A DNA stretch of 64,000 nt from contig NZ_KE383931.1 of NCBI RefSeq assembly GCF_000422845.1, positions 435,863 through 499,862 on the forward strand. Direction: 5' to 3'. Every line of letters starts with the position of its first letter. Position 1 is the stretch's first letter. A model generated the notes under the pieces. The model saw only the letters and a program-made list of their open reading frames with translations, searched no databases and was not told the origin of the DNA. Shown piece by piece: positions 1-64,000 of this stretch. Source of the stretch: Oceanobacter kriegii DSM 6294. Lineage in GTDB: Bacteria; Pseudomonadota; Gammaproteobacteria; Pseudomonadales; Oceanobacteraceae. A program made the translations under genes and the position numbers.

Positions 1-1
1 T

Positions 2-78
2 GGACTGGTAGTTCAGTTGGTTAGAATACCGGCCTGTCACGCCGGGGGTCGCGGGTTCGAGTCCCGTCCAGTCCGCCA
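2..78 (+). tRNA. tRNA-Asp (anticodon GTC)
   Basis: Full cloverleaf: acceptor strand GGACTGG (2-8) pairs with CCAGTCC (68-74), the T arm carries GGTTCGAGTCC, the anticodon loop reads CTGTCAC (anticodon GTC), the discriminator base is G75 and the CCA end (76-78) is encoded. It delivers aspartate for GAC/GAU codons. The gene begins at the window edge, so its promoter and any upstream tandem tRNA genes cannot be seen. Confidence 0.97.
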
Positions 79-166
79 TTTCTTTTTAGAAATCCCACAT
101 TGTTTCTCTCTATAAATTCCAGGCTACATTAGCCTTGCTCGCGGTCCGAAGTGTCGGTCCAATCGC

Positions 167-193
167 CTCCCGTCCAGTCTGCCATTTCTTTTT
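167..193 (+). repeat. Degenerate copy of the tRNA-Asp 3' end
   Basis: These 27 bases repeat 62-88 (T-arm 3' half, acceptor 3' strand, CCA and the T-rich tail) with one mismatch (CCAGTCTGCCA against CCAGTCCGCCA). No anticodon arm can be recognised upstream, so this is not a functional tRNA. It may be the remnant of a tandem tRNA-Asp gene or an attachment-site scar from a lost integrated element. Confidence 0.7.
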
Positions 194-462
194 AAAGATT
201 TTCCGCATTGTTCTCCTGATACTTTGTTTCTTACCTGATCTCTATTGCCTCCAACAGCTGAATTCACACATTCCTAATTCTCGCGATGTCTTTCATTTAG
301 CATCACCAAGTCCCCTGTCCTTTCGATCAGCTCCCATTGGCATCAGCATCACTCCAGGTTGTTTTTGTGCGGTTTGATTCAACCAAAGAACCCTGGCACT
401 CCCTGCGCTAACGTGAACCTCGCCCGAGCAATCACCAACAACCAGCCATCACACAAACACAA

Positions 463-491
463 TTGATATTCATTATCATTTATGTGATAGT
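463..491 (+). promoter_or_regulatory. Putative Fur-regulated promoter
   Basis: TGATATTCATTATCA at 464-478 matches the 7-1-7 Fur consensus TGATAATnATTATCA at all but one defined position. It overlaps a sigma70-like promoter with -35 TTGATA (463-468), a 17-bp spacer and -10 GATAGT (486-491), giving a start near 498. A hairpin with arms CGAGCA and TGCTCG follows at about 509-538, without a T tract. No gene starts until 771, so the transcript is either a long leader for the small peptide or an RNA. The Fur assignment rests on motif match only. Confidence 0.5.
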
Positions 492-630
492 GAATTCCTT
501 CGGCACATTCGAGCAGTAACACAAATCTGTAGTGCTCGGTTCATTGAGCTGTCACAAAGTGAAGATAATGTTCGCCGGGTAGCAACAAGACTTGGAACAA
601 TTCACAAATTGATCGGTCTTACTGTTTTCT

Positions 631-650
631 TGACCAACTGGTCATATACT
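631..650 (+). promoter_or_regulatory. Palindromic operator abutting a -10 box
   Basis: TGACCAACTGGTCA (631-644) is an inverted repeat with five-base arms TGACC/GGTCA, and it touches the -10 hexamer TATACT (645-650). The -35 is weak (CTGTTT, about 17 bp upstream). The arrangement fits repression by a TetR-type dimer, but no such regulator is encoded nearby. The transcript would start near 657 and pass two small hairpins (700-718 with ACTCC/GGAGT, 727-745 with GCTTCG/CGGAGC) before the peptide start. Confidence 0.45.
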
Positions 651-770
651 ATTGGCATAACCTATGCTTGAATAGTTTTGGACTAAACTGAGAAAACAGA
701 CTCCGGAATGGCTGGAGTGCAGGAACGCTTCGTATGGAACGGAGCTTCAAATATAAGAAGGAGAAAGACT

Positions 771-851
771 ATGTCTGACTACACTGAAGAACTTTTGGAT
801 GTTATTTACGAGGAATACGACGACGACGTTGATGACGCCGTCGAAATGTAA
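771..851 (+). CDS. Small acidic peptide, 26 residues, unrecognised
   Basis: ATG at 771 follows a strong ribosome binding site (AAGAAGGAGAAAGACT, AGGAG about 8 bases upstream). The frame encodes 26 residues and stops at 849-851. The middle is dominated by Glu and Asp with scattered Tyr (YEEYDDDVDDAVEM at the C-terminus), and there are almost no basic residues. No signal peptide, Cys, or recognisable family. It ends four bases before the convergent AraC gene and is preceded by the operator and hairpin leader described above. It could be a regulatory microprotein, a metal-binding peptide or a precursor peptide, but no modifying enzyme lies nearby. The call rests on the ribosome binding site and biased composition, not homology. 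Confidence 0.5.
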   Translation: MSDYTEELLDVIYEEYDDDVDDAVEM

Positions 852-855
852 TCCC

Positions 856-1866
856 TCACACTGAAGACTGCCTTAACTGGCGTGGCGTTTCACCCGTCCA
901 ACGTTTGAAAGCCCGCTGAAAGGCAGTCGCTGAACCAAACCCCGTCAAATACGCAATTTCCCCCACTGCCAGATCCGTTTCCCGCACATAGGCAATCGCC
1001 AAATCCCTGCGGGTATTATCCAACACCGTTTGATAATTGGTATTTTCGGCCGCCAGCATTCGCTTCAACGTCCATGGCGCCTTGCCAAACTGCCGCGATA
1101 CCTCTGCCAGCTCCGGAGCACAGCCTTCGAGCATCGGGGACAAAGCGCGAGCGACCTGCTCCGAGACCGACAACCCCCGTTTTACCTTTGCCAGTTCGGC
1201 TTCTGCCATATCCAGCAACCAGCGATGGTGAGAAGCACAACGATGAAGAAGCAATTTTTCCAGTGCACCACTTTTGAGCACGATGGCATTCTGTTCGGCA
1301 CCGAATTGCACCGGGCAGGAAAAATGGTGGCCGTAGCGCTCTTGCCAGGCAGGTGCTTCAAACTCAATGGTGACCCGTTCGACCAGATCTTCCCCACTGA
1401 TGTGGGTCAGCAGCGACGCCCAGCCTTTCAACACCATATCGACAATAAAGCGGTTATAGGCGTTGTAAGGGCTGATGGAGTAAAAACACAGCTTGCCCTT
1501 ACCCGCTTCAACAATGAAGGAGGATCGGCCACGAGCGTTGAAGCTGGCCAATAATTCGTAGCGTACCAGCGCCTCACAGGCCCCTCGCACGTTGTTGGCG
1601 GAATCCGCCAGCCAACCTGCCAACCCCAACACTGAAGGACTGGTGAGCGCCCCCATACGCAGCCCCAGGTCGGTAATCCCGCCCTGACGGATGACCTCAT
1701 GTCCGACCCGCAAAAAACGCGGAATGCTGACCCGATGACCCGGCAGCGCCCAACGCTCTGCTGGCAACTCGTACTGGTTCATCACGTGGGAAGCATCAAA
1801 ACCGGCGGTTTGTGCCGCACGGGCCATCAGCTCAACATAGGTAATGGAGAGGTCACCAAGTTTCAT
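856..1866 (-). CDS. AraC family transcriptional regulator
   Basis: A 336-residue cytoplasmic DNA-binding regulator. Residues about 1-200 look like the arabinose-binding-type N-terminal sensing domain of OruR/ArgR-like AraC proteins (PF12625). Residues about 240-330 hold the double helix-turn-helix, with the typical second helix region around VGEIAYLTGFGSATAFQRAF and the RWTGETPRQLR end. The gene is 25 bases downstream of the membrane protein gene and on the same strand as the RND/YCF48/DUF1329 genes, so it probably controls that cluster or responds to its substrate. The ligand is unknown. The family assignment is firm; the regulatory target is inferred from position. Confidence 0.9.
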   Translation of the reverse strand: MKLGDLSITYVELMARAAQTAGFDASHVMNQYELPAERWALPGHRVSIPRFLRVGHEVIRQGGITDLGLRMGALTSPSVLGLAGWLADSANNVRGACEALVRYELLASFNARGRSSFIVEAGKGKLCFYSISPYNAYNRFIVDMVLKGWASLLTHISGEDLVERVTIEFEAPAWQERYGHHFSCPVQFGAEQNAIVLKSGALEKLLLHRCASHHRWLLDMAEAELAKVKRGLSVSEQVARALSPMLEGCAPELAEVSRQFGKAPWTLKRMLAAENTNYQTVLDNTRRDLAIAYVRETDLAVGEIAYLTGFGSATAFQRAFKRWTGETPRQLRQSSV

Positions 1867-1891
1867 AAACTACTTCTGGTTAGGGCAAGAC

Positions 1892-2749
1892 TCAGGCATC
1901 AAAACCGCCCGAACGTGGAGGTTGGGGATCGTCCTGTTGGCCATCAGACTGAGGATCTGCCGAGCTATTGAATCCACGGCCATCACTATCGTCATTGCCA
2001 TTGCCACGGTTATCGTCACTGAATTCGGCAACAAACTGATACGCCAATGACAGGGTCACCAGTCCAACCAAGGTGGCGATATAAGAGATCAACGATCCCA
2101 AAATCAGAGTCATCAGGGAGTCGACCAACATCAGCAGCAGCGCTGGAATCATCATCACAATGGGCAGAATCCAGACCACAATCGCCATCCGGCTACCGTT
2201 GCCCTGGCTCAGTTTCCAGGCACGAGAGAAGCTGGTCTGTTTGCTCAGCGCCACTTCCGGCAAGGTAATCATCAAACGCGAGCTAACATAAATAGCCACC
2301 ATGACACTGGCGACCATAAACAAAATCACACTGCCCGCCAGCGGCGTACCTTCCGGTGAGGAGCTCATCGAAATGATCATCGTCATCATGGCAGGTACAC
2401 AGATAACCGCGGCAATCATACTGATCAGAATGGAACGGCCGATGTAACTCAACTGGGTTGCACCGAAATAGCCGTCGGGATACATGGGTTCCTGGGGACG
2501 AAGGGTCATACGATGAGCTCCTGTCGCCACCACGGCGGACAAACTGGCAGCCAGCAAAGAGGTCAGCAGTTGGCCAATCGGGCTTTCGCCGAGCACGTAC
2601 TGCCCCGCTACATCCAGCGCCACCATCACCAGAATCAGCGGCATAAAGCGGCGGGTCAGTTCCGCGCGTTTGACGTACAAAATACCAACCGCTTCTTTCA
2701 GCAAGTCCATTACCGGCAAGTTGGCGTCCAGTCCCATCGGGCTTTTCAT
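1892..2749 (-). CDS. Multi-pass inner membrane protein, unknown function
   Basis: A 285-residue protein with about six hydrophobic segments (roughly residues 35-55, 60-80, 105-130, 140-160, 190-215 and 215-245). It has a hydrophilic C-terminal tail of about 40 residues rich in Asp, Gly, Asn and Gln. The start is supported by GGAG six bases upstream of the ATG. It sits between the AraC regulator and the RND exporter, separated from the latter by a strong hairpin, so it may form a unit with the regulator. The layout resembles membrane proteins with a glycerophosphoryl-diester-phosphodiesterase-like membrane domain, but I cannot assign a family with confidence. Confidence 0.75.
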   Translation of the reverse strand: MKSPMGLDANLPVMDLLKEAVGILYVKRAELTRRFMPLILVMVALDVAGQYVLGESPIGQLLTSLLAASLSAVVATGAHRMTLRPQEPMYPDGYFGATQLSYIGRSILISMIAAVICVPAMMTMIISMSSSPEGTPLAGSVILFMVASVMVAIYVSSRLMITLPEVALSKQTSFSRAWKLSQGNGSRMAIVVWILPIVMMIPALLLMLVDSLMTLILGSLISYIATLVGLVTLSLAYQFVAEFSDDNRGNGNDDSDGRGFNSSADPQSDGQQDDPQPPRSGGFDA

Positions 2750-2797
2750 CGAGTACTCCAGGCAAAAATTTCAGCCAGCAGTATACCGCTGTAGAGA

Positions 2798-2823
2798 CAG
2801 ACCCCGGCAAGTGCCGGGGTCTG
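2798..2823 (-). terminator. Strong hairpin after the RND exporter gene
   Basis: CAGACCCCGGC (2798-2808) pairs perfectly with GCCGGGGTCTG (2813-2823) around a four-base loop. It lies about 50 bases beyond the stop codon of the RND gene on the minus strand. The downstream T tract is poor on both strands, so it may act as a weak terminator or an mRNA-stabilising hairpin between that gene and the membrane protein gene. Confidence 0.55.
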
Positions 2824-2874
2824 ATTTTGGGGCATTTCAGGGACGTTGCTTTGAAAACAATTGTCGTCGTCCTG

Positions 2875-5355
2875 TCAGACGGCCGGCGGCACATCCTCAT
2901 GGGCTTTGGCATGACGCTGCTGCATCTTCGCCGGATTCAGCAGAATGCTGGCCAACGCTGGCAACAGAATCAAAGCGCCCAGCATGTTCCAGATGAACAT
3001 AAAGGTCAGCAGGATGCCCATGTCGGCCTGGAACTTGATCGGCGACAGAATCCAGGTCGCCACACCAATGGCCAGGGTCACACCGGTGAAGCTCACCGCC
3101 TTACCGGTTGAACGCAGGGTTTGCAGATAGGCGTCCCGCAACGACAAACCACTGATGATCATGGCTTCAAGGCGGTTATAGATGTAGATACCGTAGTCGA
3201 CACCAATTCCCACACCCAGCGCGATCACCGGCAAGGTAGCCACTTTCACGCCAATGCCCAACCAGGTCATCAAGGCCTGACCCAAAATGGAGGTCAGCAC
3301 CAGCGGCAGCAGAATACAGGCCACAGCGGTCAGCGAGCGGAAGGTCAGCAAACACAGACTGAACACCACCACGTACACAAAGATCAGCATGGTGTCCTGG
3401 GCATCAGCAATCACCTGATTGGTCGCCGCCTCAATGCCCGCGTTACCCGATGCCAGCTGTAAACGTACCGGCGTCGCCTGAATATCTCCGGCAGCAATGG
3501 CGTCTTCAATCTGGTCTGGCTTCATGCCGAAGTAGATATCATCAACCTGATCGTCGTACTGGGACTTGAAGGCCTCGACCGCATCCACCGCGGTTTGCAG
3601 GGTTTTGGCTTTATGGTCATTGAGGTAGATGATGACCGGCGTCATTGAGCAGTCGGAGTTGATCAGACCAGACGGCGCCCGTTGAATCGAGGTGTTCAGT
3701 ACCGTCTGGTTACGCGACAGCGCGTACCATTTGAGGTTGCCCTCATTCATTGCCTTGGTCACCAGCTTCGACACCGACACCAGCGAGGCGGTGGACTGCA
3801 CGCCCGGTACGTTGTCCATGTGCCACATAAAGCGGTCGAGCACATCCATTACCTTGAAGGTGTTGCACATTTCCACCGGCGTTTCGGCCATCACCACCAG
3901 CACATCAGAACTGGTGGAGTAATGGGACACCATAAAGTCGTTATCAAGGTTGTAGCGAGAATCCGCACGCAGCTCTGGCGCGCCTTTGTCGAGGTCGCCA
4001 ATTTGCAAATCGCGGCTGTAGTGCCAGCCAAACACACCCAGCAGTACCGCCAGTACCAAAGCGGCTACGCCCGCCTTGCGTTCGGCAAACACACTCAGGC
4101 CACGCCAAATCGCCGGATCGGCCTGATCGGCTTTCTGCGCCTGCTTTACACCGGAAGGACTGATGCCCAGATAAGACATCACAATCGGCAACAACACCAG
4201 GTTGGTGACAATGATCATGGCCACACCCACTGATGCAGCAATGGCCAGTTCCTGAATCACACCGATATCAATAAACAGCAGGGTCAGGAATCCCATGGCA
4301 TCACTTAATAGCGCCAACATGCCTGGCACGTACAAGCCACGGAAGGCCTTACGAGCAGCCATGAGCTTGTCGTCACCATGGCCGGAGTTAATGGCAATGC
4401 CATTGATGATCTGAACCCCGTGACTGATACCGATGGCAAACACCAGGAACGGCACCAGCACGGAATACAAATCGATACTGAAGCCCATAATGGCCAGAGC
4501 ACCCAGCTGCCATACCACGGCCACCAACGAGGCAACCACCGGCACAATGGTGCCTTTCCAGCAACGGGAATACAGGTACAACAGCACCGCCGTCATGACC
4601 ATGGCTGCGAGGAAGAAGTAACCGATAGACACCGCGCCATCCAGCAAATCGGCCAGTTTCTTTGGCGTGCCGGTGATGTAAATTTTAATGCTTTCGCTAC
4701 CGTACTGGTCGCGGATTTTCTCTTCCAGCTGATGACCCAGTTGCTGGTAATTAAGCTTCTCGCCGGTCTCCGGGTTCACTTCAACCAGTGGCACATTGAT
4801 GATGGTGGAGCCAAAGTCGTTAGCCACCAGGCGTCCAACCTGACCGGACTTGAGGATGTTCTCCCGCACCTGATTAATGCTGCGCTGGCTGCCGTCATAG
4901 TCGGCCGGAATCACCGGGCCGCCCTGAAAGCCCTCTTCGGTCACTTCCGTCCAGCGGGTGTTCGGTGTCCAGAGGGATTGCATACCCGAGCGATCAACCC
5001 CCGGCAGGAAGAAGACGTCGTCGTTAATCTTGCTCAACGTCTTCAGGTAATCGTCGTTGAAGATGTCACCATCGACCGCGGCTACCGCAACCTTGACGTT
5101 GGCAACGCCGCTTTTCATATCATCCTTGTGGGTCAGGTAATTCTGAATGTAGGGATGATTCAGCGGGATGTACTTTTCAATACTGGAGTCCAATCGAACC
5201 TGCGTCAGGCCCCAGGCGAACACCAGCGTCAACGCCGCCAGCACCAACAGCACCAGCGCGCGACGATGAAAGAGGATGCGTTCCAGCATGGGTTCGGTTT
5301 GTGGCGACAGGATGTAATGTTCCGGTTCGCTGGAATAGTGATGATTCTGACTCAT
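2875..5355 (-). CDS. RND superfamily (MMPL-type) exporter
   Basis: An inner-membrane proton-driven exporter of 826 residues. The protein has the COG1033/MMPL plan: a first membrane helix (about residues 30-50), a large periplasmic domain, a bundle of five or six helices with the sterol-sensing-like region (about 235-400), then a second periplasmic domain and a second bundle near the C-terminus. The start chosen is the ATG at 5355, which has GAGGAG eight bases upstream; an upstream TTG lacks a site. The gene begins two bases after the YCF48-like gene, so the two are translationally linked. Homologous clusters pair such exporters with YCF48 and DUF1329 proteins. The substrate is unknown, with lipids or hydrophobic molecules the usual guess. 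Confidence 0.9.
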   Translation of the reverse strand: MSQNHHYSSEPEHYILSPQTEPMLERILFHRRALVLLVLAALTLVFAWGLTQVRLDSSIEKYIPLNHPYIQNYLTHKDDMKSGVANVKVAVAAVDGDIFNDDYLKTLSKINDDVFFLPGVDRSGMQSLWTPNTRWTEVTEEGFQGGPVIPADYDGSQRSINQVRENILKSGQVGRLVANDFGSTIINVPLVEVNPETGEKLNYQQLGHQLEEKIRDQYGSESIKIYITGTPKKLADLLDGAVSIGYFFLAAMVMTAVLLYLYSRCWKGTIVPVVASLVAVVWQLGALAIMGFSIDLYSVLVPFLVFAIGISHGVQIINGIAINSGHGDDKLMAARKAFRGLYVPGMLALLSDAMGFLTLLFIDIGVIQELAIAASVGVAMIIVTNLVLLPIVMSYLGISPSGVKQAQKADQADPAIWRGLSVFAERKAGVAALVLAVLLGVFGWHYSRDLQIGDLDKGAPELRADSRYNLDNDFMVSHYSTSSDVLVVMAETPVEMCNTFKVMDVLDRFMWHMDNVPGVQSTASLVSVSKLVTKAMNEGNLKWYALSRNQTVLNTSIQRAPSGLINSDCSMTPVIIYLNDHKAKTLQTAVDAVEAFKSQYDDQVDDIYFGMKPDQIEDAIAAGDIQATPVRLQLASGNAGIEAATNQVIADAQDTMLIFVYVVVFSLCLLTFRSLTAVACILLPLVLTSILGQALMTWLGIGVKVATLPVIALGVGIGVDYGIYIYNRLEAMIISGLSLRDAYLQTLRSTGKAVSFTGVTLAIGVATWILSPIKFQADMGILLTFMFIWNMLGALILLPALASILLNPAKMQQRHAKAHEDVPPAV

Positions 5356-5357
5356 GA

Positions 5358-6608
5358 TCAATGCTCCTCTGAACCCAACAGCTGCGTGTTGGCCGAGGCT
5401 AGCGCTCCGTTTGCAGGCTCATTATTGCTGTTATTGTTATTCTGGTCGCGATGCAGGTTGGCTGCCTGTTTTAGGGTACCGCTGGCGTCAATACGCTGTA
5501 CGCCCGCTTCACCGACCACAACAAAACCGTCTGTGGTTGGCGCAATGGCAGCCAGCCCCTTACGGCCCTTGACTGTCTCGACCTGCGCCGTCGCGGCATC
5601 ACCCGCAGGCAACAGCACCAGGGTTCCGCCGTTGCCAACCAGTGCAATCTCGCCCGCGTTGCTGACAGTGGCACCAATCAGGGTATTTTCATTGTCGATG
5701 CTCAACTCTTGCCAGTTCTGGCCAGCGTCTTCGGAGCGGTACACATGACCACGCAGCCCCATCAGCGTCAGTTCGTTGGCGTTGCCAATAATTGCAAACA
5801 GCGAACCTTCATAAGGGCTTTCCAACCGTTGCCAGCTTTTACCCTGATCATCAGAGGTCAGCAGCAGGCCCATTTCACCCACAATAAACAGTCGACCGTA
5901 GGCACCTTGCTCAATGTCGTTCAGATGCGGACGTTGTGCCAAGGGCAGACGGGAGGTGAACTGACGCCAGCTTTTGCCACCGTCGGTGGTTTCAAAGGCC
6001 ATGCCGTAAGCGCCAACGGCATAACCGTGGTCTGCGCTCAGAAACAGGGTATCGAGGAAAGGTTTGGTCGAGCCGATGTCATAGTCGTACTCGGCGTCTT
6101 CCAGAGCAAAGGTCGCGTCTTCGACAGCGATTTCGGCGTCTTCGATGGCAATGTCATCGCCGCTGTCCTCTGCCAGCGCCAGCGTATTTTCGGCGGCCGC
6201 CAGAAAGTGCTCGGATGCAGTAATCATGGCCTTGTTGGCCTGATGACCATCAAGTTGCAGCGTCCAGTTTTGGCCGCCATCAACACTGGCCAGAATCACG
6301 CCATCGTGGCCGGTGGCCCAACCATGGCGCTCGTCGGCAAAATCTACTGAAGTGAGTGTCACACTGACGGGAACACTGGCTTGCTGCCAGCTGGCGCCCT
6401 GGTCGTCCGACCAGACGATATTGCCGAACGCGCCAACCGCCACCAACCGCTGTTTGCCTGCGTGGGCAACATCCAGCAGTAAGGCCTGATGGGCTTTGGT
6501 GGATGTCATTGCCGGGGTTTCCAGCGGATCTGACCATTGCGCCAACGCCAGACCCGGCAAAGCGCAGGTCAGGGTGCCGATCAGCAGTGCCCTGATTAAA
6601 GTCATCAA
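5358..6608 (-). CDS. YCF48/BNR-like beta-propeller, exported
   Basis: A 416-residue secreted protein. It has a signal peptide (residues 1-23, MMTLIRALLI..., ending ALA before QWSDP), then repeated blade motifs of the type W-SDDQGASW, ASVDGGQNW, TTDGGKSW, TSDDQGKSW and RSEDAGQNW. These are the BNR/Ycf48-type repeats that form a seven-bladed propeller. An acidic alpha-helical insertion (about residues 135-185, many Glu, Asp and Ala) separates two blades. The C-terminal 40 residues are low complexity with an Asn run. It precedes the RND gene by two bases and probably acts as a periplasmic partner of that exporter. In plants and cyanobacteria Ycf48 is a photosystem assembly factor, a role not applicable here. 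Confidence 0.85.
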   Translation of the reverse strand: MMTLIRALLIGTLTCALPGLALAQWSDPLETPAMTSTKAHQALLLDVAHAGKQRLVAVGAFGNIVWSDDQGASWQQASVPVSVTLTSVDFADERHGWATGHDGVILASVDGGQNWTLQLDGHQANKAMITASEHFLAAAENTLALAEDSGDDIAIEDAEIAVEDATFALEDAEYDYDIGSTKPFLDTLFLSADHGYAVGAYGMAFETTDGGKSWRQFTSRLPLAQRPHLNDIEQGAYGRLFIVGEMGLLLTSDDQGKSWQRLESPYEGSLFAIIGNANELTLMGLRGHVYRSEDAGQNWQELSIDNENTLIGATVSNAGEIALVGNGGTLVLLPAGDAATAQVETVKGRKGLAAIAPTTDGFVVVGEAGVQRIDASGTLKQAANLHRDQNNNNSNNEPANGALASANTQLLGSEEH

Positions 6609-6842
6609 GAACTCCGTTATTATTGTCTGCCTCAGGCGCGGTCATAAGACGACCAGCAAAGCCCGGACTTTTATGAGTTAATGGAACAGGTCTATATCCT
6701 GAAAGTTGGCTATAGTCTCACGTTGCCCCGATTTTGCCAACACAACGGACCTGATCCGGCTCGGAACCAAATTTAATACATACGTTTGATTCAATGCGAG
6801 TTTTTGTTACCAAACCATCGTAAATGGCTCTGTTCCAGCAAA

Positions 6843-8123
6843 CTACCAGCTGGTTCTCAGCAACCAACTGGCATCGTCATTGCGCACGTTCAGAATGCCC
6901 TGTAGTGCCGTTCGCATCGCAGGAATACGATAGTCGCTGTAGAGAAACTGCAACCCCACTCGCTGCAAGCTGCCATCGTGGCCGTACAGATCGGCCATCA
7001 CAATTTGCCAGCTGTCCTCATCCACATAATAGACCCGCTTACGGTATTGGTTATCGGCATTCTTGCGAAGCACGCCATCAACCACCCAAACCCGATGCAG
7101 CTCGAAACGCAGCTGCTGCCAATCCATCACACCTTCGCCGCCTTGCATGGTCTCAACGACGTCTTGTGACGGGTACTGGTTGTACGGTACCAGCAGCATT
7201 CGTTTGCCCAACAACGACCACAGGTAATCACGCGGCAGTTCGCTGTAAAGACCAACCTCGGCACTGCCAAGCATCCGGGTCTGGTCACTGACAGGCCAGG
7301 AGCCGGCGATTGAGGCATCCAGAATCGGCCGCCCCGCTTGCATATAGAGCTGTTGCTTCCATATCAGAGGCGCACCCTGCTGTGGCTGCACCAGCTGCCA
7401 CTGGCGCTGCATCAGGGATTGCAGCCGGGCGCTGTAGTGCCCCTGCTCGCCTTCGCAGGCATGGCCACAGTGCTCAACGTCTTGCTGCCAGGGCCACTGT
7501 TCGGATACCTGCCATAACCAGGGCACCGAGGCTTCGCCATTTTGGCGCTGGCGCTCCAGCAGGCCATAGTCATCTTGTGTGCCACGCCATGCCAGCAGGT
7601 GATTCCAGATAATTTGCTCACCGCGCTCGGGCTGCGGATAAGGTATGGCGCCGTGACCATACAAAAAGCCGCCCTGAGGCGACGGCTCCAGCCGCACACG
7701 ATTGCGGTAGGCCTGATCCAGAATGCGAAACGGCGCTGTCGCCGTGCGGTGAGAGGCGTATACACGAATGGTTTGCTCAGGATGGTACTGCAACCACAAA
7801 CGCAGTCCGGTGCCGAGCCATTGCAGCTGCGATTCCGGGCTGCTGGCGGTCAGCAAGGCTAGTGGTGCTTCGGCCCGATACGGATTGATCAAATGGCCAT
7901 TGAAGTCTGCTGGCGGAAACGACAAGCCGCCGCGCCACGGCGGCAGTTGCTGCCAGTCTGCACTATTGGCTCCTGTTGTTTCCGCGCCTGCCCTTTCAGC
8001 ACCGAAAGGCGTCAGCGATGACCCCAGCGCCGCTGCCGCATTCAGGCGTTCGGACAACGCCTGATCAGACAGCCCTGCGGCTTGAGTATGAATCGGCAAC
8101 AGCATGCCAGCCTGTAATAGCAC
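6843..8123 (-). CDS. DUF1329 family envelope protein
   Basis: Matches DUF1329 (PF07044): the N-terminal LTPFGAERAG, PPWRGGLSFPP and NPYRAEAPL segments and the C-terminal YYVDEDSWQIVMADLYG element are characteristic. The family folds like LolA/LolB outer-membrane lipoprotein carriers and travels with RND exporters and YCF48 proteins. The frame stays open to an ATG at 8282 overlapping the pepN stop, but a clear intrinsic terminator (8170-8209) lies inside that extension. I prefer the GTG at 8123, with TAAGG seven bases upstream, giving 426 residues and a short hydrophobic export signal ending at HTQA-AG. The ATG at 8105 is a close alternative. A gap of 234 bases separates it from the YCF48 gene. 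Confidence 0.8.
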   Translation of the reverse strand: MLLQAGMLLPIHTQAAGLSDQALSERLNAAAALGSSLTPFGAERAGAETTGANSADWQQLPPWRGGLSFPPADFNGHLINPYRAEAPLALLTASSPESQLQWLGTGLRLWLQYHPEQTIRVYASHRTATAPFRILDQAYRNRVRLEPSPQGGFLYGHGAIPYPQPERGEQIIWNHLLAWRGTQDDYGLLERQRQNGEASVPWLWQVSEQWPWQQDVEHCGHACEGEQGHYSARLQSLMQRQWQLVQPQQGAPLIWKQQLYMQAGRPILDASIAGSWPVSDQTRMLGSAEVGLYSELPRDYLWSLLGKRMLLVPYNQYPSQDVVETMQGGEGVMDWQQLRFELHRVWVVDGVLRKNADNQYRKRVYYVDEDSWQIVMADLYGHDGSLQRVGLQFLYSDYRIPAMRTALQGILNVRNDDASWLLRTSW

Positions 8124-8169
8124 CCTTAGAGCCTTACCGGACGCAATGCAACGCCAGCATCGTTGAAAC

Positions 8170-8209
8170 AAAACAGCCGCCAGAAGCGTAAAGCTTCGGC
8201 GGCTGTTTT
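8170..8209 (-). terminator. Intrinsic terminator of pepN
   Basis: AAAACAGCCGCC (8170-8181) pairs with GGCGGCTGTTTT (8198-8209), and the helix continues after a bulged A through GAAGC/GCTTC around a GTAAA loop. On the minus strand the hairpin ends in TTTTGTTTC. It lies about 75 bases past the pepN stop and upstream of the start chosen for the DUF1329 gene. A second, smaller hairpin (CGCAGGC/GCCTGCG, about 8216-8234) precedes it. Confidence 0.8.
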
Positions 8210-8281
8210 GGCAGGTCGCAGGCCCAGGAGCCTGCGGTTTAGCCTGCATGGTCAATGCATTGACCAGCTTTTCCCCAACCA

Positions 8282-10927
8282 TCAGGCCAGGGATTTGTTA
8301 ACGACTTCGTACACATCCCGGGACAGATTTGGCTCGTCAGCAATGCGTTGCAGCTCGGCTTTCATCTTCTCAGACAGTTGCGGCACCAGACGTCCCCACT
8401 TGGTCAGTGGTGTGATCAGGCGGGAAGCAATCTGTGGGTTGGATGCGTTCAAACGAATGATGGCATCGGCCAACAAGGCATAACCAGAACCGTCTTCGGC
8501 GTGGAAGTGGCACAACGCCTGATTGGCAAAAGCACCCAGCACAGAGCGGATCTTGTTCGGGTTGCGCCAGTCGAAGGCTTCGTGCTCCATCAATTGCTTC
8601 ACGCGTTCAATGGTGCCGATTTCGGAAGAACCACACTGCACCGACAACCACTGGTTAACCACCAGCGGGTCTTGCTTCCACTGTTCGTAGAAAGCATCGA
8701 GGGTTTTCGGTGCCAGTTCGTCGTCACCGCTGTTTACCAGCGCAACCATGGCCGCCATCTGGTCGGTCATGTTGTCGGTTTTACCAAACTGGCTAACGGC
8801 TTTTTTGACGCCTGCATCGGATGCCAGACTCCAGTAGCTCAGGGCGAGGTTTTTCAACGCTCGAGCGGCCATCTGTTCAGGCTCTGGCTGGTATTCCGCA
8901 TCGGATTCCAGACGCTGGTAGCAAGCAGCAAATTCTTCGTTCAAGGCCATGGCAACGGCCAGACGAACGCGCTTGCGACCCAAATGAATCGCGTGAGGAT
9001 CAACCTGGTCGCTGAATTCGGCAACATAGGCCTCGGATGGCAAGGTCAGCAAGTAGCTCACCATGGCCGGATCGAGGGATTCATCCGCCAACAGCTCTGC
9101 CAGTACCTGACGGGCGGTTTCCGGCAGCTCGAATTCACCTTCCTGAGCCTGCTGAATCCAGCCCAGCATCAGTTGCTGACCGGCATCCCAGCGGTTGAAG
9201 CCGTCGGAGTCGGTTTGCAGACGGAACAGCAATTCTTCTTCCGGCTGAATGAAGCGCACTTTCACCGGCGCCGAGAAATCACGGAACAGCGACAGTACTG
9301 GCTGCTCTTTCAGGCCAGAGAACACAAAGGTTTGCTCTTCTTCGGTGAAGTGCAGAACCTGACTGGCGTTAGTCCAGGTATCCAGACCCTGCGGGTTCTG
9401 CGCTGGGCTGACGTTCACCGCCATGTCATTGCCTTCGGAATCGATAAGGCCCAGCTGCACCGGAATCCACATTGGCTTTTTGCCGCTCTGTCCCGGTGTG
9501 TCCGGGCACTGCTGATGCAGGGTCAGATACAGCGCTTGCTCGTCTTCGCGGTATTCAGCAGCAGCCGTCACAATTGGCGTACCGGCTTGCTTGTACCAAA
9601 GCTTGAACTGGCTCAGATCAACGCCATTGGCGTCTTCCATCGCAGCAACAAAATCGTAGATGGTCACGGCCTGGCCATCGTGGCGCTCGAAGTACAAATC
9701 CGAGCCTTTGCGGAAACCGTCGGCACCGAGGATCTTGTGGATCATGCCCACAACCTCTGCGCCTTTTTCGTAAATGGTAACGGTATAAAAGTTGGAGATT
9801 TCGATGAACGAGTCCGGCTGTACCGGGTGCGCCATCGGGCCGCCATCTTCAGCAAACTGAACCGTACGCAACAAACGGGCATCTTCAATGCGCTTGACCG
9901 TCGCCGAGTTCATATCGGCCGAGAAGCTGGCGTCACGGAATACCGTGAAACCTTCTTTCAGGCTCAGCTGGAACCAGTCGCGACAGGTCACACGGTTGCC
10001 GGACCAGTTGTGGAAGTACTCATGGGCCACAATGGCTTCAATACGTTGATACGCCGCGTCGGTCGCCGTTGCCGGGTTAGCCAGCACGCAAGAGGAGTTG
10101 AAGATGTTAAGACCCTTGTTCTCCATCGCCCCCATGTTGAAGTCATCTACAGCCACAATCATGAAGATATCGAGGTCGTACTCACGGCCGTAGGTTTCTT
10201 CATCCCAACGCATGGAACGCTTGAGGGCATCCAGTGCGTAGTCGGTTTTGTCGATGTTCTGCGGCTCAACAAAAATCTGCAGCTTCACTTCACGACCGCT
10301 CATGGTCGTAAAGCTGTCTTCCTTACTAAGCAGGTCGCCAGCCACCAGTGCGAACAAATACGCCGGCTTGCGGTGCGGATCACTCCAGGTGACCTTGCGA
10401 CGACCGTCTGCCAACGTTTCGTCAGCAACGCAGTTGCCGTTCGACAGCATCACCGGGTAACGACTGCCATCGGCAATGATGTGGGTGGTGAATACCGACA
10501 TCACATCCGGACGGTCCAGATAGTAGGTAATACGACGGAAGCCTTCGGCTTCACATTGGGTGCAGTACATACCGCCGGAACGGTACAGACCTTCCAGCGC
10601 GGTGTTCTTGTCGGGCTGAATGCGGGTCACAATCGACAGCGTGTGCTGATCGGCCAGCCCGCTGATGGTAAGGGATTCGTCGCTGGTGCTGTAACGGCTG
10701 GCGTCCAACGCCTGACCGTCCAGCTCGACAGCAACCAATTCCAGTTCCTGACCGTGCAGGGTCAGTTCGCCCTGGCTGTCGACGGCACTGTTGGCTTCAA
10801 GTGCCAGTACCGACGTCACCAGAGTCGCGTCGTCTTGCAGCTCAAACGTCAGCTCGGTGGTGTTGATCCAGTAGCCGGGCTGCTGGTAATCCGTCAGGTG
10901 GATGGTTTGCGGTTGAGCATCACGCAT
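8282..10927 (-). CDS. pepN: Aminopeptidase N
   Basis: M1-family zinc aminopeptidase of 881 residues (E. coli PepN has 870), a cytosolic enzyme that removes N-terminal residues from peptides. The zinc site is HEYFH (His302, Glu303, His306) with the distal Glu325 in KEGFT, and the exopeptidase motif GAMENKGLN lies just upstream. The N-terminal domain shows the TYYLDRPDVMSVFTT substrate-binding region, and the C-terminal helical domain is complete. I chose the ATG at 10927 because AAGGA lies about 10 bases upstream and the first residues (MRDAQPQTIHLTDY) align with PepN; a longer frame begins at 10987. It follows the DUF2797 gene by 86 bases and ends in the terminator above. Confidence 0.97.
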   Translation of the reverse strand: MRDAQPQTIHLTDYQQPGYWINTTELTFELQDDATLVTSVLALEANSAVDSQGELTLHGQELELVAVELDGQALDASRYSTSDESLTISGLADQHTLSIVTRIQPDKNTALEGLYRSGGMYCTQCEAEGFRRITYYLDRPDVMSVFTTHIIADGSRYPVMLSNGNCVADETLADGRRKVTWSDPHRKPAYLFALVAGDLLSKEDSFTTMSGREVKLQIFVEPQNIDKTDYALDALKRSMRWDEETYGREYDLDIFMIVAVDDFNMGAMENKGLNIFNSSCVLANPATATDAAYQRIEAIVAHEYFHNWSGNRVTCRDWFQLSLKEGFTVFRDASFSADMNSATVKRIEDARLLRTVQFAEDGGPMAHPVQPDSFIEISNFYTVTIYEKGAEVVGMIHKILGADGFRKGSDLYFERHDGQAVTIYDFVAAMEDANGVDLSQFKLWYKQAGTPIVTAAAEYREDEQALYLTLHQQCPDTPGQSGKKPMWIPVQLGLIDSEGNDMAVNVSPAQNPQGLDTWTNASQVLHFTEEEQTFVFSGLKEQPVLSLFRDFSAPVKVRFIQPEEELLFRLQTDSDGFNRWDAGQQLMLGWIQQAQEGEFELPETARQVLAELLADESLDPAMVSYLLTLPSEAYVAEFSDQVDPHAIHLGRKRVRLAVAMALNEEFAACYQRLESDAEYQPEPEQMAARALKNLALSYWSLASDAGVKKAVSQFGKTDNMTDQMAAMVALVNSGDDELAPKTLDAFYEQWKQDPLVVNQWLSVQCGSSEIGTIERVKQLMEHEAFDWRNPNKIRSVLGAFANQALCHFHAEDGSGYALLADAIIRLNASNPQIASRLITPLTKWGRLVPQLSEKMKAELQRIADEPNLSRDVYEVVNKSLA

Positions 10928-11013
10928 GGGAGGTTTCCTTATAACTGTTAGCCTGCTGATCGAGCCTGCCCGGGTAAAACTCATCAACCACCGGGCAGCT
11001 TGATGTTCGGGTA

Positions 11014-11886
11014 TTATCCATTGTCCCCAAACAGGGAGACCCGATAGCTGGTGTATTTACGCAGGTTGATAACGCCGGTATCGAGCATCAGATACTGACC
11101 TTTGATGCCCATCAGACGTCCCTGCACGTCCGGATTTTTATCCAGATTATGGCTGGAAATCTTGGTCGGGTATTCCAGCACAGGGTAATGAAAAGTTTGC
11201 GACAGCGAATTGGTCGCGATCAAGGGTTCAATCGCTGGTCCGCTATCGTCATCGAACTGCTCTGAAATAGCACTCAGTTCCTGCTGATATTGCTCGAACA
11301 AAGCATCCCGCTGAGCGTTCAGGTCGATGATGTCAGTGGTGCCCTTGAGCATGGTGCGCCAATTGGTTTTATCGGCAACGCTGCCGCGCAGCAGGTCTTC
11401 CACCAGCCCGGCAATACGACGGCTTTTTACCTTCGCAATGGCCATGCCTTGTATCGCCCCCTGATCAATCCAGCGGGTTGGCAGCTGGGTGGCCCGGGTG
11501 ATTCCGACCTTCAGGCCGGATGAGTTGGCCAGATACACATAGTGGGACTGAAAACACACACTCTCGGCCCATTCCGGCTCACGACAGGTGCCCAGATGAA
11601 AATGGCACTTTTCCGGACTCATCATGCACGGGTCGCACTGCGCCAGCTTGCTGAAGCAAGGGTAACAATGGCCCTGACCAAAACTCTTTTTGGTTTTGCG
11701 ACCGCAGCTGTTGCAGTGAATCTCACCGTGCCAGTGCAGATGGATCGACTGGCCCAGCAAATCGTTCATGGCAACGGTCTGATCACCCAATTGCAGCTGG
11801 TAGCTAACCTGACCGTCGTCCGTTGCACGTACCCGCATCTTGCTGACAGCACCGGCCGCCAGCGGTTGTTTCTCGGTCGTCAGCAT
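11014..11886 (-). CDS. DUF2797 family protein
   Basis: A 290-residue soluble protein matching DUF2797 (PF10977). Cys-rich elements HCNSCGRKTK, CYPCF, CDPCM and CHFHLGTC (residues about 55-105) suggest zinc binding. They precede a GIY-YIG-like segment (VYLANSSGLKVGITRATQLPTRWIDQGA) resembling that nuclease fold. The biochemical role is not established. Its start codon overlaps the yeaC stop by one base (TAATG), so it is translationally coupled within the nadK-to-DUF2797 run. Confidence 0.85.
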   Translation of the reverse strand: MLTTEKQPLAAGAVSKMRVRATDDGQVSYQLQLGDQTVAMNDLLGQSIHLHWHGEIHCNSCGRKTKKSFGQGHCYPCFSKLAQCDPCMMSPEKCHFHLGTCREPEWAESVCFQSHYVYLANSSGLKVGITRATQLPTRWIDQGAIQGMAIAKVKSRRIAGLVEDLLRGSVADKTNWRTMLKGTTDIIDLNAQRDALFEQYQQELSAISEQFDDDSGPAIEPLIATNSLSQTFHYPVLEYPTKISSHNLDKNPDVQGRLMGIKGQYLMLDTGVINLRKYTSYRVSLFGDNG

Positions 11887-12155
11887 TACTGGATGGTCAG
11901 CGGCTGAACGTCGTCGTCATCACGGCCGATCTTGTCGACGTTGCCACTGGAGCAGGCACCGGCGACAAAACCAACGCGCTGTTCCATCGGTACGTCGTGG
12001 GTCACTTCATAGTGCAGGATGGCTTCCAGACACAGTTCACGCTGACCGTCTTTCAGTGCCACACCATTGGGCCACTTGCCCAGTGCCACCGCGTTTTTGA
12101 GATTTTCATAGACCTCTGGGGTCAGTGATTGGATCAGGTCTTCGAGTGTCATCAT
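11886..12155 (-). CDS. yeaC: YeaC-like DUF1315 protein
   Basis: A short, 89-residue protein of the YeaC/DUF1315 family, recognised by LTPEVYENLKNAVALGKWP, followed by ALHY/ILHYE and a C-terminal acidic stretch. The function is unknown in the family. Two adjacent ATG codons are possible starts; the rhomboid gene stop overlaps them as ATGA. A one-base overlap links it to the DUF2797 gene downstream. The three-gene overlap suggests coordinated translation rather than a shared reaction. Confidence 0.85.
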   Translation of the reverse strand: MMTLEDLIQSLTPEVYENLKNAVALGKWPNGVALKDGQRELCLEAILHYEVTHDVPMEQRVGFVAGACSSGNVDKIGRDDDDVQPLTIQ

Positions 12156-13138
12156 TCACCTCGGTCTTGTCTGTTGTCGCGGGACGCTTCTTCGTCATCC
12201 CCTGTTGTATTCTTGCTGGCACGGCTACCAGAATTTTCAGTGCTGTTCTGACCGCCTTGTTGGCCACTTTGTCGAGTCACCTGCCGCAGCGCTTCGATCA
12301 AAGCCTGATCACCGGCGGTTAGCGGCCATACCGCAGCCAACAGCATCCCGGTGACCAAACCGCCCAAATGCGCAGCGTTGGCAATGCCCGTCAGGCCCGG
12401 CACCAAACTCTCGCCGAACATCGTCAGCAGCAGCCAGCCAACCATAAAGGGCAGTAACATTTTAGGAATCGGGTACGGAATATGGCGCTGAAACTGCCGC
12501 CAGCCAACCCAGCCCATCAAGCCATAGGTAACACCGGACATACCACCAAAGCCCGGCCCCGCCGCCCACCACTGGGCCATATTGCCAGCCAGTGCGGTGA
12601 TCAGAGCCAGCGCCAGTAGTTTGAGGCTGCCGTCCTGTTTTTCAACGCTACGCCCCAGAATCCACCACCACATGGTGTTGAAGACCAGGTGCATCAGCGA
12701 GAAATGCAGCAGCGTTGGTTTGAGCCAATCGAGCAGGCCAATGTGCCAATAGGCGGCTGGATTGAATTTGTCTTGCGGCCACCAGTCCATGCCCGGACGT
12801 GCCCAGTCATACCAGAAGTCGCTGACACTCATGGCGCCAAAAACACCTACGATCAGCAACGACACCAGCAGCGTCAGGGGAATGTGTGTCAGCCCGAGAA
12901 CAAAGCGGGTGACAACGGAAGGGCCATGGGCGGTTTGAGCCGGTTGGCCCAGCTCGCCATTGCGCCACTGTTCCAACCAGACTCGCACCTGCTCGGCATC
13001 GTCAGGATTCGCCAGATACAGGTGCTGCTGCCCATCGGCAGCGATCACCCGATGGGCAATACGATTGGCCCATAAATGTTGGGTCAGCGGCGCCAGGTTG
13101 ATGTCTGGAGGCGCGACCAAAACCAGCAGTGGTTGCAT
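12152..13138 (-). CDS. GlpG-type rhomboid intramembrane serine protease
   Basis: An inner-membrane protease of 328 residues that cleaves transmembrane helices. An N-terminal cytoplasmic domain (residues about 1-70) resembles the GlpG cytoplasmic domain. Six or seven membrane segments follow, with the catalytic Ser201 in GMSGVTYGL and His257 in NAAHLGG. The HxxxN element HLVFN lies in the helix before the serine. The C-terminal tail is hydrophilic (Ser, Gly, Asn, Asp, Arg). I chose ATG 13138, which overlaps the metallophosphatase stop by one base; the longer frame to 13297 would run into that gene. The substrate is unknown. Confidence 0.9.
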   Translation of the reverse strand: MQPLLVLVAPPDINLAPLTQHLWANRIAHRVIAADGQQHLYLANPDDAEQVRVWLEQWRNGELGQPAQTAHGPSVVTRFVLGLTHIPLTLLVSLLIVGVFGAMSVSDFWYDWARPGMDWWPQDKFNPAAYWHIGLLDWLKPTLLHFSLMHLVFNTMWWWILGRSVEKQDGSLKLLALALITALAGNMAQWWAAGPGFGGMSGVTYGLMGWVGWRQFQRHIPYPIPKMLLPFMVGWLLLTMFGESLVPGLTGIANAAHLGGLVTGMLLAAVWPLTAGDQALIEALRQVTRQSGQQGGQNSTENSGSRASKNTTGDDEEASRDNRQDRGE

Positions 13139-14094
13139 TAACGCTCTTTCTGTTCGACTCGAACCCAGGTGAACTTGCTGGGTTGCAGATGTTGTTCGGT
13201 ATCCATGCGATAAGCCACCAAACGACCGTACTTGACGGCACTGTAATCCAGACAAGCCAGGTTCGGTTTGATTGGCGCAGGAATACCCGCCATCCAATAG
13301 TGACCAAAAAACAGCGGTTTTTCTTCCGGCCCGTAGAAAAGAAGTTGCTCTTTTTCTGCATCAGACAGTAACGAATGGTGCAGATCGGGTGGCAGCGGGT
13401 CCGGCTGGAATATCACATCGCTGTAGCGTTGCGGATCACTTTCCCAGAAACGGGTGCGGAAAAACTGCCTCACAAAACCGTCTTTGGCCGTCATCGAACG
13501 GCCTTCCGGCAATTTCAGCGAGGTGCCACGCAGGGATCGATCGAGGAAGCGATACAGGAAGGTGCTGGTATCAACCGACTCCAACAACAGATCACGGTCG
13601 AGCTGGTTGCCACCGTAACGGGCAATGTATTCATCGACCATCTGCTGATCCCAGGCCGCATGGATCACCCGAAAGTGGTCATGCTCCAGGAACAACGGAC
13701 GCTCAAGAAACCAGTCGAGCATCTCATTCAGCTCGTGCGGGTGATTGGCGTATTGCTCCAGTGTGGCTTCAACAATGCGGGTATTGCGGCGAGTATGCTC
13801 ACGCAGATACGGCTGACGCATGCCCGCTGGGGCTTTGGTGCAGTAGGTAATCAGGTTGTACTCATGGTTGCCCATGATCATCTCTGCTTCGCCCGCTTCC
13901 ACCATGTCACGTACCACGTCACAAGCCAGACGGATGTTAGGCCCGCGATCAACGACGTCGCCAACGTACACTACCTTTCGGTGCGGATGACGGTACACGC
14001 CGTGCTCTTTGCGGTACCCCATCTGTTCCAACAGCAGGATCAATGTTTGACCGCAGCCGTGGATATCCCCGATCAGGTCATATCCCTGATGCAT
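13138..14094 (-). CDS. Metallophosphoesterase (calcineurin-like, PrpE/ApaH type)
   Basis: A 318-residue cytosolic phosphoesterase with the canonical metal-binding motifs in order: GDIHG (residues 8-12), GDVVDRG (about 45-51) and GNHE (about 75-78), followed by two histidines further on. The fold is that of the ApaH/PrpE serine-threonine phosphatase-like group, so the substrate may be a diadenosine polyphosphate or a phosphoprotein, but this cannot be settled from the sequence. It starts two bases after the nadK stop and overlaps the rhomboid start by one base. Confidence 0.88.
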   Translation of the reverse strand: MHQGYDLIGDIHGCGQTLILLLEQMGYRKEHGVYRHPHRKVVYVGDVVDRGPNIRLACDVVRDMVEAGEAEMIMGNHEYNLITYCTKAPAGMRQPYLREHTRRNTRIVEATLEQYANHPHELNEMLDWFLERPLFLEHDHFRVIHAAWDQQMVDEYIARYGGNQLDRDLLLESVDTSTFLYRFLDRSLRGTSLKLPEGRSMTAKDGFVRQFFRTRFWESDPQRYSDVIFQPDPLPPDLHHSLLSDAEKEQLLFYGPEEKPLFFGHYWMAGIPAPIKPNLACLDYSAVKYGRLVAYRMDTEQHLQPSKFTWVRVEQKER

Positions 14095-14096
14095 AA

Positions 14097-14984
14097 TCAG
14101 TCTCCGAGATTGCTGCTCCAGCCCAACTTGGTACGACAGATTTCGTAGAAGTTATGGCTCTTTGGATGGATCAGCTTCAGCTTGTGCGCCTTCTTCCGAA
14201 TGGTCATAACGTCGCCCGGTGCACAAGGTATGTGGGTCTGGCCATCACAACTGACGGTCGGGTAAATATCGAGATCACCATCAATATGGATCTTGATCTC
14301 GCTTTTGCCATCCACCACGATCGGGCGGCTGGACAAGGTATGCGGGAACATCGGCACCAACACCAGGGCATCCAGCTTTGGATGCATGATCGGACCGCCG
14401 CCAGACAGTGAGTAAGCGGTCGAGCCCGTCGGGGTCGATACAATCAGGCCATCAGCGCGCAGGTTGTAGACATATTGGCCTTCGATATAAAGGTCGAAGC
14501 CAATCATACGAGCCGACTTACCCGGGTGCAGCACGACGTCGTTCAACGCCGCGGCAGAACCAATCGGGTTACCATCGCGTTTGATTTCGGCGTCCAGCAG
14601 GAAACGCATTTCGCTGGTGTATTCGCCTTGCAATACCGCCATGACCTCGTCGCACATATTGTCGTCCGGGCTGATGTCGGTCAGGAAGCCCAGTCGGCCA
14701 CGGTTAATGCCCAGTACCGGAATATGATACTTGGCCAGGGCCCGAGCGGCCCCCAACAAACTGCCATCACCACCAACCACAATCACCAGATCGCAAATTT
14801 CACCCAGAAGGTTCACCTTGCTGATCTGCATGTTGTGGCCTGGTATGACTTCAGCAATACGCTCATCGAGGATGACGTAGTAGCCCTCGTCGGTCAGGAA
14901 ACGGGACAGGCGTTTGACCGTTTCCACTACCTTGTTGCTGTTCAGTCGTCCAATAATGCCGATATTGCGAAACTCTTCCATCAC
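14097..14984 (-). CDS. nadK: NAD kinase
   Basis: ATP-dependent phosphorylation of NAD to NADP, 295 residues, cytosolic. Diagnostic features are GGDGSLLGAAR (the GGDG phosphate-binding motif, about residues 72-82), GINRGRLGFLTDI, the conserved glycine-rich stretch DGLIVSTPTGSTAYSLSGGG, and HTLSSRPIVV. All the expected NadK blocks are present. It heads the minus-strand run nadK-metallophosphatase-rhomboid-yeaC-DUF2797 and is divergent from the DUF1853 gene, with 137 bases between them. Confidence 0.97.
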   Translation of the reverse strand: MMEEFRNIGIIGRLNSNKVVETVKRLSRFLTDEGYYVILDERIAEVIPGHNMQISKVNLLGEICDLVIVVGGDGSLLGAARALAKYHIPVLGINRGRLGFLTDISPDDNMCDEVMAVLQGEYTSEMRFLLDAEIKRDGNPIGSAAALNDVVLHPGKSARMIGFDLYIEGQYVYNLRADGLIVSTPTGSTAYSLSGGGPIMHPKLDALVLVPMFPHTLSSRPIVVDGKSEIKIHIDGDLDIYPTVSCDGQTHIPCAPGDVMTIRKKAHKLKLIHPKSHNFYEICRTKLGWSSNLGD

Positions 14985-15121
14985 CTTACCCAGTCATCGT
15001 TGTCTATGGCGCTTTGCACGGATGCTTGCACGGTGCCGCTTCAGTTGTCACTCTGGCAGCACTCTTTATTAATGGGGCGATTTATAACACAGCGCCCAAC
15101 AAAAGGCTTGTGACCAAACTC

Positions 15122-15994
15122 ATGGACACCTTGCAGGAAACCTTCTTCAAACTGCCAGAGAAGTCATTGCGTGATCTGGTGTGGGCTGTCAGCTCACCTG
15201 CACTGCTGGACACCTCATGGTCGCCGGCACAGCCGCTCTGGTTGGACGAACTGTTGCTTCAGGCTGGCCCCTGGCAACACTGGCAGCTCCCCGCCGAAAG
15301 CCCCCACTCCCGTCTCGGACTGGTGTTCGAACAGCTGTGGCAAAGCTGGCTGCAAGAGCAACACATTGCGCTTGCCGCCAATCTGCAAATCGCCTCTACC
15401 GAACGCACGCTAGGTGAACTGGATCTGCTGTTGAAACTGCCCCAGCAGCCGTTGCACCTGGAACTGGCGATGAAGTTCTATCTTGGTCACAACGATGAAT
15501 GGATCGGCCCTAACCGGCGGGATTTGCTGGCCAATAAAATTGCTCACACCCGTGATCACCAACTGCCACTGGCCCATACCGAAGCGGCCCACACGGCGAT
15601 GGCTGGCCTCGGCTTTTCAAACACGGATGCCTTACGCTCCGAAGCGCTGATGCGTGGCTGTCTGTTTCACCCGGTAGATACCAACATCAAGGCAGCACTG
15701 CCGCTGGAGGTTAACCCGCATCATTGGCGCGGATGGTGGTGCCACGCCCATCAACTGGCCGATCAGGTCAGCCGAGGCGACTGGATCATTCTGGCCAAGG
15801 ACCAGTGGCTGTCTCCGGCGTTATCGCCGGTAAAGGCCAGTGCAGATGAACTGGTCAGCCTGGTGGTGCGTCATTTCGACTGGCTCAAGGTACCGTTGAG
15901 CATTGCTCGGGTCGAACGTACTGAATTCGGTTGGGCTGAGGTTGAGCGGGCCATGGTGGTCAGCGACCAATGGCCGCAGGCATTCCCCAAATAG
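15122..15994 (+). CDS. DUF1853 family protein
   Basis: A 290-residue protein matching DUF1853 (PF08907), with the conserved LGELDLLLKL, HLELAMKFYLG and GPNRRDLLANKI elements (residues about 100-150). These resemble a PD-(D/E)XK nuclease-like core (GELD..., E-x-K), so an endonuclease-type fold is possible although no activity is established. The ATG at 15122 is preferred over the upstream one at 15014, which would extend into the divergent promoter region. The gene converges with the PLP enzyme gene, with 28 bases between stops. Confidence 0.82.
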   Translation: MDTLQETFFKLPEKSLRDLVWAVSSPALLDTSWSPAQPLWLDELLLQAGPWQHWQLPAESPHSRLGLVFEQLWQSWLQEQHIALAANLQIASTERTLGELDLLLKLPQQPLHLELAMKFYLGHNDEWIGPNRRDLLANKIAHTRDHQLPLAHTEAAHTAMAGLGFSNTDALRSEALMRGCLFHPVDTNIKAALPLEVNPHHWRGWWCHAHQLADQVSRGDWIILAKDQWLSPALSPVKASADELVSLVVRHFDWLKVPLSIARVERTEFGWAEVERAMVVSDQWPQAFPK

Positions 15995-16022
15995 CGGCTA
16001 AATAACAGCCATTCAGCCACTT

Positions 16023-17078
16023 CTAATCAGGGCTGCGCCATGCCAGCCCCACCCCGCGGCGTCCTTGCAGGCCACCGCCATGGATCAATAAAGGCGGTCG
16101 AGCCTGCGCAAGCCCTTTTCGTGCTGACGCCTGACAGTGGTGTAGCAGTAATGCCTTAAGCAAGGGCAGGCCGTAAATAGGGTCCAGTACCAGCCCCAGC
16201 GAGCCTAGCCTTTCCAGCAAGGGTTTGGCCTGCTTTCGAGCCTTGCCAAAACCACCTTGTTGCGACGCATGCAAGTGCCAGTTTTGCTTGTGCCTAAGAT
16301 GTATCCAGCGGTTCTGCAGGTGTTCAGCCAGCTGCCCGTTATCCTGCACCGTGTTCAATACATGCAGGGCGCAGTCACTCGGCAAATACGGCATCAGCTG
16401 TCCAGCGGTTGTGCCACTGCCAGCAGCCATCCAGACAGACTCATACCCCTGGCACTGCTGGCCTAGCCACTGAAAAGCGGCTGTGCCCGGCTGACTAACA
16501 GCGGGTTCTGCGTTAACCGCCAAAGCACCGCCTTCGCCAATAAAATAGCCATCACAGTGATCGCGCCAGCGCTGCTGAAATTCGGCGTCGTAACGCTGCC
16601 GATACGATTGTTTATCCAGAAACACCAACGTCATTCCCCATCGCTTGCAATCTTCCAGCATGGGGGTGAGTGGCAGGTGCTCATAGCCCCGCACCAAACC
16701 GGTAACCGGAACTCCCAGCCGCCGTGCCAGCCAGGCGCAGGCATGTAAATGATTCGACCAGCAGCCACCCGGCGTGACCCAGCCAGTGCGGCTGGATTGC
16801 TGCCAACGGGGAATATGATCCAGCAACTTGAAAATCTTGTTGCCCTGCAAAACCGGGTGAATCTGATCAAGCCTGAGCACATCCACACGAAACGGCTGCG
16901 CCATACTCTCACGAAACGGCTGCGCCGCATGCTCACGATCAAGAAGCGCATTCACAAGTTCAGCAGGCAGCTGATGGGATTCAATCACCGCCGACGTACA
17001 AAGTGCCAGCAGCTCATTTGCGACAGATTCGGGGTCAGTACTTGCGCTTGGCGTCTTCGTCGCCGTTGGGGATGCCAT
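16023..17078 (-). CDS. PLP-dependent enzyme, ACC deaminase/D-cysteine desulfhydrase family
   Basis: A 351-residue fold-type II PLP enzyme. Visible are LRLDQIHPVLQGNKIFKL with the Schiff-base lysine in the GNK context, WVTPGGCWSNHLHA for binding the cofactor and substrate, and AAGSGTTAGQL for phosphate binding, close to the DcyD/ACC deaminase plan. The C-terminus shows HGGGLQGRRG, the family's usual ending. The substrate is probably a D-amino acid or sulfur amino acid, but this is inferred. The start at ATG 17078 overlaps the end of the upstream gene by 44 bases. A much longer frame to 17192 also exists but would overlap more. Confidence 0.82.
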   Translation of the reverse strand: MASPTATKTPSASTDPESVANELLALCTSAVIESHQLPAELVNALLDREHAAQPFRESMAQPFRVDVLRLDQIHPVLQGNKIFKLLDHIPRWQQSSRTGWVTPGGCWSNHLHACAWLARRLGVPVTGLVRGYEHLPLTPMLEDCKRWGMTLVFLDKQSYRQRYDAEFQQRWRDHCDGYFIGEGGALAVNAEPAVSQPGTAAFQWLGQQCQGYESVWMAAGSGTTAGQLMPYLPSDCALHVLNTVQDNGQLAEHLQNRWIHLRHKQNWHLHASQQGGFGKARKQAKPLLERLGSLGLVLDPIYGLPLLKALLLHHCQASARKGLAQARPPLLIHGGGLQGRRGVGLAWRSPD

Positions 17079-17817
17079 GTGGGTCTTCTTCCGGAGTTTC
17101 ACTTTCCATGGCCTGCGACAGCTTGTCTTGTTTGGCAACGCCGCCATTGAACAGCGCGGTGTTACGCTGGGCCAATTCACGGATTTTGTCATTTTTCTCC
17201 GGGAAGGTCAGATCCGATTCAATCAGCATCTTGCGCGCCGCCTTGTAATAATTACCCGCGCTCATCACATCGCCGCCGTCGGCCGCCAGATCGCCCTGAT
17301 GACTGAAGGTTTCGACTTCACGTTTCAACATCAACAGCTTGAGGTAGCGGCGATACTCGTCCAGATTGCCTTTGGTTATTACCCGACGCTTCACCATGCT
17401 GGTCAGGGATTGCATCACAACGGCAACCTGCCGCTTGGCGTAGTTGATCTCGCGGTCGCTGTTGAACAGTTCGCGGACCTCACGGTCTTCGGCATCCACT
17501 CGCTGGCGCAACTCGTCAAAATCGATCTCCGGGAAGGGATCTTCTTCATCCTTTTCCTTCGGACCCGGCCAAATTTCGTGGGCTTTTTGAATAAGCTCCT
17601 CTACACGATCAATGATCAGCGGTGGGATCTCGCGTCCCTGATCAATGTTCAGCAGCAGCTCCACCGCTTCTCTTAGCTCGGCAGTCTTGTTGATGATCAA
17701 ACGGGTCTGGATGCGCTGAGACTGTTTTTTCTGCTGATTACGGCCGTAGTACACCATACCCGCCATGATCGAGGCGATGGGCAAGGCGATAGCAATAACC
17801 AAAGCGATGGCTGACAT
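17035..17817 (-). CDS. Membrane-anchored coiled-coil protein, unknown
   Basis: A 260-residue protein with one N-terminal membrane helix (residues 1-24, then YYGRNQQKK as the positive flank). A long charged, largely helical cytoplasmic part rich in Glu, Arg and Lys follows, with an acidic C-terminal tail (about 235-255). No catalytic motif is visible. It resembles conserved hypothetical proteins of Pseudomonas-like bacteria. The gene overlaps the PLP enzyme start. Upstream, 17818-18116 is non-coding and contains an imperfect hairpin (about 18082-18116) before the topA promoter. Confidence 0.75.
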   Translation of the reverse strand: MSAIALVIAIALPIASIMAGMVYYGRNQQKKQSQRIQTRLIINKTAELREAVELLLNIDQGREIPPLIIDRVEELIQKAHEIWPGPKEKDEEDPFPEIDFDELRQRVDAEDREVRELFNSDREINYAKRQVAVVMQSLTSMVKRRVITKGNLDEYRRYLKLLMLKREVETFSHQGDLAADGGDVMSAGNYYKAARKMLIESDLTFPEKNDKIRELAQRNTALFNGGVAKQDKLSQAMESETPEEDPHGIPNGDEDAKRKY

Positions 17818-18116
17818 GGCAAACGAATCTCCCGTGATTTACCACAATATTCTGCGACAGCAATTTCCGCTTCTGAAAAGTCTAGCAACATATATAGAAG
17901 CTGCTATCGAAGCTGTTTTGATACGGTTCCCGATGTGAACATTCCAAAACCCGCCACGACGGCGTTCAGCACAGGTTATCTTGCCGCTGGATCATGCCTG
18001 TCAGCCCCTGTTCATGTCCTGGATATGCCCCACAAATGGGCAATCAAACCGCCCCGAAATTGACGATTTCCGAGAACAAATAGCCCGATGAAGTCAAGAA
18101 GAAACTCGCATCAGGC

Positions 18117-18145
18117 TTGACCAACCCCTATGCTGCCCCTATAAA
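18117..18145 (+). promoter_or_regulatory. Strong sigma70 promoter of topA
   Basis: The -35 hexamer TTGACC (18117-18122) is separated by exactly 17 bases from the -10 hexamer TATAAA (18140-18145), each one base from consensus. The start would be near 18152, about 16 bases before the structured element begins. No other good promoter is visible between it and the topA start at 18472, so the element should be transcribed as the mRNA leader. Confidence 0.7.
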
Positions 18146-18167
18146 TGACGCGATATAACCGTTGTAT

Positions 18168-18434
18168 AGGGGACATCTATTTAATCCGGTGCAGTCTCTG
18201 GGCTGCCGGATGGTTTCGAATCACGAAGCCGACTTGCAGGCCTGACGGGTCAAGTCAAAAGTCGGCGACACAGAGTCGAGATCATCCGGCAGCCCTCGCA
18301 GGGCGCGGGTTACCGCCGCCCAGTGCAGCGTTGACGAACTTGGAAAGGACACGTCATTCCACTGCATTCGTCGCCTTGCACTGAACAACGGCAACACTCG
18401 CGCAGAGCCGTGCAGGATTAAATAGATGTCCCCT
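18168..18434 (+). repeat. Structured dispersed element, copy 1 (267 bp)
   Basis: The ends are a perfect 20-bp inverted repeat, AGGGGACATCTATTTAATCC at 18168-18187 and its complement at 18415-18434. Inside, element positions 33-45 pair with 116-128, 61-68 with 92-99, 136-140 with 232-236, 142-148 with 222-228, 154-160 with 210-216 and 166-171 with 200-205. This makes two branched arms inside a closing stem. Copy 2 at 37700-37966 has the same length and keeps the pairings with different bases. There is no convincing coding frame or target-site duplication. It fills nearly all of the predicted topA leader. Confidence 0.85.
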
Positions 18435-18471
18435 GTAGCATTTGATTAGAGATAAGGTAGCTCGGAGAAAT

Positions 18472-21165
18472 ATGGGCAAATCGCTGGTGATTGTGGAGTC
18501 GCCTGCCAAGGCGAAAACCATCAACAAGTACTTGGGTAAGGACTATGTGGTGAAGTCCAGCGTAGGTCACGTCCGTGATCTGCCCACCTCTGGCTCAGGT
18601 TCAACCTCTGACCCCAAGGAACGTGCAAAACAGGCTGCCTTGACCCGCAAGATGTCGCCGGAAGAAAAGGTTGTTTACAAGGCCCGCAAGGCCAAGGAAC
18701 AACTGATCAACCGCATGGGCGTAGACCCGGAGCACGGCTGGAAAGCCAACTATCAGGTGCTGCCCGGCAAGGAAAAGGTGGTCGATGAACTCAAGCGTCT
18801 GGCGAAAGATGCCGACACCATCTATCTCGCAACGGATTTGGACCGCGAAGGGGAAGCAATCGCCTGGCACCTTCGTGAGATCATTGGCGGCGAAGACAAA
18901 AACTACCGTCGAGTAGTCTTCAACGAGATCACCAAGAAAGCGATTCAAAAAGCCTTTGAAGAGCCTTCCGACCTCAACATGAACCGGGTAAATGCCCAGC
19001 AGGCTCGTCGCTTCCTCGACCGCGTTGTTGGCTTTATGGTGTCACCACTGCTGTGGAGCAAAATTGCCCGCGGTCTGTCAGCCGGCCGGGTTCAGTCCGT
19101 TGCCGTGCGCCTGATCGTTGAGCGTGAGCGCGAAATTCGTGCCTTTATTCCGGAAGAATACTGGGAAGCTTTTGCCAACCTGAGCACCGCTGGCGGCGAA
19201 GCCTTGCGTGCACAGGTGACCAAATATCAGGGTAAGGAATTCCGCCCCACCAACGAAGCGGATACCACTCAGTTGATGGCTGAGCTGAAGTCCTTGCCGT
19301 TTGCCGTCAGCAAACGCGAAGACCGTCCAACCAGCTCCAAGCCAGCCGCGCCATTCATTACCTCGACGCTGCAGCAAGCGGCCAGTACCCGCATGGGCTT
19401 CAGCGTGAAGAAGACCATGACCCTGGCCCAGCGCCTGTACGAAGCCGGTTACATCACCTACATGCGTACCGACTCCACCAACCTGAGTCAGGACGCCATT
19501 GAAAGTGTGCGTGGTTACATCAGCACCAAACTCGGCGAAGAGTACCTGCCAGACAACCCGCGTCTGTACAGCAGCAAGGAAGGTGCTCAGGAAGCGCACG
19601 AAGCGATCCGCCCATCCGATGTAAAGTTGCGTGCCGCCGACCTGTCCAGCATGGAACCGGATGCCCAGCGCCTGTACGACCTGATCTGGCGTCGTTTCGT
19701 GGCCTGTCAGACTGCCGATGCCAAGTTCACCAGCACCTCCATCACCACCGCTGCCGGCGACTTCGAAATGAAGACCCGCGGCCGAGTGATTCGCTTTGAC
19801 GGCCACCTGCGTGTGCTGTCCTCCGCGGGCAAGGATGAAGACGTATTGCTGCCAGATGTAGCCGAAGGCGACACACTGAATCTGGTTGAGCTGGAGCCAA
19901 AACAGCATTTCACCAAGCCTGCCCCGCGCTTCTCGGAAGCGGCACTGGTTAAAGAGCTGGAAAAGAAAGGGATTGGCCGACCTTCTACCTATGCATCGAT
20001 TATTTCGACCATTCAGGAACGGGGTTACGTCAGCCTCAAAGGCCGTCGCTTCTACGCCGAGAAAATGGGCGATATCGTTACCAGCCGCCTGGTAGAAAAC
20101 TTCAACGATCTGATGGACTTCAGCTTCACCGCCAATATGGAAGAGAAACTCGACCATATTGCCGAGGGCGAATTCCAGTGGATCGACGTGCTCGATAATT
20201 TCTACAGCGACTTCCAGCACAAGCTGGACGATGCTGGCGAAAACATGCGCCCGAACGACCCGGTCGACACCGACATTGAGTGCCCGAACTGTGGCCGTCA
20301 TATGCAGATTCGTACCGGTTCTACTGGCGTATTCCTGGGCTGCTCCGGTTACTCTTTGCCACCCAAGGAACGCTGTACCCAAACCCTCAATCTGGTGCCA
20401 GGTGACGAAGCCATTTCCGCCGATGAAGACGAAGAAGCGGAAAGCCGCCGTCTGATGGAAAAGCGTCGCTGCGTGAAATGTGACGCGGCAATGGAAAGCT
20501 ACCTGCTTGATGAAACCCGCAAGGTACACATCTGTGGCAACAACCCGGATTGTGATGGCTTTGAAGTGGAGGCCGGTCAATTCAAGCTGAAAGGCTACGA
20601 TGGCCCAACGCTGGAATGCGACAAGTGTGGCAGCGAGATGCAGCTCAAGTCCGGCCGCTTCGGCAAGTACTTCGGCTGCACCAACAGCGAATGTAAAAAC
20701 ACTCGCAAGCTGCTGAAAAGCGGTGAAGCAGCGCCACCAAAGATGGACCCGATTGCCTGTCCGGAGCTGCAATGCCAAAAAGTGGACGACACCTACGTAC
20801 TGCGTGATGGTGCATCCGGTTTGTTCCTGGCCGCCAGCCAGTTCCCGAAAAACCGCGAGACCCGTCCGCCACTGGTTGCTGAACTGATTGCCCATCAGGC
20901 GGAACTGCCCGACAAATATCACTTCCTGCTGGATGCACCACGGGCGGATGACGACGGCAACCCGTCGGTAATTCGCTACAGCCGTAAATCCAAAGAGCAG
21001 TACGTGATGTCGGAAGTTGAAGGCAAGGCCACCGGCTGGTCAGCCTGGTTCACCGACGGCAAGTGGGTGATTGAGCAGAAGAAGAAAGCCGCTCCTAAAA
21101 AAACGGCAGCGAAAAAAGCGTCGGCCAAAAAGTCCACAAAAGCGTCTGCTAACGCGGACGACTGA
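18472..21165 (+). CDS. topA: DNA topoisomerase I
   Basis: Type IA topoisomerase of 897 residues that relaxes negative supercoils. The N-terminal TOPRIM domain carries [12 protein letters not shown] (Glu near residue 9) and the [13 protein letters not shown] acidic triad. The catalytic tyrosine is Tyr330 in [11 protein letters not shown]. The C-terminal part has at least three zinc-ribbon type Cys clusters (CPNCG/CSGY/C, CVKCD/C, CDKCG/CTNSEC) and ends in a Lys/Ala-rich tail. ATG 18472 is preferred because GGAGAAAT precedes it and the [10 protein letters not shown] start is typical; an upstream ATG at 18442 lacks support. It is read from the promoter at 18117 through the structured element and closed by the terminator at 21180. 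Confidence 0.97.
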
Positions 21166-21179
21166 GTATCGCAAAAAAC

Positions 21180-21220
21180 AAAAAACGGCCACTGGGATTC
21201 CCCAGTGGCCGTTTTTTGTT
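21180..21220 (+). terminator. Intrinsic terminator of topA
   Basis: ACGGCCACTGGG (21185-21196) pairs perfectly with CCCAGTGGCCGT (21201-21212) around ATTC, flanked by an A run upstream and six T bases downstream. A textbook rho-independent terminator 20 bases after the topA stop. Confidence 0.92.
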
Positions 21221-21373
21221 CAAGGACTCTCAAAAACTCATACTGGAGTACCAAAAATAAAATTGAAATCTGGTTCTCGCGAGGGATGTTTGCTATCTCT
21301 GGAGCTGCTAGATTTAAGGCACGACATTGACGTCAGCCCTCGTAGACACGAGCCTTTACAAGGAGAAGTTAAG

Positions 21374-21772
21374 ATGAAAACGATCAATAATTGGATCAAG
21401 TGCAGCGCCCTGGCCAGCCTGATGGCCGTTTGTAGCGTCGCCTCAGCTGAAACCGATCAAGCCCCTGAATCAGCGTCGGTCAACACTCCCCAAATCACCA
21501 CCACCAGCATGACCTACAAGGCCTCTGCCAACAGCAGCGATGACGCCTACAAGACCATCACCACCACCAGCAATACTGCGCGGGTTAACCTGAACACCGC
21601 TTCGGCGGCAGAACTGACATTACTGAAAGGGGTTGGCGCGTCAAAAGCCGAAGCCATTGTGCGCCACCGAGAGGAACATGGGCCTTTCGCAAACCTTGAA
21701 GAGCTGGCTCAGGTACGCGGCATTGGTACTGCCACCATCGAAAAGAATCGCCAGCTGGCGACCGTAGACTGA
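21374..21772 (+). CDS. ComEA-like helix-hairpin-helix protein, exported
   Basis: A 132-residue protein. A signal peptide (residues 1-25, ending VASA before ETDQ) is followed by a Thr/Ser/Ala-rich linker. The C-terminal ComEA domain (about residues 70-130) has VNLNTASAAELTLLKGVG and FANLEELAQVRGIGTATIEKN, giving the two helix-hairpin-helix motifs that bind DNA without sequence preference. It is expected in the periplasm, where ComEA proteins pull in transforming DNA, though similar small exported proteins occur in non-competent species. The start has AAGGAGAAG seven bases upstream. Confidence 0.88.
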   Translation: MKTINNWIKCSALASLMAVCSVASAETDQAPESASVNTPQITTTSMTYKASANSSDDAYKTITTTSNTARVNLNTASAAELTLLKGVGASKAEAIVRHREEHGPFANLEELAQVRGIGTATIEKNRQLATVD

Positions 21773-21829
21773 CGGTTCTGAAAGCCAGAGGCCGTAGCGG
21801 AGCCTGAGACAGCTATCCGCTGCGGACCC

Positions 21830-22507
21830 TCATTTATCTGAGCAAGGTGTTATCCGGCTATGCCCCAACAGCCACCAGCTCAATAATCGATAAACGAAAT
21901 AACAGACAAACCCGGCAAAAATCGTATCACTGAGGAAATGCCCCCCCTGGACGATACGACCAGCACTGACCACCACCCCCAACCCAAGACCCGCCCAGAA
22001 CCAGGCCTTTCGGCGAGTCCACCAGGCCAGCGCCATCAGCCAGAAGCCCATCGCAGAGTGACCACTGACAAACGATTTACAGCTACGCTGGCACGAATCC
22101 GACACAACAAACGCCGGCGTAAAACCACTGCTGCCGCCAAACTCCTGCACCTGCCGTGGGCGTGGCCGTTCAAATCCTTCCTTGAACACAGAATGCACCA
22201 GAATACCGGGGCCAGCCAGCAGGCTGATCAACAAAAATAGCCACACCTTGCGCTGCGTCGCAGGCAAGCCATGTTTCAGATAAGACAGGACCGTTGCCGC
22301 AAGCAGCATCGGCACCAACAGATAGGGGATGTAGCGAAAGATACCGTAAATGGCCACCACGACCGGCTGGTCTTTCAGCGGCCATGCAGCAGTCGCAGGG
22401 TCGTAAAACCAACCACTCACTGTCAAATCCAGTTGCGGCCACAACAGAAACACCGCAACCAATAGCGCAAATACAACAATGTCCAGATGACGCTTGAGCA
22501 AAGACAC
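21830..22507 (-). CDS. PAP2 family phosphatase, membrane
   Basis: An inner-membrane lipid phosphatase of about 225 residues with five or six helices. The three PAP2 motifs are present: KEGFERPRPRQ, SGHSAMGF and the SAGRIVQGGHFLSDT block containing the catalytic His. Likely substrates are isoprenyl or phosphatidyl phosphates such as phosphatidylglycerophosphate or lipid A, but which one is not clear. I chose the GTG at 22507 with GGGAGA just upstream; a TTG at 22579 would add 24 residues without a convincing ribosome binding site. Confidence 0.88.
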   Translation of the reverse strand: MSLLKRHLDIVVFALLVAVFLLWPQLDLTVSGWFYDPATAAWPLKDQPVVVAIYGIFRYIPYLLVPMLLAATVLSYLKHGLPATQRKVWLFLLISLLAGPGILVHSVFKEGFERPRPRQVQEFGGSSGFTPAFVVSDSCQRSCKSFVSGHSAMGFWLMALAWWTRRKAWFWAGLGLGVVVSAGRIVQGGHFLSDTIFAGFVCYFVYRLLSWWLLGHSRITPCSDK

Positions 22508-22595
22508 AACACTTCTCCCGAAAAATTCGCCGCAGAGAATACCGACTATGCCCTGCTTGTGGCCAGAATAACCCGCCAAAGACGCACGAATTTCG

Positions 22596-23078
22596 TCAAA
22601 GTTCAGTATCCGAGCTCTTGGCCGTATCGGCCGATAACTTCAGTGTTGGCAAGCGCAGGATATAAATGCTGACGCCCAAACCAATCAGCGGGAATACCAC
22701 CCTGGGGGCCGGAGAATCCAGAATCACAAACGCCGTCAGCATTAACGACGTCCACATCAACAGCAGCGTGTATATTTTGGCTTTGAATGGCATGCCCTTG
22801 CCATTGAGGTAATACAGCAGGTATTTGCCCAACCGCGGATGTCCCACCAGCCAATAGTAGAATTTCGGCGAGCAGCGCACAAAGCAGGCAGCCGCCAGCA
22901 GCAAGAATGGCGTGGTCGGCAATACCGGCAGAAAAATGCCCGCGGTTCCCAACGCCACACAGAGCCAACCAACCGCCATCAACAGATATCGGATGACGGG
23001 ATTTCTAACCGGCTTGAACTCAACCGGTTCCGTTGTTGCGGACGGACCTTGTTCCACAGCCCACTCCATTCCAGGCAT
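22596..23078 (-). CDS. DUF454 (YbaN-like) inner membrane protein
   Basis: A 160-residue membrane protein of the DUF454 family (PF04304). A hydrophilic N-terminus of about 25 residues precedes three or four hydrophobic segments. The diagnostic run is LGTAGIFLPVLPTTPFLLL, then CFVRCSPKFYYWL and the PFKAKIYTLLLMW region. Family function is not defined. It diverges from the LysR gene; the 155 bases between them presumably hold both promoters. ATG 23078 or the fourth codon at 23069 are both plausible starts. Confidence 0.85.
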   Translation of the reverse strand: MPGMEWAVEQGPSATTEPVEFKPVRNPVIRYLLMAVGWLCVALGTAGIFLPVLPTTPFLLLAAACFVRCSPKFYYWLVGHPRLGKYLLYYLNGKGMPFKAKIYTLLLMWTSLMLTAFVILDSPAPRVVFPLIGLGVSIYILRLPTLKLSADTAKSSDTEL

Positions 23079-23233
23079 TCAACTTTACCCTGCTGCCCTT
23101 TTGGGGCGCGCCTGCTGGCCATCAGTGTTGCCCAAACAAAACCGTGCAGAGTTCTTCAGAAGCTCCAAGTATACCTTCATCGCTTAAAACACGGCATAAA
23201 TTCGGTAAGATTGGGCATCGTTCCGGAGATCGT

Positions 23234-24100
23234 ATGAAAACCACACTCGAACAATGGCGCATGTTCAAGGCAGTTGTTGAACATGGCGGTTATGCCCAGG
23301 CAGCCGAAGCAATATTCAAAAGCCAGTCCACCATCAGTTATGGCGTGCACAAACTGCAGGAACAGCTGGGCATTACCCTGCTGGAAGTGGAGGGTCGCAA
23401 GGCGGTCCTCACCGAACAAGGCAAGGTCATGCTGCAACGGGCCAACCAGCTGTTGGAGCAGGCTGAAAACCTCGATAAGGCCGCGGATGTATTGCGCCAG
23501 GGCGTTGAACCTGTGATCCATCTGGCGCTGGATATGATTTTCCCTTACGACCATCTGTTCTGTCTGCTGGCCGACTTCTCAGAGCAGTTTCCCAACACCC
23601 GGGTAGAACTGACCGAATTTGTTATGAACGGCGGCAACGACATGCTCGAAAATGGTGAGCTGGACCTGCTGGTGACCCCAATCATGCCAGCCGGACTGAA
23701 AGGCAAACAGATTTACCGCGAGCAGTTTATCCCTGTCAGCAGCCCCGACCACCCGCTGCAATCCCGTCAGGATCTGAAACTGGAAGACCTGATGGAGTAC
23801 CGCCAGATCGTTATGCGGGACGGCAGCAAGCAACGCAGGGATTCTGGCTGGCTGGGCGCCCACCAACGCTGGACGGTATCCCATACCAACACCAGCCTTA
23901 ACATTGTGCGTCGTGGTCTGGGCTACGCCTGGCTGCCCATGAACTGGATTCAGGCCGACCTCGACAACGGCACCCTGATGCCACTGCCCATGAAAGACGA
24001 CAGTGCACGTTACGAAGACCTGTATCTGGTAGAAGCCGCTGAGGGCAGCTCAGGCCCGGCAACCCGTTATCTGGCGTCCTTGTTAAGAAAGTCTCTGTAA
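23234..24100 (+). CDS. LysR family transcriptional regulator
   Basis: A 288-residue LTTR. The winged helix-turn-helix at residues 1-60 reads TLEQWRMFKAVVEHGGYAQ then AAEAIFKSQSTISYGVHKLQ, and a periplasmic-binding-like effector domain follows (about 90-288). The start at 23234 is set by CGGAG nine bases upstream and by the usual LTTR N-terminus; an upstream frame from 23033 overlaps the divergent gene. It could act on the DUF454 gene or elsewhere. No operator was recognised. It stands 480 bases upstream of the first guanidine riboswitch but nothing links them directly. Confidence 0.9.
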   Translation: MKTTLEQWRMFKAVVEHGGYAQAAEAIFKSQSTISYGVHKLQEQLGITLLEVEGRKAVLTEQGKVMLQRANQLLEQAENLDKAADVLRQGVEPVIHLALDMIFPYDHLFCLLADFSEQFPNTRVELTEFVMNGGNDMLENGELDLLVTPIMPAGLKGKQIYREQFIPVSSPDHPLQSRQDLKLEDLMEYRQIVMRDGSKQRRDSGWLGAHQRWTVSHTNTSLNIVRRGLGYAWLPMNWIQADLDNGTLMPLPMKDDSARYEDLYLVEAAEGSSGPATRYLASLLRKSL

Positions 24101-24388
24101 CCGTCTTTCTGCCTGTCTCTCTAACCGCCTATTTAACTGTAGGGCATCGGATAGATCGTGCTGACGGCAGAAAGAGGACTCACTTCAGGGATTTTCAGCC
24201 AACCCCTGCGCACCAATATAGTGCATAAGTTTGTTTTTTGAACACTCCATTCCAAAAGCGATAGACCATTTTAGGACACAGATAGACAAATAACGCCAAA
24301 ATAGCCCTGTACAGCATTTATTCTAACGCGTGAACGGTTAATTCAAACAGTCATAATTGCACCATTAGAAAACACAAGCCCCACAGCC
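24101..24388. other. AT-rich intergenic region upstream of the guanidine locus
   Basis: No gene-like frame with a ribosome binding site is seen between the LysR stop and the nitrogen control elements. The right part holds a GCACCATTAGA sequence (24359-24369) that looks like one half of an NtrC site, 30 bases before the full site. The composition is clearly more AT-rich than the flanking genes. Confidence 0.6.
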
Positions 24389-24403
24389 GCACCATTAAAG
24401 TGC
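24389..24403 (+). promoter_or_regulatory. Putative NtrC binding site
   Basis: GCAC-N7-GTGC (GCACCATTAAAGTGC) fits the core of the NtrC consensus TGCACC-N4-TGGTGCA. It lies about 110 bases upstream of the sigma54 promoter. A second half-site (GCACCATTAGA at 24359) is exactly 30 bases further up, close to three helical turns, as in glnA-type enhancers. Motif-based inference only. Confidence 0.55.
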
Positions 24404-24499
24404 AATTTATAAATTTCATTTTAGATGCAAATGTGAACCAATTCACACTGGCGATTTGGCAACGCACTCAAGACGGGCTTTTGGTAAATTACACAATAG

Positions 24500-24515
24500 T
24501 GGTATGCACCTTGCT
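24500..24515 (+). promoter_or_regulatory. Putative sigma54 (-24/-12) promoter 1
   Basis: TGGTATGCACCTTGCT has the invariant GG (24501-24502) and GC (24513-24514) separated by ten bases, matching TGGCACG-N4-TTGCW. The start would be near 24526, about 56 bases before the guanidine riboswitch. This places the binding-protein gene under nitrogen limitation as well as guanidine control. Confidence 0.6.
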
Positions 24516-24581
24516 TTATGTAAGCGTCGCAGGAGATCTCAGGATACGGGACAGGACGTCCTGACAATTTGGAAATAGATG

Positions 24582-24685
24582 GCTAGGGTTCCGGCTTCGA
24601 CACACTGAAGCGACTGGTCCGAGAGCGATCGACCTCAGACGCTTAGCGTCAGGTTACACGGCGGGACAAAAGCCCGGGAGGCCCA
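24582..24685 (+). ncRNA. Guanidine-I riboswitch (ykkC), copy 1
   Basis: Contains all three conserved ykkC subtype 1 blocks in order: CTAGGGTTCCGG (about 24584), CTGGTCCGAGAG (about 24614-24625) and ACACGGCGGGACAAAAGCCC with GGGAG (about 24656-24680). The aptamer binds guanidinium and switches on resistance, transport or degradation genes. It precedes the binding-protein gene by about 70 bases. No clear terminator hairpin follows, so control may be at translation or through an alternative structure I cannot resolve by eye. Confidence 0.93.
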
Positions 24686-24755
24686 GGAACAGCATGGATT
24701 TTCGCTGCATCCGAAGACCTTCTGCCGCAACGATAACCAAAAATGAGGAACTACC

Positions 24756-25817
24756 ATGTTACGCCTGAATCGCCTGGTGCTAGCCAGTCTGGTCACCTTG
24801 GCCGCTCTGCTGCCATTCAACGCCAATGCCCAGGACAGCTTCCGTCTTGCGTGGTCTATTTATGTAGGCTGGATGCCGTGGGATTACGCCGACAAGGCAG
24901 GCATCGTCAAGAAGTGGGCCGACAAGTACGACATCGAAATCGAAGTTGTACAAATCAATGACTATGTTGAATCCATCAACCAATACACCGCCGGCGAATT
25001 CGACGCTTGCGTGATGACCAACATGGATGCCCTGACCATTCCTGCGGCCAGCGGCGTAGACACCACTGCCCTGATCGTTGGCGACTTCTCCAACGGTAAC
25101 GACGCCATCATCCTGAAAGAAGGCAACTCCATTGCCGACCTGAAAGGCAAGCCGGTTAACCTGGTTGAGCTGTCTGTTTCCCACTACCTGCTGGCCCGTG
25201 GTCTGGACAGCGTTGGCATGGCAGAAAAAGACGTATCTGTTATCAACACCTCTGATGCCGACATGGTCGCTGCCTACGGCACCGACGACGTAGAAGCCGT
25301 GGTTACCTGGAACCCATTGGTAAGCGAAATCATGACCATGCCAAACGCCAACAAGGTGTTTGACTCCAGCAAGATTCCTGGCGAAATTATCGACGCCACC
25401 ATGATCAACAGCGAAGTGCTGGCCAACAATCCCAAATTCGCCAAAGCCCTGGTAGGTGCCTGGTACGAAACCATGAGCATCATGTCCAGGAACGACAAGG
25501 CTGGTAAAGAAGCCCGTGCCATGATGGCCGAAGCATCCGGTACCGACTTGGCCGGTTATGACGCTCAGCTGGCTGCGACCAAGATGTTCTACAAGCCTGC
25601 CGATGCCGCCAGCTTCGTAAACAGCAAAGAACTGCCAGCCACCATGAAGTACGTTTCCGAGTTCTCTTTCCAGCACGGCCTGCTGGGTGACGGCGCTCCA
25701 GACGCAGACTTCATCGGCGTTGCTTTCCCGAACGGTAAAGTCAACGGCGACATGGATAACATCCAGCTGCGCTTTACCGACAAGTACATGAAGATGGCTG
25801 CTGAAGGCAAACTGTAA
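24756..25817 (+). CDS. ABC transporter substrate-binding protein, guanidine-linked
   Basis: A periplasmic solute-binding protein of 353 residues in the nitrate/sulfonate/taurine-type group (SsuA/NrtA-like). The signal peptide spans residues 1-25, ending NANA before QDSF, and the mature start RLAWSIYVGWMPWDYADKAG is typical. DYVESINQYTAGEFDACVMTNMDAL and the GDFSNGNDAIILKEG region follow. Control by a guanidine riboswitch and company with DUF1989/carboxylase genes imply guanidine or a derivative as ligand. Such proteins are often annotated as urea-binding. The start has GAGGAAC seven bases upstream. The cognate permease and ATPase are 1.7 kb downstream behind a second riboswitch. Confidence 0.88.
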   Translation: MLRLNRLVLASLVTLAALLPFNANAQDSFRLAWSIYVGWMPWDYADKAGIVKKWADKYDIEIEVVQINDYVESINQYTAGEFDACVMTNMDALTIPAASGVDTTALIVGDFSNGNDAIILKEGNSIADLKGKPVNLVELSVSHYLLARGLDSVGMAEKDVSVINTSDADMVAAYGTDDVEAVVTWNPLVSEIMTMPNANKVFDSSKIPGEIIDATMINSEVLANNPKFAKALVGAWYETMSIMSRNDKAGKEARAMMAEASGTDLAGYDAQLAATKMFYKPADAASFVNSKELPATMKYVSEFSFQHGLLGDGAPDADFIGVAFPNGKVNGDMDNIQLRFTDKYMKMAAEGKL

Positions 25818-25859
25818 GTCTGCCCGAACGCCAGGCCCTCTGGTTTCAAATAGCCAAAC

Positions 25860-25887
25860 AAAAGCCCGGCCATGTGCCGGGCTTTTT
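25860..25887 (+). terminator. Intrinsic terminator of the binding-protein gene
   Basis: AAAGCCCGGC (25861-25870) pairs with GCCGGGCTTT around CATGT, followed by a T run. It also carries an A run upstream, so it may serve the convergent EamA gene too. Confidence 0.9.
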
Positions 25888-25934
25888 GCATCCACTCGAT
25901 CCGCTACGTTGCAACAGAGCTCAGGCCATATCTA

Positions 25935-26894
25935 TCAGGTGGCCAGCGACGGTTGCGTCTCACTGCGACCATCCAGTATCGAGGCCGCCAGAATCAAACC
26001 ACACCCCAGCCAACCGGCCATATCCAGTGCACTTTCACCCAGCAGTTCCGCCGACAGCACAGCCGTCACCAACTCCATGATAATGATCAGTGCCGAACGA
26101 CTGGCAGGCAGCTTGCTGACGCCCCACTGAGAGCCAAACGACATCAACATCAGCCAAGTGCAGCCATACAAAACAGCGGCCAACCACGCCCATACAGGCA
26201 CCGCCGTAGCCACGTCCTGAGCCACCGCAACAGCACCATGGGCACCACCGCCTTCGCCTCCCAATCCCAGCGCGACCACCAGGGTCAGTGACAACGCCGA
26301 GCCCAGTAGCATAACGCCCACCTTGGCTACCAGCTGGGCCTGCTCGGTCTTACGGAACAGCACGTTGTTCGCCGCGTAGGTAAAACCGGCAACCAGACCA
26401 AGTGTATCGGCAAGCCCCCACGGTGTTGCCATAAACACATCCAGGTTATCAGGACGCAGCCCCGCCACCATGGCCACCCCAACCAGCGCCATCGCAATCA
26501 TCAGGGTTTTCACCAGATTGATGGATTCCTGCAACCACCATTTGCCCAACAAGGTGCTCCAGACAGGTAACAGGTAAAACAGCACCATCACCCGAACCAC
26601 ATTGCCCTCCATCAGGGCAATCGAAAAGCTGACATTGGCCACCCCACCAAACAGCAAGATCCCCACAAACTCCTTGCGATTGGCCAGCACATCCTCACAG
26701 CAACGCTGCCACGACCGCACAGCCAGCAACAGCGTCAGCAGCGAGCCAACCCAATACGCCACCAGCAGCAGCTGGCTATGCTGCAACCCCATTGACTGAA
26801 TGGCATTGAGGGGAATCCAGGCACTGCCCCACAAGATCGAGGCAAACAACAGCACCACAGCAGGGTTAGGGGAAAAACGGGAGAGAGCATTCAC
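25935..26894 (-). CDS. EamA/DMT family transporter
   Basis: A membrane transporter of about 319 residues with ten predicted helices and two EamA repeats (WGSAWIPLNAIQSMGL in the first, TYAANNVLFRKTEQ leading into the second). Members export or import small metabolites; the substrate here is unknown. It sits divergently between the two guanidine-regulated units and its 5' region carries the palindrome CTTGTATACAAG, also found upstream of the second unit, so a link to guanidine or nitrogen metabolism is likely. I prefer the GTG start at 26894, which leaves that palindrome about 20 bases upstream; a longer frame to 26951 would translate through it. Confidence 0.85.
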   Translation of the reverse strand: MNALSRFSPNPAVVLLFASILWGSAWIPLNAIQSMGLQHSQLLLVAYWVGSLLTLLLAVRSWQRCCEDVLANRKEFVGILLFGGVANVSFSIALMEGNVVRVMVLFYLLPVWSTLLGKWWLQESINLVKTLMIAMALVGVAMVAGLRPDNLDVFMATPWGLADTLGLVAGFTYAANNVLFRKTEQAQLVAKVGVMLLGSALSLTLVVALGLGGEGGGAHGAVAVAQDVATAVPVWAWLAAVLYGCTWLMLMSFGSQWGVSKLPASRSALIIIMELVTAVLSAELLGESALDMAGWLGCGLILAASILDGRSETQPSLAT

Positions 26895-26913
26895 GGCATA
26901 GATTCCAACAAGA

Positions 26914-26925
26914 CTTGTATACAAG
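26914..26925 (-). promoter_or_regulatory. Palindromic operator, EamA side
   Basis: CTTGTATACAAG is a perfect 12-bp palindrome resembling GntR-family (FadR-type TnGTnnnACnA) operators. It lies just upstream of the GTG start of the EamA gene. A near-identical site, CTTGTATGCAAG, occurs at 27259-27270. No regulator gene of that family is in the neighbourhood. Confidence 0.5.
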
Positions 26926-27236
26926 CTGCAATTCAAGAAAAGTGCCGCCAATCAGCCAGCACTCTGAAATAGTGTATTCACGGTCAGCAAAGACAATTCG
27001 GGGCCATCAACTCCGATTCCAATGCATAGAAAGGCCTCAAAGCAGCGCACCTTTGGCCACGCCATTCCAAGCACAACGGGGAAGGATGCATTTCCGGACC
27101 AGATTTGCACCACAAAAGAACAAAAACATCAACAACGCCCCAGTTGAGGGCAATTCTCAATTTCGGAAAATGGGACACCCTCCACAAAACCGCTGGCAGC
27201 GCCTTGACCACACTATTCCTTCCGGTAAAACCAAAC
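26926..27236. other. Intergenic region between EamA gene and second riboswitch unit
   Basis: No supported gene. The visible element is an NtrC-like site, GCAC-N7-GAAC at 27107-27121, about 115-130 bases upstream of the second sigma54 promoter. It matches seven of the eight core bases. The remainder shows no repeats or gene-like frames. Confidence 0.5.
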
Positions 27237-27252
27237 TGGCACACTCATCGCA
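27237..27252 (+). promoter_or_regulatory. Putative sigma54 (-24/-12) promoter 2
   Basis: TGGCACACTCATCGCA has GG (27238-27239) and GC (27250-27251) ten bases apart and a perfect TGGCAC upstream half; the downstream half is TCGC instead of TTGC. The start would be near 27263, inside the palindrome CTTGTATGCAAG and about 40 bases before the second riboswitch. Confidence 0.55.
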
Positions 27253-27258
27253 TACGAT

Positions 27259-27270
27259 CTTGTATGCAAG
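27259..27270 (+). promoter_or_regulatory. Palindromic operator, riboswitch 2 side
   Basis: CTTGTATGCAAG differs at one base from the palindrome at 26914-26925. It overlaps the predicted start point of the sigma54 promoter, so a bound protein would block initiation. It also forms part of a wider inverted repeat (GCATAC/GTATGC). Confidence 0.5.
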
Positions 27271-27303
27271 ATGCAATGGGATACCGACATCTCATCGAAT
27301 AGG

Positions 27304-27442
27304 CAGCTAGGGTTCCGGTAACAATCGTTAGATAGTTTACGTCTGGTCCGAGAGCAGCCGACCTTGCCACTTCTCGCTTTGACGTCAAATCTTGATCAAA
27401 GCCTGATGCGGGGGTTACACGGCGGGACAAAAGCCCGGGAGA
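27304..27442 (+). ncRNA. Guanidine-I riboswitch (ykkC), copy 2
   Basis: Contains CTAGGGTTCCGG (about 27307-27318), CTGGTCCGAGAG (about 27343-27354) and ACACGGCGGGACAAAAGCCC then GGGAG (about 27418-27442). The middle variable helix is longer than in copy 1. Downstream, ACAACGGG-TGTT (about 27467) can pair with AACA-CCCGTTGT (about 27504-27516), a possible terminator-like or switching hairpin before the permease start at 27550. Confidence 0.93.
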
Positions 27443-27549
27443 CTTGCAGAATCTGACCACCACTGTACAACGGGTGTTAGATTTTGCCGGACGTTCTTTT
27501 GGAACATCCCGTTGTTTCGTACCGTAAACCCGACATCAGGAGATGCGCA

Positions 27550-28359
27550 ATGCGCAAGCTGGTCAACCTGCAACCCACCAAGCTACAAACGCTGATTCTG
27601 GGCGCCTTGCCGTTCATCGCCGTGATATTGATTTATCTGGTCGCATCCGACCTGCGGCTGCAAGAAAACCCCAAAGACAAGCTGCTACCGGCTTTTTCCA
27701 CCATGGGCGAAACCCTTCTGCGGTTAACCACCGAAGAAAGCCGCCGCACCGGTGACATCATTTTCTGGGGCGACACCTTCGCCTCGCTTGAACGCATGGC
27801 AATGGGCGTCGGCATCAGTGCTTTGATTGCACTGCTGTTCGGTTTGGCCCAGGGCAGTTTCCCGCTGGTACGCGCCAAGCTCTCCCCCTTCACCACAGCC
27901 ATTGCCATGGTGCCGCCGATGGCCATGCTGCCCGTGCTGTTTATCGTGTTTGGCCTTGGTGAACTGTCCAAGGTGGTGCTGATTATCATCGGCATTACCC
28001 CTTTCCTGATCCGCGACCTGCAGCAACGAGTGCAGGAGCTGCCTGAAGAGCAATGGATCAAGGCCCAAACCCTCGGCGCCAACAGCTGGCAGCTGATGAC
28101 TCGCATGGTATTGCCTCAGATGATGCCGCGACTGATTGATGCTGTGCGCTTGTCGATGGGTGCTGCCTGGCTGTTCCTGATTGCAGCCGAAGCCATTGCC
28201 GCCAACGAAGGCCTTGGCTATCGAATTTTCCTCGTTCGTCGTTACATGGCGATGGACACCATCCTGCCCTACGTGGCCTGGATCACGGTGTTGGCGATCT
28301 GTGCAGACCAACTGCTGCGCCAGATCAATCGCCGGGTATTCCCCTGGTACCAGAAATAA
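27550..28359 (+). CDS. ABC transporter permease, guanidine-linked
   Basis: An inner-membrane subunit of 269 residues with about six helices, related to the SsuC/TauC permeases. The cytoplasmic EAA loop that docks the ATPase reads EQWIKAQTLGANSWQLMTRMVLP. The ATG at 27550 is set by CAGGAG eight bases upstream; a frame from 27484 exists but would include the hairpin. It is the first gene after riboswitch 2 and is followed 58 bases later by its ATPase. The matching binding protein lies in the separate riboswitch-1 unit. Confidence 0.9.
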   Translation: MRKLVNLQPTKLQTLILGALPFIAVILIYLVASDLRLQENPKDKLLPAFSTMGETLLRLTTEESRRTGDIIFWGDTFASLERMAMGVGISALIALLFGLAQGSFPLVRAKLSPFTTAIAMVPPMAMLPVLFIVFGLGELSKVVLIIIGITPFLIRDLQQRVQELPEEQWIKAQTLGANSWQLMTRMVLPQMMPRLIDAVRLSMGAAWLFLIAAEAIAANEGLGYRIFLVRRYMAMDTILPYVAWITVLAICADQLLRQINRRVFPWYQK

Positions 28360-28417
28360 CCGCACCACCATGACATCCGCTGGATAAGGCAAACGAACGG
28401 AAACCAAGGATCTCCTT

Positions 28418-29257
28418 ATGACTGTCAGACTCGTAACCGAAAAGCCGCCACATTTTCTTGAGTTCAAACGTGTTGGCAAACGCTATGGCGATAGCGTGGT
28501 GCTGGAAAACATCAACACCCAGGTGAAGAAAGGTGAATTTATCACCATGGTTGGCGCCTCCGGCTGCGGCAAATCGACGTTTCTGAAAATGCTGTCGGGC
28601 CAGGAGCAGGCCACCCGCGGCGTATGCCTGATGGAAGGCCAGCCGATTTCAGAAGAGCCCGACGTCAATCGTGGCATTGTGTTCCAGAAATACTCCGTCT
28701 TCCCGCATTTGAACGTTTTGGAAAACGTCATTCTGGGCCTCGAACTGGAATCTACCAGCCTGACTGGACGACTGTTCGGCAAGCTGTTTGGTGCGGCACG
28801 CAAAGCCGCGCTGGAAGAAGCCGCCACCTTGCTGGAAAAAGTCGGCCTAGACCACGCCATGCACAAATACCCGCATGAGCTGTCCGGTGGCATGCAGCAG
28901 CGCCTTGCAATTGCCCAAGCACTGATCAAAAAGCCCAAGGTGCTGCTACTGGACGAACCGTTTGGCGCACTCGACCCGGGCATTCGTGCCGATATGCACC
29001 AGCTGATTCTGGAGCTGTGGGAAGAAACCGGCACCACCATTTTCATGGTTACCCACGACATCACCGAAGGGTTTTATCTGGGCACCCGCTTGTGGGTATT
29101 CGACAAGGTGCGTAACGACCCCACTCACCCACACGCCTGGGGCGCCACCATTACCTACGACCTGCCGATTGGCGTAACCAGCAAAAATTTACACGACGAT
29201 ATTCGTCACGACGTAAACCTGACTTCGCGTCACCAGGATGAACAACTGGTGTCCTGA
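28418..29257 (+). CDS. ABC transporter ATP-binding protein, guanidine-linked
   Basis: A 279-residue nucleotide-binding subunit of the SsuB/TauB group. It carries Walker A GASGCGKST (about residue 45), the signature LSGGMQQR, Walker B KVLLLDEPFGALDPG and the switch histidine in MVTHD. It energises import by the permease before it. An insertion in the helical domain (TSLTGRLFGKLFGAARKAAL) and a longer C-terminal tail distinguish it from the usual 250-residue forms. It ends 25 bases before the first DUF1989 gene. Confidence 0.92.
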   Translation: MTVRLVTEKPPHFLEFKRVGKRYGDSVVLENINTQVKKGEFITMVGASGCGKSTFLKMLSGQEQATRGVCLMEGQPISEEPDVNRGIVFQKYSVFPHLNVLENVILGLELESTSLTGRLFGKLFGAARKAALEEAATLLEKVGLDHAMHKYPHELSGGMQQRLAIAQALIKKPKVLLLDEPFGALDPGIRADMHQLILELWEETGTTIFMVTHDITEGFYLGTRLWVFDKVRNDPTHPHAWGATITYDLPIGVTSKNLHDDIRHDVNLTSRHQDEQLVS

Positions 29258-29282
29258 GCCGACATTCACAGGAGCAAGAAAG

Positions 29283-30023
29283 ATGAGTGAATACCAACTC
29301 GGTGAAACCGTATACACAGACACCCTGCGCGGTGGGGCCCACTGGTCCATGCGCGTCAAAAAAGGCACCCTGCTGACCCTTACGGACGTTGAGGGCGGTG
29401 CCAATCTGGGTCTGCTGATGTTTAACCCGTACGACCTGAAAGAAAAGTACAACGCCCCGGACAGCCTCAAGGCCCAGCACACCTTCAAACTGACCAAAGG
29501 CCATTGCCTGTACTCCGATATGGGCCGCGTGATGGCCTCCATCGTCGAGGATGACTGCGGCTGGCACGACACCGTCTGCGGCAACATGAACAAAACCATG
29601 CTGGAACAACGCTGGCCACGTGTTAGCTACCAACAGGGCCTGAACGACTGGACTCTTAACGGCTACGACAGTTTTATGGTCGAGTTCGCCAAATACGGCC
29701 TCACTCGCCGCGATATGGCTGCCAACCTGAACCTGTTCAGCAAGGTGTTCACCGACGACGAAGGCAACATGAGCTACGAGCCTGCAGGCAAAGCCGGTGA
29801 CTCCATCACCCTGCGCTTTGAAATGGACACCCTGGTGATTTTCCACAGCTGTCCGCACCCGCTGGCGTCTCCTGCCACCGGCTTCGACGAATACCCACGC
29901 AAGCCGGTTCAGTACGCTCTGGCCAAAGCCGCGCCGGTAGCCGAAGACGACTACTGCAAAAACCTGTGCCCTGAAAACCAACGCGGTTTCCAGAACACTC
30001 ACCTGTACACCTTTATGGACTGA
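29283..30023 (+). CDS. Carboxyguanidine deiminase subunit (DUF1989, UAAP1 type)
   Basis: A 246-residue DUF1989 protein (PF09347) of the type long annotated as urea carboxylase-associated protein 1. Such proteins work as a heteromeric pair with the next gene product to deiminate carboxyguanidine to allophanate and ammonia (CgdAB). Conserved Cys/His elements DDCGWHDTVCGN and FHSCPHPLAS, probable metal ligands, are visible. The ATG at 29283 has CAGGAG about 9 bases upstream. It follows the ABC ATPase and precedes the second DUF1989 gene by 18 bases. Assignment to guanidine rather than urea follows from the riboswitches. Confidence 0.88.
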   Translation: MSEYQLGETVYTDTLRGGAHWSMRVKKGTLLTLTDVEGGANLGLLMFNPYDLKEKYNAPDSLKAQHTFKLTKGHCLYSDMGRVMASIVEDDCGWHDTVCGNMNKTMLEQRWPRVSYQQGLNDWTLNGYDSFMVEFAKYGLTRRDMAANLNLFSKVFTDDEGNMSYEPAGKAGDSITLRFEMDTLVIFHSCPHPLASPATGFDEYPRKPVQYALAKAAPVAEDDYCKNLCPENQRGFQNTHLYTFMD

Positions 30024-30041
30024 CGCTGAGGAGCAAACCCG

Positions 30042-30680
30042 ATGATCAAAGAAAGCACATTGCGCCCAGAAGACGCCATTTTCCGTCAAACCGTGGATGC
30101 CGGCGACTACTTCCTGCACCGTATTGAAGCCGGTCAGACCTTCCGTATCCTCGACCTCGAAGGCAACCAGGCTGCCGACACCCTGTTCTACAACGCCGAT
30201 GACGTCACCGAACGCTACAGCGCCATGGACACCATCCGCGAACAAGGCAACGTCTACCTGACCGCCGGTTCGGTACTGCGCACCAATGAAAACAACCCGT
30301 TGTTGGAAATCGTCGCCGACACCTGTGGTCGTCACGACACCCTCGGCGGCGCCTGCGCCACCGAATCCAACACTGTGCGTTACTCGCTTGAGAAGAAATG
30401 CATGCACGCCTGTCGCGACAGCTGGATGCTGGCCATCAACGAGAACGAACAATACGGACTCGAAAAAGCCGACATCACCCACAACATCAACTTCTTTATG
30501 AACGTGCCCATCACCAAAGAAGGTGGTTTGACGTTTGAAGACGGTATTTCCGGAGCCGGTAAATACGTTGAGATGAAAGCGAAGATGAATACACTGGTGT
30601 TGATTTCCAACTGCCCGCAGTTGAACAACCCGTGTAACGGCTACAACCCAACACCGATTGAAGTGCTGGTTTGGGAATAA
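30042..30680 (+). CDS. Carboxyguanidine deiminase subunit (DUF1989, UAAP2 type)
   Basis: A 212-residue DUF1989 protein paralogous to the preceding one. The shared core is recognisable in [21 protein letters not shown]-like residues near 35-55, in [15 protein letters not shown] with the Cys/His ligands, and in [16 protein letters not shown] at the C-terminus. It forms the second subunit of the carboxyguanidine deiminase. Beyond the stop lie a small hairpin (AACCTG/CAGGTT) and a perfect inverted repeat at 30706-30724, then the repeat array that separates it from the carboxylase gene. Confidence 0.88.
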
Positions 30681-30705
30681 AACCTGCTATTCCAGGTTAA
30701 TCGTA

Positions 30706-30724
30706 GGATGGGCCCCGCCCATCC
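30706..30724. terminator. Hairpin after the second DUF1989 gene
   Basis: GGATGGGC and GCCCATCC pair perfectly around a three-base loop (GGATGGGCCCCGCCCATCC). It has no T tract, so its role as a terminator is unsure. It may be a REP-type hairpin that protects the upstream mRNA. Confidence 0.4.
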
Positions 30725-30810
30725 CAAGCTTGCATTAGCTTTTTAACCTGGATTTGCCAATTGCCTCTTGGGAGGTCTTACCTCCCGCCGGCAGGGCCAC
30801 CCACCGCTTT

Positions 30811-31035
30811 GCGCTACCGGTTCGCTATATCGGTTTTAACTGCGCAAGCGCAACGGCCACGGCCAGATTCGGCATCCATGCCTCAACTGGCCTGCCGACA
30901 CATCCATGTGTCGGCGACCTGCGTTTGCTGGTAAAAACCGGCGAACCTCAAGGCGCAGGGTGTGAAGACGCAAGGCAGCTTTTTAAAAGGACCTTGCTGT
31001 GTTGGGCGTGGCCCAACCTACAAAGCGAAATATGA
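30811..31035 (+). repeat. Repeat unit A, copy 1
   Basis: 225 bases that recur at 31152-31376 with only five substitutions. The unit contains the hairpins GGCATCCATGCC and ACATCCATGT, a conserved edge GCGCTACCGGTTCGCT and a TTGGGCGTGGCCCAACC hairpin near its end. The surrounding 1.4 kb (30681-32080) has no credible gene; open frames inside the units are by-products of the repeat. Confidence 0.9.
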
Positions 31036-31151
31036 AAAACCGATGCGTGGCTTCATTCCGCTCATAAAGGTTCGTTGAATCGGCTTTTTAATCGGCAACA
31101 GGGTTGTCCTCTTCGGGGACTTCCCCCGGGCCGGACGGGCATCCCCGCCTT

Positions 31152-31376
31152 GCGCTACCGGTTCGCTGTATCGGTTTTAACTGCGCAAGCGCAACGGCCA
31201 CGGCCAGATTCGGCATCCATGCCTCAACTGGCCTGCCGACACATCCATGTGTCGGCGACCTGCGCTTGCTGGTAAAAACCGGCGAACCTCAAGGCGCGGG
31301 GTGTGAAGACGCAAGGCAGCTTTTTAAAAGGACCTTGCTGTATTGGGCGTGGCCCAACCTACAAAGCGAAATTTGA
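31152..31376 (+). repeat. Repeat unit A, copy 2
   Basis: Direct copy of 30811-31035, offset by 341 bases. The left border differs: copy 1 is preceded by a GGGAGGTCTTACCTCCC hairpin, copy 2 by a GGGGACTTCCCCC one. Confidence 0.9.
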
Positions 31377-31382
31377 AGAGTC

Positions 31383-31547
31383 GATGCGCGGTTTCATCCC
31401 GCGCATCAAGGTTCGCCCGATAGAGCCACATCGAGCAGGGCCGACCGGCATGGATGCCGGGAGAGCCGACTCTGGACATGGATGTCCAGTGAAGGCGGGC
31501 CCGTTGCGAGATGTTGGTGATATCGGATCAGCGGACCGGTAGCGCAA
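31383..31547 (-). repeat. Repeat unit B, copy 1
   Basis: 165 bases repeated at 31680-31844 with six substitutions. Read on the minus strand it starts with the same TTGCGCTACCGGT edge as unit A and contains the ACATCCATGT and GGCATCCATGCC hairpins in reverse order. The flank beyond 31547 mirrors the left flank of A copy 1, so A1 and B1 form a large inverted pair. Confidence 0.9.
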
Positions 31548-31679
31548 GGCGGTGGGATGCCAGCCGGCGGGAGGTAAGACCTCCCAAGAGGCATTCCAAC
31601 GTCGCAAGCTAAAAAGCGGAGTCACACCCGTAGGATGTATTAGCCGAAGGCGTAATACATCGAGAAGAATTGAAAAGCC

Positions 31680-31844
31680 GATGCGCGGTTCCATCCCGCG
31701 CATCAAGGTTCACCCGATAGAGCCACATCGAGCACGACCGACCGGCATGGATGCCGGGAGAGCCGACTCTGGACATGGATGTCCAGTGAAGGCGGGCCCG
31801 TTGCGAGATGTTGGCGATATCGGATCAGCGAACCGGTAGCGCAA
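31680..31844 (-). repeat. Repeat unit B, copy 2
   Basis: Copy of 31383-31547 at an offset of 297 bases. Both B copies are followed by an AAAAGCGGAGTCAC(A/C)CCCGTAGGATG(T/C)ATTAGCC tail with an imperfect GTATTAC/GTAATAC hairpin, suggesting duplication of the whole segment. Confidence 0.9.
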
Positions 31845-32080
31845 AGCGGGGGCTTGCCCGTCTGGCGTGGGGGCAAGGCCCCCAAAGAAGACAAGCCCCA
31901 GCATATTAAAAAGCGGAGTCACCCCCGTAGGATGCATTAGCCGAAGGCGTAATACATCAACCCCAAATGAAAAGCGGAGCAGCCCCCTGCCCCGCCACCG
32001 AACAAAAACCAGCGGGACGACCCGGTGGTCACAGAATTACAGGCAGGACGACCTGCCACCTGAACGGAGCCTGATCGCTC

Positions 32081-35000
32081 ATGCTGACCAAAGTTCTTAT
32101 TGCCAACCGTGGCGCCATTGCCTGCCGTATCATCCGTACCCTGAAGAAAATGGGCATCGGCTCTGTGGCCGTTTACCACCAGCAAGACCTTCATTCCCGT
32201 CATGTTCAGGAAGCCGATGAAGCCTACAGCCTCGGCGAAGGTTCTGTGGCCAACACCTATCTGAATCAGCAACGTCTGCTGGAAGTCGCCAAACAAAGCG
32301 GTGCCGAAGCCATCCACCCGGGTTACGGCTTTCTGAGTGAAAACCCGGATTTCGCTAACGCCTGCGCCGAAGCCGGTGTGTTTTTCCTGGGCCCCCGTGC
32401 CGAGCACATGAACGCCTTTGGCCTCAAGCACAGCGCTCGCGCTCTGGCCGAAGCCAATCATGTCCCGCTGCTGCCAGGCACCGAGCTGCTGACTGACCTT
32501 AATGCCGCTCTGGAGGCCGCCGAGGGCATCAAGTACCCGGTCATGCTGAAAAGCACCGCAGGTGGTGGCGGTATTGGCATGCAGTTGTGTTACAGCGCCG
32601 ACGAACTGACATCCGCCTGGGACAGCGTTAAGCGCCTGAGCGCCAATAACTTCGCTAACGACGGCGTGTTTCTGGAAAAATTCGTCGAGAAAGCCCGCCA
32701 CATCGAAGTACAGGTATTTGGTGATGGCAACGGCAAAGTAATCACACTGGGCGAACGCGATTGCTCACTGCAGCGCCGTAACCAGAAGGTTCTGGAAGAA
32801 ACCCCGGCACCGGGACTCAGCAACGAACAACGCGCCCAACTGCAAGCCACCGCCGAGCGTCTGACCGCTGCCGTCAGCTACCAGAGTGCCGGTACCGTTG
32901 AGTTTATTTTTGATGCCAGCACTGGCGAATTCTACTTCCTTGAAGTGAATACTCGCTTACAGGTTGAACACGGTGTGACCGAAGAAGTGTACGGCGTCGA
33001 CCTGGTTGAGTGGATGGTACGTCTACCGGGTGTTCAGGCCGGGAAAGACTCGTTGCCACTGGACGCCGCCTTCGAATCCAAAGGTCACTCCATTCAGGCC
33101 CGTGTTTACGCCGAAGACCCGGCACTGGACTTCCAGCCATCCGCAGGCCTGCTGAGCCGTGTGGAATGGCCAGAGCAAGCGTCTAACGGCCGTTTGCGCA
33201 TCGACACCTGGGTAGAATCCGGCACCACCATTCCAGCCCTGTTCGACCCGATGGTCGCCAAGGTGATTGTCACCGCCGACAACCGCGAGCAAGCCATCAC
33301 CGGTCTGTCCGATGCGCTGGCGGGCTCACAGCTGTACGGTATCGAAACCAACCGCGCTTACCTGCTGGACATTCTGGCCGACCAACGCGTGGCCAAAGGC
33401 GATGTCTACACCCAGCTGCTGAAAACCCTCAGCCACCAGCCCAACACCATTCAGGTGATTGCTGCGGGCACCCAAACCACCGTGCAAGACTTGCCTGCCC
33501 GTGTTGGCTACTGGGACATTGGAGTACCGCCATCCGGCCCGTTTGACAGCTACTCGTTTGAGCTGGGCAACCGTTTGCTGGGCAACAAGGCTGAAGAAGC
33601 GGGCCTGGAAATCACTTTGAAAGGTCCGGTACTGAAATTCAACAGTGCCACTCGTGTGCTGTTGGCCGGTGCCACCACCAACGCCAAACTGACGCGCGCC
33701 AATGGCGAAGTAAACAGCGTTGAATTCTGGCAGGCCATTGAAGTTCAACATGGCGATGTGCTGGATACCGGTTCAGTGTCCGGTGCCGGTGCGCGTGCTT
33801 ACTTGCTGATTGACGGCGGCTTGCAAGTGCCGGATTACCTCGGTTCCAAATCCACGTTCACTCTGGGTCAATTCGGTGGCCACAATGGCCGCTCACTGCT
33901 GCCGGGCGATGTCCTGCATGTACTGGCCAGCAAGCCCGCTACCAACATTGCCGATAGCAATGCCCTGCTGCCAGACATCAGCAACGAATGGCAACTGCGA
34001 GTGATCTATGGCCCACACGGTGCGCCGGAATTCTTCACCGAAGCCGACATCGACACCCTGTTCGAAACCGCCTACGAAATTCACTACAACTCCAGCCGTA
34101 CCGGCGTGCGTCTTATCGGCCCGAAACCCGAATGGGCCCGTACCGACGGCGGCGAGGCTGGCCTGCACCCGTCCAACATTCACGACAACGCCTACGCCAT
34201 CGGCACCATCGACTTCACTGGCGATATGCCCGTGGTTCTGGGCCCGGATGGCCCAAGTCTGGGTGGCTTTGTATGCCCGGCCACGGTGATCACCGCCGAC
34301 CTGTGGAAGCTGGGCCAGCTGAAGGCAGGCGACAAAGTGCGCTTTGTGCCGGTTTCCCAGCAGACCGCGGTTGAGTTGTTTGAACAACAAGCCAGCAACC
34401 TGAAAGCGCTGACATCCAACGCCGACGTTGCCGTAGAAGAAGTTCGTCCGGCCTCGCCAATCATTGCCGAAATCAGCACCGACGATCACCCGACCGGCGT
34501 TGTCTATCGCCCGTCCGGTGACCGTTACCTGCTGGTTGAATACGGCCCGCTGCAACTGGATATCCGCCTGCGTTTCCGCGTACACGCCCTGATGCAATTC
34601 CTGCAGAGCCAGCACATTGACGGTTTGCAGGAACTGACGCCGGGCATTCGCTCACTGCAATTGCATTACGATTCCACGGTACTGCCACAAGCCAAGCTGC
34701 TGGAGCTGCTGCAAGCTGCGGAAGATCAGCTCGGTGACCTGGAAGGTGCTGAAGTGCCGTCCCGCATCGTTCACCTGCCGCTGAGCTGGGACGATGAGGT
34801 TTGCCGCCTTGCAGCCGAGAAGTACATGCAGTCGGTGCGTGCTGATGCCCCATGGTGCCCGGACAACATCGAGTTTATCCGTCGTATCAATGGTCTGGAT
34901 TCCATTCAGGACGTCAAAGACATCGTCTTCAACGCCAGCTATCTGGTGATGGGTCTGGGCGACGTGTATCTGGGCGCACCCGTCGCCACGCCTGTCGATC

Positions 35001-35704
35001 CACGCCACCGCCTGGTGACCACCAAGTACAACCCGGCCCGTACCTGGACGGCAGAAAACTCTGTTGGTATTGGCGGCGCCTACATGTGTATTTACGGCAT
35101 GGAAGGCCCGGGTGGTTATCAGTTTGTGGGCCGTACCCTGCAACAGTGGAACCGCTACAAGCAAACCAAGGAGTTCACCCAACCATGGCTGCTGCGCTTC
35201 TTTGATCAGGTACGGTTCTACGAAGTAAGCCACGACGAACTGACTGAGATTCGCCAACAGTTCCCGCATGGCCAGTACCCGATCAAGATTGAAGAAACCC
35301 GCTTCAATCTGGCCGAATACGAAGCGTTTTTGGCCGAACAGGCGTCAGGTATCAATGAGTTCCAGGTGGAACGTCAGAAAGCCTTCCAGGAAGAGCTGGA
35401 AGACTGGAAACGTACTGGCCGCTTCAATTACGACAGCGAACCTGCCGACACCGAGCAGGAAGAGGAACGTGTGCTGGAAGACGGTGAGTTCACGGTGGAA
35501 AGCCATGTGGCCGGTAACGTCTGGCAGTGTCTGGTCAAGCCAGGCGACAAGGTCGATGCCAACCAGCCGCTGCTGATCCTGGAGTCCATGAAAATGGAAA
35601 TCGAAGTCGCCAGCCATCAGGCCGGTACTGTGGTTGAGGTGGTGAAACAAGCCGGTCAGGGCGTCGCCCCAGGCAGCTTGTTGGTGGTACTGAAAGAGGA
35701 TTAA
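32081..35704 (+). CDS. Biotin-dependent guanidine (urea) carboxylase
   Basis: A 1207-residue cytosolic enzyme that uses ATP and bicarbonate to carboxylate guanidine (family name: urea carboxylase). Domains in order: biotin carboxylase (about 1-450, with KSTAGGGGIGMQ and the LEVNTRLQVEHGVTEE active site); the KipA/allophanate-hydrolase-subunit-2-like carboxyltransferase half (about 470-780, GYWDIGVPPSGPFDSYSF); the KipI/subunit-1-like half (about 820-1050); and a biotinyl domain with the biotinylated Lys1171 in ESMKME. Riboswitches plus DUF1989 partners point to guanidine as the true substrate. ATG 32081 has ACGGAG ten bases upstream. A clear terminator follows. Confidence 0.93.
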   Translation: MLTKVLIANRGAIACRIIRTLKKMGIGSVAVYHQQDLHSRHVQEADEAYSLGEGSVANTYLNQQRLLEVAKQSGAEAIHPGYGFLSENPDFANACAEAGVFFLGPRAEHMNAFGLKHSARALAEANHVPLLPGTELLTDLNAALEAAEGIKYPVMLKSTAGGGGIGMQLCYSADELTSAWDSVKRLSANNFANDGVFLEKFVEKARHIEVQVFGDGNGKVITLGERDCSLQRRNQKVLEETPAPGLSNEQRAQLQATAERLTAAVSYQSAGTVEFIFDASTGEFYFLEVNTRLQVEHGVTEEVYGVDLVEWMVRLPGVQAGKDSLPLDAAFESKGHSIQARVYAEDPALDFQPSAGLLSRVEWPEQASNGRLRIDTWVESGTTIPALFDPMVAKVIVTADNREQAITGLSDALAGSQLYGIETNRAYLLDILADQRVAKGDVYTQLLKTLSHQPNTIQVIAAGTQTTVQDLPARVGYWDIGVPPSGPFDSYSFELGNRLLGNKAEEAGLEITLKGPVLKFNSATRVLLAGATTNAKLTRANGEVNSVEFWQAIEVQHGDVLDTGSVSGAGARAYLLIDGGLQVPDYLGSKSTFTLGQFGGHNGRSLLPGDVLHVLASKPATNIADSNALLPDISNEWQLRVIYGPHGAPEFFTEADIDTLFETAYEIHYNSSRTGVRLIGPKPEWARTDGGEAGLHPSNIHDNAYAIGTIDFTGDMPVVLGPDGPSLGGFVCPATVITADLWKLGQLKAGDKVRFVPVSQQTAVELFEQQASNLKALTSNADVAVEEVRPASPIIAEISTDDHPTGVVYRPSGDRYLLVEYGPLQLDIRLRFRVHALMQFLQSQHIDGLQELTPGIRSLQLHYDSTVLPQAKLLELLQAAEDQLGDLEGAEVPSRIVHLPLSWDDEVCRLAAEKYMQSVRADAPWCPDNIEFIRRINGLDSIQDVKDIVFNASYLVMGLGDVYLGAPVATPVDPRHRLVTTKYNPARTWTAENSVGIGGAYMCIYGMEGPGGYQFVGRTLQQWNRYKQTKEFTQPWLLRFFDQVRFYEVSHDELTEIRQQFPHGQYPIKIEETRFNLAEYEAFLAEQASGINEFQVERQKAFQEELEDWKRTGRFNYDSEPADTEQEEERVLEDGEFTVESHVAGNVWQCLVKPGDKVDANQPLLILESMKMEIEVASHQAGTVVEVVKQAGQGVAPGSLLVVLKED

Positions 35705-35767
35705 TCCTCTTTCGCCCCTCGGCTGCTTGCAGCCAAACCACCCTCCCGCCAATACCCTCGTCCAAAC

Positions 35768-35805
35768 AAAAAGCCCCGATCAATGCAAATTGATCGGGGC
35801 TTTTT
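35768..35805. terminator. Bidirectional intrinsic terminator
   Basis: GCCCCGATCAAT (35773-35784) pairs perfectly with ATTGATCGGGGC (35789-35800) around GCAA, flanked by five A bases on the left and five T bases on the right. It can stop the carboxylase transcript and the convergent cysH transcript. Confidence 0.93.
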
Positions 35806-35837
35806 GTTTAAGCTCTATTTCTGTTGAGAAACAGACA

Positions 35838-36461
35838 TTACAGCTTGGTGTGCAAACCACACTCGCGGTTATCGCGGGCTTTGGTTGGATCGAAGTATTT
35901 CTTCACGTTTGGCAGATCGTGCTTTTCCAGGTACGCCTGCATATCGGCTTCTTTCCAGTGCAGCAGAGGAGCAACTTTCAGGGCACCGTTAGGGCCTTCG
36001 CCGAACACTTCCAGGTTCTGACGGAATTCAGTCTGCTCACTACGAACGGCAGTAAACCAGGCATCCGGCTGCTGTTCAGCCATGGCGCGGGTGAAGGGCT
36101 CCAGCTTGAACGCGTGAGTGAACGCATCGTGACGCTCATCGTCGATATCCGGAATACCACCGAAAGCGTGATCCCAACGGGCCGCGGTGATTTTCGGGGT
36201 GTACACCTCGATGTTCAGGTTCAAGCGTTCGATCAACTGCTTGGCCACCAGGTAGGTATCACGGGTGTTGTAACCGGAATCAGCCCAGATAATCTGCATG
36301 TCTGGCTTAACCTGGGTCACCATGTGCAGGATCACCGCTTCGTACGGGCCGAAGTTGGTAGAAGTCAGTGGCTTGTTGGACTGGCTGAGTGCGAATTCAA
36401 TGATTTCCAGTGGACTGGCATTGCCCAATTCCTGATTCGCTTGTGCAATCGACGTCATCAT
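35838..36461 (-). CDS. cysH: PAPS/APS reductase
   Basis: A 207-residue cytosolic enzyme that reduces adenylylated sulfate to sulfite in cysteine biosynthesis. It shows the ATP-pyrophosphatase-like core (IIWADSGYNTRDTYLVAK) and the catalytic C-terminal ECGLH motif. The CC...CxxC iron-sulfur ligands of APS reductases are absent, so the phosphoadenylyl (PAPS) form is more likely. It is shorter than E. coli CysH (244 residues), mainly at the N-terminus. The start chosen is the ATG at 36461 just after AGGTG. It is monocistronic, convergent with the carboxylase gene. Confidence 0.9.
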   Translation of the reverse strand: MMTSIAQANQELGNASPLEIIEFALSQSNKPLTSTNFGPYEAVILHMVTQVKPDMQIIWADSGYNTRDTYLVAKQLIERLNLNIEVYTPKITAARWDHAFGGIPDIDDERHDAFTHAFKLEPFTRAMAEQQPDAWFTAVRSEQTEFRQNLEVFGEGPNGALKVAPLLHWKEADMQAYLEKHDLPNVKKYFDPTKARDNRECGLHTKL

Positions 36462-36633
36462 TATCACCTAGATTGGAATCGTCTTAACATATAACCAAAA
36501 GTTTAGACGATTCTGTTTTATATGTTGATTTGGATACTAGCATAAGAATGGGGTCGCTGAAGCTGAAATCAACGGGCACCCAAACCCTACTGATATCAAT
36601 TTGCTGCTAGAACCATTGAAATAGTTATAAGCA

Positions 36634-37641
36634 TTAGCCCAGCGACAAGCGCTGGGCGCTTCGCCACCGGCTTCGAATCCATGCCATTGCCGGGCGCTCT
36701 ACCCACACCGCCATCAGGCTGGCCAACAGCAACGACACCAGTACCGCCACGGCAACACCCAATGCTGGCTGCCAGCCCTCGGCATAAAAGTGGCGAATAA
36801 TGATGTAGCCGATGTTCTGATGAATCAGATACAGAGCGTAGGATATTCCCCCCAGCCACAGCAACGGCGGCGTTACCAGAAATGCCAAACGCCCACTCAC
36901 CGCCAGATACAGCAGCGCTGCAAAACCCGTAAACAGCAACGCCAGCGCCGGGCTGAAAATCACCGCCGACGCCAGCAGCGAATATCCCACCACCCCCCAC
37001 TGCTGCCATGCCGCACCGCGACCTGAATAGAGGTTATAAACGCACATACCGATCAGGAAGAATGGCAAGTAGGTCAGCAGAAAGGCCCTGCGCAGATCAT
37101 CATCCAATGCAAACACACCGCTGTGGTGCAAGACCGATACGCCAATCACCGCAGCAAACAACCATTCAATGTGGCGCAGGTTATTGGCCAGCCAGGCCAG
37201 AAAAATCCAGAAATAGAAGGTCAGCTCCAGCACCAGCGTCCAGTAGACGCCATCGACATGAGGCACATCCAGATATTGATGCGCCATGCTGAGGTTCCAG
37301 AGTGCTTCCGTGCCGCTCACTTCCCGGCCCGGTAATCCCACCAGCGAAACCGTCACGAACGTCAGGGCAATGGCCGCCCAATAAGCCGGAAATAAACGCG
37401 AAAAACGCGACACAACAAAGTCGAGCGGCTGTTCGGTTCGCTGCAAACTCCAGAAGATTACGAAGCCACTCAGCATAAAGAACAACTCTACACCGTAGCG
37501 ACCGATGTCAGCCCAGCCCACATCCCACTGGGGATGGCCATAGATTTCGTCAAAGTGGTAAAGATAGTGGTGCAGCATCACAACCACTGCTGCGATGCCG
37601 CGCAGAACATCCAGCGCCAAAAGCCGGGAGCCTGATTGCAT
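36634..37641 (-). CDS. Acyltransferase 3 (OafA/YrhL-like) membrane protein
   Basis: A 335-residue inner-membrane O-acyltransferase of the PF01757 family. It begins with LLALDVLRGIAAVVVMLHHY, where the RG and HH pairs are the family's catalytic and acyl-donor residues, then VELFFMLSGFVIF and about ten helices. The substrate is unknown; members modify O-antigen, exopolysaccharide or other glycans with acetyl or succinyl groups. No glycan operon is adjacent. The gene starts 58 bases from the second structured element. Confidence 0.88.
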   Translation of the reverse strand: MQSGSRLLALDVLRGIAAVVVMLHHYLYHFDEIYGHPQWDVGWADIGRYGVELFFMLSGFVIFWSLQRTEQPLDFVVSRFSRLFPAYWAAIALTFVTVSLVGLPGREVSGTEALWNLSMAHQYLDVPHVDGVYWTLVLELTFYFWIFLAWLANNLRHIEWLFAAVIGVSVLHHSGVFALDDDLRRAFLLTYLPFFLIGMCVYNLYSGRGAAWQQWGVVGYSLLASAVIFSPALALLFTGFAALLYLAVSGRLAFLVTPPLLWLGGISYALYLIHQNIGYIIIRHFYAEGWQPALGVAVAVLVSLLLASLMAVWVERPAMAWIRSRWRSAQRLSLG

Positions 37642-37699
37642 AACTGACGTTGCCCCTTTCTAAATATAAAAAGTTGGAATGGAAACAGTAGCAGAGACT

Positions 37700-37966
37700 A
37701 GGGACCCTCTGAAAAACTCGGTGCCCGCTCTGGATGACAGGGAGAAGCTGAATCACGAAGCTGATTTGCAGGCCTGACGGGTCAAGTCAAAAATCAGCGA
37801 CACAGAGTCAGCGATGCCCTGCCATCCCCGTAGGGCGCGGCCTGCAGCCTGCCAGAACGGTGTTGGCGAATTTGGAAAGGGCCAACCATTCCGCTGCATT
37901 CGCCGCCTTGTTCTGACAACCTGCAGGACACGCGCAGAGCTGTGCAGAGTTTTTCAGAGGGTCCCT
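37700..37966 (+). repeat. Structured dispersed element, copy 2 (267 bp)
   Basis: Same length as copy 1 with no gaps, and about 70% identical (my hand count is 80 differences). The terminal 20-bp inverted repeat is AGGGACCCTCTGAAAAACTC and its exact complement, different from that of copy 1 at ten positions, all compensated on the other side. The inner helices are retained by paired changes as well. Conserved unpaired blocks include GAATCACGAAGC, GCAGGCCTGACGGGTCAAGT and CGACACAGAGTC. It lies between the acyltransferase start and the FIST-like gene stop, with no clear promoter. The rest of 37642-38049 holds nothing else recognisable. Confidence 0.85.
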
Positions 37967-38049
37967 GGCGTTATCCAACTTACAGGCAAGCGCAGAATGC
38001 GGGTTCCAACCGGACAACAGTTGTTACCCGGATGGAATAATCACACCAA

Positions 38050-39066
38050 TCAGTCTATCCGCAGGTACACCATCGTCTGGTTCACCAACTGATAGGCAAT
38101 TTCACCGAAGGTCATGGGGCCGACCATACGGCCGGTTTTCTGGCCCTCCAGCTCACCGTAGAGGTAGTTCAGAATGCAGTTGCAGCAGAACGCTGTTTCC
38201 AGCGAGTCATCCGGTATGGCGTTTTTAATGGCCTCGGCATAGGGCGGAATCGACCCAGCAATGCGGTATTCCAGCTCCGGAAACACCGGCGCGTAGAGCT
38301 TCACCAAGCCCTGCTCCACATCCACTTCCTGCACACTGACGTTAATGAACGCGCCGCAGTAGTCCGCCACCAGCGGCAAGCGGGTATCGATCTGCATTTC
38401 TTTCAGGTAGTGGGCAAAGTTGGTCAACTTGCCATCCACTTCGACCTCCGTCACCACAAAACCGGACTCCCGGAATCGCAGCGCCGGGCCTGCCCCTGGC
38501 GAAAACAGGTTAACGGTCTCGATGCTGGCGGCCTTGTCCATATCCAGTGCCACGTGCATGGCCACTGCCTGATCTTCCAGAAATTCGCCGGTTGGGCCGA
38601 ACACGGTTTTTGGCGTTCGACTGCCCAGATCATCAAGATGCGCACCGGCTACCCAGCCCACCAAGGGCTGCATGTACATGCCATCGAATTCCGGGGCATC
38701 GTGGGCAAAGGTTTGATGAATCTCCGAAAAGGCCGGAACAATCAGTACGGTGAAACCATTGGTCGGTGCATCCAGACACAATGAGTGAATACTGCCCACA
38801 TCGTAGGTGCACAAGCCCGGATCGCCACTGGCAGATGGCAGCGGGTTAACAAACACCTGATCACGACGGCACACGCCGCCTTCGTCGGTCATGAAATAGG
38901 GAATGGTGCCGCCAATCCATAGCCCTTTCGGCAGCTGCTTGAGGGCTTCTTCATCCCCGGCTACCGACACTCCGGCGCCGGCCAAAATCAGTTGGCTGGC
39001 CTCGGCAATGCTCATCAATTGGCCGTTTATGGCCGAAATACGATCACCTGTGGACGTCATACTCAT
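38050..39066 (-). CDS. FIST_C-like protein, unknown function
   Basis: A 338-residue protein, probably cytosolic. The C-terminal region, with FCCNCILNYLYGELEGQ followed by GPMTFGEIAYQLVNQT, resembles the end of FIST_C domains (Cys-rich strand, then a GFYTYGEI-like element) of small-ligand sensors. The N-terminal part (about 1-180) fits no family I know. No signal peptide or membrane helix is visible. It follows the ISL3-like gene with an ATGA overlap, so the two are coupled. The FIST resemblance is partial and should be treated as a hint. Confidence 0.6.
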   Translation of the reverse strand: MSMTSTGDRISAINGQLMSIAEASQLILAGAGVSVAGDEEALKQLPKGLWIGGTIPYFMTDEGGVCRRDQVFVNPLPSASGDPGLCTYDVGSIHSLCLDAPTNGFTVLIVPAFSEIHQTFAHDAPEFDGMYMQPLVGWVAGAHLDDLGSRTPKTVFGPTGEFLEDQAVAMHVALDMDKAASIETVNLFSPGAGPALRFRESGFVVTEVEVDGKLTNFAHYLKEMQIDTRLPLVADYCGAFINVSVQEVDVEQGLVKLYAPVFPELEYRIAGSIPPYAEAIKNAIPDDSLETAFCCNCILNYLYGELEGQKTGRMVGPMTFGEIAYQLVNQTMVYLRID

Positions 39067-39800
39067 TGCAGCGCCCCCCGAATCTGTTCAACTTCGTGCA
39101 GGGTCGAACCCTTGTTTTTCTCGAAGTACAGACGCAGCTGTTGGGCTTTCAACAAACGCACGTCGTCGTCTTTGGCACTGGAGTATTGCTGGCGCAACTT
39201 CATCAGCATCAGGCGCAACCCCAGATTGCGCATTTCGAGGTCCTTGTCGCCCTTCAACAGCTCATGCCAAATGGTGGCACTGGCCTCTGGCAGAGCATCT
39301 TCCTCCACCACAAGCTCAGCAACCGGCTCCGCAGATTCAACGCTCTCGACGGCCGGTGGCAGCATTTTTTCAAAGCCAGCACCCAGTCGACCGGTATCCA
39401 GTCCACGCTTGAACTGCCACAGTTTATCGGCATCCAGATCCAGCAAGCGGCCAATCACCCCCAACGAAATACCTTCCGACAACATGCGGAATATCCGTTG
39501 CCCCATGGCATGGGTAAAGCCGGAATTGTCGTCCCCGGCCCACGGCAGGTCTGGTAGTACGCCACCTTCCGGGTAATCAACCCGCACGGTACAACGCAGC
39601 GCACCCAGGTTCACATGACGCCAGATTTTGTGATGTCCGCGAAAATTCTGCACCGCGCGACGGGCACCAAACCAGCCACTGCGGGCCTGGCCGATGTGCA
39701 CTTCAACACGCTGGTAGGTTTCGTTAATGCGGATATCGTGGATGATCCATGGCGCTGTAACGCCCATGAGTTGTTCAACGGCTTCGTAGTTCATCGGCAA
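39063..39800 (-). CDS. ISL3 transposase N-terminal-like protein, probably domesticated
   Basis: A 245-residue protein. Residues about 15-110 follow the N-terminal plan of ISL3 transposases: W-I-hD-I-R-I then EVHIG, an R/K-WRHVNLGALRCTVRVDYPEGGVLPDLPWAGDDNSGFT stretch (WRHL...Y...vPR...G....PWA...S.FT in ISL3), and a helix-turn-helix like GVIGRLLDLDADKLWQFK. The zinc cysteines are replaced (SGWFGARRAV). The DDE catalytic domain is absent; instead there is a charged helical C-terminus. It overlaps the FIST-like gene by four bases, so it is likely a stable DNA-binding partner rather than a decaying transposase. The frame is open throughout. Confidence 0.6.
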   Translation of the reverse strand: MPMNYEAVEQLMGVTAPWIIHDIRINETYQRVEVHIGQARSGWFGARRAVQNFRGHHKIWRHVNLGALRCTVRVDYPEGGVLPDLPWAGDDNSGFTHAMGQRIFRMLSEGISLGVIGRLLDLDADKLWQFKRGLDTGRLGAGFEKMLPPAVESVESAEPVAELVVEEDALPEASATIWHELLKGDKDLEMRNLGLRLMLMKLRQQYSSAKDDDVRLLKAQQLRLYFEKNKGSTLHEVEQIRGALQ

Positions 39801-40122
39801 CCTCTTGTTATTGTTGGGGCGATTGCGGGGGTAGGGATAGAGATATTCATGCTATGCCGATCAGCAGGATTGGATATGGCACCAGTGGCAGTGACCCATA
39901 ACTGCTTTAGGCGCAGTGAAAGCAGTACCCAAGTAGTAGTTACCTTCCAGAACAAAAGCACGACAAAAGAGTAACAAACGGCAACACAGAGGCCGCTAAC
40001 CGAATGAATTGAAAGGCCAATGACGGCTCGCTGAGCTTGCTGCCACTGGCTCGCTGATGCAAAATACTTGTGAATTAAATTACACAGACAATAAAAATAT
40101 TTTCATCTATTGGAGAGTCACC
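39801..40122. other. Divergent intergenic region, 322 bases
   Basis: Separates the ISL3-like gene from the enoyl-CoA hydratase gene. No gene is supported. The right end is AT-rich (about 40065-40110) and probably holds the promoter of the hydratase gene, but no hexamer pair is convincing. TTGGAGAG at 40110-40117 is the ribosome binding site. Confidence 0.5.
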
Positions 40123-40872
40123 ATGACGGATGTGCGCTACAGCCAGGACAACGGCATTGCATTGCTGGAGTTGAACCGCCCGGAAGTTCTGAATGCCATT
40201 CGGGTTCAAACCTACACCGATCTGATCGGCGCATTGCAGCAAGCAGACTCTGACGACAACGTCATGGTGATTGTATTGACCGGTTCCGAGCGCGCTTTCT
40301 CTGCCGGTAATGACCTTAGCGACCTGCTGCCCGGCGGCGATCTGCACGCTGTCAAAGAGGGCGTTGCCGGTATTTTCCATACCCTCGCGGCACTGACCAA
40401 ACCCTTGATCGTTGCTCAGGAAGGGGTGGCCGTAGGCATTGGTGCCAACCTATTGCTGCATGCCGATTTGGCTTACGCAGGAAAATCGACCCGCTATGCC
40501 CTGCCATTTGCCAAAATTGGGGTTACCTCGGAAGGTGCTTGCTCCGTTATGCTGAGTGAGGCCATCGGCCCCAAAGCCGCAGCCGACCTGCTCTACACCG
40601 GCCGCTTCTTTAGCGCCGAAGAAGCGTTGGGATGGGGACTGTTGAATGCCGTCACTGATGACGGTGAGGCACTGGCTGCGGCGCTGAACACAGCGGCGGC
40701 GCTGTGCAAAAACTCACAGGGTTCCATCCGAGCCATCAAGCAACTGTCTCGCGCTGAAGGCCATGTACAACGCGTAGATGAAGCGGTCGATCGGGAAATG
40801 CGCTTGTTCGCTGATTTGCTGCAAACGCAGGAAACCCAGATGCGCATGCGCGCGGCCTTAAGCCGAAAATAA
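40123..40872 (+). CDS. Enoyl-CoA hydratase/isomerase family protein
   Basis: A 249-residue crotonase-fold enzyme acting on acyl-CoA. Oxyanion-hole segments are visible: GSERAFSAGNDLSDLL (first glycine position) and EGVAVGIGANLLLHADLAYA (second). The usual catalytic glutamate pair is not clearly present: the position after PFAKIGVTSEGACS carries Glu at one site only, so isomerase or hydrolase activity is possible. The start ATG 40123 is preceded by GGAGAG. It stands alone, convergent with the diguanylate cyclase gene. Confidence 0.85.
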   Translation: MTDVRYSQDNGIALLELNRPEVLNAIRVQTYTDLIGALQQADSDDNVMVIVLTGSERAFSAGNDLSDLLPGGDLHAVKEGVAGIFHTLAALTKPLIVAQEGVAVGIGANLLLHADLAYAGKSTRYALPFAKIGVTSEGACSVMLSEAIGPKAAADLLYTGRFFSAEEALGWGLLNAVTDDGEALAAALNTAAALCKNSQGSIRAIKQLSRAEGHVQRVDEAVDREMRLFADLLQTQETQMRMRAALSRK

Positions 40873-40903
40873 ACGGCTACAGAAACACGCAGTACGTTAT
40901 AAA

Positions 40904-40925
40904 GCCGGGCTCAGATCAGCCCGGC
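40904..40925. terminator. Convergent hairpin
   Basis: GCCGGGCT and AGCCCGGC pair perfectly around CAGATC, between the hydratase stop and the end of the cyclase gene, overlapping the latter's stop. It lacks a strong T tract on either strand. Confidence 0.5.
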
Positions 40926-43006
40926 GTTCGCATTCTTACCCGGCCTGAACTCGGCCCGGTACCGGATGAATCGTCCAATCCTAAATCAGAAGAAATACCA
41001 GCCTCTGACTCAAGAGCAATCTCCTGGGTACAGCCTACGTGATTACGGCCAGCATCCTTGGCGGCATATAAGCCTTCATCCGCACGTTGAATCAGCGTTT
41101 TGATGCTTTCCTTATGATCCCAGCTGGCAACGCCAAAGCTGGCGGTCAACTGACCGACCTCGGTGAATTGCTGCCCGGCAATGGCCGACCTCAAGCTCTC
41201 GGCCAGCAATAAGCCACCCGCCAGTTCGGTCATGGGGCATAGGATCATGAACTCTTCTCCACCCCAACGACCAACGTAGTCGACCTTGCGCACCGACTGT
41301 TGCAGGAACAGCGCCGTTTCAACAATGGCATGATCACCGGTAGTGTGGCCGAAGTTGTCGTTGATCGTCTTGAAGTGATCGATGTCCATCAGGATCACAC
41401 AGAAGGTATCCCCAGAGCGCATTGCTCGCTCGGACTCAAGCAGCAGCAACTGATCGAGCTTGTGACGATTGTAGAGTCCACTCAGTCGATCTGTAGCTGC
41501 CATTTCTTCCAGCTGTTCGGTTTCCCGGCGGGTAATTTGCTCACGCATTTGCGAATCGACCAGCAAGCGGGTTTTCTCTTCCAGATGACTGCTCATGCGA
41601 TTGACATCGAGGTATAGCTGGTCGATTTCAGCAATACCCACCGATTCAAAACGTTCGTTGTCCGGGTTGGCCCCCAACGACTGACTCCACTGCGACAACT
41701 TCTTCATCGGCTGGGATACCTGCTCCGCCAAGCGACGGGATTTCCATTCCAGATAGAGGAAGAACAACAGGTAAAACACCGCCATCAGCACAATGGCAAT
41801 AAAGCCCGCCCGCTGGCTGATGTCTTTCAAATGGGCCATCGGTGCCAACAACGCCTGACGATCGACCACTGTGATCAAGCGCCAGCCGGTTTCTTCCACC
41901 AACTGGGCATTCAACAAGTACTGGCGGGAATCCAGCACCAGATTATCAAGATTGCCCTCACGCTCGGGACTGGCCAACAACTCTCCCATGCGCAGGCGCA
42001 CTTCTGCATCGCCGCTTTTCAGCAAATTGAACGCTTCGGGCTTTTCGACCGTGCCATCGATGGCGGACTGATAAACGTGGGACTTCAGTTCTTGCAGCTG
42101 TAATAACGACTCAATTTCCGGCGGCATCGCCAGAATCATGCCTTCGGCATCGACCAGAAAGCGTCCGCCGTTCCAGCGATGCTCCCCTTGCAAGACGTTG
42201 CTGACGAACGAATCGATGGTGATATCCAAACCACTGACGCCTTCCAGCCGGTCTCCCTGATACACAGGCGCAACCACGGAAGCCATCCAGCCCTGCCCTG
42301 CCGGGTCCAGATACACGCCGGTCCACACTGGCTGACGTTGGGGGTTATGTTCTGCATCCGCCAGGTAATAAAAGTTGTAATCCTGCATGTGCAAGTCGGG
42401 CCCATACTGACCCGCCGCATCGGCCATAAAGGGATAAATACGGTTCATATCATCCCGGGTGTTCAGATAGGCCTGGGTCACCAGATCGTTGTGCTCGACC
42501 ATGGCTTTCAGTTGTACATCCAGAGATTCACTGCACCAGGCTTTGGCCAGCGTTGCTACCGTCATGGGGGTATGACTGGCGTAGTAAACCGACGCGCCGC
42601 CGTTATCAACTGGTGTGAACCAGGCGCCGTTGGCGTGTTGCTGCAGAAAACCGTCAGGCATTGGTCGGCTGCATCCGGCCATGCCAGACGTACTGGTTGA
42701 CGTTGCAGCGGTAGCCGTCGGTGCAGGCAGAGAGGCAAAAAATGCTTCGTGAGAAACAGCCATCACCGCGGCCAGTTGATCAACCGCGCGTAATCGCTGA
42801 TTAAAGCTGTCGGCTTCCAATTCAGCGGCCTGATTGATGCCCTGCAAGGCTTCATCCAGCAAACTGTTTTGGTAAGCATCAAAAATAAACCGGTTGGCGC
42901 CGAAGTACATCAGCAACAGACAAAGCTCAATAACCAACAACGGTATCAGAGCACTACTCAGAAATCCCCGGTACAACAGACTCTGGAGCTGGATAGACCT
43001 GAACAT
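40916..43006 (-). CDS. Cache-domain diguanylate cyclase
   Basis: A 696-residue inner-membrane signalling protein making cyclic di-GMP. It has a first membrane helix (about 15-35), a large periplasmic dCache-like sensor (about 40-375, including PVYQGDRLEGVSGLDITID), a second helix (about 395-415), a coiled-coil linker (about 430-530) and a GGDEF domain. The active site is GGEEF (582-586) and the inhibitory I-site RxxD is RKVD (573-576), so it should be active and feedback-inhibited. The DRLSGLYNRHKL start of the domain is typical. There is no EAL domain. The sensed ligand is unknown, as is any operon partner. Confidence 0.92.
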   Translation of the reverse strand: MFRSIQLQSLLYRGFLSSALIPLLVIELCLLLMYFGANRFIFDAYQNSLLDEALQGINQAAELEADSFNQRLRAVDQLAAVMAVSHEAFFASLPAPTATAATSTSTSGMAGCSRPMPDGFLQQHANGAWFTPVDNGGASVYYASHTPMTVATLAKAWCSESLDVQLKAMVEHNDLVTQAYLNTRDDMNRIYPFMADAAGQYGPDLHMQDYNFYYLADAEHNPQRQPVWTGVYLDPAGQGWMASVVAPVYQGDRLEGVSGLDITIDSFVSNVLQGEHRWNGGRFLVDAEGMILAMPPEIESLLQLQELKSHVYQSAIDGTVEKPEAFNLLKSGDAEVRLRMGELLASPEREGNLDNLVLDSRQYLLNAQLVEETGWRLITVVDRQALLAPMAHLKDISQRAGFIAIVLMAVFYLLFFLYLEWKSRRLAEQVSQPMKKLSQWSQSLGANPDNERFESVGIAEIDQLYLDVNRMSSHLEEKTRLLVDSQMREQITRRETEQLEEMAATDRLSGLYNRHKLDQLLLLESERAMRSGDTFCVILMDIDHFKTINDNFGHTTGDHAIVETALFLQQSVRKVDYVGRWGGEEFMILCPMTELAGGLLLAESLRSAIAGQQFTEVGQLTASFGVASWDHKESIKTLIQRADEGLYAAKDAGRNHVGCTQEIALESEAGISSDLGLDDSSGTGPSSGRVRMRTPG

Positions 43007-43413
43007 GGAAAACGTGGGCTCTTTGTGCCCCGGGGGATGCTTTGGATAACCCGCAGTGCAATACCTGCACAGCCAACCGTCCCCATCGGGTGAGCTTACA
43101 GGTTGCCAGAGTTATCAAGAAGATCCTGGGAGGCCATAAAATGAATATTATGGGCCCGGAGTATAGTCATACGACGCAACACAAGGCAGAGGTTTTTCGT
43201 AACAAACGATAACTGGTAGCAAACAATGAATAAATGAACTACTGATCAGCAATAGAAAGTCATTTAGAACTAACACATTGTAAATACCAGTGAGTTTTCA
43301 CTTCCCCACTTCAACCGGGAAAAACAAAAAACCACGGCTATCACTTTTCAATGGAGCTGGACGTTACATTTTGACAGTTAAGGAAATTTAAAACCGTCCC
43401 CGCAAACAAGACA
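43007..43413. other. Intergenic region between cyclase and aceA
   Basis: About 400 bases without a supported gene. A short frame at 43141-43212 (23 residues, MNIMGPEYSH...) has GGGAGG seven bases upstream, but no biased composition or conservation argument. A TATACT on the minus strand (about 43158) may be the -10 of the cyclase promoter. The rest is AT-rich and shows no repeats. Confidence 0.4.
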
Positions 43414-43448
43414 CAAAAAAACCGCAGCAGGTTGCCCCGCTGCGGCTT
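43414..43448 (-). terminator. Intrinsic terminator of aceA
   Basis: On the minus strand GCCGCAGC pairs with GCTGCGGT and is followed by seven T bases. It begins about 20 bases past the aceA stop. Confidence 0.85.
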
Positions 43449-43466
43449 TCTGTGAACCGACTGCTC

Positions 43467-45059
43467 TTAGAACTGGTTCATGGTGTTGTCTTTACCAGAC
43501 GCTTTCAGAGCGTTTTCACCGGAGAAGTATTCCTTGTGAGCGTCACCCAGGTCGGAACCGGCCATGTTCTGGTGTTTCACACAAGCGATACCCTGACGGA
43601 TCTCTTCACGCTGTACCTGCTTCACGTAGCCCAGCATGCCTTCTTCACCGAAGTAACGCTTGGCCAGGTTGTCAGTAGACAGAGCTGCAGTGTGGTAAGT
43701 CGGCAGAGTGATCAGGTGGTGGAAGATACCTGCTTCACGTGCTGCGTCAGCCTGGAAGCTCTGGATACGACGGTCAGCTTCGATGGCCAGTTCAGACTCA
43801 TCGTACTCAACGCTCATCAGACCAGCGCGATCGTAGGCAGAAACGTCCTTACCTTCTTCAGTCCAGGCATCGAATACCTGCTGACGGAAGCTCATGGTCC
43901 AGTTGAAGCTTGGGCTGTTGTTGTAAACCAGCTTGGCATTCGGCACTTCTTCACGGATACGGTTAACCATGCCGCCGATCTGACCAACGTGTGGCTTCTC
44001 GGTTTCGATCCACAGCAGGTCAGCGCCGGCTTTCAGAGCTTCGATACAGTCGAATACACAACGGTCTTCACCGGTGCCCTGACGGAACTGGAACAGACCG
44101 GAAGGCAGACGCTTAGGACGAACCAGCTTGCCGTTCTGGTTGATCACAACATCACCCTGCTGCATCTGGTCAACGGTGATTTCTTCAACGTCCAGGAAGC
44201 TGTTGTAGATATCGCCCTGATCGCCAGGAGTCTTAACAGTAGCAATCTGCTTGGTCAGGCCAGCACCCAGGGAGTCGGTACGGGCAACGATCACACCGTC
44301 GTCAACACCCAGCTCCAGGAAGGCGTAGCGAACAGCGCGCAGCTTGGCGTGGAAGTCATCGTGAGGAACGGTAACCTTACCGTCCTGGTGACCACACTGC
44401 TTCTCGTCAGCAACCTGGTTTTCGATCTGGATGCAGCAAGCACCCGCTTCGATCATCTGCTTGGCCATCAGGTAAGTGGCTTCTTCGTTACCGAAACCGG
44501 CATCGATGTCAGCAATGATCGGCACTACGTGAGTTTCGTGGTTATCGATCAACGCCTGAACTTCAGCAGCCTTGGCGCTGTCGCCCGCTTCGTTGGCGGC
44601 ATCCAGCTGACGGAACAGCAGATCCAGTTCACGAGCATCAGCTTGACGCAGGAAGGTGTACAGTTCTTCGATCAGGCCAGCAACCACTGTTTTCTCGTGC
44701 ATGGACTGGTCAGGCAGAGGACCGAACTGGGAGCGCAGGGCAGCAACCATCCAGCCAGACAGGTACAGGTAACGACGGTTGGTGTTGCCGAAGTGCTTCT
44801 TGATAGAAATCATCTTCTGCTGACCAACGAAACCGTGCCAGCAACCCAGAGACTGAGTGTACTGAGAGCTGTCAGCGTCGTAGGCGGCCATGTCTTCACG
44901 CATCACCTTGGCGGTGTACTTGGCAATGTCCAGGTGAGTCTTGAACTTGTTCTGGGCACGCATACGTGCAACGGCTTGTTCGGAAATGCCAGACCAGCCA
45001 GCGCCAGCGGCTTCTTTCAGTGCAGCAACTGCTTTGATGTCATTCTGGTATGCAGACAT
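43467..45059 (-). CDS. aceA: Isocitrate lyase
   Basis: Glyoxylate-shunt enzyme splitting isocitrate to glyoxylate and succinate, 530 residues. This is the long form typical of Pseudomonas (531 residues in P. aeruginosa), not the 430-residue E. coli form. The catalytic KxCGH motif reads KQCGH with Cys222, and the metal/substrate loops PIIADIDAGFGN and IETEKPHVGQIGG are present. It is monocistronic with its own terminator; malate synthase is not in the window. The upstream 216 bases (45060-45275) should hold its promoter. Confidence 0.96.
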   Translation of the reverse strand: MSAYQNDIKAVAALKEAAGAGWSGISEQAVARMRAQNKFKTHLDIAKYTAKVMREDMAAYDADSSQYTQSLGCWHGFVGQQKMISIKKHFGNTNRRYLYLSGWMVAALRSQFGPLPDQSMHEKTVVAGLIEELYTFLRQADARELDLLFRQLDAANEAGDSAKAAEVQALIDNHETHVVPIIADIDAGFGNEEATYLMAKQMIEAGACCIQIENQVADEKQCGHQDGKVTVPHDDFHAKLRAVRYAFLELGVDDGVIVARTDSLGAGLTKQIATVKTPGDQGDIYNSFLDVEEITVDQMQQGDVVINQNGKLVRPKRLPSGLFQFRQGTGEDRCVFDCIEALKAGADLLWIETEKPHVGQIGGMVNRIREEVPNAKLVYNNSPSFNWTMSFRQQVFDAWTEEGKDVSAYDRAGLMSVEYDESELAIEADRRIQSFQADAAREAGIFHHLITLPTYHTAALSTDNLAKRYFGEEGMLGYVKQVQREEIRQGIACVKHQNMAGSDLGDAHKEYFSGENALKASGKDNTMNQF

Positions 45060-45275
45060 GGGTTTCGTCCTTTGTCATAGCGTTTTGGGGTATTCAGTAC
45101 CGGCTCCCGCTTATTGTAGATGGGATGCTCGGCTCTGCTTGAGACCAATACTATGGAGAACAAAACCATAATTGAAATCAATAGATCGTATATCTGCAAT
45201 TCACATCGGAAATGTTATTCCTTGGTATGAACCGGTTATTACCAAAGTAGCGGTAAACAGCTCATTTCCTGCGAT

Positions 45276-46499
45276 TCAGCAATCGGCAATCAGACTTCGG
45301 GCGGCCACCCATGCGCTGGACCACGCCCACTGGAAGTTGAATCCACCCAAATGTCCTGTGACATCAACCACTTCTCCAATAAAGTAGAGACCTTCCACCT
45401 GCTTGCATTGCATGGTTTTGGAGGATAATTCGTCGGTATCCACCCCACCGAGCGCCACTTCCGCCGTGCGGTAGCCCTCGGTGCCTGAAGGTTTTACCTG
45501 CCATTTGTGCAGCGCATCTGCCAATGCGTCCATTTGCTGGCCATTGAGGCTCGCAAGCGTTGCGTCAGCCTGGAATGCCATCGCTGCCAGCCATTTATCG
45601 GCAATCGCCTGATTGAGCTTGTGGCTTAACCAGGTTTTCAACTGTTGTTTGGGATTACTGTGCTGGTCGGCACGCAGCTGCTCGGCGGCATCCAGTCCTG
45701 GCAGCAGGTCGATCTGCAAGCTATCGCCCGATTGCCAGTAACTGGATATCTGCAACATGGCCGGGCCACTGAGGCCCCGATGAGTAAACAGCATGTCATC
45801 AAGGAAGGATTGACCATTACAGCTCACGTCAACCCGACAGGCGTTGCCTGCCAAATCGATACACAACTGCTTCAACTGGCTGGTCAGGGTGAACGGCACC
45901 AACGCCGCTACCGGTTCATACACCTTGAGGCCAAAGTCTTTCGCCAGCTGAAAACCAAAACCCGTTGCTCCCAGTGTCGGAATGGATGGGCCACCAGTGG
46001 CGACCACCAGTTTATTGGCCACAACCGTCTCGGGGGGCTGATCAGGATTTCTAACCTGATGGGTAAGCAGCTCAAAGCGGCCGTCCTCACGTCTTGTCAC
46101 GGCATCAATGGCGGTCGACAAACGAATATATGCCCCTGCAACCTCGCATTCGTTCAGCAGCATATTGAGGATGTCGACGGCCTTGTTGTCACAAAACAGC
46201 TGACCGTCTTTTTTCTCGTGGTAAGGAATGCCGTACTGGTCAACCAGGGCAATGAAATCCCACTGGGTGTATTGGCTCAGTGCGGATTTGCAGAAATGTG
46301 GATTGTGGCTGAGATAACGGTTGGGCTCGACGTAGTAATTGGTGAAATTGCAGCGGCCGCCACCCGACATCAAAATCTTTTTGCCCGCCCGGTTGGCATG
46401 ATCCAGTACCAGCACCTGCTTGCCGGATGCGGCTGTCAATGCCGCACACATCAGGCCGGCGGCACCAGCGCCAATAACGACTACGTCAGTCTCTGTCAC
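45276..46499 (-). CDS. HI0933/YhiN-type FAD-dependent oxidoreductase
   Basis: A 407-residue flavoprotein of the BaiN/RdsA/HI0933 family. The N-terminal Rossmann motif VIGAGAAGLMCA binds FAD, GRCNFTNYY is the family hallmark, and ATGGPSIPTLGATGFG lies in the middle. The C-terminal FIGEVVDVTGHLGGFNFQWAWSSAW closes the FAD fold. The physiological reaction is not known in most members. The gene diverges from the PlsC-type acyltransferase gene, which starts 101 bases away. Confidence 0.9.
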   Translation of the reverse strand: MTETDVVVIGAGAAGLMCAALTAASGKQVLVLDHANRAGKKILMSGGGRCNFTNYYVEPNRYLSHNPHFCKSALSQYTQWDFIALVDQYGIPYHEKKDGQLFCDNKAVDILNMLLNECEVAGAYIRLSTAIDAVTRREDGRFELLTHQVRNPDQPPETVVANKLVVATGGPSIPTLGATGFGFQLAKDFGLKVYEPVAALVPFTLTSQLKQLCIDLAGNACRVDVSCNGQSFLDDMLFTHRGLSGPAMLQISSYWQSGDSLQIDLLPGLDAAEQLRADQHSNPKQQLKTWLSHKLNQAIADKWLAAMAFQADATLASLNGQQMDALADALHKWQVKPSGTEGYRTAEVALGGVDTDELSSKTMQCKQVEGLYFIGEVVDVTGHLGGFNFQWAWSSAWVAARSLIADC

Positions 46500-46599
46500 A
46501 GGGATTACCTTAATTCAGTTCATTGCATTGTTGGCGCTTGCCGCCCCTTCGATGGCTGGTATTATGCCAGCGATTCGATACCACGACGGGAAAGACGCT

Positions 46600-47406
46600 A
46601 TGGAGTTATTTGATCGCCAGGGACTACTGGAAGCGACCAAACTCTCCCCATTCAAATTGAATATGCTGCTGCGTTTGTTGAAAGGACCCACCATGGTTCG
46701 CATTTACGACAAACTGGAGCACAAGCAAGGCATCGACATGATCGAAGATTGCCTTGCCTACCTCGATATCAAACTGGACTACGACATCGACGCTTTGCGT
46801 AAGGTGATTCCGAAGGAAGGTCCATTTATTACGGTATCCAATCACCCGTTCGGGTTTCTTGATGGCGTGATCCTGCTGCTGATCATCTGCCGTATCCGGC
46901 CTGATTTTCGCGTGGTCGCCAATTTCCTGTTGAGCTACTTTGCGCCAATCTCAGACCTGTTCATCACCGTGAACCCGTTTGAAAACCGTGGCCCCAAAGG
47001 CATGGGCGGCATGCGTAAATCACTGGCGCAAATCAAGCAGGGCAAGGGCCTTGGGCTGTTCCCGGCGGGTGAAGTGTCCACCTGGTATCCGGGTCAGCAA
47101 GGCATTGCTGACAAGCAATGGCCGATTTCCAGCATGCGCCTGATTCGCAAGGCCAATGTGCCCGTCATCCCGGTATACTTCCACGGCTCCAACAGCCGCA
47201 GTTTTCACCTGCTGGGCAAAATCAATCCTGCCCTGCGCACCATGCGGATTCCGGCCGAGTTTCTGAAAAAGCGCCGTTCAACCATTCACATTGGGATTGG
47301 CGACGTGATCAGCCCGGACGTGATTGCCGCGACCGAGAATGATGAGGCGCTGCGCGATCTGGTGCGTGAGGCGACCTACTGTCAGCAGCAGAAATTTGAT
47401 CGCTGA
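46600..47406 (+). CDS. PlsC/OlsA-like lysophospholipid acyltransferase
   Basis: A 268-residue membrane-associated acyltransferase. The catalytic motif is SNHPFGFLDGVILL, with NHPFG-type spacing as in ornithine-lipid acyltransferases. GLGLFPAGEVSTWYP (the second PlsC block) and VPVIPVYFHGSNS follow. It probably acylates a lyso-lipid, whether lysophosphatidate or lyso-ornithine lipid, but no OlsB partner is next to it. I chose ATG 46600; longer frames extend to 46420 inside the divergent YhiN gene. It converges with rnhB, 11 bases between stops. Confidence 0.82.
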   Translation: MELFDRQGLLEATKLSPFKLNMLLRLLKGPTMVRIYDKLEHKQGIDMIEDCLAYLDIKLDYDIDALRKVIPKEGPFITVSNHPFGFLDGVILLLIICRIRPDFRVVANFLLSYFAPISDLFITVNPFENRGPKGMGGMRKSLAQIKQGKGLGLFPAGEVSTWYPGQQGIADKQWPISSMRLIRKANVPVIPVYFHGSNSRSFHLLGKINPALRTMRIPAEFLKKRRSTIHIGIGDVISPDVIAATENDEALRDLVREATYCQQQKFDR

Positions 47407-47417
47407 CCAGAACCCGC

Positions 47418-48023
47418 TTATTCAGATTCCAGTAACAGCTTCTTCACCGGCGCGTAACTGCGGCGGTGAATGGCGCATGGCCCAAGCGCCTGCAACGCTT
47501 CCAGATGCGCCTTGGTGCCATACCCCTTGTGTTTGGCAAAGCCGTAACCCGGGTATTGCTCTTCCATCTCCAGCATTTCACGGTCACGGGTGACCTTGGC
47601 CAGAATCGACGCTGCGGCAATGGCCATCACCTGACTATCGCCCTTGATGATGGCCGTCGCATCCATATCCAGTTCTGGTAGCTTGTTGCCGTCAATCAAG
47701 GCATGCTCCGGCTTGTCACCCAGACCTTCCACCGCACGGGTCATCGCCAGCATGCGGGCGTTGAGAATATTGATGTCGTCAATTTCTTCCACGGTCGAAC
47801 GGGCAATGGCAAAGTCTGCGGCCTTGGCCAGAATTTCGTCGTAGAGTGCCTCGCGGCGCTTTTCAGTCAGTTTCTTGGAGTCGTTCAGACCTTCAATCGG
47901 TCGGGCTGGGTCCAATACCACCGCCGCCGCCACGACATCGCCACACAAAGGGCCGGCGCCCGCTTCGTCAACGCCGCAATAACGCAGGCCCTGTTCGACC
48001 AGTTGTTGTTCCTGTTCAATCAT
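47418..48023 (-). CDS. rnhB: Ribonuclease HII
   Basis: Removes ribonucleotides misincorporated in DNA, 201 residues. The acidic active-site residues are seen in GVDEAGAGP (Asp, Glu), in HALIDGN (Asp) and further on; [22 protein letters not shown] and the KGYGT element are typical. Unusually, the GRG motif that reads the ribose at RNA-DNA junctions is GAG here ([10 protein letters not shown]). The start at 48023 (MIEQEQQ) is preferred over a longer frame at 48071. It is the last gene of the lpx cluster, where dnaE often follows; here a convergent gene does instead. Confidence 0.92.
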
Positions 48024-48103
48024 GGGAATACCGCAAAGAGGAGATAAAGAAGAGTTCATCAGGACACACAAGCCGCTGCCTGAATGACCCGATGAGGATG
48101 GAA

Positions 48104-49240
48104 TCAGCCTTCGATCAATTCAATGATGGCGTTGGCTGCTTCTTCGTCGGCGCTGCGTTTCAGCTGACGATGGATAAACTGAAAGGTTTCATGCAGCTGA
48201 TGACGGGTTTGCTGGTCTTCCAGGTTGCGCATCATTTCTTCCGCCAGACGCACCGGCGTTGCTGCTTCCTGAAGAACTTCCGGCACTACCTGTCTGCCAG
48301 CCAGCAGATTAGGTAAGGCAATAAACGGTTGTTTCAGCATCCGCCGAAGCAGGAAGGCCGTAATCGCGTTCACCTTGTAGCTGACCACCATAGGGCGCTT
48401 CAGCAACATGGCTTCCAGCGTCGCCGTACCGGATGCCAGCAAAATCACGTCCGAAGCGGCCATGCATTGCTGCGACTGCCCCAGCACAATTTTCAGCGGC
48501 AGTTTCTCTGGCATTTCAGCCAGCTGGCTTTCCAATTGCTCGCGTCGTTCGACACTGGCCGCCGGAATCACAAACTGCAAATCGGAGCGTTGCTGCAACA
48601 TCAGCTGGGCGGTGTCCATAAACACCGGCCCCATACGATCCACTTCACCACCACGACTGCCCGGCATCAAACAGGCAATCGGCTTGCTGACGTCCAGCCC
48701 CAGCGCTTCGCGAGCCGGGGTTTTCGGGGTATCGAATGGGATTTTATCGGCCAGATGATGACCCACGAATCGCACCGGAATCTGGTGGTCTTCGTAGAAC
48801 TTGGCTTCAAACGGGAACAGCGTCAGCATCAGGTCAACGGCTTTGCCAACCTTGATAACGCGTTTTTGCCGCCAGGCCCAAACCGACGGGCTGACGTAAT
48901 GTACGGTCTTGATGCCTTTGGCCTTGAGCTTCTGCTCCAGCGTCAGGTTAAAGTCCGGGGCGTCGATGCCAATCATGACGTCGGGAGGATTATCGATCCA
49001 GCGACGGATCAGGCTCTTGCGGATTTTCAAAAGCTCGCCAAGGCGGCCCAGCACTTCCACAAGCCCCATCACCGACAGGCGCTCCATCGGATACAGGCTG
49101 TCAAAGCCATGCGCTTGCATCAAAGGACCACCGATGCCCTCGAAGGTGGCATCGGGGTACTTTTCCTTGAGTGCTTTCAGCAGGCCAGCACCCAGCATAT
49201 CGCCGGATGTCTCACCAACAACAATCGCAATCCGTTTCAC
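48104..49240 (-). CDS. lpxB: Lipid-A-disaccharide synthase
   Basis: A 378-residue GT19 glycosyltransferase that joins lipid X and UDP-2,3-diacylglucosamine on the inner face of the inner membrane. The N-terminus is [39 protein letters not shown]-like [24 protein letters not shown] and the [21 protein letters not shown] block are all diagnostic. It begins with GTG, overlapping the lpxA stop by one base. Follows lpxD-fabZ-lpxA as in other gammaproteobacteria. Confidence 0.97.
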
Positions 49241-50007
49241 TATCTGATGATTCCGCGGGTAGCAGCCTTAACACTGTCGACCAGCAGCTGGGCGGCTGAA
49301 TCAACTTCCAGAGTCTGCAGTTTTTCCAGCGCTTCGGCACTGGTCAGCCCCTGACGATAAACCACTTTGTAGGCGGTTTTCACTGCACTGATTTGCTCGG
49401 CCGTGAAACCACGACGACGCAAACCTTCGGAGTTAATACCGTGCGGTGTTGCCGGGTAACCCAGCGCCATAACATAGGCTGGAATGTCCTTCAGGACCAC
49501 AGTACCGGCACCCGCCATCACGTGGGCACCGATGCGGCAGAACTGATGAACCTGGGTGGCACCACCCAGAATGGCCCAGTCGTCGACGACTACGTGGCCA
49601 GCCAGATTGGTGTCGTTGGCAAAAATACAGTTGTCACCAATCACGCAGTCATGGGCAACGTGGACGTTGACCATAAACAGGTTATTGCTGCCAACCCGTG
49701 TTTCGCTGTTGTCCTGCACGGTACCGCGGTGAAAGGTGCAGCTTTCACGAATCACGTTGTTGTCGCCAATCACCAGACGGGTCGGCTCACCAGCGTATTT
49801 CTTGTCCTGGCACGCTTCGCCAATGGTCGCAAACTGGAAAATCCGGTTGCCCTTGCCGATGTGTGTCGGTCCCTGGATCACCACATGCGGTCCAATCACA
49901 CAACCTTCGCCAATCTCCACATCCGCACCCACAATGGAGTACGGGCCGATTTCTACGTTGTCGGCAATGCGGGCGGCTGGATCAATGATGGCCGTAGGAT
50001 GGATCAT
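49240..50007 (-). CDS. lpxA: UDP-N-acetylglucosamine acyltransferase
   Basis: First enzyme of lipid A synthesis, 255 residues, a left-handed parallel beta-helix of hexapeptide repeats ([21 protein letters not shown] and so on). The catalytic His lies in the [13 protein letters not shown] region, and the C-terminal helical bundle begins at LRRRGF. The start ATG 50007 overlaps the fabZ stop as ATGA; a longer frame to 50052 is rejected. The hexapeptide acyl-chain ruler residues cannot be assigned by eye. Confidence 0.97.
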
Positions 50008-50471
50008 GCTGGCTCCATTACTCGTTCGGCACAGGTAATCAAAGCGGCGCAAGCCACTTCACCATCAACCAGAGAGCGACAATCGAACTTCCAGATACCA
50101 CGACGGCTGTTCACAAAGCGCGCTTCCAGAATCACCTGGTCACCCGGCACAATCGGACGCTTGAAACGGACGTTATCAGCACCGGCAAAGTAGTACAGCA
50201 TGTTCGGGTCGCGTTCGCCGCCCAGCATGGTCATACCCAGCAGACCTGCGGACTGTGCCATGGCTTCCAGCAGCAGTACGCCTGGCATCACCGGGTGGCC
50301 CGGGAAGTGACCATTGAAAAATTCTTCGTTAATGGTGACGTTCTTGAGGGCGCGGATCACCGGGCCTTCTTCGGCATCAAGGTCTACGTCATTGATACGG
50401 TCGACCAACAGGAATGGATAACGATGTGGCAAAAATTCCTGAACGGTCTGAATTGGTTGAGGGTACATCAA
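50004..50471 (-). CDS. fabZ: 3-hydroxyacyl-ACP dehydratase
   Basis: A 155-residue hot-dog fold dehydratase of fatty acid synthesis, using 3-hydroxyacyl-ACP that LpxA and LpxD also draw on. [25 protein letters not shown] holds the catalytic His and Glu, and [13 protein letters not shown] is the usual N-terminal block. Starts with an overlap of four bases to lpxD. Confidence 0.97.
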
Positions 50472-51490
50472 GCGTTACCTTCTTGGCTTTTCTCTAGTTT
50501 CTGCAGCCGCTTGGCTATTGAATCGAGCTGTTTAAATCGTGCAGCGTTACGACGCCACTGTTTTGCAGGCATATGCGATGTGCCCGATGCGTACACACCC
50601 GGCTCATCAATAGAATTCGTTACCAGTGTCATACCCATGATATGCACACCGTCGGCCAGGCTCATATGGCCAGCCAGACCTGCACCACCGGCGATGGTGC
50701 AGTGTTTACCCACTTTGGTGCTACCGGCAAGACCAACACAGCCTGCCATGGCGGTCCCTTCTCCGATTTCACAGTTGTGGGCAATCTGAATCAGGTTATC
50801 CAGAATAACATTATCGGCAATCACGGTATCGCCCAACGCACCACGGTCGATGCAGGTATTGGAACCGATTTCAACGTCATTACCAATGCGCACACCACCC
50901 AATTGGGCAATGCGTTCCCAGCGTCCCTGATCTGGCGCGTAGCCGAAACCATCGGCGCCAATAACGGTGCCGGATTGTACTCGAACACGGTGCCCAAGTG
51001 TTACCTGATAATAGAGAGTAACGTTGGGATTCAAGATACAGTTGTCGCCAATGACACAGTCGTCGCCAACCACACAGCAGGCGCCGATTTCGGTATCGGC
51101 ACCAATCACGGTGCGTTTGCCAATCACGGCATTGGGGCCAATAGAGACGTTTTCGCCAATCACCGCGCCCTCTTCAATCACAGCGGTCGGGTGAATGCTG
51201 CGGGAAGGGGCTGGACGGTTGTCGAACAACTGGGTGGTACGGGCGAAGGCCAGATACGGGTTGTCGGTGATCAACGCCACACCGGTAACCTGGTCGGCCA
51301 GTTCCGGCTTGATGATCACGGCACCCGCCGCCGTCACCGCCAGATCCTTTTGATAGGCTGGGTCGGACAGGAAGGCAACCTGCTCGCTGCTGGCAGCAGC
51401 CAGAGCAGCCACTCCCCGGATGACAAGGTTTCCATCACCGCGCAGTTCTGCGCCCAGATGGTCGGCAAGTTGGGAAGCGGTCAGCTCCAT
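50468..51490 (-). CDS. lpxD: UDP-3-O-acylglucosamine N-acyltransferase
   Basis: A 340-residue hexapeptide-repeat acyltransferase, third step of lipid A synthesis. The N-terminal domain (about 1-100) holds a [17 protein letters not shown] element. The beta-helix includes [11 protein letters not shown] and the catalytic His in [19 protein letters not shown]. The C-terminal helix ends in KRLQKLEKS. It follows skp by 39 bases and overlaps fabZ by four. Confidence 0.97.
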
Positions 51491-51529
51491 TCGGTATTCC
51501 TTTTCAAATCAGGCAATCAGACCAGCTGA

Positions 51530-52021
51530 TTACTTTTTGTTCAAACGCTCAAGCAGTGGCTTGGTCAGGTCAACGGTCGGGTTGCTGTACACAACCGCAC
51601 CGGCCTGCAAGACAACATCGTACTTGCCGTCTTCAATAATCGCTTTCAGAACCTCTTCCAGCTCTGGCAGTTTGGAACGGAAGAACTGCTGACGCCAGGC
51701 CTGATCCTGTTTCTGCAGTTTTTCCATGTAGAACTGACGCTCACGGGCTTTTTCTTCAAAGTCCGCCGCCAGCTTGTCCAGTTCAGCCTGGCTCATGATG
51801 GCAGAGTCTTTTTCGCGCTTTTCACGCATCGCAACCAGCTGGCCTTCCAGGTCTTTCACCTTGCCAATGGCTTCCGCGTTGTCGGCTTCAAACTTTTTCG
51901 ATGCTTCCTTGGCATCGTCAGACAGGAACAGTGCACGTTCCATATCCACTACGCCAACCTTGGCTTCTGCCATCGCCAGTGGCGACAGCAGCGCAACCAT
52001 CATCAGTACAACAAAACGCAT
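51530..52021 (-). CDS. skp: Periplasmic chaperone Skp/OmpH
   Basis: A 163-residue trimeric chaperone that ferries unfolded outer-membrane proteins to BamA. The signal peptide (residues 1-20) ends MAEA before KVGVVDMERAL, the family's N-terminal strand. The long coiled-coil arms are rich in Lys, Glu, Gln and Arg (KVKDLEGQLVAMREKREKDS). Located between bamA and lpxD as is usual. Confidence 0.92.
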   Translation of the reverse strand: MRFVVLMMVALLSPLAMAEAKVGVVDMERALFLSDDAKEASKKFEADNAEAIGKVKDLEGQLVAMREKREKDSAIMSQAELDKLAADFEEKARERQFYMEKLQKQDQAWRQQFFRSKLPELEEVLKAIIEDGKYDVVLQAGAVVYSNPTVDLTKPLLERLNKK

Positions 52022-52056
52022 TCCGGTGCTCCTTAAACAAGCAGTAAATTAATTCG

Positions 52057-54615
52057 TTAGAAGACCTGACCCAGAGAGAACTCGAAGCCTTCTGTATCGT
52101 CGTTACGCTGATCGTTCAGCGGGATCGAATACACAAACGTCAACGGACCAATCGCCGTAATCCAGGTCACACCAATACCGGTACTCAAACGCATGTCCGA
52201 CAAATTAAAGCCGGTATCACAGTACGGATGGCTGGTCAGATTTGGCACGTCAGCGTCATTCGGGGTGTAACAGTAGTCCGTAAACGCATTACCGGCGTCG
52301 AAGAAGGCCACACTACGCAGTTGGCTGCGATCTTCAACAAACGGGAATGGGAAAATCAGTTCGAACGATGTTTCTGCCAGCATATTGCCACCCAGGGAAG
52401 CCGGGGACTCGTAATACGCCGGAGCCGTTTCAACCGAACCGTCGGTACCGGTCTTGTAGACAGGCTTGTACTGGCTGGAGTTCGAATGACTTTCAGCAGC
52501 ACCGTCTTCGTCGGTGGTGTACACCACGGTTGGCGCATCGCTGTCGTATACCGGACGACCCAGATCGTCGGTCTCGTACACTACGTCGCCATTGCTGTCG
52601 GTTTCGGCAACCGGCACTACGGTGTACTCAGGCAGACCTTTTGGTCCCAGGCTGTTGGAGCTGTAACCACGGATCGAACCCAGACCACCGGAGCGGTAGT
52701 TCTTGAAGAACGGCAGACGTTCGGTTTTGCCGTAGCCGTTGCCGTAACCCAACTCGGTACGGATGCGGAACGACCAGTCGCCAACAATCGGGAAATAATA
52801 GTTGGCGGTGTAGCCAATCTTGTAGGTGGTCAGGTCGCTGCCTGGCACGCCGATGTCGAGGGACAGTTTGTGTTCCATACCATCGGTCGGGAACATGCCT
52901 CGGTTGAGGCCATTGAAACGCCAGTTCAGACCCAGGGTGTATTCGTCGAAGTCGTCGCCATTTTCATCCAGGAACTCGAGGATTTCAGCCGGTACGGTTG
53001 AACCTTCAAACATGCGGGTATTGGTGTAGCCAACGCTGGCCGACAAACGCTGCTGACGGGAAATCGGGTAACCGAAGGTGACGTTACCGCCTTTGGCGTT
53101 GGTCTGGTAATCGCTGACGGTGCTAAGGCTTTCGTAGTCGGTTTCACGGTAGAACAGGTTAAAGCCACGGCTAACACCATGAATGGTGTAGTACGGGTCG
53201 TAGAACGAGAAGTTGTACGACTGCACGGTATTGTTTTTCTGAACACTCATGCTCATGCGGTTACCGGTGCCGAGGAAGTTATTCTGGCTGACACTGGCGC
53301 CCAGAATCATACCGCTGCCGCCGGCATAACCGATGTTGAAGTTGAGGCTGCCGTTGAGCTGCTCTTCAACGTTGTAGTTCACATCAATCAGGTCATCTTC
53401 ACCCGGAACAGATGGGGTATCGACGGTGACGGACTTGAAGAAGCCCAGCTGGTTCAGGCGGTTTTTACCGGCTTCAATCTTGTCGGTAGACGCCCAGCCG
53501 CCTTCCATCTGAACCATCTCACGACGCAGTACTTCGTCTTCGGTAGTTTCGTTACCGGTGATGTTGATGCTGCGCACGTAGGTGCGACGGCCCGGTTCAA
53601 CGAAGAAGGTGACGTCTACTTCCAGCGAGTCATCGTCTGGCGTCGGATTACCGTCAACCTTGGCAAAGGTGTAACCATCGTTACCCAACAAGCGAATCAT
53701 CGCCTCGCTGCTGGCAATCACCTTGCGGCGAGAGAAGGTCTCACCACTTTCAATCTTGTAGAGTTTGGTGAACTTGTCTTCATCCAGCACCAGATTACCG
53801 GCCAGCTTGATGTCACGAATGGTGTACACCTCGCCTTCGGACACACTGATGGTGATGTAAACACCGTCTTTTTCCGGCGCCAGAGAAACCTGGGTGGCTT
53901 CGATGTTAAAGCGCAGGTAACCGCGGTCGTAGTACCAGGAGCGCAGACTTTCGAGATCGGCGGTCAGTTTTTCGCGGGAGTATTTATTATCACCGGCGTA
54001 CCAGGACCAGAAGTTGGATTCCTGCAGAGTCAGCTGACCCAACAGCTCGTCGTCGGAAAACGCCTGGTTACCAACGATGTTGATATGGGCAATCTTGGCA
54101 ACGTTGCCCTCGTCTACCTTGATGGTCAGGCCAACACGGTTACGTGGCAGCGGCTCCACTTCGGTGGTGATTTTGGCGTCGTAGCGGCCCTGAATAACGT
54201 ACTGGCGCTCCAGTTCCAGCGCGATACGCTCCAGCGTCGAGCGCTTGAACACCATGCCTTCTGACAGACCCGCCGTCTTCAGGTTATCCAGCAGCACATC
54301 GTCGGGAATCGCAGAGTTACCGTCCAGCTCCAGCGAGGTGATGGTCGGCAGTTCAACCAATTGGAAAATCAGCACATTACCATCGCGGTACAACTGGATG
54401 TCGTTGAACAGCCCGGTTGCGAACAAACGGCTGGATACCGACGCCAGACGCTCACTGTCGACCGCATCGCCAACCGCAACAGGCAAACGTTCAAACACCG
54501 TACCGGCGGAGACCCGCTGCAAACCTTCCAGGCGAATGTCTTCAATAACAAAGGAATCCGCCAGAGCGGCAGAAGAAACCAGCCCCAGCACCAGGGTTAA
54601 AAACAGCGAGCGCAT
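52057..54615 (-). CDS. bamA: Outer membrane assembly factor BamA
   Basis: The central barrel of the BAM complex, 852 residues against 810 in E. coli. The signal peptide (1-19) ends AALA before DSFVIEDIRLEG. Five POTRA domains follow (about 20-420), then a 16-strand barrel. The conserved loop 6 motif is IRGY (VRGF in E. coli), followed by an unusually long acidic Ser/Thr/Asp segment (about residues 660-735). The final strand ends FSLGQVF with a terminal Phe, the beta-signal. It is 35 bases downstream of rseP and 35 upstream of skp. Confidence 0.96.
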   Translation of the reverse strand: MRSLFLTLVLGLVSSAALADSFVIEDIRLEGLQRVSAGTVFERLPVAVGDAVDSERLASVSSRLFATGLFNDIQLYRDGNVLIFQLVELPTITSLELDGNSAIPDDVLLDNLKTAGLSEGMVFKRSTLERIALELERQYVIQGRYDAKITTEVEPLPRNRVGLTIKVDEGNVAKIAHINIVGNQAFSDDELLGQLTLQESNFWSWYAGDNKYSREKLTADLESLRSWYYDRGYLRFNIEATQVSLAPEKDGVYITISVSEGEVYTIRDIKLAGNLVLDEDKFTKLYKIESGETFSRRKVIASSEAMIRLLGNDGYTFAKVDGNPTPDDDSLEVDVTFFVEPGRRTYVRSINITGNETTEDEVLRREMVQMEGGWASTDKIEAGKNRLNQLGFFKSVTVDTPSVPGEDDLIDVNYNVEEQLNGSLNFNIGYAGGSGMILGASVSQNNFLGTGNRMSMSVQKNNTVQSYNFSFYDPYYTIHGVSRGFNLFYRETDYESLSTVSDYQTNAKGGNVTFGYPISRQQRLSASVGYTNTRMFEGSTVPAEILEFLDENGDDFDEYTLGLNWRFNGLNRGMFPTDGMEHKLSLDIGVPGSDLTTYKIGYTANYYFPIVGDWSFRIRTELGYGNGYGKTERLPFFKNYRSGGLGSIRGYSSNSLGPKGLPEYTVVPVAETDSNGDVVYETDDLGRPVYDSDAPTVVYTTDEDGAAESHSNSSQYKPVYKTGTDGSVETAPAYYESPASLGGNMLAETSFELIFPFPFVEDRSQLRSVAFFDAGNAFTDYCYTPNDADVPNLTSHPYCDTGFNLSDMRLSTGIGVTWITAIGPLTFVYSIPLNDQRNDDTEGFEFSLGQVF

Positions 54616-54650
54616 GAAATACGTAAATCCAGTTTCGAGGCCCCGAGGGA

Positions 54651-55991
54651 TCAGAGCCGACCAATATCGTTGTAGAAAGCCACTGCCATCAGACTGAACA
54701 GCAGAAAAATCCCTACCTGCATGGCAACCGCCTGTACCCGTTCAGGTACCGGCTTGCCAATGATGCCCTCAATCGTATTGAACACAATATGACCACCATC
54801 CAGCATAGGCACTGGCAGCAGATTGAGAACGCCAAGCGAAACACTCAGCAAGGCGAGGAATTGAACAAAGGATTCAACCCCGCCCGACGCCGAAGCGCCG
54901 GCTACTTTAGCAATGGTGATTGGGCCACTCAAGTTCTTTACCGAGAGATCCCCAGCCAGCATTTTCCAGAGAGATTCCAGAGTAAAAACAATAAGATCCC
55001 ACGTTTTTGAGCAAGCTTTCAGAAACGCCGAGAACGGGTCCAGAGAGCTGGTACTGAGCCATGAAGACGGCACTTCCGGCTGTACCGTACCGACTCCGGC
55101 AAAGCCAGTGACTTCGCCATCGGCCTGTTCGCGGGAGCCCGGCGTCAGCTGCAATTCGATGGTACTGCCATCACGCTGAACGGTGGTCAGCAGGGTCTGA
55201 CCCGGGCTTTGCTGAACAATCCTGACCCAATCAAACCAATCCTTTACATCTTCGCCATCAACAGCAACCACCTTGTCACCCACTTGCAGACCGGCTTGCT
55301 CGGCGGCACTGTCTTCAACCACCGAACCAATCAGAGCCGGTACTTCCAGACGGCGAGGCTGAAACCCAAGACTGCCCATCAGGTCTGGCTGATCGGTGTC
55401 TGACTGCCAGTTTTCAATCGGCAGACTGACTTCTCGCACAATGCGGTTGCTGTCTTGCAGCGAAAGCTCAATCTGGCCGGTCTCGCCCAGATGGTCGATC
55501 AAACGCCAGTTCACGTCTTCCCAGGTTGAGGTTTCATGGCCATCGACCGCAACAATACGATCACCAGACTGCACACCGGCCTGCCAGGCAACCGAGTCCG
55601 GGGTAACGTCACCAATTTGCGAAATGACACCTGTGGTGCCGATGGCATACAACAGCCAATACACCACAATGGTAAAAATAAAGTTCGCGAAGGGACCGGC
55701 AGCCGCAATGAAATTACGCTGGGCGACGGTTTTGGAATTGAAACTTTCGTGGCGCAGGTTATCGGCCACCGGGGTTTCACGCTCGTCGAGCATTTTGACG
55801 TAGCCACCCAGCGGCAAAGGGGCCACCGAGTAGGCCGTGCCCAGTTTGTCCTTGACCTCAAACAGGGGTTTACCGAAACCGACGGAAAATCTCAGCACCT
55901 TGACGCCACAGCGACGAGCAGCCCAGAAATGGCCGTATTCATGCACCACCACCAACAGGCTGATGGCGACGATAAACCACAGGATTGTCAC
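54651..55991 (-). CDS. rseP: Site-2 protease RseP
   Basis: A 446-residue inner-membrane zinc metalloprotease that cleaves anti-sigma-E RseA. The active site HEYGH has His17, Glu18 and His21 in the first helix, and the third ligand lies in [10 protein letters not shown] near residue 395. Two PDZ domains (about 110-280) are visible through [18 protein letters not shown] and [18 protein letters not shown]. Overlaps ispC by four bases. It and BamA both serve envelope quality control. Confidence 0.96.
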
Positions 55992-57196
55992 GAACCTACC
56001 TCATTCAAACCAGCGTGCGGAAAGTCTTTGGTGAGCAGCCGATTGGCCGTCTCACGCGCCCACTCGTCGGCCGCCAACACGGTGTCCAAATGACCAATAG
56101 CCACCGGCACGTGCTCGGCCATGACCGACTGAACCAGCCTTGGAATGTCAGTAAAGGCAATTTGTTCCCGCAAAAATGCATCCACCGCCACTTCATTGGC
56201 CGCATTCAGCACCGCGGGCATGGTCATGCCGGTTTCAAACGCCTGACGGGCAAGTGCCAGCGCCGGGAAGGTCACTTCATCGGCGGGTTCAAAATCAAGT
56301 CGGGCAATCTCGAACAGATCCAACGATGCCACACCCGCTTCGATACGCTCAGGCCACGCCATGCCATAGGCAATCGGGGTGCGCATATCGGGCTGTCCCA
56401 GTTCGGCAATCACCGAACCGTCGTTGTATTGCACCATGCTGTGAATCACGCTTTGCGGGTGAACCACCACCTGCACGTCATTGGCTGCACAGTTAAACAG
56501 GAAACAAGCCTCAATCAACTCAAGGCCCTTGTTCATCAAGGTGGCAGAATCGACGGAGATCTTCTGCCCCATTGACCAATTGGGATGCGCCACCGCCTGC
56601 GCAGGGGTAACGGCATCCAGTTTGTCTGCCGCCCAACCCCGAAACGGACCACCGGAGGCTGTCAGCAAAATCTTGCGAATACCGTGTTGGGAGAAGTCTC
56701 CCGAGTAAGCCACTGGCATCGACTGAAAAATGGCGTTGTGCTCACTGTCGATGGGCAGCAGCTCAGCACCGCCATCACGGACCGCCTGCATAAACAGCGG
56801 CCCAGCCATGACCAGCGCTTCCTTGTTGGCCAGCAACACCCGTTTGCCCGCCTGCGCCGCCGCCAGTGTTGGCAACAAACCTGCCGCACCAACAATGGCC
56901 GCCATCACCTGATGCACGTCGTCATGACGCGACACCATGGCAAGATTGTCGGCACCGGCCAGTACCTGTGTTGCATGATTGGAAGGCAGCAAGGTTTTAA
57001 GCCTGGCCGCCGCGTCTTCATTGGCCATCACCGCAAAGACCGGCTCAAACTGCAGTACCTGCTCGGCCATCTTGTCAGCGCTGCTGGAGGCCGTCAGGGC
57101 AAAGGCGCGGTATTTGTCCGGGTGACGAGCAATCACATCCAGCGTGCTACAACCAATGGAACCGGTCGACCCCAGCACGGTGACGTTGTTGATCAC
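55988..57196 (-). CDS. ispC: 1-deoxy-D-xylulose 5-phosphate reductoisomerase
   Basis: The second step of the MEP isoprenoid pathway, NADPH-dependent, 402 residues. The nucleotide loop is VLGSTGSIG, followed by [29 protein letters not shown] and [23 protein letters not shown], all diagnostic. The start is a GTG at 57196 with GGGGA about nine bases upstream and overlapping the cdsA stop (GTGA); a longer TTG frame at 57211 is less likely. Confidence 0.96.
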
Positions 57197-58038
57197 TTGG
57201 CAAATCCCCAATCAAGCAAATAGATGCACAAGGCGAAGACAGGTACCGCGGCAGCCATGCTGTCGATGCGGTCCAGCACACCCCCATGACCCGGCAACAG
57301 CGAGGAGCTGTCCTTGATGCCGCGGTGACGTTTCATCATGCTTTCGACCAGATCACCCAGTACAGACACCACCATGGTCACCATGGCAATCACCACCATT
57401 TGCACGTAGTCGGCCTGACTCATTGACTGCAACCAGCGATCCAGCCCCAAACCGAACAGCAAGGCCACCACCGCGGAGGTCACCAGACCACCCCAGAAAC
57501 CGGCCCAGGACTTGCCCGGACTGACGTTCGGCGCCAGTTTGCTGTTGCCCCACTTCTTGCCCGCAAAATAAGCACCGGTATCGGCGCCCCAGACAATCAG
57601 CATGACGAACACAATCAGCAATGAACTGTGCGGCTGCATTTTCAGATGCATAAAGCCAACCCACATGGGCAGCAACACGCACAAACCAAGGATGGCCCGG
57701 ATCGGCCGCGAGGTCCAAAGCGAGGTTCCTTGTGGGTAATGGCGAACCAACGCAAAGGCGATGACCCACCAGAAGGCTCCGACAGTGAGGAAATACACCA
57801 CCACCTCGGGGATGAAGTAGTAGGCTCTGGCGGTTATGTACAAGCACACAAACACCAGAAAGGCGTAGCCAACACGGCCCCAACGCCGTTCATAGCCGGC
57901 GATATTGGCCCATTCCCAGGCTCCGAGCGTCGCAATAGCGGCGATAAAAATGGCGAATTGTTTCAGCGGCAAGAAGAAAATGCCGATGATCATCAAGGGA
58001 GCAAGCACCAGAGCGGTGATGACACGCTGTTTAAACAC
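57193..58038 (-). CDS. cdsA: Phosphatidate cytidylyltransferase
   Basis: A 281-residue inner-membrane enzyme making CDP-diacylglycerol from CTP and phosphatidate. The signature [20 protein letters not shown] and the following GVLDRIDS match the CDP-DAG synthase pattern, and about eight helices are present. Overlaps uppS by eight bases and ispC by four, the standard gammaproteobacterial order. Confidence 0.96.
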
Positions 58039-58798
58039 TGCCAGCAGATTCCTTCAACTGGTCGTCCGTTCGGCCAAAGCGTCGGGTTCTGGAATAAAAA
58101 GCATCCAGCGCCTTGCGATATTCGTCTTCCTTGAAGTCAGGCCAGAAAACGGGACTGAAATAAAGTTCACTGTAGGCGGCTTGCCACAGCATGAAGTTAC
58201 TGATTCGCTGCTCTCCACCGGTCCGAATCATCAGATCCGGGGCAGGCAGTTCATTCAACCAGGTGTAGCGATGAATGGTCTGCTCGTCGATGGTGTCAGG
58301 GTCCAGCGAGCCGTCACGTACCGCCAATGCAACCTGTTTACAGGCCTGGGCAATGTCCCACTGACCGCCATAATTGGCAGCAACAACCAGCGTCAGACCG
58401 GTGTTGTTGGCCGTGAGCGTTTCGGCGTCACGAATCAGCTTCTGGATACGTTCGGAGAATCCGGTCTTGTCACCCATCACAATCAATTTCAGATTGTTGC
58501 GATGCAAGCGTTTCACCTCGCGCTCAAGCGCAATGGTAAACAGCTGCATCAGGGCAGAGACCTCGTTGGCAGGGCGGCGCCAGTTTTCACTGGAGAAAGC
58601 AAAAAGAGTCAGCACTTCTACCCCTTCACGGGCAGACTGCTCAACCACTTTTTTCACCGCGTCAACGCCAGCCTTATGGCCAGCGATGCCTGGCATCAGG
58701 CGTTTTTTGGCCCAGCGGTTGTTGCCATCCATGATGATGGCAACGTGCCGGGGGGCGCAGCCCTGAGCTGCACCCTGATCATTGATACTGGTAGACAT
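58031..58798 (-). CDS. uppS: Undecaprenyl diphosphate synthase
   Basis: A 255-residue cis-prenyltransferase producing the C55 carrier for peptidoglycan and LPS. HVAIIMDGNNRWAKKR contains the catalytic Asp and the phosphate loop, GHKAGVDAVKKVV follows, and TLFAFSSENWRRP and ELPAPDLMIRTGGEQRISNF are the remaining family blocks. It starts nine bases after frr. The N-terminal extension before HVAI (about 20 residues) may be shorter in reality. Confidence 0.96.
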   Translation of the reverse strand: MSTSINDQGAAQGCAPRHVAIIMDGNNRWAKKRLMPGIAGHKAGVDAVKKVVEQSAREGVEVLTLFAFSSENWRRPANEVSALMQLFTIALEREVKRLHRNNLKLIVMGDKTGFSERIQKLIRDAETLTANNTGLTLVVAANYGGQWDIAQACKQVALAVRDGSLDPDTIDEQTIHRYTWLNELPAPDLMIRTGGEQRISNFMLWQAAYSELYFSPVFWPDFKEDEYRKALDAFYSRTRRFGRTDDQLKESAGSV

Positions 58799-58807
58799 CC
58801 GGACTGA

Positions 58808-59365
58808 TCAGACCTCCATGAGGTCCTTTTCTTTCTGAGCCAGATGCTCTTCAACCTGAGCAATGTACTTGTCGGTCAGTTTCTGGATCTGATCTTCACC
58901 GCCGCGCTCTTCGTCTTCAGAGATCATTTTCTCTTTCAGAAGATCCTTGATGCTGCTGTTGGCATCACGACGGATGTTACGGATAGAGACACGGCCCTTT
59001 TCAGCTTCCGCACGAGCTTGCTTGATGAAATCCTTACGGGTTTCTTCAGTCAGCATTGGCATGGCCAGGCGAATGGTGTCGCCGGAGGTGTTCGGGTTCA
59101 GGCCCAGATCGGATTTCAGAATGGCGCGTTCGATAACCTGCACCATGTTCTTTTCCCAAGGGTTGATCGCCAGTGTACGGCCGTCTTCAACGATGATGTT
59201 GGCAGCCTGGGCAACCGGAGTCTCGGTACCGTAGTAATCTACCTTGATGTTATCCAGGATGGCTGGATTGGCACGGCCAGTACGGACACGCTTGAAAGCT
59301 TCCAACAGAGCGCCAATGCTCTTCTGCATACGTTCGTCGGCGTCTTGCTTGATTTCTTCGATCAT
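58808..59365 (-). CDS. frr: Ribosome recycling factor
   Basis: Splits post-termination ribosomes with EF-G, 185 residues (the usual length). [24 protein letters not shown], then [13 protein letters not shown] and [16 protein letters not shown] are diagnostic. Starts two bases after the pyrH stop, so the two are coupled. Confidence 0.97.
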
Positions 59366-59367
59366 GC

Positions 59368-60102
59368 TCAGTTTTCCTCACTAACAATCAGAGTACCGTC
59401 ACTGCCGCCAGTAACCAGACGGGCCAGCACTCCCATTTCATTCATATCGTATACACGCAGTGGCATGCTGTGGTCTCGCGCCAGACAAATCGCCGTGAGA
59501 TCCATCACGCCCAGCTGCTTCTCCAGTACTTCCTGATAGGTCAGGCTGTCGTACTTGGTGGCGGTCGGGTCTTTTTTCGGATCCGAAGTATACACACCAT
59601 CGACGTTGGTGGCTTTCATTACCACGTCGGCATTGATCTCAATACCACGCAAACAGGCTGCAGAGTCGGTTGTGAAGAACGGGTTGCCGGTACCGGCAGA
59701 GAAAATAACCACATCACCCTGCTCCAGCGCGCGGATGGCGCTACGGCGATCGTAGTGATCAACCACACCGCTCATTGGAATGGCGGACATCACACGAGTG
59801 GTGATGTTGGCACGTTCCAACGCATCACGCATGGCCAGCGCGTTCATTACAGTCGCCAGCATGCCCATGTGGTCGCCAGCAACGCGATCCAGGCCCGCTT
59901 CGCTCAGCTGCTTGCCACGGAACAGGTTACCACCACCGATCACCAGACCGACCTGTACGCCAATGCCCTTCAGCTGACCAATTTCGAGCGCCATGCGATC
60001 GAGTACCTTGGGGTCAATACCGAAATCGAGCTCGCCCATCAGGGCCTCGCCACTCAGTTTCAGAAGAATACGTTTGTATTTAGGGCTTTGGTGTTTGGAC
60101 AT
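59368..60102 (-). CDS. pyrH: UMP kinase
   Basis: A hexameric amino-acid-kinase-fold UMP kinase of 244 residues that makes [42 protein letters not shown] and [16 protein letters not shown] are all in place. Between tsf and frr as in E. coli. Confidence 0.97.
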
Positions 60103-60133
60103 GATCGACTCCGTGAGCGTAATTCGGATACAA

Positions 60134-60157
60134 ATATGCCGGGAAACCCCGGCATAT
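60134..60157. terminator. Hairpin between tsf and pyrH
   Basis: ATATGCCGGG pairs perfectly with CCCGGCATAT around AAAC. It is without a proper T tract on the minus strand and may attenuate or stabilise the tsf message rather than end it. Confidence 0.5.
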
Positions 60158-60195
60158 GGAATATTGGGACAGGGACAAGCCTGCCCCGAATAAAA

Positions 60196-61050
60196 TCAGC
60201 CTTTCAGCTGAGCAGCTACTTCAGCAGCGAAGTCTACTTCTGCAACTTCAATGCCTTCACCTACTTCCAGACGGATGAAAGTAACGATTTCGGCATCAGC
60301 AGCTTTGGCCAGCTGACCAACAGTCTGATCAGGGTTTTTAACAAATGGCTGTTCAACCAGGCTGTTCTCTTTCAGGAACTTGTTGATACGGCCACCCATC
60401 ATTTTTTCAACGATGGCTTCAGGCTTGCCTTCCATATCAGGCTGGGCCTTGATGATGTCTTTTTCAGCTTCTACAACATCAGCTGGCATGTCTTCTGGAC
60501 GTACAACGCGTGGGTTGGACGCAGTAACGTGCATAGCGATGTCTTTAGCCAGCTCTTCGTTGCCACCTTTCAGAGCAACAACACAGCCAACTTTACCGTT
60601 GGAGTGCAGGTAAGCACCAACAACGTCAGATTCGATCACGGCTGGACGACGAACAGTGATGTTTTCACCGATCTTCTGAACCAGACCCATACGAGCTTCT
60701 TCCAGCTCACCTTCCATCAGCTTGGCAACGTCGGTTTCGCGGGTTTCAGCCAGTTTGGCAACAACCTGATCAGCGAAAGCAGCGAAGTTGGCATCGCCAG
60801 CGGCGAAGTCGGTTTCGGAGTTAACTTCAACAACGAAAGCCACACCGTCCTGGGTGATGATGCGCAGCTTGCCTTCGGCAGCAGTACGATCAGCTTTCTT
60901 GGCAGCTTTCAGACCAGAGTTCTTACGCAGGTCTTCAATTGCCTTGTCGATGTCACCGTCGTTAGCAACCAGAGCTTTTTTACACTCCAGCATGCCCAGA
61001 CCAGTACGTTCACGCAGTTCTTTTACCAGAGCAGCAGATACACCCGCCAT
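60196..61050 (-). CDS. tsf: Elongation factor Ts
   Basis: Nucleotide exchange factor for EF-Tu, 284 residues. The N-terminal UBA-like domain reads [19 protein letters not shown], followed by [10 protein letters not shown] (EF-Tu contact) and the two core subdomains. The ATG at 61050 is preferred since [12 protein letters not shown] is the family start; a longer frame to 61065 exists. It is separated from rpsB by an attenuator-like hairpin. Confidence 0.97.
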
Positions 61051-61095
61051 AATCCCAATCCTCAAAAATTACTTGTCTACAAATTCTTTCTTTAA

Positions 61096-61119
61096 AAAAA
61101 GGGGGCAAGCCCCCTTTTT
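61096..61119. terminator. Attenuator-like terminator between rpsB and tsf
   Basis: AAAAAGGGGG pairs with CCCCCTTTTT around CAAG. The hairpin and T tract work on both strands. In E. coli a partial terminator also separates rpsB from tsf, lowering tsf output; the same function is inferred here. Confidence 0.85.
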
Positions 61120-61137
61120 CGCGCGCTGAGAGTCGAA

Positions 61138-61893
61138 TTACTCGGCAGCAGCTTCTTCAGAGGAAGATTCTGCAGCGGCTTCTTCAACAAACTCACCAGC
61201 AGCTGGACCGTTCTGCTGCTTGCCTTCCAGTACCGCGTCAGCAACAGCGGAAGCGTAGATCTGGATAGCGCGGATAGCATCGTCGTTACCTGGGATAACG
61301 TAGTCGATGCCGTCTGGGTTGGAGTTGGTATCAACGATACCTACAACCGGGATACCCAGCTTGTTGGCTTCCTGGATAGCGATGCGCTCGTGGTCAACGT
61401 CGATCACGAAGATCATGTCTGGCAGACCACCCATTTCCTTGATACCACCGATGGAGCGTTCCAGCTTCTCCATTTCACGGCTACGCATCAGGGCTTCTTT
61501 CTTGGTCAGCTGCTCGAAAGTACCATCGGATTGTTGCGCTTCGAGGTCACGCAGACGACGGATAGACTGACGAATGGTTTTGTAGTTGGTCAGCATGCCG
61601 CCCAACCAACGGTGTGCCACGAAAGGCATACCACAACGCTCAGCCTGCTCTTTAACGATCTTGCCAGCAGCGCGCTTGGTGCCAACCAGCAGAACCTTGT
61701 TGTTACGGGCAGCAACACCTTCAATCTGAGCCAGAGCTGCGTTCATCGCAGGTACAGTGTGCTCCAGGTTGATGATGTGAATCTTGTTACGAGCACCAAA
61801 GATGTAACGACCCATCTTTGGGTTCCAGTAACGGGTCTGGTGACCGAAGTGAACACCTGCTTTCAGCAGGTCACGCATATTTACTTGTGCCAT
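61138..61893 (-). CDS. rpsB: 30S ribosomal protein S2
   Basis: A 251-residue protein of the small subunit. [35 protein letters not shown] and [19 protein letters not shown] are the defining segments. The C-terminal tail is acidic and Ala/Ser/Glu rich. First gene of the minus-strand supercluster; its leader (61894-62050) may carry an S2 autoregulatory structure, though no motif is proven. Confidence 0.97.
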
Positions 61894-62056
61894 TTTCTTT
61901 ACCTTATGATTGGGTTAGGCCTCCACGTACCCAGTGAGCCGACTGTTCCTGCCAGGCAGAATCAGCACCCCGGACCACCGTTGCAGTACGTGTGTGTTTT
62001 AATGTGCCGGTGCGAGTCAATTGCTTGCTCGTCCGTACACGGATTTCAGCGCGCGC

Positions 62057-62086
62057 TTTATACCACTTTCCCGCAAGCGTTGCCAG
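62057..62086 (-). promoter_or_regulatory. Putative rpsB promoter with GC-rich discriminator
   Basis: On the minus strand CTGGCA (62086-62081), an 18-base spacer and TATAAA (62062-62057) form a -35/-10 pair. The bases after the -10 are GCGCGCGC, the kind of discriminator associated with stringent (ppGpp) control of ribosomal genes. Transcription would start about 160 bases before the rpsB ATG. Confidence 0.5.
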
Positions 62087-62192
62087 CAAAGACATTGCCA
62101 CAATCACGATTGATTACAATTAATCTCTGTTCACCCGTTGGCCAACTCCCGATACAATGGCGGGCTTATCAAACTGACTTATTCGTTCCTAC

Positions 62193-62972
62193 ATGACTGT
62201 ATCTATCAAAACGGCAGAAGAAATAGAGAAAATGCGCATCGCTGGCCGACTGGCCGCCGAGGTGCTGGAAATGATCGAGCCCTATGTTGTACCCGGGGTC
62301 TCCACCGGCGAACTGGATCGCATCTGCCACGACTACATCGTCAACAAACAAGGGGCGATTCCTGCTCCGCTGAATTACAACGGTTTTCCGAAGTCCATCT
62401 GTACCTCGATCAACCAGGTGATTTGCCACGGCATTCCAAGCGACGACAAAATCCTCAAGAAAGGCGATATCATTAACATCGATATCACCGTCATCAAGGA
62501 CGAATACCACGGCGACACCAGCAAGATGTTTTTTGTGGGCGAACCCACTCCAGCCATCAAGCGTCTGGTCGAAATCACCCAGGAATGTCTGTACATTGGC
62601 ATCGACATGGTGAAACCCGGCGTTCAACTGGGCGACATTGGCGCCGCGATTCAGAAGCACGCCGAAGCCAATCATTATTCCGTTGTCCGTGAATACTGCG
62701 GCCACGGCATTGGCAAGGTCTTCCACGAAGAACCGCAAGTATTGCACTACGGCCGTGCTGGCACCGGTGTGACCCTGAAAGAAGGCATGACCTTCACCAT
62801 TGAACCCATGATCAATATGGGTACCCGCTTCAACAAACTGATGAAGGACGGCTGGACCGTGGTTACCAAAGACCGCAAACCGTCTGCCCAGTGGGAACAC
62901 ACCCTGGCGGTGACCGCCACCGGCGTTGAAATTCTCACAGCCCGTAAAGAAGAGAAGTACTGGACGGAATAA
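62193..62972 (+). CDS. map: Methionine aminopeptidase
   Basis: Type I, 259 residues, removes N-terminal Met from nascent proteins. The metal-binding residues fall in NIDITVIKDEYHGDTS (two Asp), CGHGIGKVFHEEP (His) and FTIEPM (Glu), with a final Glu in SAQWEHTLAVT. Divergent from rpsB and overlapping glnD by one base (TAATG). Confidence 0.97.
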   Translation: MTVSIKTAEEIEKMRIAGRLAAEVLEMIEPYVVPGVSTGELDRICHDYIVNKQGAIPAPLNYNGFPKSICTSINQVICHGIPSDDKILKKGDIINIDITVIKDEYHGDTSKMFFVGEPTPAIKRLVEITQECLYIGIDMVKPGVQLGDIGAAIQKHAEANHYSVVREYCGHGIGKVFHEEPQVLHYGRAGTGVTLKEGMTFTIEPMINMGTRFNKLMKDGWTVVTKDRKPSAQWEHTLAVTATGVEILTARKEEKYWTE

Positions 62973-64000
62973 TGACAGCAGTGGTAACGGAATTAGTCCC
63001 GGTTCAGCGAGATACCTTGCTGGCGCACCTTGCAGATGCTCCCGCACCACTGCCGGTGGTGCGAAGTTTTCTGAAAGAAACCCAACAAGCCGCCGACGAC
63101 TATTTCCGCGCCACCCTAGATGCCCTTCCTCCCGTTCACTTCCGCTCCGCTCAAATTGATGCCTTGTTGGCCGCCCTCTGGCACAAACACAAGCTCGATA
63201 CCGACGACCTCGCCCTGATCGCCGTTGGCGGTTATGGCCGGGGTGAGTTGCACCGCCACTCCGATATCGATGTATTGCTGCTGTGCCGCGACGAAGTCAC
63301 CATTGAAAAACACAGCGCCGACCTACAGGGATTCATCACTACCCTGTGGGATACCCGCCTCGACATTGGCCACAGCGTCCGCACCCTGGACGACTGCCGC
63401 AACGAAGCCATCAAAGACCTGACCATCATCACCAACATGCTGGAAAGTCGCCCACTTGCCGGCGACAACCGCTTGTTTGATGCGTTGCAGGACATTGTGC
63501 AGGAGCCGGACATGTGGCCGGCCAATCAGTTCTTCAAGGAAAAATGGAAAGAACTGGATAACCGCCACGCCAAGCACAACGACCCCGAATACAACCTCGA
63601 ACCCAACGTCAAGAATTCCCCTGGCACCCTGCGCGACATTCAAACCGTCAGCTGGGTAACCTCGCGCTTTTTTGGCGATGGGTCACTGGAAAGCTTGCAG
63701 GAACGCGGCTTTCTGACCGAGTTTGAGCAAAAACGCCTGACCAGCAGCCTGCACTTTCTGTGGCAGGTGCGTTACGCCCTGCACATGCTGGCCGAGCGCG
63801 AAGAGGACCGCTTGCTGTTCGACCTGCAACGGGAAGTATCCCAGCTGCTTGGCTTTGAAGACGATAACGAGCGACTGGGCGTTGAACGCTTCATGACCCG
63901 CTTCTATCGCAATCAGCTGGCCACCACCGAGCTGTGCGACCTGTTGCTGATGCACTTCAATGAAGACTTCATGAAAGAGCAACAACAGGCCGAACCAGAG
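62972..64000 (+). CDS. glnD: [PII] uridylyltransferase, 5' part
   Basis: Sensor of glutamine that uridylylates and deuridylylates PII, here truncated by the window end after about 343 codons of roughly 900. The nucleotidyltransferase motif GGYGRGELHRHSDIDVLLL (about residues 87-105) is intact, as is the NVKNSPGTLRDIQTVSW element typical of GlnD. The HD and ACT domains lie beyond the window. Starts on the last base of the map stop, so it is coupled. GlnD acts upstream of NtrB/NtrC, the system inferred to drive the guanidine locus. Confidence 0.96.
   Translation, partial: MTAVVTELVPVQRDTLLAHLADAPAPLPVVRSFLKETQQAADDYFRATLDALPPVHFRSAQIDALLAALWHKHKLDTDDLALIAVGGYGRGELHRHSDIDVLLLCRDEVTIEKHSADLQGFITTLWDTRLDIGHSVRTLDDCRNEAIKDLTIITNMLESRPLAGDNRLFDALQDIVQEPDMWPANQFFKEKWKELDNRHAKHNDPEYNLEPNVKNSPGTLRDIQTVSWVTSRFFGDGSLESLQERGFLTEFEQKRLTSSLHFLWQVRYALHMLAEREEDRLLFDLQREVSQLLGFEDDNERLGVERFMTRFYRNQLATTELCDLLLMHFNEDFMKEQQQAEPE

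Follow-up and report, generated by a model that had tools for sequence, protein, structure and literature searches.

P0001 and P0002 are the products of two adjoining genes on the minus strand of the window (the whole 64,000-nucleotide stretch of Oceanobacter kriegii DNA that was analysed). The upstream gene (39063..39794) encodes the 243-residue P0001, which comprises an ISL3-derived N-terminal domain, a linker and one helical repeat domain; the downstream gene (38050..39066) encodes the 338-residue P0002. Both reading frames are intact, and the stop codon of P0001 (39063-39065) overlaps the ATG of P0002 (39064-39066) as ATGA (39063..39066; this is the four-base overlap that the original prediction had pointed out). 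The same overlap is found in other genomes of the genus and in the genome designated G775. Translation of P0001 most plausibly starts at the ATG at 39794, preceded by an AAGAGG ribosome-binding site; the mechanical start of the open reading frame is a TTG at 39800. Five of the six other genomes of the genus have P0001 homologues, at 60-75% identity.

An acyltransferase gene lies downstream of the pair, and a divergent enoyl-CoA hydratase gene, followed by a gene for a GGDEF protein, lies upstream. Just downstream of the pair, at 37700-37966, 267 bp are enclosed by perfect 20-bp inverted repeats (AGGGACCCTCTGAAAAACTC), and the element looks like a MITE-type one. A role in defence was considered and rejected: a PADLOC search gave no match for P0001 or P0002.

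The upstream protein: ISL3-related and helical repeat domains

Residues ~1-138 of P0001 (39381..39794) constitute a beta-rich part (a zinc-ribbon remnant that has lost its cysteines) and a three-helix HTH (residues 95-134, with predicted helices at 95-106, 111-117 and 122-134). The P0001 sequence by itself has no match in Pfam or NCBIfam. A first survey with the single protein as query matched, outside its own family, only N-terminal parts of ISL3 transposases (E 7e-5 to 4e-4), and a profile of the family aligns with ISL3 over 140 colinear columns (hhalign probability 98.3%, E 1.1e-14, score 101; 30 column-shuffled controls score at most 17.6 and reversed controls at most 12.7). P0001 does, as originally predicted, retain the N-terminal plan and HTH of an ISL3 transposase. 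What it shares with the IS204/IS1001/IS1096/IS1165 proteins is the LG..PW start, WRH(L/V) in the beta part, PWA(E/G)...S.FT and the HTH. Unlike these transposases, members of the P0001 family are fused to helical repeats, lie next to a DUF6976 gene and are encoded by a conserved single-copy gene. The DDE catalytic domain (PF01610) is absent from P0001 and its homologues, and has no match anywhere in the window's own genome; the zinc-ribbon cysteines are absent from P0001, and most of the family has lost them. Both absences had been predicted for P0001.

The cysteines are retained in distant homologues: those of G619 and G813 keep CxxC zinc motifs and match Pfam Zn_ribbon_ISL3 (E 3e-4 for G619; E 3e-6 and 28.0 bits, above the cut-off of 25.5, for G813). 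Matches of distant homologues to HTH_Tnp_ISL3 are weak (E 0.005-0.012, below cut-off). A profile made from the zinc-less members alone still retrieves ISL3 proteins (E 6e-13). Loss of the cysteines is by itself no sign of domestication, since the ISL3 proteins of L132 (4122-5363, full length with DDE) and L105 also have no N-terminal zinc cysteines. In a phylogenetic tree, one branch (support 97/96) parts all N-termini of the P0001 family from those of the transposases, a topology that fits a single capture of the ISL3 module without proving it. There is also an apparent second reuse of an ISL3 segment: three proteins that look desaturase-like by eye (L068, L069 and L074) match the ISL3 DDE model in their C-terminal part (~79-197, E 7e-9 to 4e-13). 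A literature search for ISL3 domestication gave nothing.

Residues ~173-243 of P0001 (39066..39278; repeat HMM E 3e-25) form a helical domain of ~70 amino acids with the motif W..LL.G....L.LML..LR.....L....LR.YF.KN....E..Q. It is present in one copy in the window's genus, three in sister genera, two in Ideonella, four in G813 and five in G619. Comparison with Pfam and the PDB yields no convincing relative; DUF7077 matches some repeat-domain members over ~42 residues; the best of these matches, from an alignment-wide scan, has E 7e-5, and where the curated cut-off is shown the matches fall below it. The notion that the repeat is a further piece of ISL3 was rejected (hhalign E ~0.5). Among the 28 partner proteins encoded directly upstream of DUF6976, the ISL3 part is fused to the repeat domain in 19, and the other nine (60-119 amino acids) are repeat domain alone. 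This makes the transposase module an optional add-on, and the smallest partners, each a lone repeat domain (nine loci), identify the repeat domain as the partner's core. We think, from this comparison, that it is also the core of P0001, which the original prediction overlooked.

Nonsynonymous differences per site amount to 0.11-0.25 in both genes and synonymous sites are near saturation, so that a dN/dS of ~0.1 is only a rough figure. To judge from these substitutions, P0001 and P0002 are under strong purifying selection. Within P0001, dN is far below dS over both conserved domains, and only the linker is loose. These values bear on the notion that P0001 is a decaying transposase fragment lying beside DUF6976 by chance, as an ISL3-derived N-terminus bereft of its DDE domain might suggest. 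With frames intact in all homologues, one shared branch separating all family N-termini from transposases, and both the fusion to a non-transposase repeat domain and the linkage to DUF6976 conserved, decay is scarcely credible, in agreement with what had been argued from the intact frame and tight coupling of the pair.

A more serious alternative casts P0001 as a transcription factor with the ISL3 HTH as its DNA-binding element, controlled by P0002 as ligand sensor. The three-helix HTH is kept under purifying selection; some basic residues persist in the recognition helix (W.(F/L/Y)K(R/F).LD.G) of the window's subgroup, G775 and Ideonella; and the structural matches of the P0001 N-terminus, although very weak, are mostly to HTH DNA-binding proteins. 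It is possible that the ISL3 part binds DNA, in the window's own subgroup as well. On the other hand, the net charge of the recognition-helix region is +2 to -4 in the family, against +3 to +5 for three of the four ISL3 proteins compared (0 for the other one), most members have lost the zinc cysteines, nine of the 28 partners do without any ISL3 part, and a comparison of six genomes of the genus shows neither an inverted repeat nor, apart from the ribosome-binding region, any conserved block in front of the operon. A transcription factor is, on this indirect evidence, unlikely.

DUF6976 and the FIST fold

P0002 is a member of Pfam DUF6976 (PF22396; E 7e-136, 452.7 bits, curated cut-off 27), a family of unknown function that is named in no paper of the literature searched. 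Neither Pfam FIST (PF08495) nor FIST_C (PF10442) matches P0002 or 15 of its homologues, even at E 10. The homology of DUF6976 to canonical FIST proteins is remote: the PF22396 model matches their FIST_C regions weakly and colinearly at the C-terminus (E 2e-4 to 2e-3), and hhalign aligns DUF6976 with FIST colinearly (E 6e-4, score 35.9, compared with at most 23.2 for shuffled controls). (A first FIST profile comparison of the P0002 family had given a probability of 15%, because the profiles were shallow.) The prediction of a FIST_C-like end for P0002 holds in this remote sense, and profile searches have accordingly found similarity to both ISL3 and FIST in the pair.

The AlphaFold (AF2) model of P0002 (pLDDT 82) matches the FIST fold, which consists of three YjgF-like repeats, as in FBXO22. 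When it is compared with the PDB, chains of this human FIST protein take the first four ranks (Z 10.3-11.3, with rmsd 3.7-4.1 over 215-221 residues), followed at a clear distance by chorismatases (Z 7.6) and cyanuric acid hydrolases (Z ~6). The same two enzyme groups have been reported as fold relatives of the FBXO22 FIST domain (PMC11185555), and this agreement supports a FIST fold for P0002; with FBXO22 as the best match, the label "FIST-like" is right. P0002 is taken to be a divergent FIST-fold protein that lies outside the present limits of Pfam FIST. It resembles FIST proteins (NosP-type sensors, FIST-MCP fusions and FBXO22) in whole-chain predicted fold, stand-alone FIST size, linkage with signalling genes and the C-terminal pattern CxC...G..T(F/Y)GE...NQT; it differs from them in lying outside Pfam FIST and FIST_C and in having a helical partner gene of its own.

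A single-sequence scan of genome contigs gave one short match, in an archaeal MAG. A viral origin of DUF6976 was considered and rejected, the sole viral match being a short chance one inside a phage terminase-like gene.

Linkage, distribution and gene neighbourhoods

DUF6976 is rare. It exceeds the cut-off in three of 398 genomes in the phylum survey (one of them a broken copy, at L029 6530-7159 and nearby in G261, which belongs to another family of the order), in six of 369 in the class survey and in 16 of 44 genomes of the window's family. Of the 33 intact loci with a readable upstream flank, 28 encode the repeat domain immediately before DUF6976. These 28 loci span alpha-, beta- and gammaproteobacteria: 15 are from the window's family, ten from other gammaproteobacterial families, and three are plasmid records (three of three, from Ideonella, Sphaerotilus and Pseudosulfitobacter, which were left out of profile building). 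The loci came from searches for relatives, so the 33 are not independent draws, 15 being from one family. In the 369- and 398-genome surveys the repeat domain occurs solely beside DUF6976, with the exception of one borderline match (E 0.007, in G274).

The five DUF6976 loci that have no repeat partner group into a single supported clade, within family f155, which implies that DUF6976 is able to work without the repeat domain. At three of the five, a protein-kinase-like gene lies directly upstream of DUF6976 (L150 5532-9083, L151 1950-4898 and L153 5975-7282; Pfam-backed for one) and is possibly a replacement partner.

The pair lies in or beside chemosensory genes in four lineages, a minority of the loci. 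In G619 and G813 it heads an operon that also encodes a response regulator, CheW, an MCP and a CheA-like protein; in G891 it precedes genes for two response regulators, CheW and an MCP-like protein; in G203, where the partner is a 92-residue repeat-domain protein, CheR and CheB lie beside it. (CheW, MCP, CheR, CheB and two response regulators are confirmed by Pfam; the CheA-like genes and the MCP-like gene of G891 were assigned by eye, and the incomplete CheA-like fragment of G619 has no Pfam match.) A search of the window's relatives with the response regulator of the G619 operon, aimed at a homologous operon in the window's own genome, matched only the common receiver domain and not the extra N-terminal domain of that regulator. 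The operons of G619, G813 and G891 resemble Pil-Chp/Che operons in combining response regulators, CheW and an MCP, and in G619 and G813 a CheA-like gene; they differ in the presence of the pair and in an extra N-terminal domain on the response regulator. We know of no Pil-Chp/Che operon that holds such a pair of FIST-like and repeat-domain genes. Genes for a hybrid histidine kinase and a GGDEF-EAL protein adjoin the Ideonella pair.

In the window's genus, no che or kinase-type gene adjoins the pair, and its neighbours are metabolic (acyltransferase, enoyl-CoA hydratase). In sister genera, a fusion of cNMP-binding and aldehyde dehydrogenase domains is divergent from the pair (L054 8954-10711, confirmed by Pfam; L053 2351-4108; L055 2064-3899). 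Taken together with the occurrence of the FIST fold in enzymes, this arrangement might indicate a cytoplasmic metabolic or stress module (one regulating the adjoining acyl-CoA or aldehyde metabolism, for example) whose chemosensory neighbourhoods are coincidental. However, the pair stays constant while its neighbours change between genera, and in four separate families it occurs together with chemosensory genes; such a module is rather improbable.

A putative signalling module

The reading that we favour, and to which the comparisons of sequence and neighbourhood lend an even chance, is that the pair is a FIST-type sensor together with an adaptor that feeds kinase or chemosensory signalling. 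The pair is rare, yet it is kept in three proteobacterial classes and recurs in or beside chemotaxis-type clusters, so that it probably constitutes a signalling module not described before. P0002 would act as the sensor, a divergent protein with the FIST fold that probably binds a ligand or cofactor in the cytoplasm. P0001 would be its dedicated partner, the helical domain most likely contacting P0002 or a downstream signalling protein, and the ISL3-derived module, fused in many lineages, may now serve for interaction or targeting. The output would go to phosphorelay or chemosensory signalling: in some bacteria within a CheW/MCP/CheA/response-regulator operon, and elsewhere, including the window's genome, in trans from a pair encoded away from the chemosensory machinery. 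The homologies, the predicted fold, the linkage, the domain architecture, the selection and the gene neighbourhoods are what the analysis shows; the binding of P0001 to P0002, the sensory role and the output are what we infer.

The sensory role is argued by analogy. FIST proteins are known to serve a neighbouring kinase as auxiliary sensors, as the heme/NO-binding NosP does for NosK (PMC12570481), and one protein of the window's own genome (L098 685-2703) joins canonical FIST N and C domains to an MCP signalling domain. Weighing against a signalling function are the metabolic neighbours of the pair in the window and in relatives where no che gene adjoins it, the partnerless DUF6976 clade, and the restriction of chemosensory loci to a minority. 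The original proposal of a sensor-regulator unit that has reused a transposase module survives in part: the ISL3 module, the FIST-like protein and a conserved unit under purifying selection stand, and a sensory role is suggested by analogy; a DNA-binding regulator is disfavoured by partners lacking the ISL3 part, by the less basic helix and by failure to find an operator.

More tentatively, and with appreciable doubt, the pair may represent a new class of sensory module, in which a divergent FIST receptor is joined by an obligate helical-repeat adaptor, and in which a transposase N-terminal domain was captured once in some lineages and repurposed from DNA binding to protein targeting in chemosensory signalling. 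For DUF6976, the analysis provides a predicted fold and a likely role, and it reveals a FIST-like protein whose dedicated partner is near-constant. The zinc-bearing, zinc-less and lost states of the ISL3 part form a graded series, in which a module of transposase origin has been put to use in a putative signalling protein.
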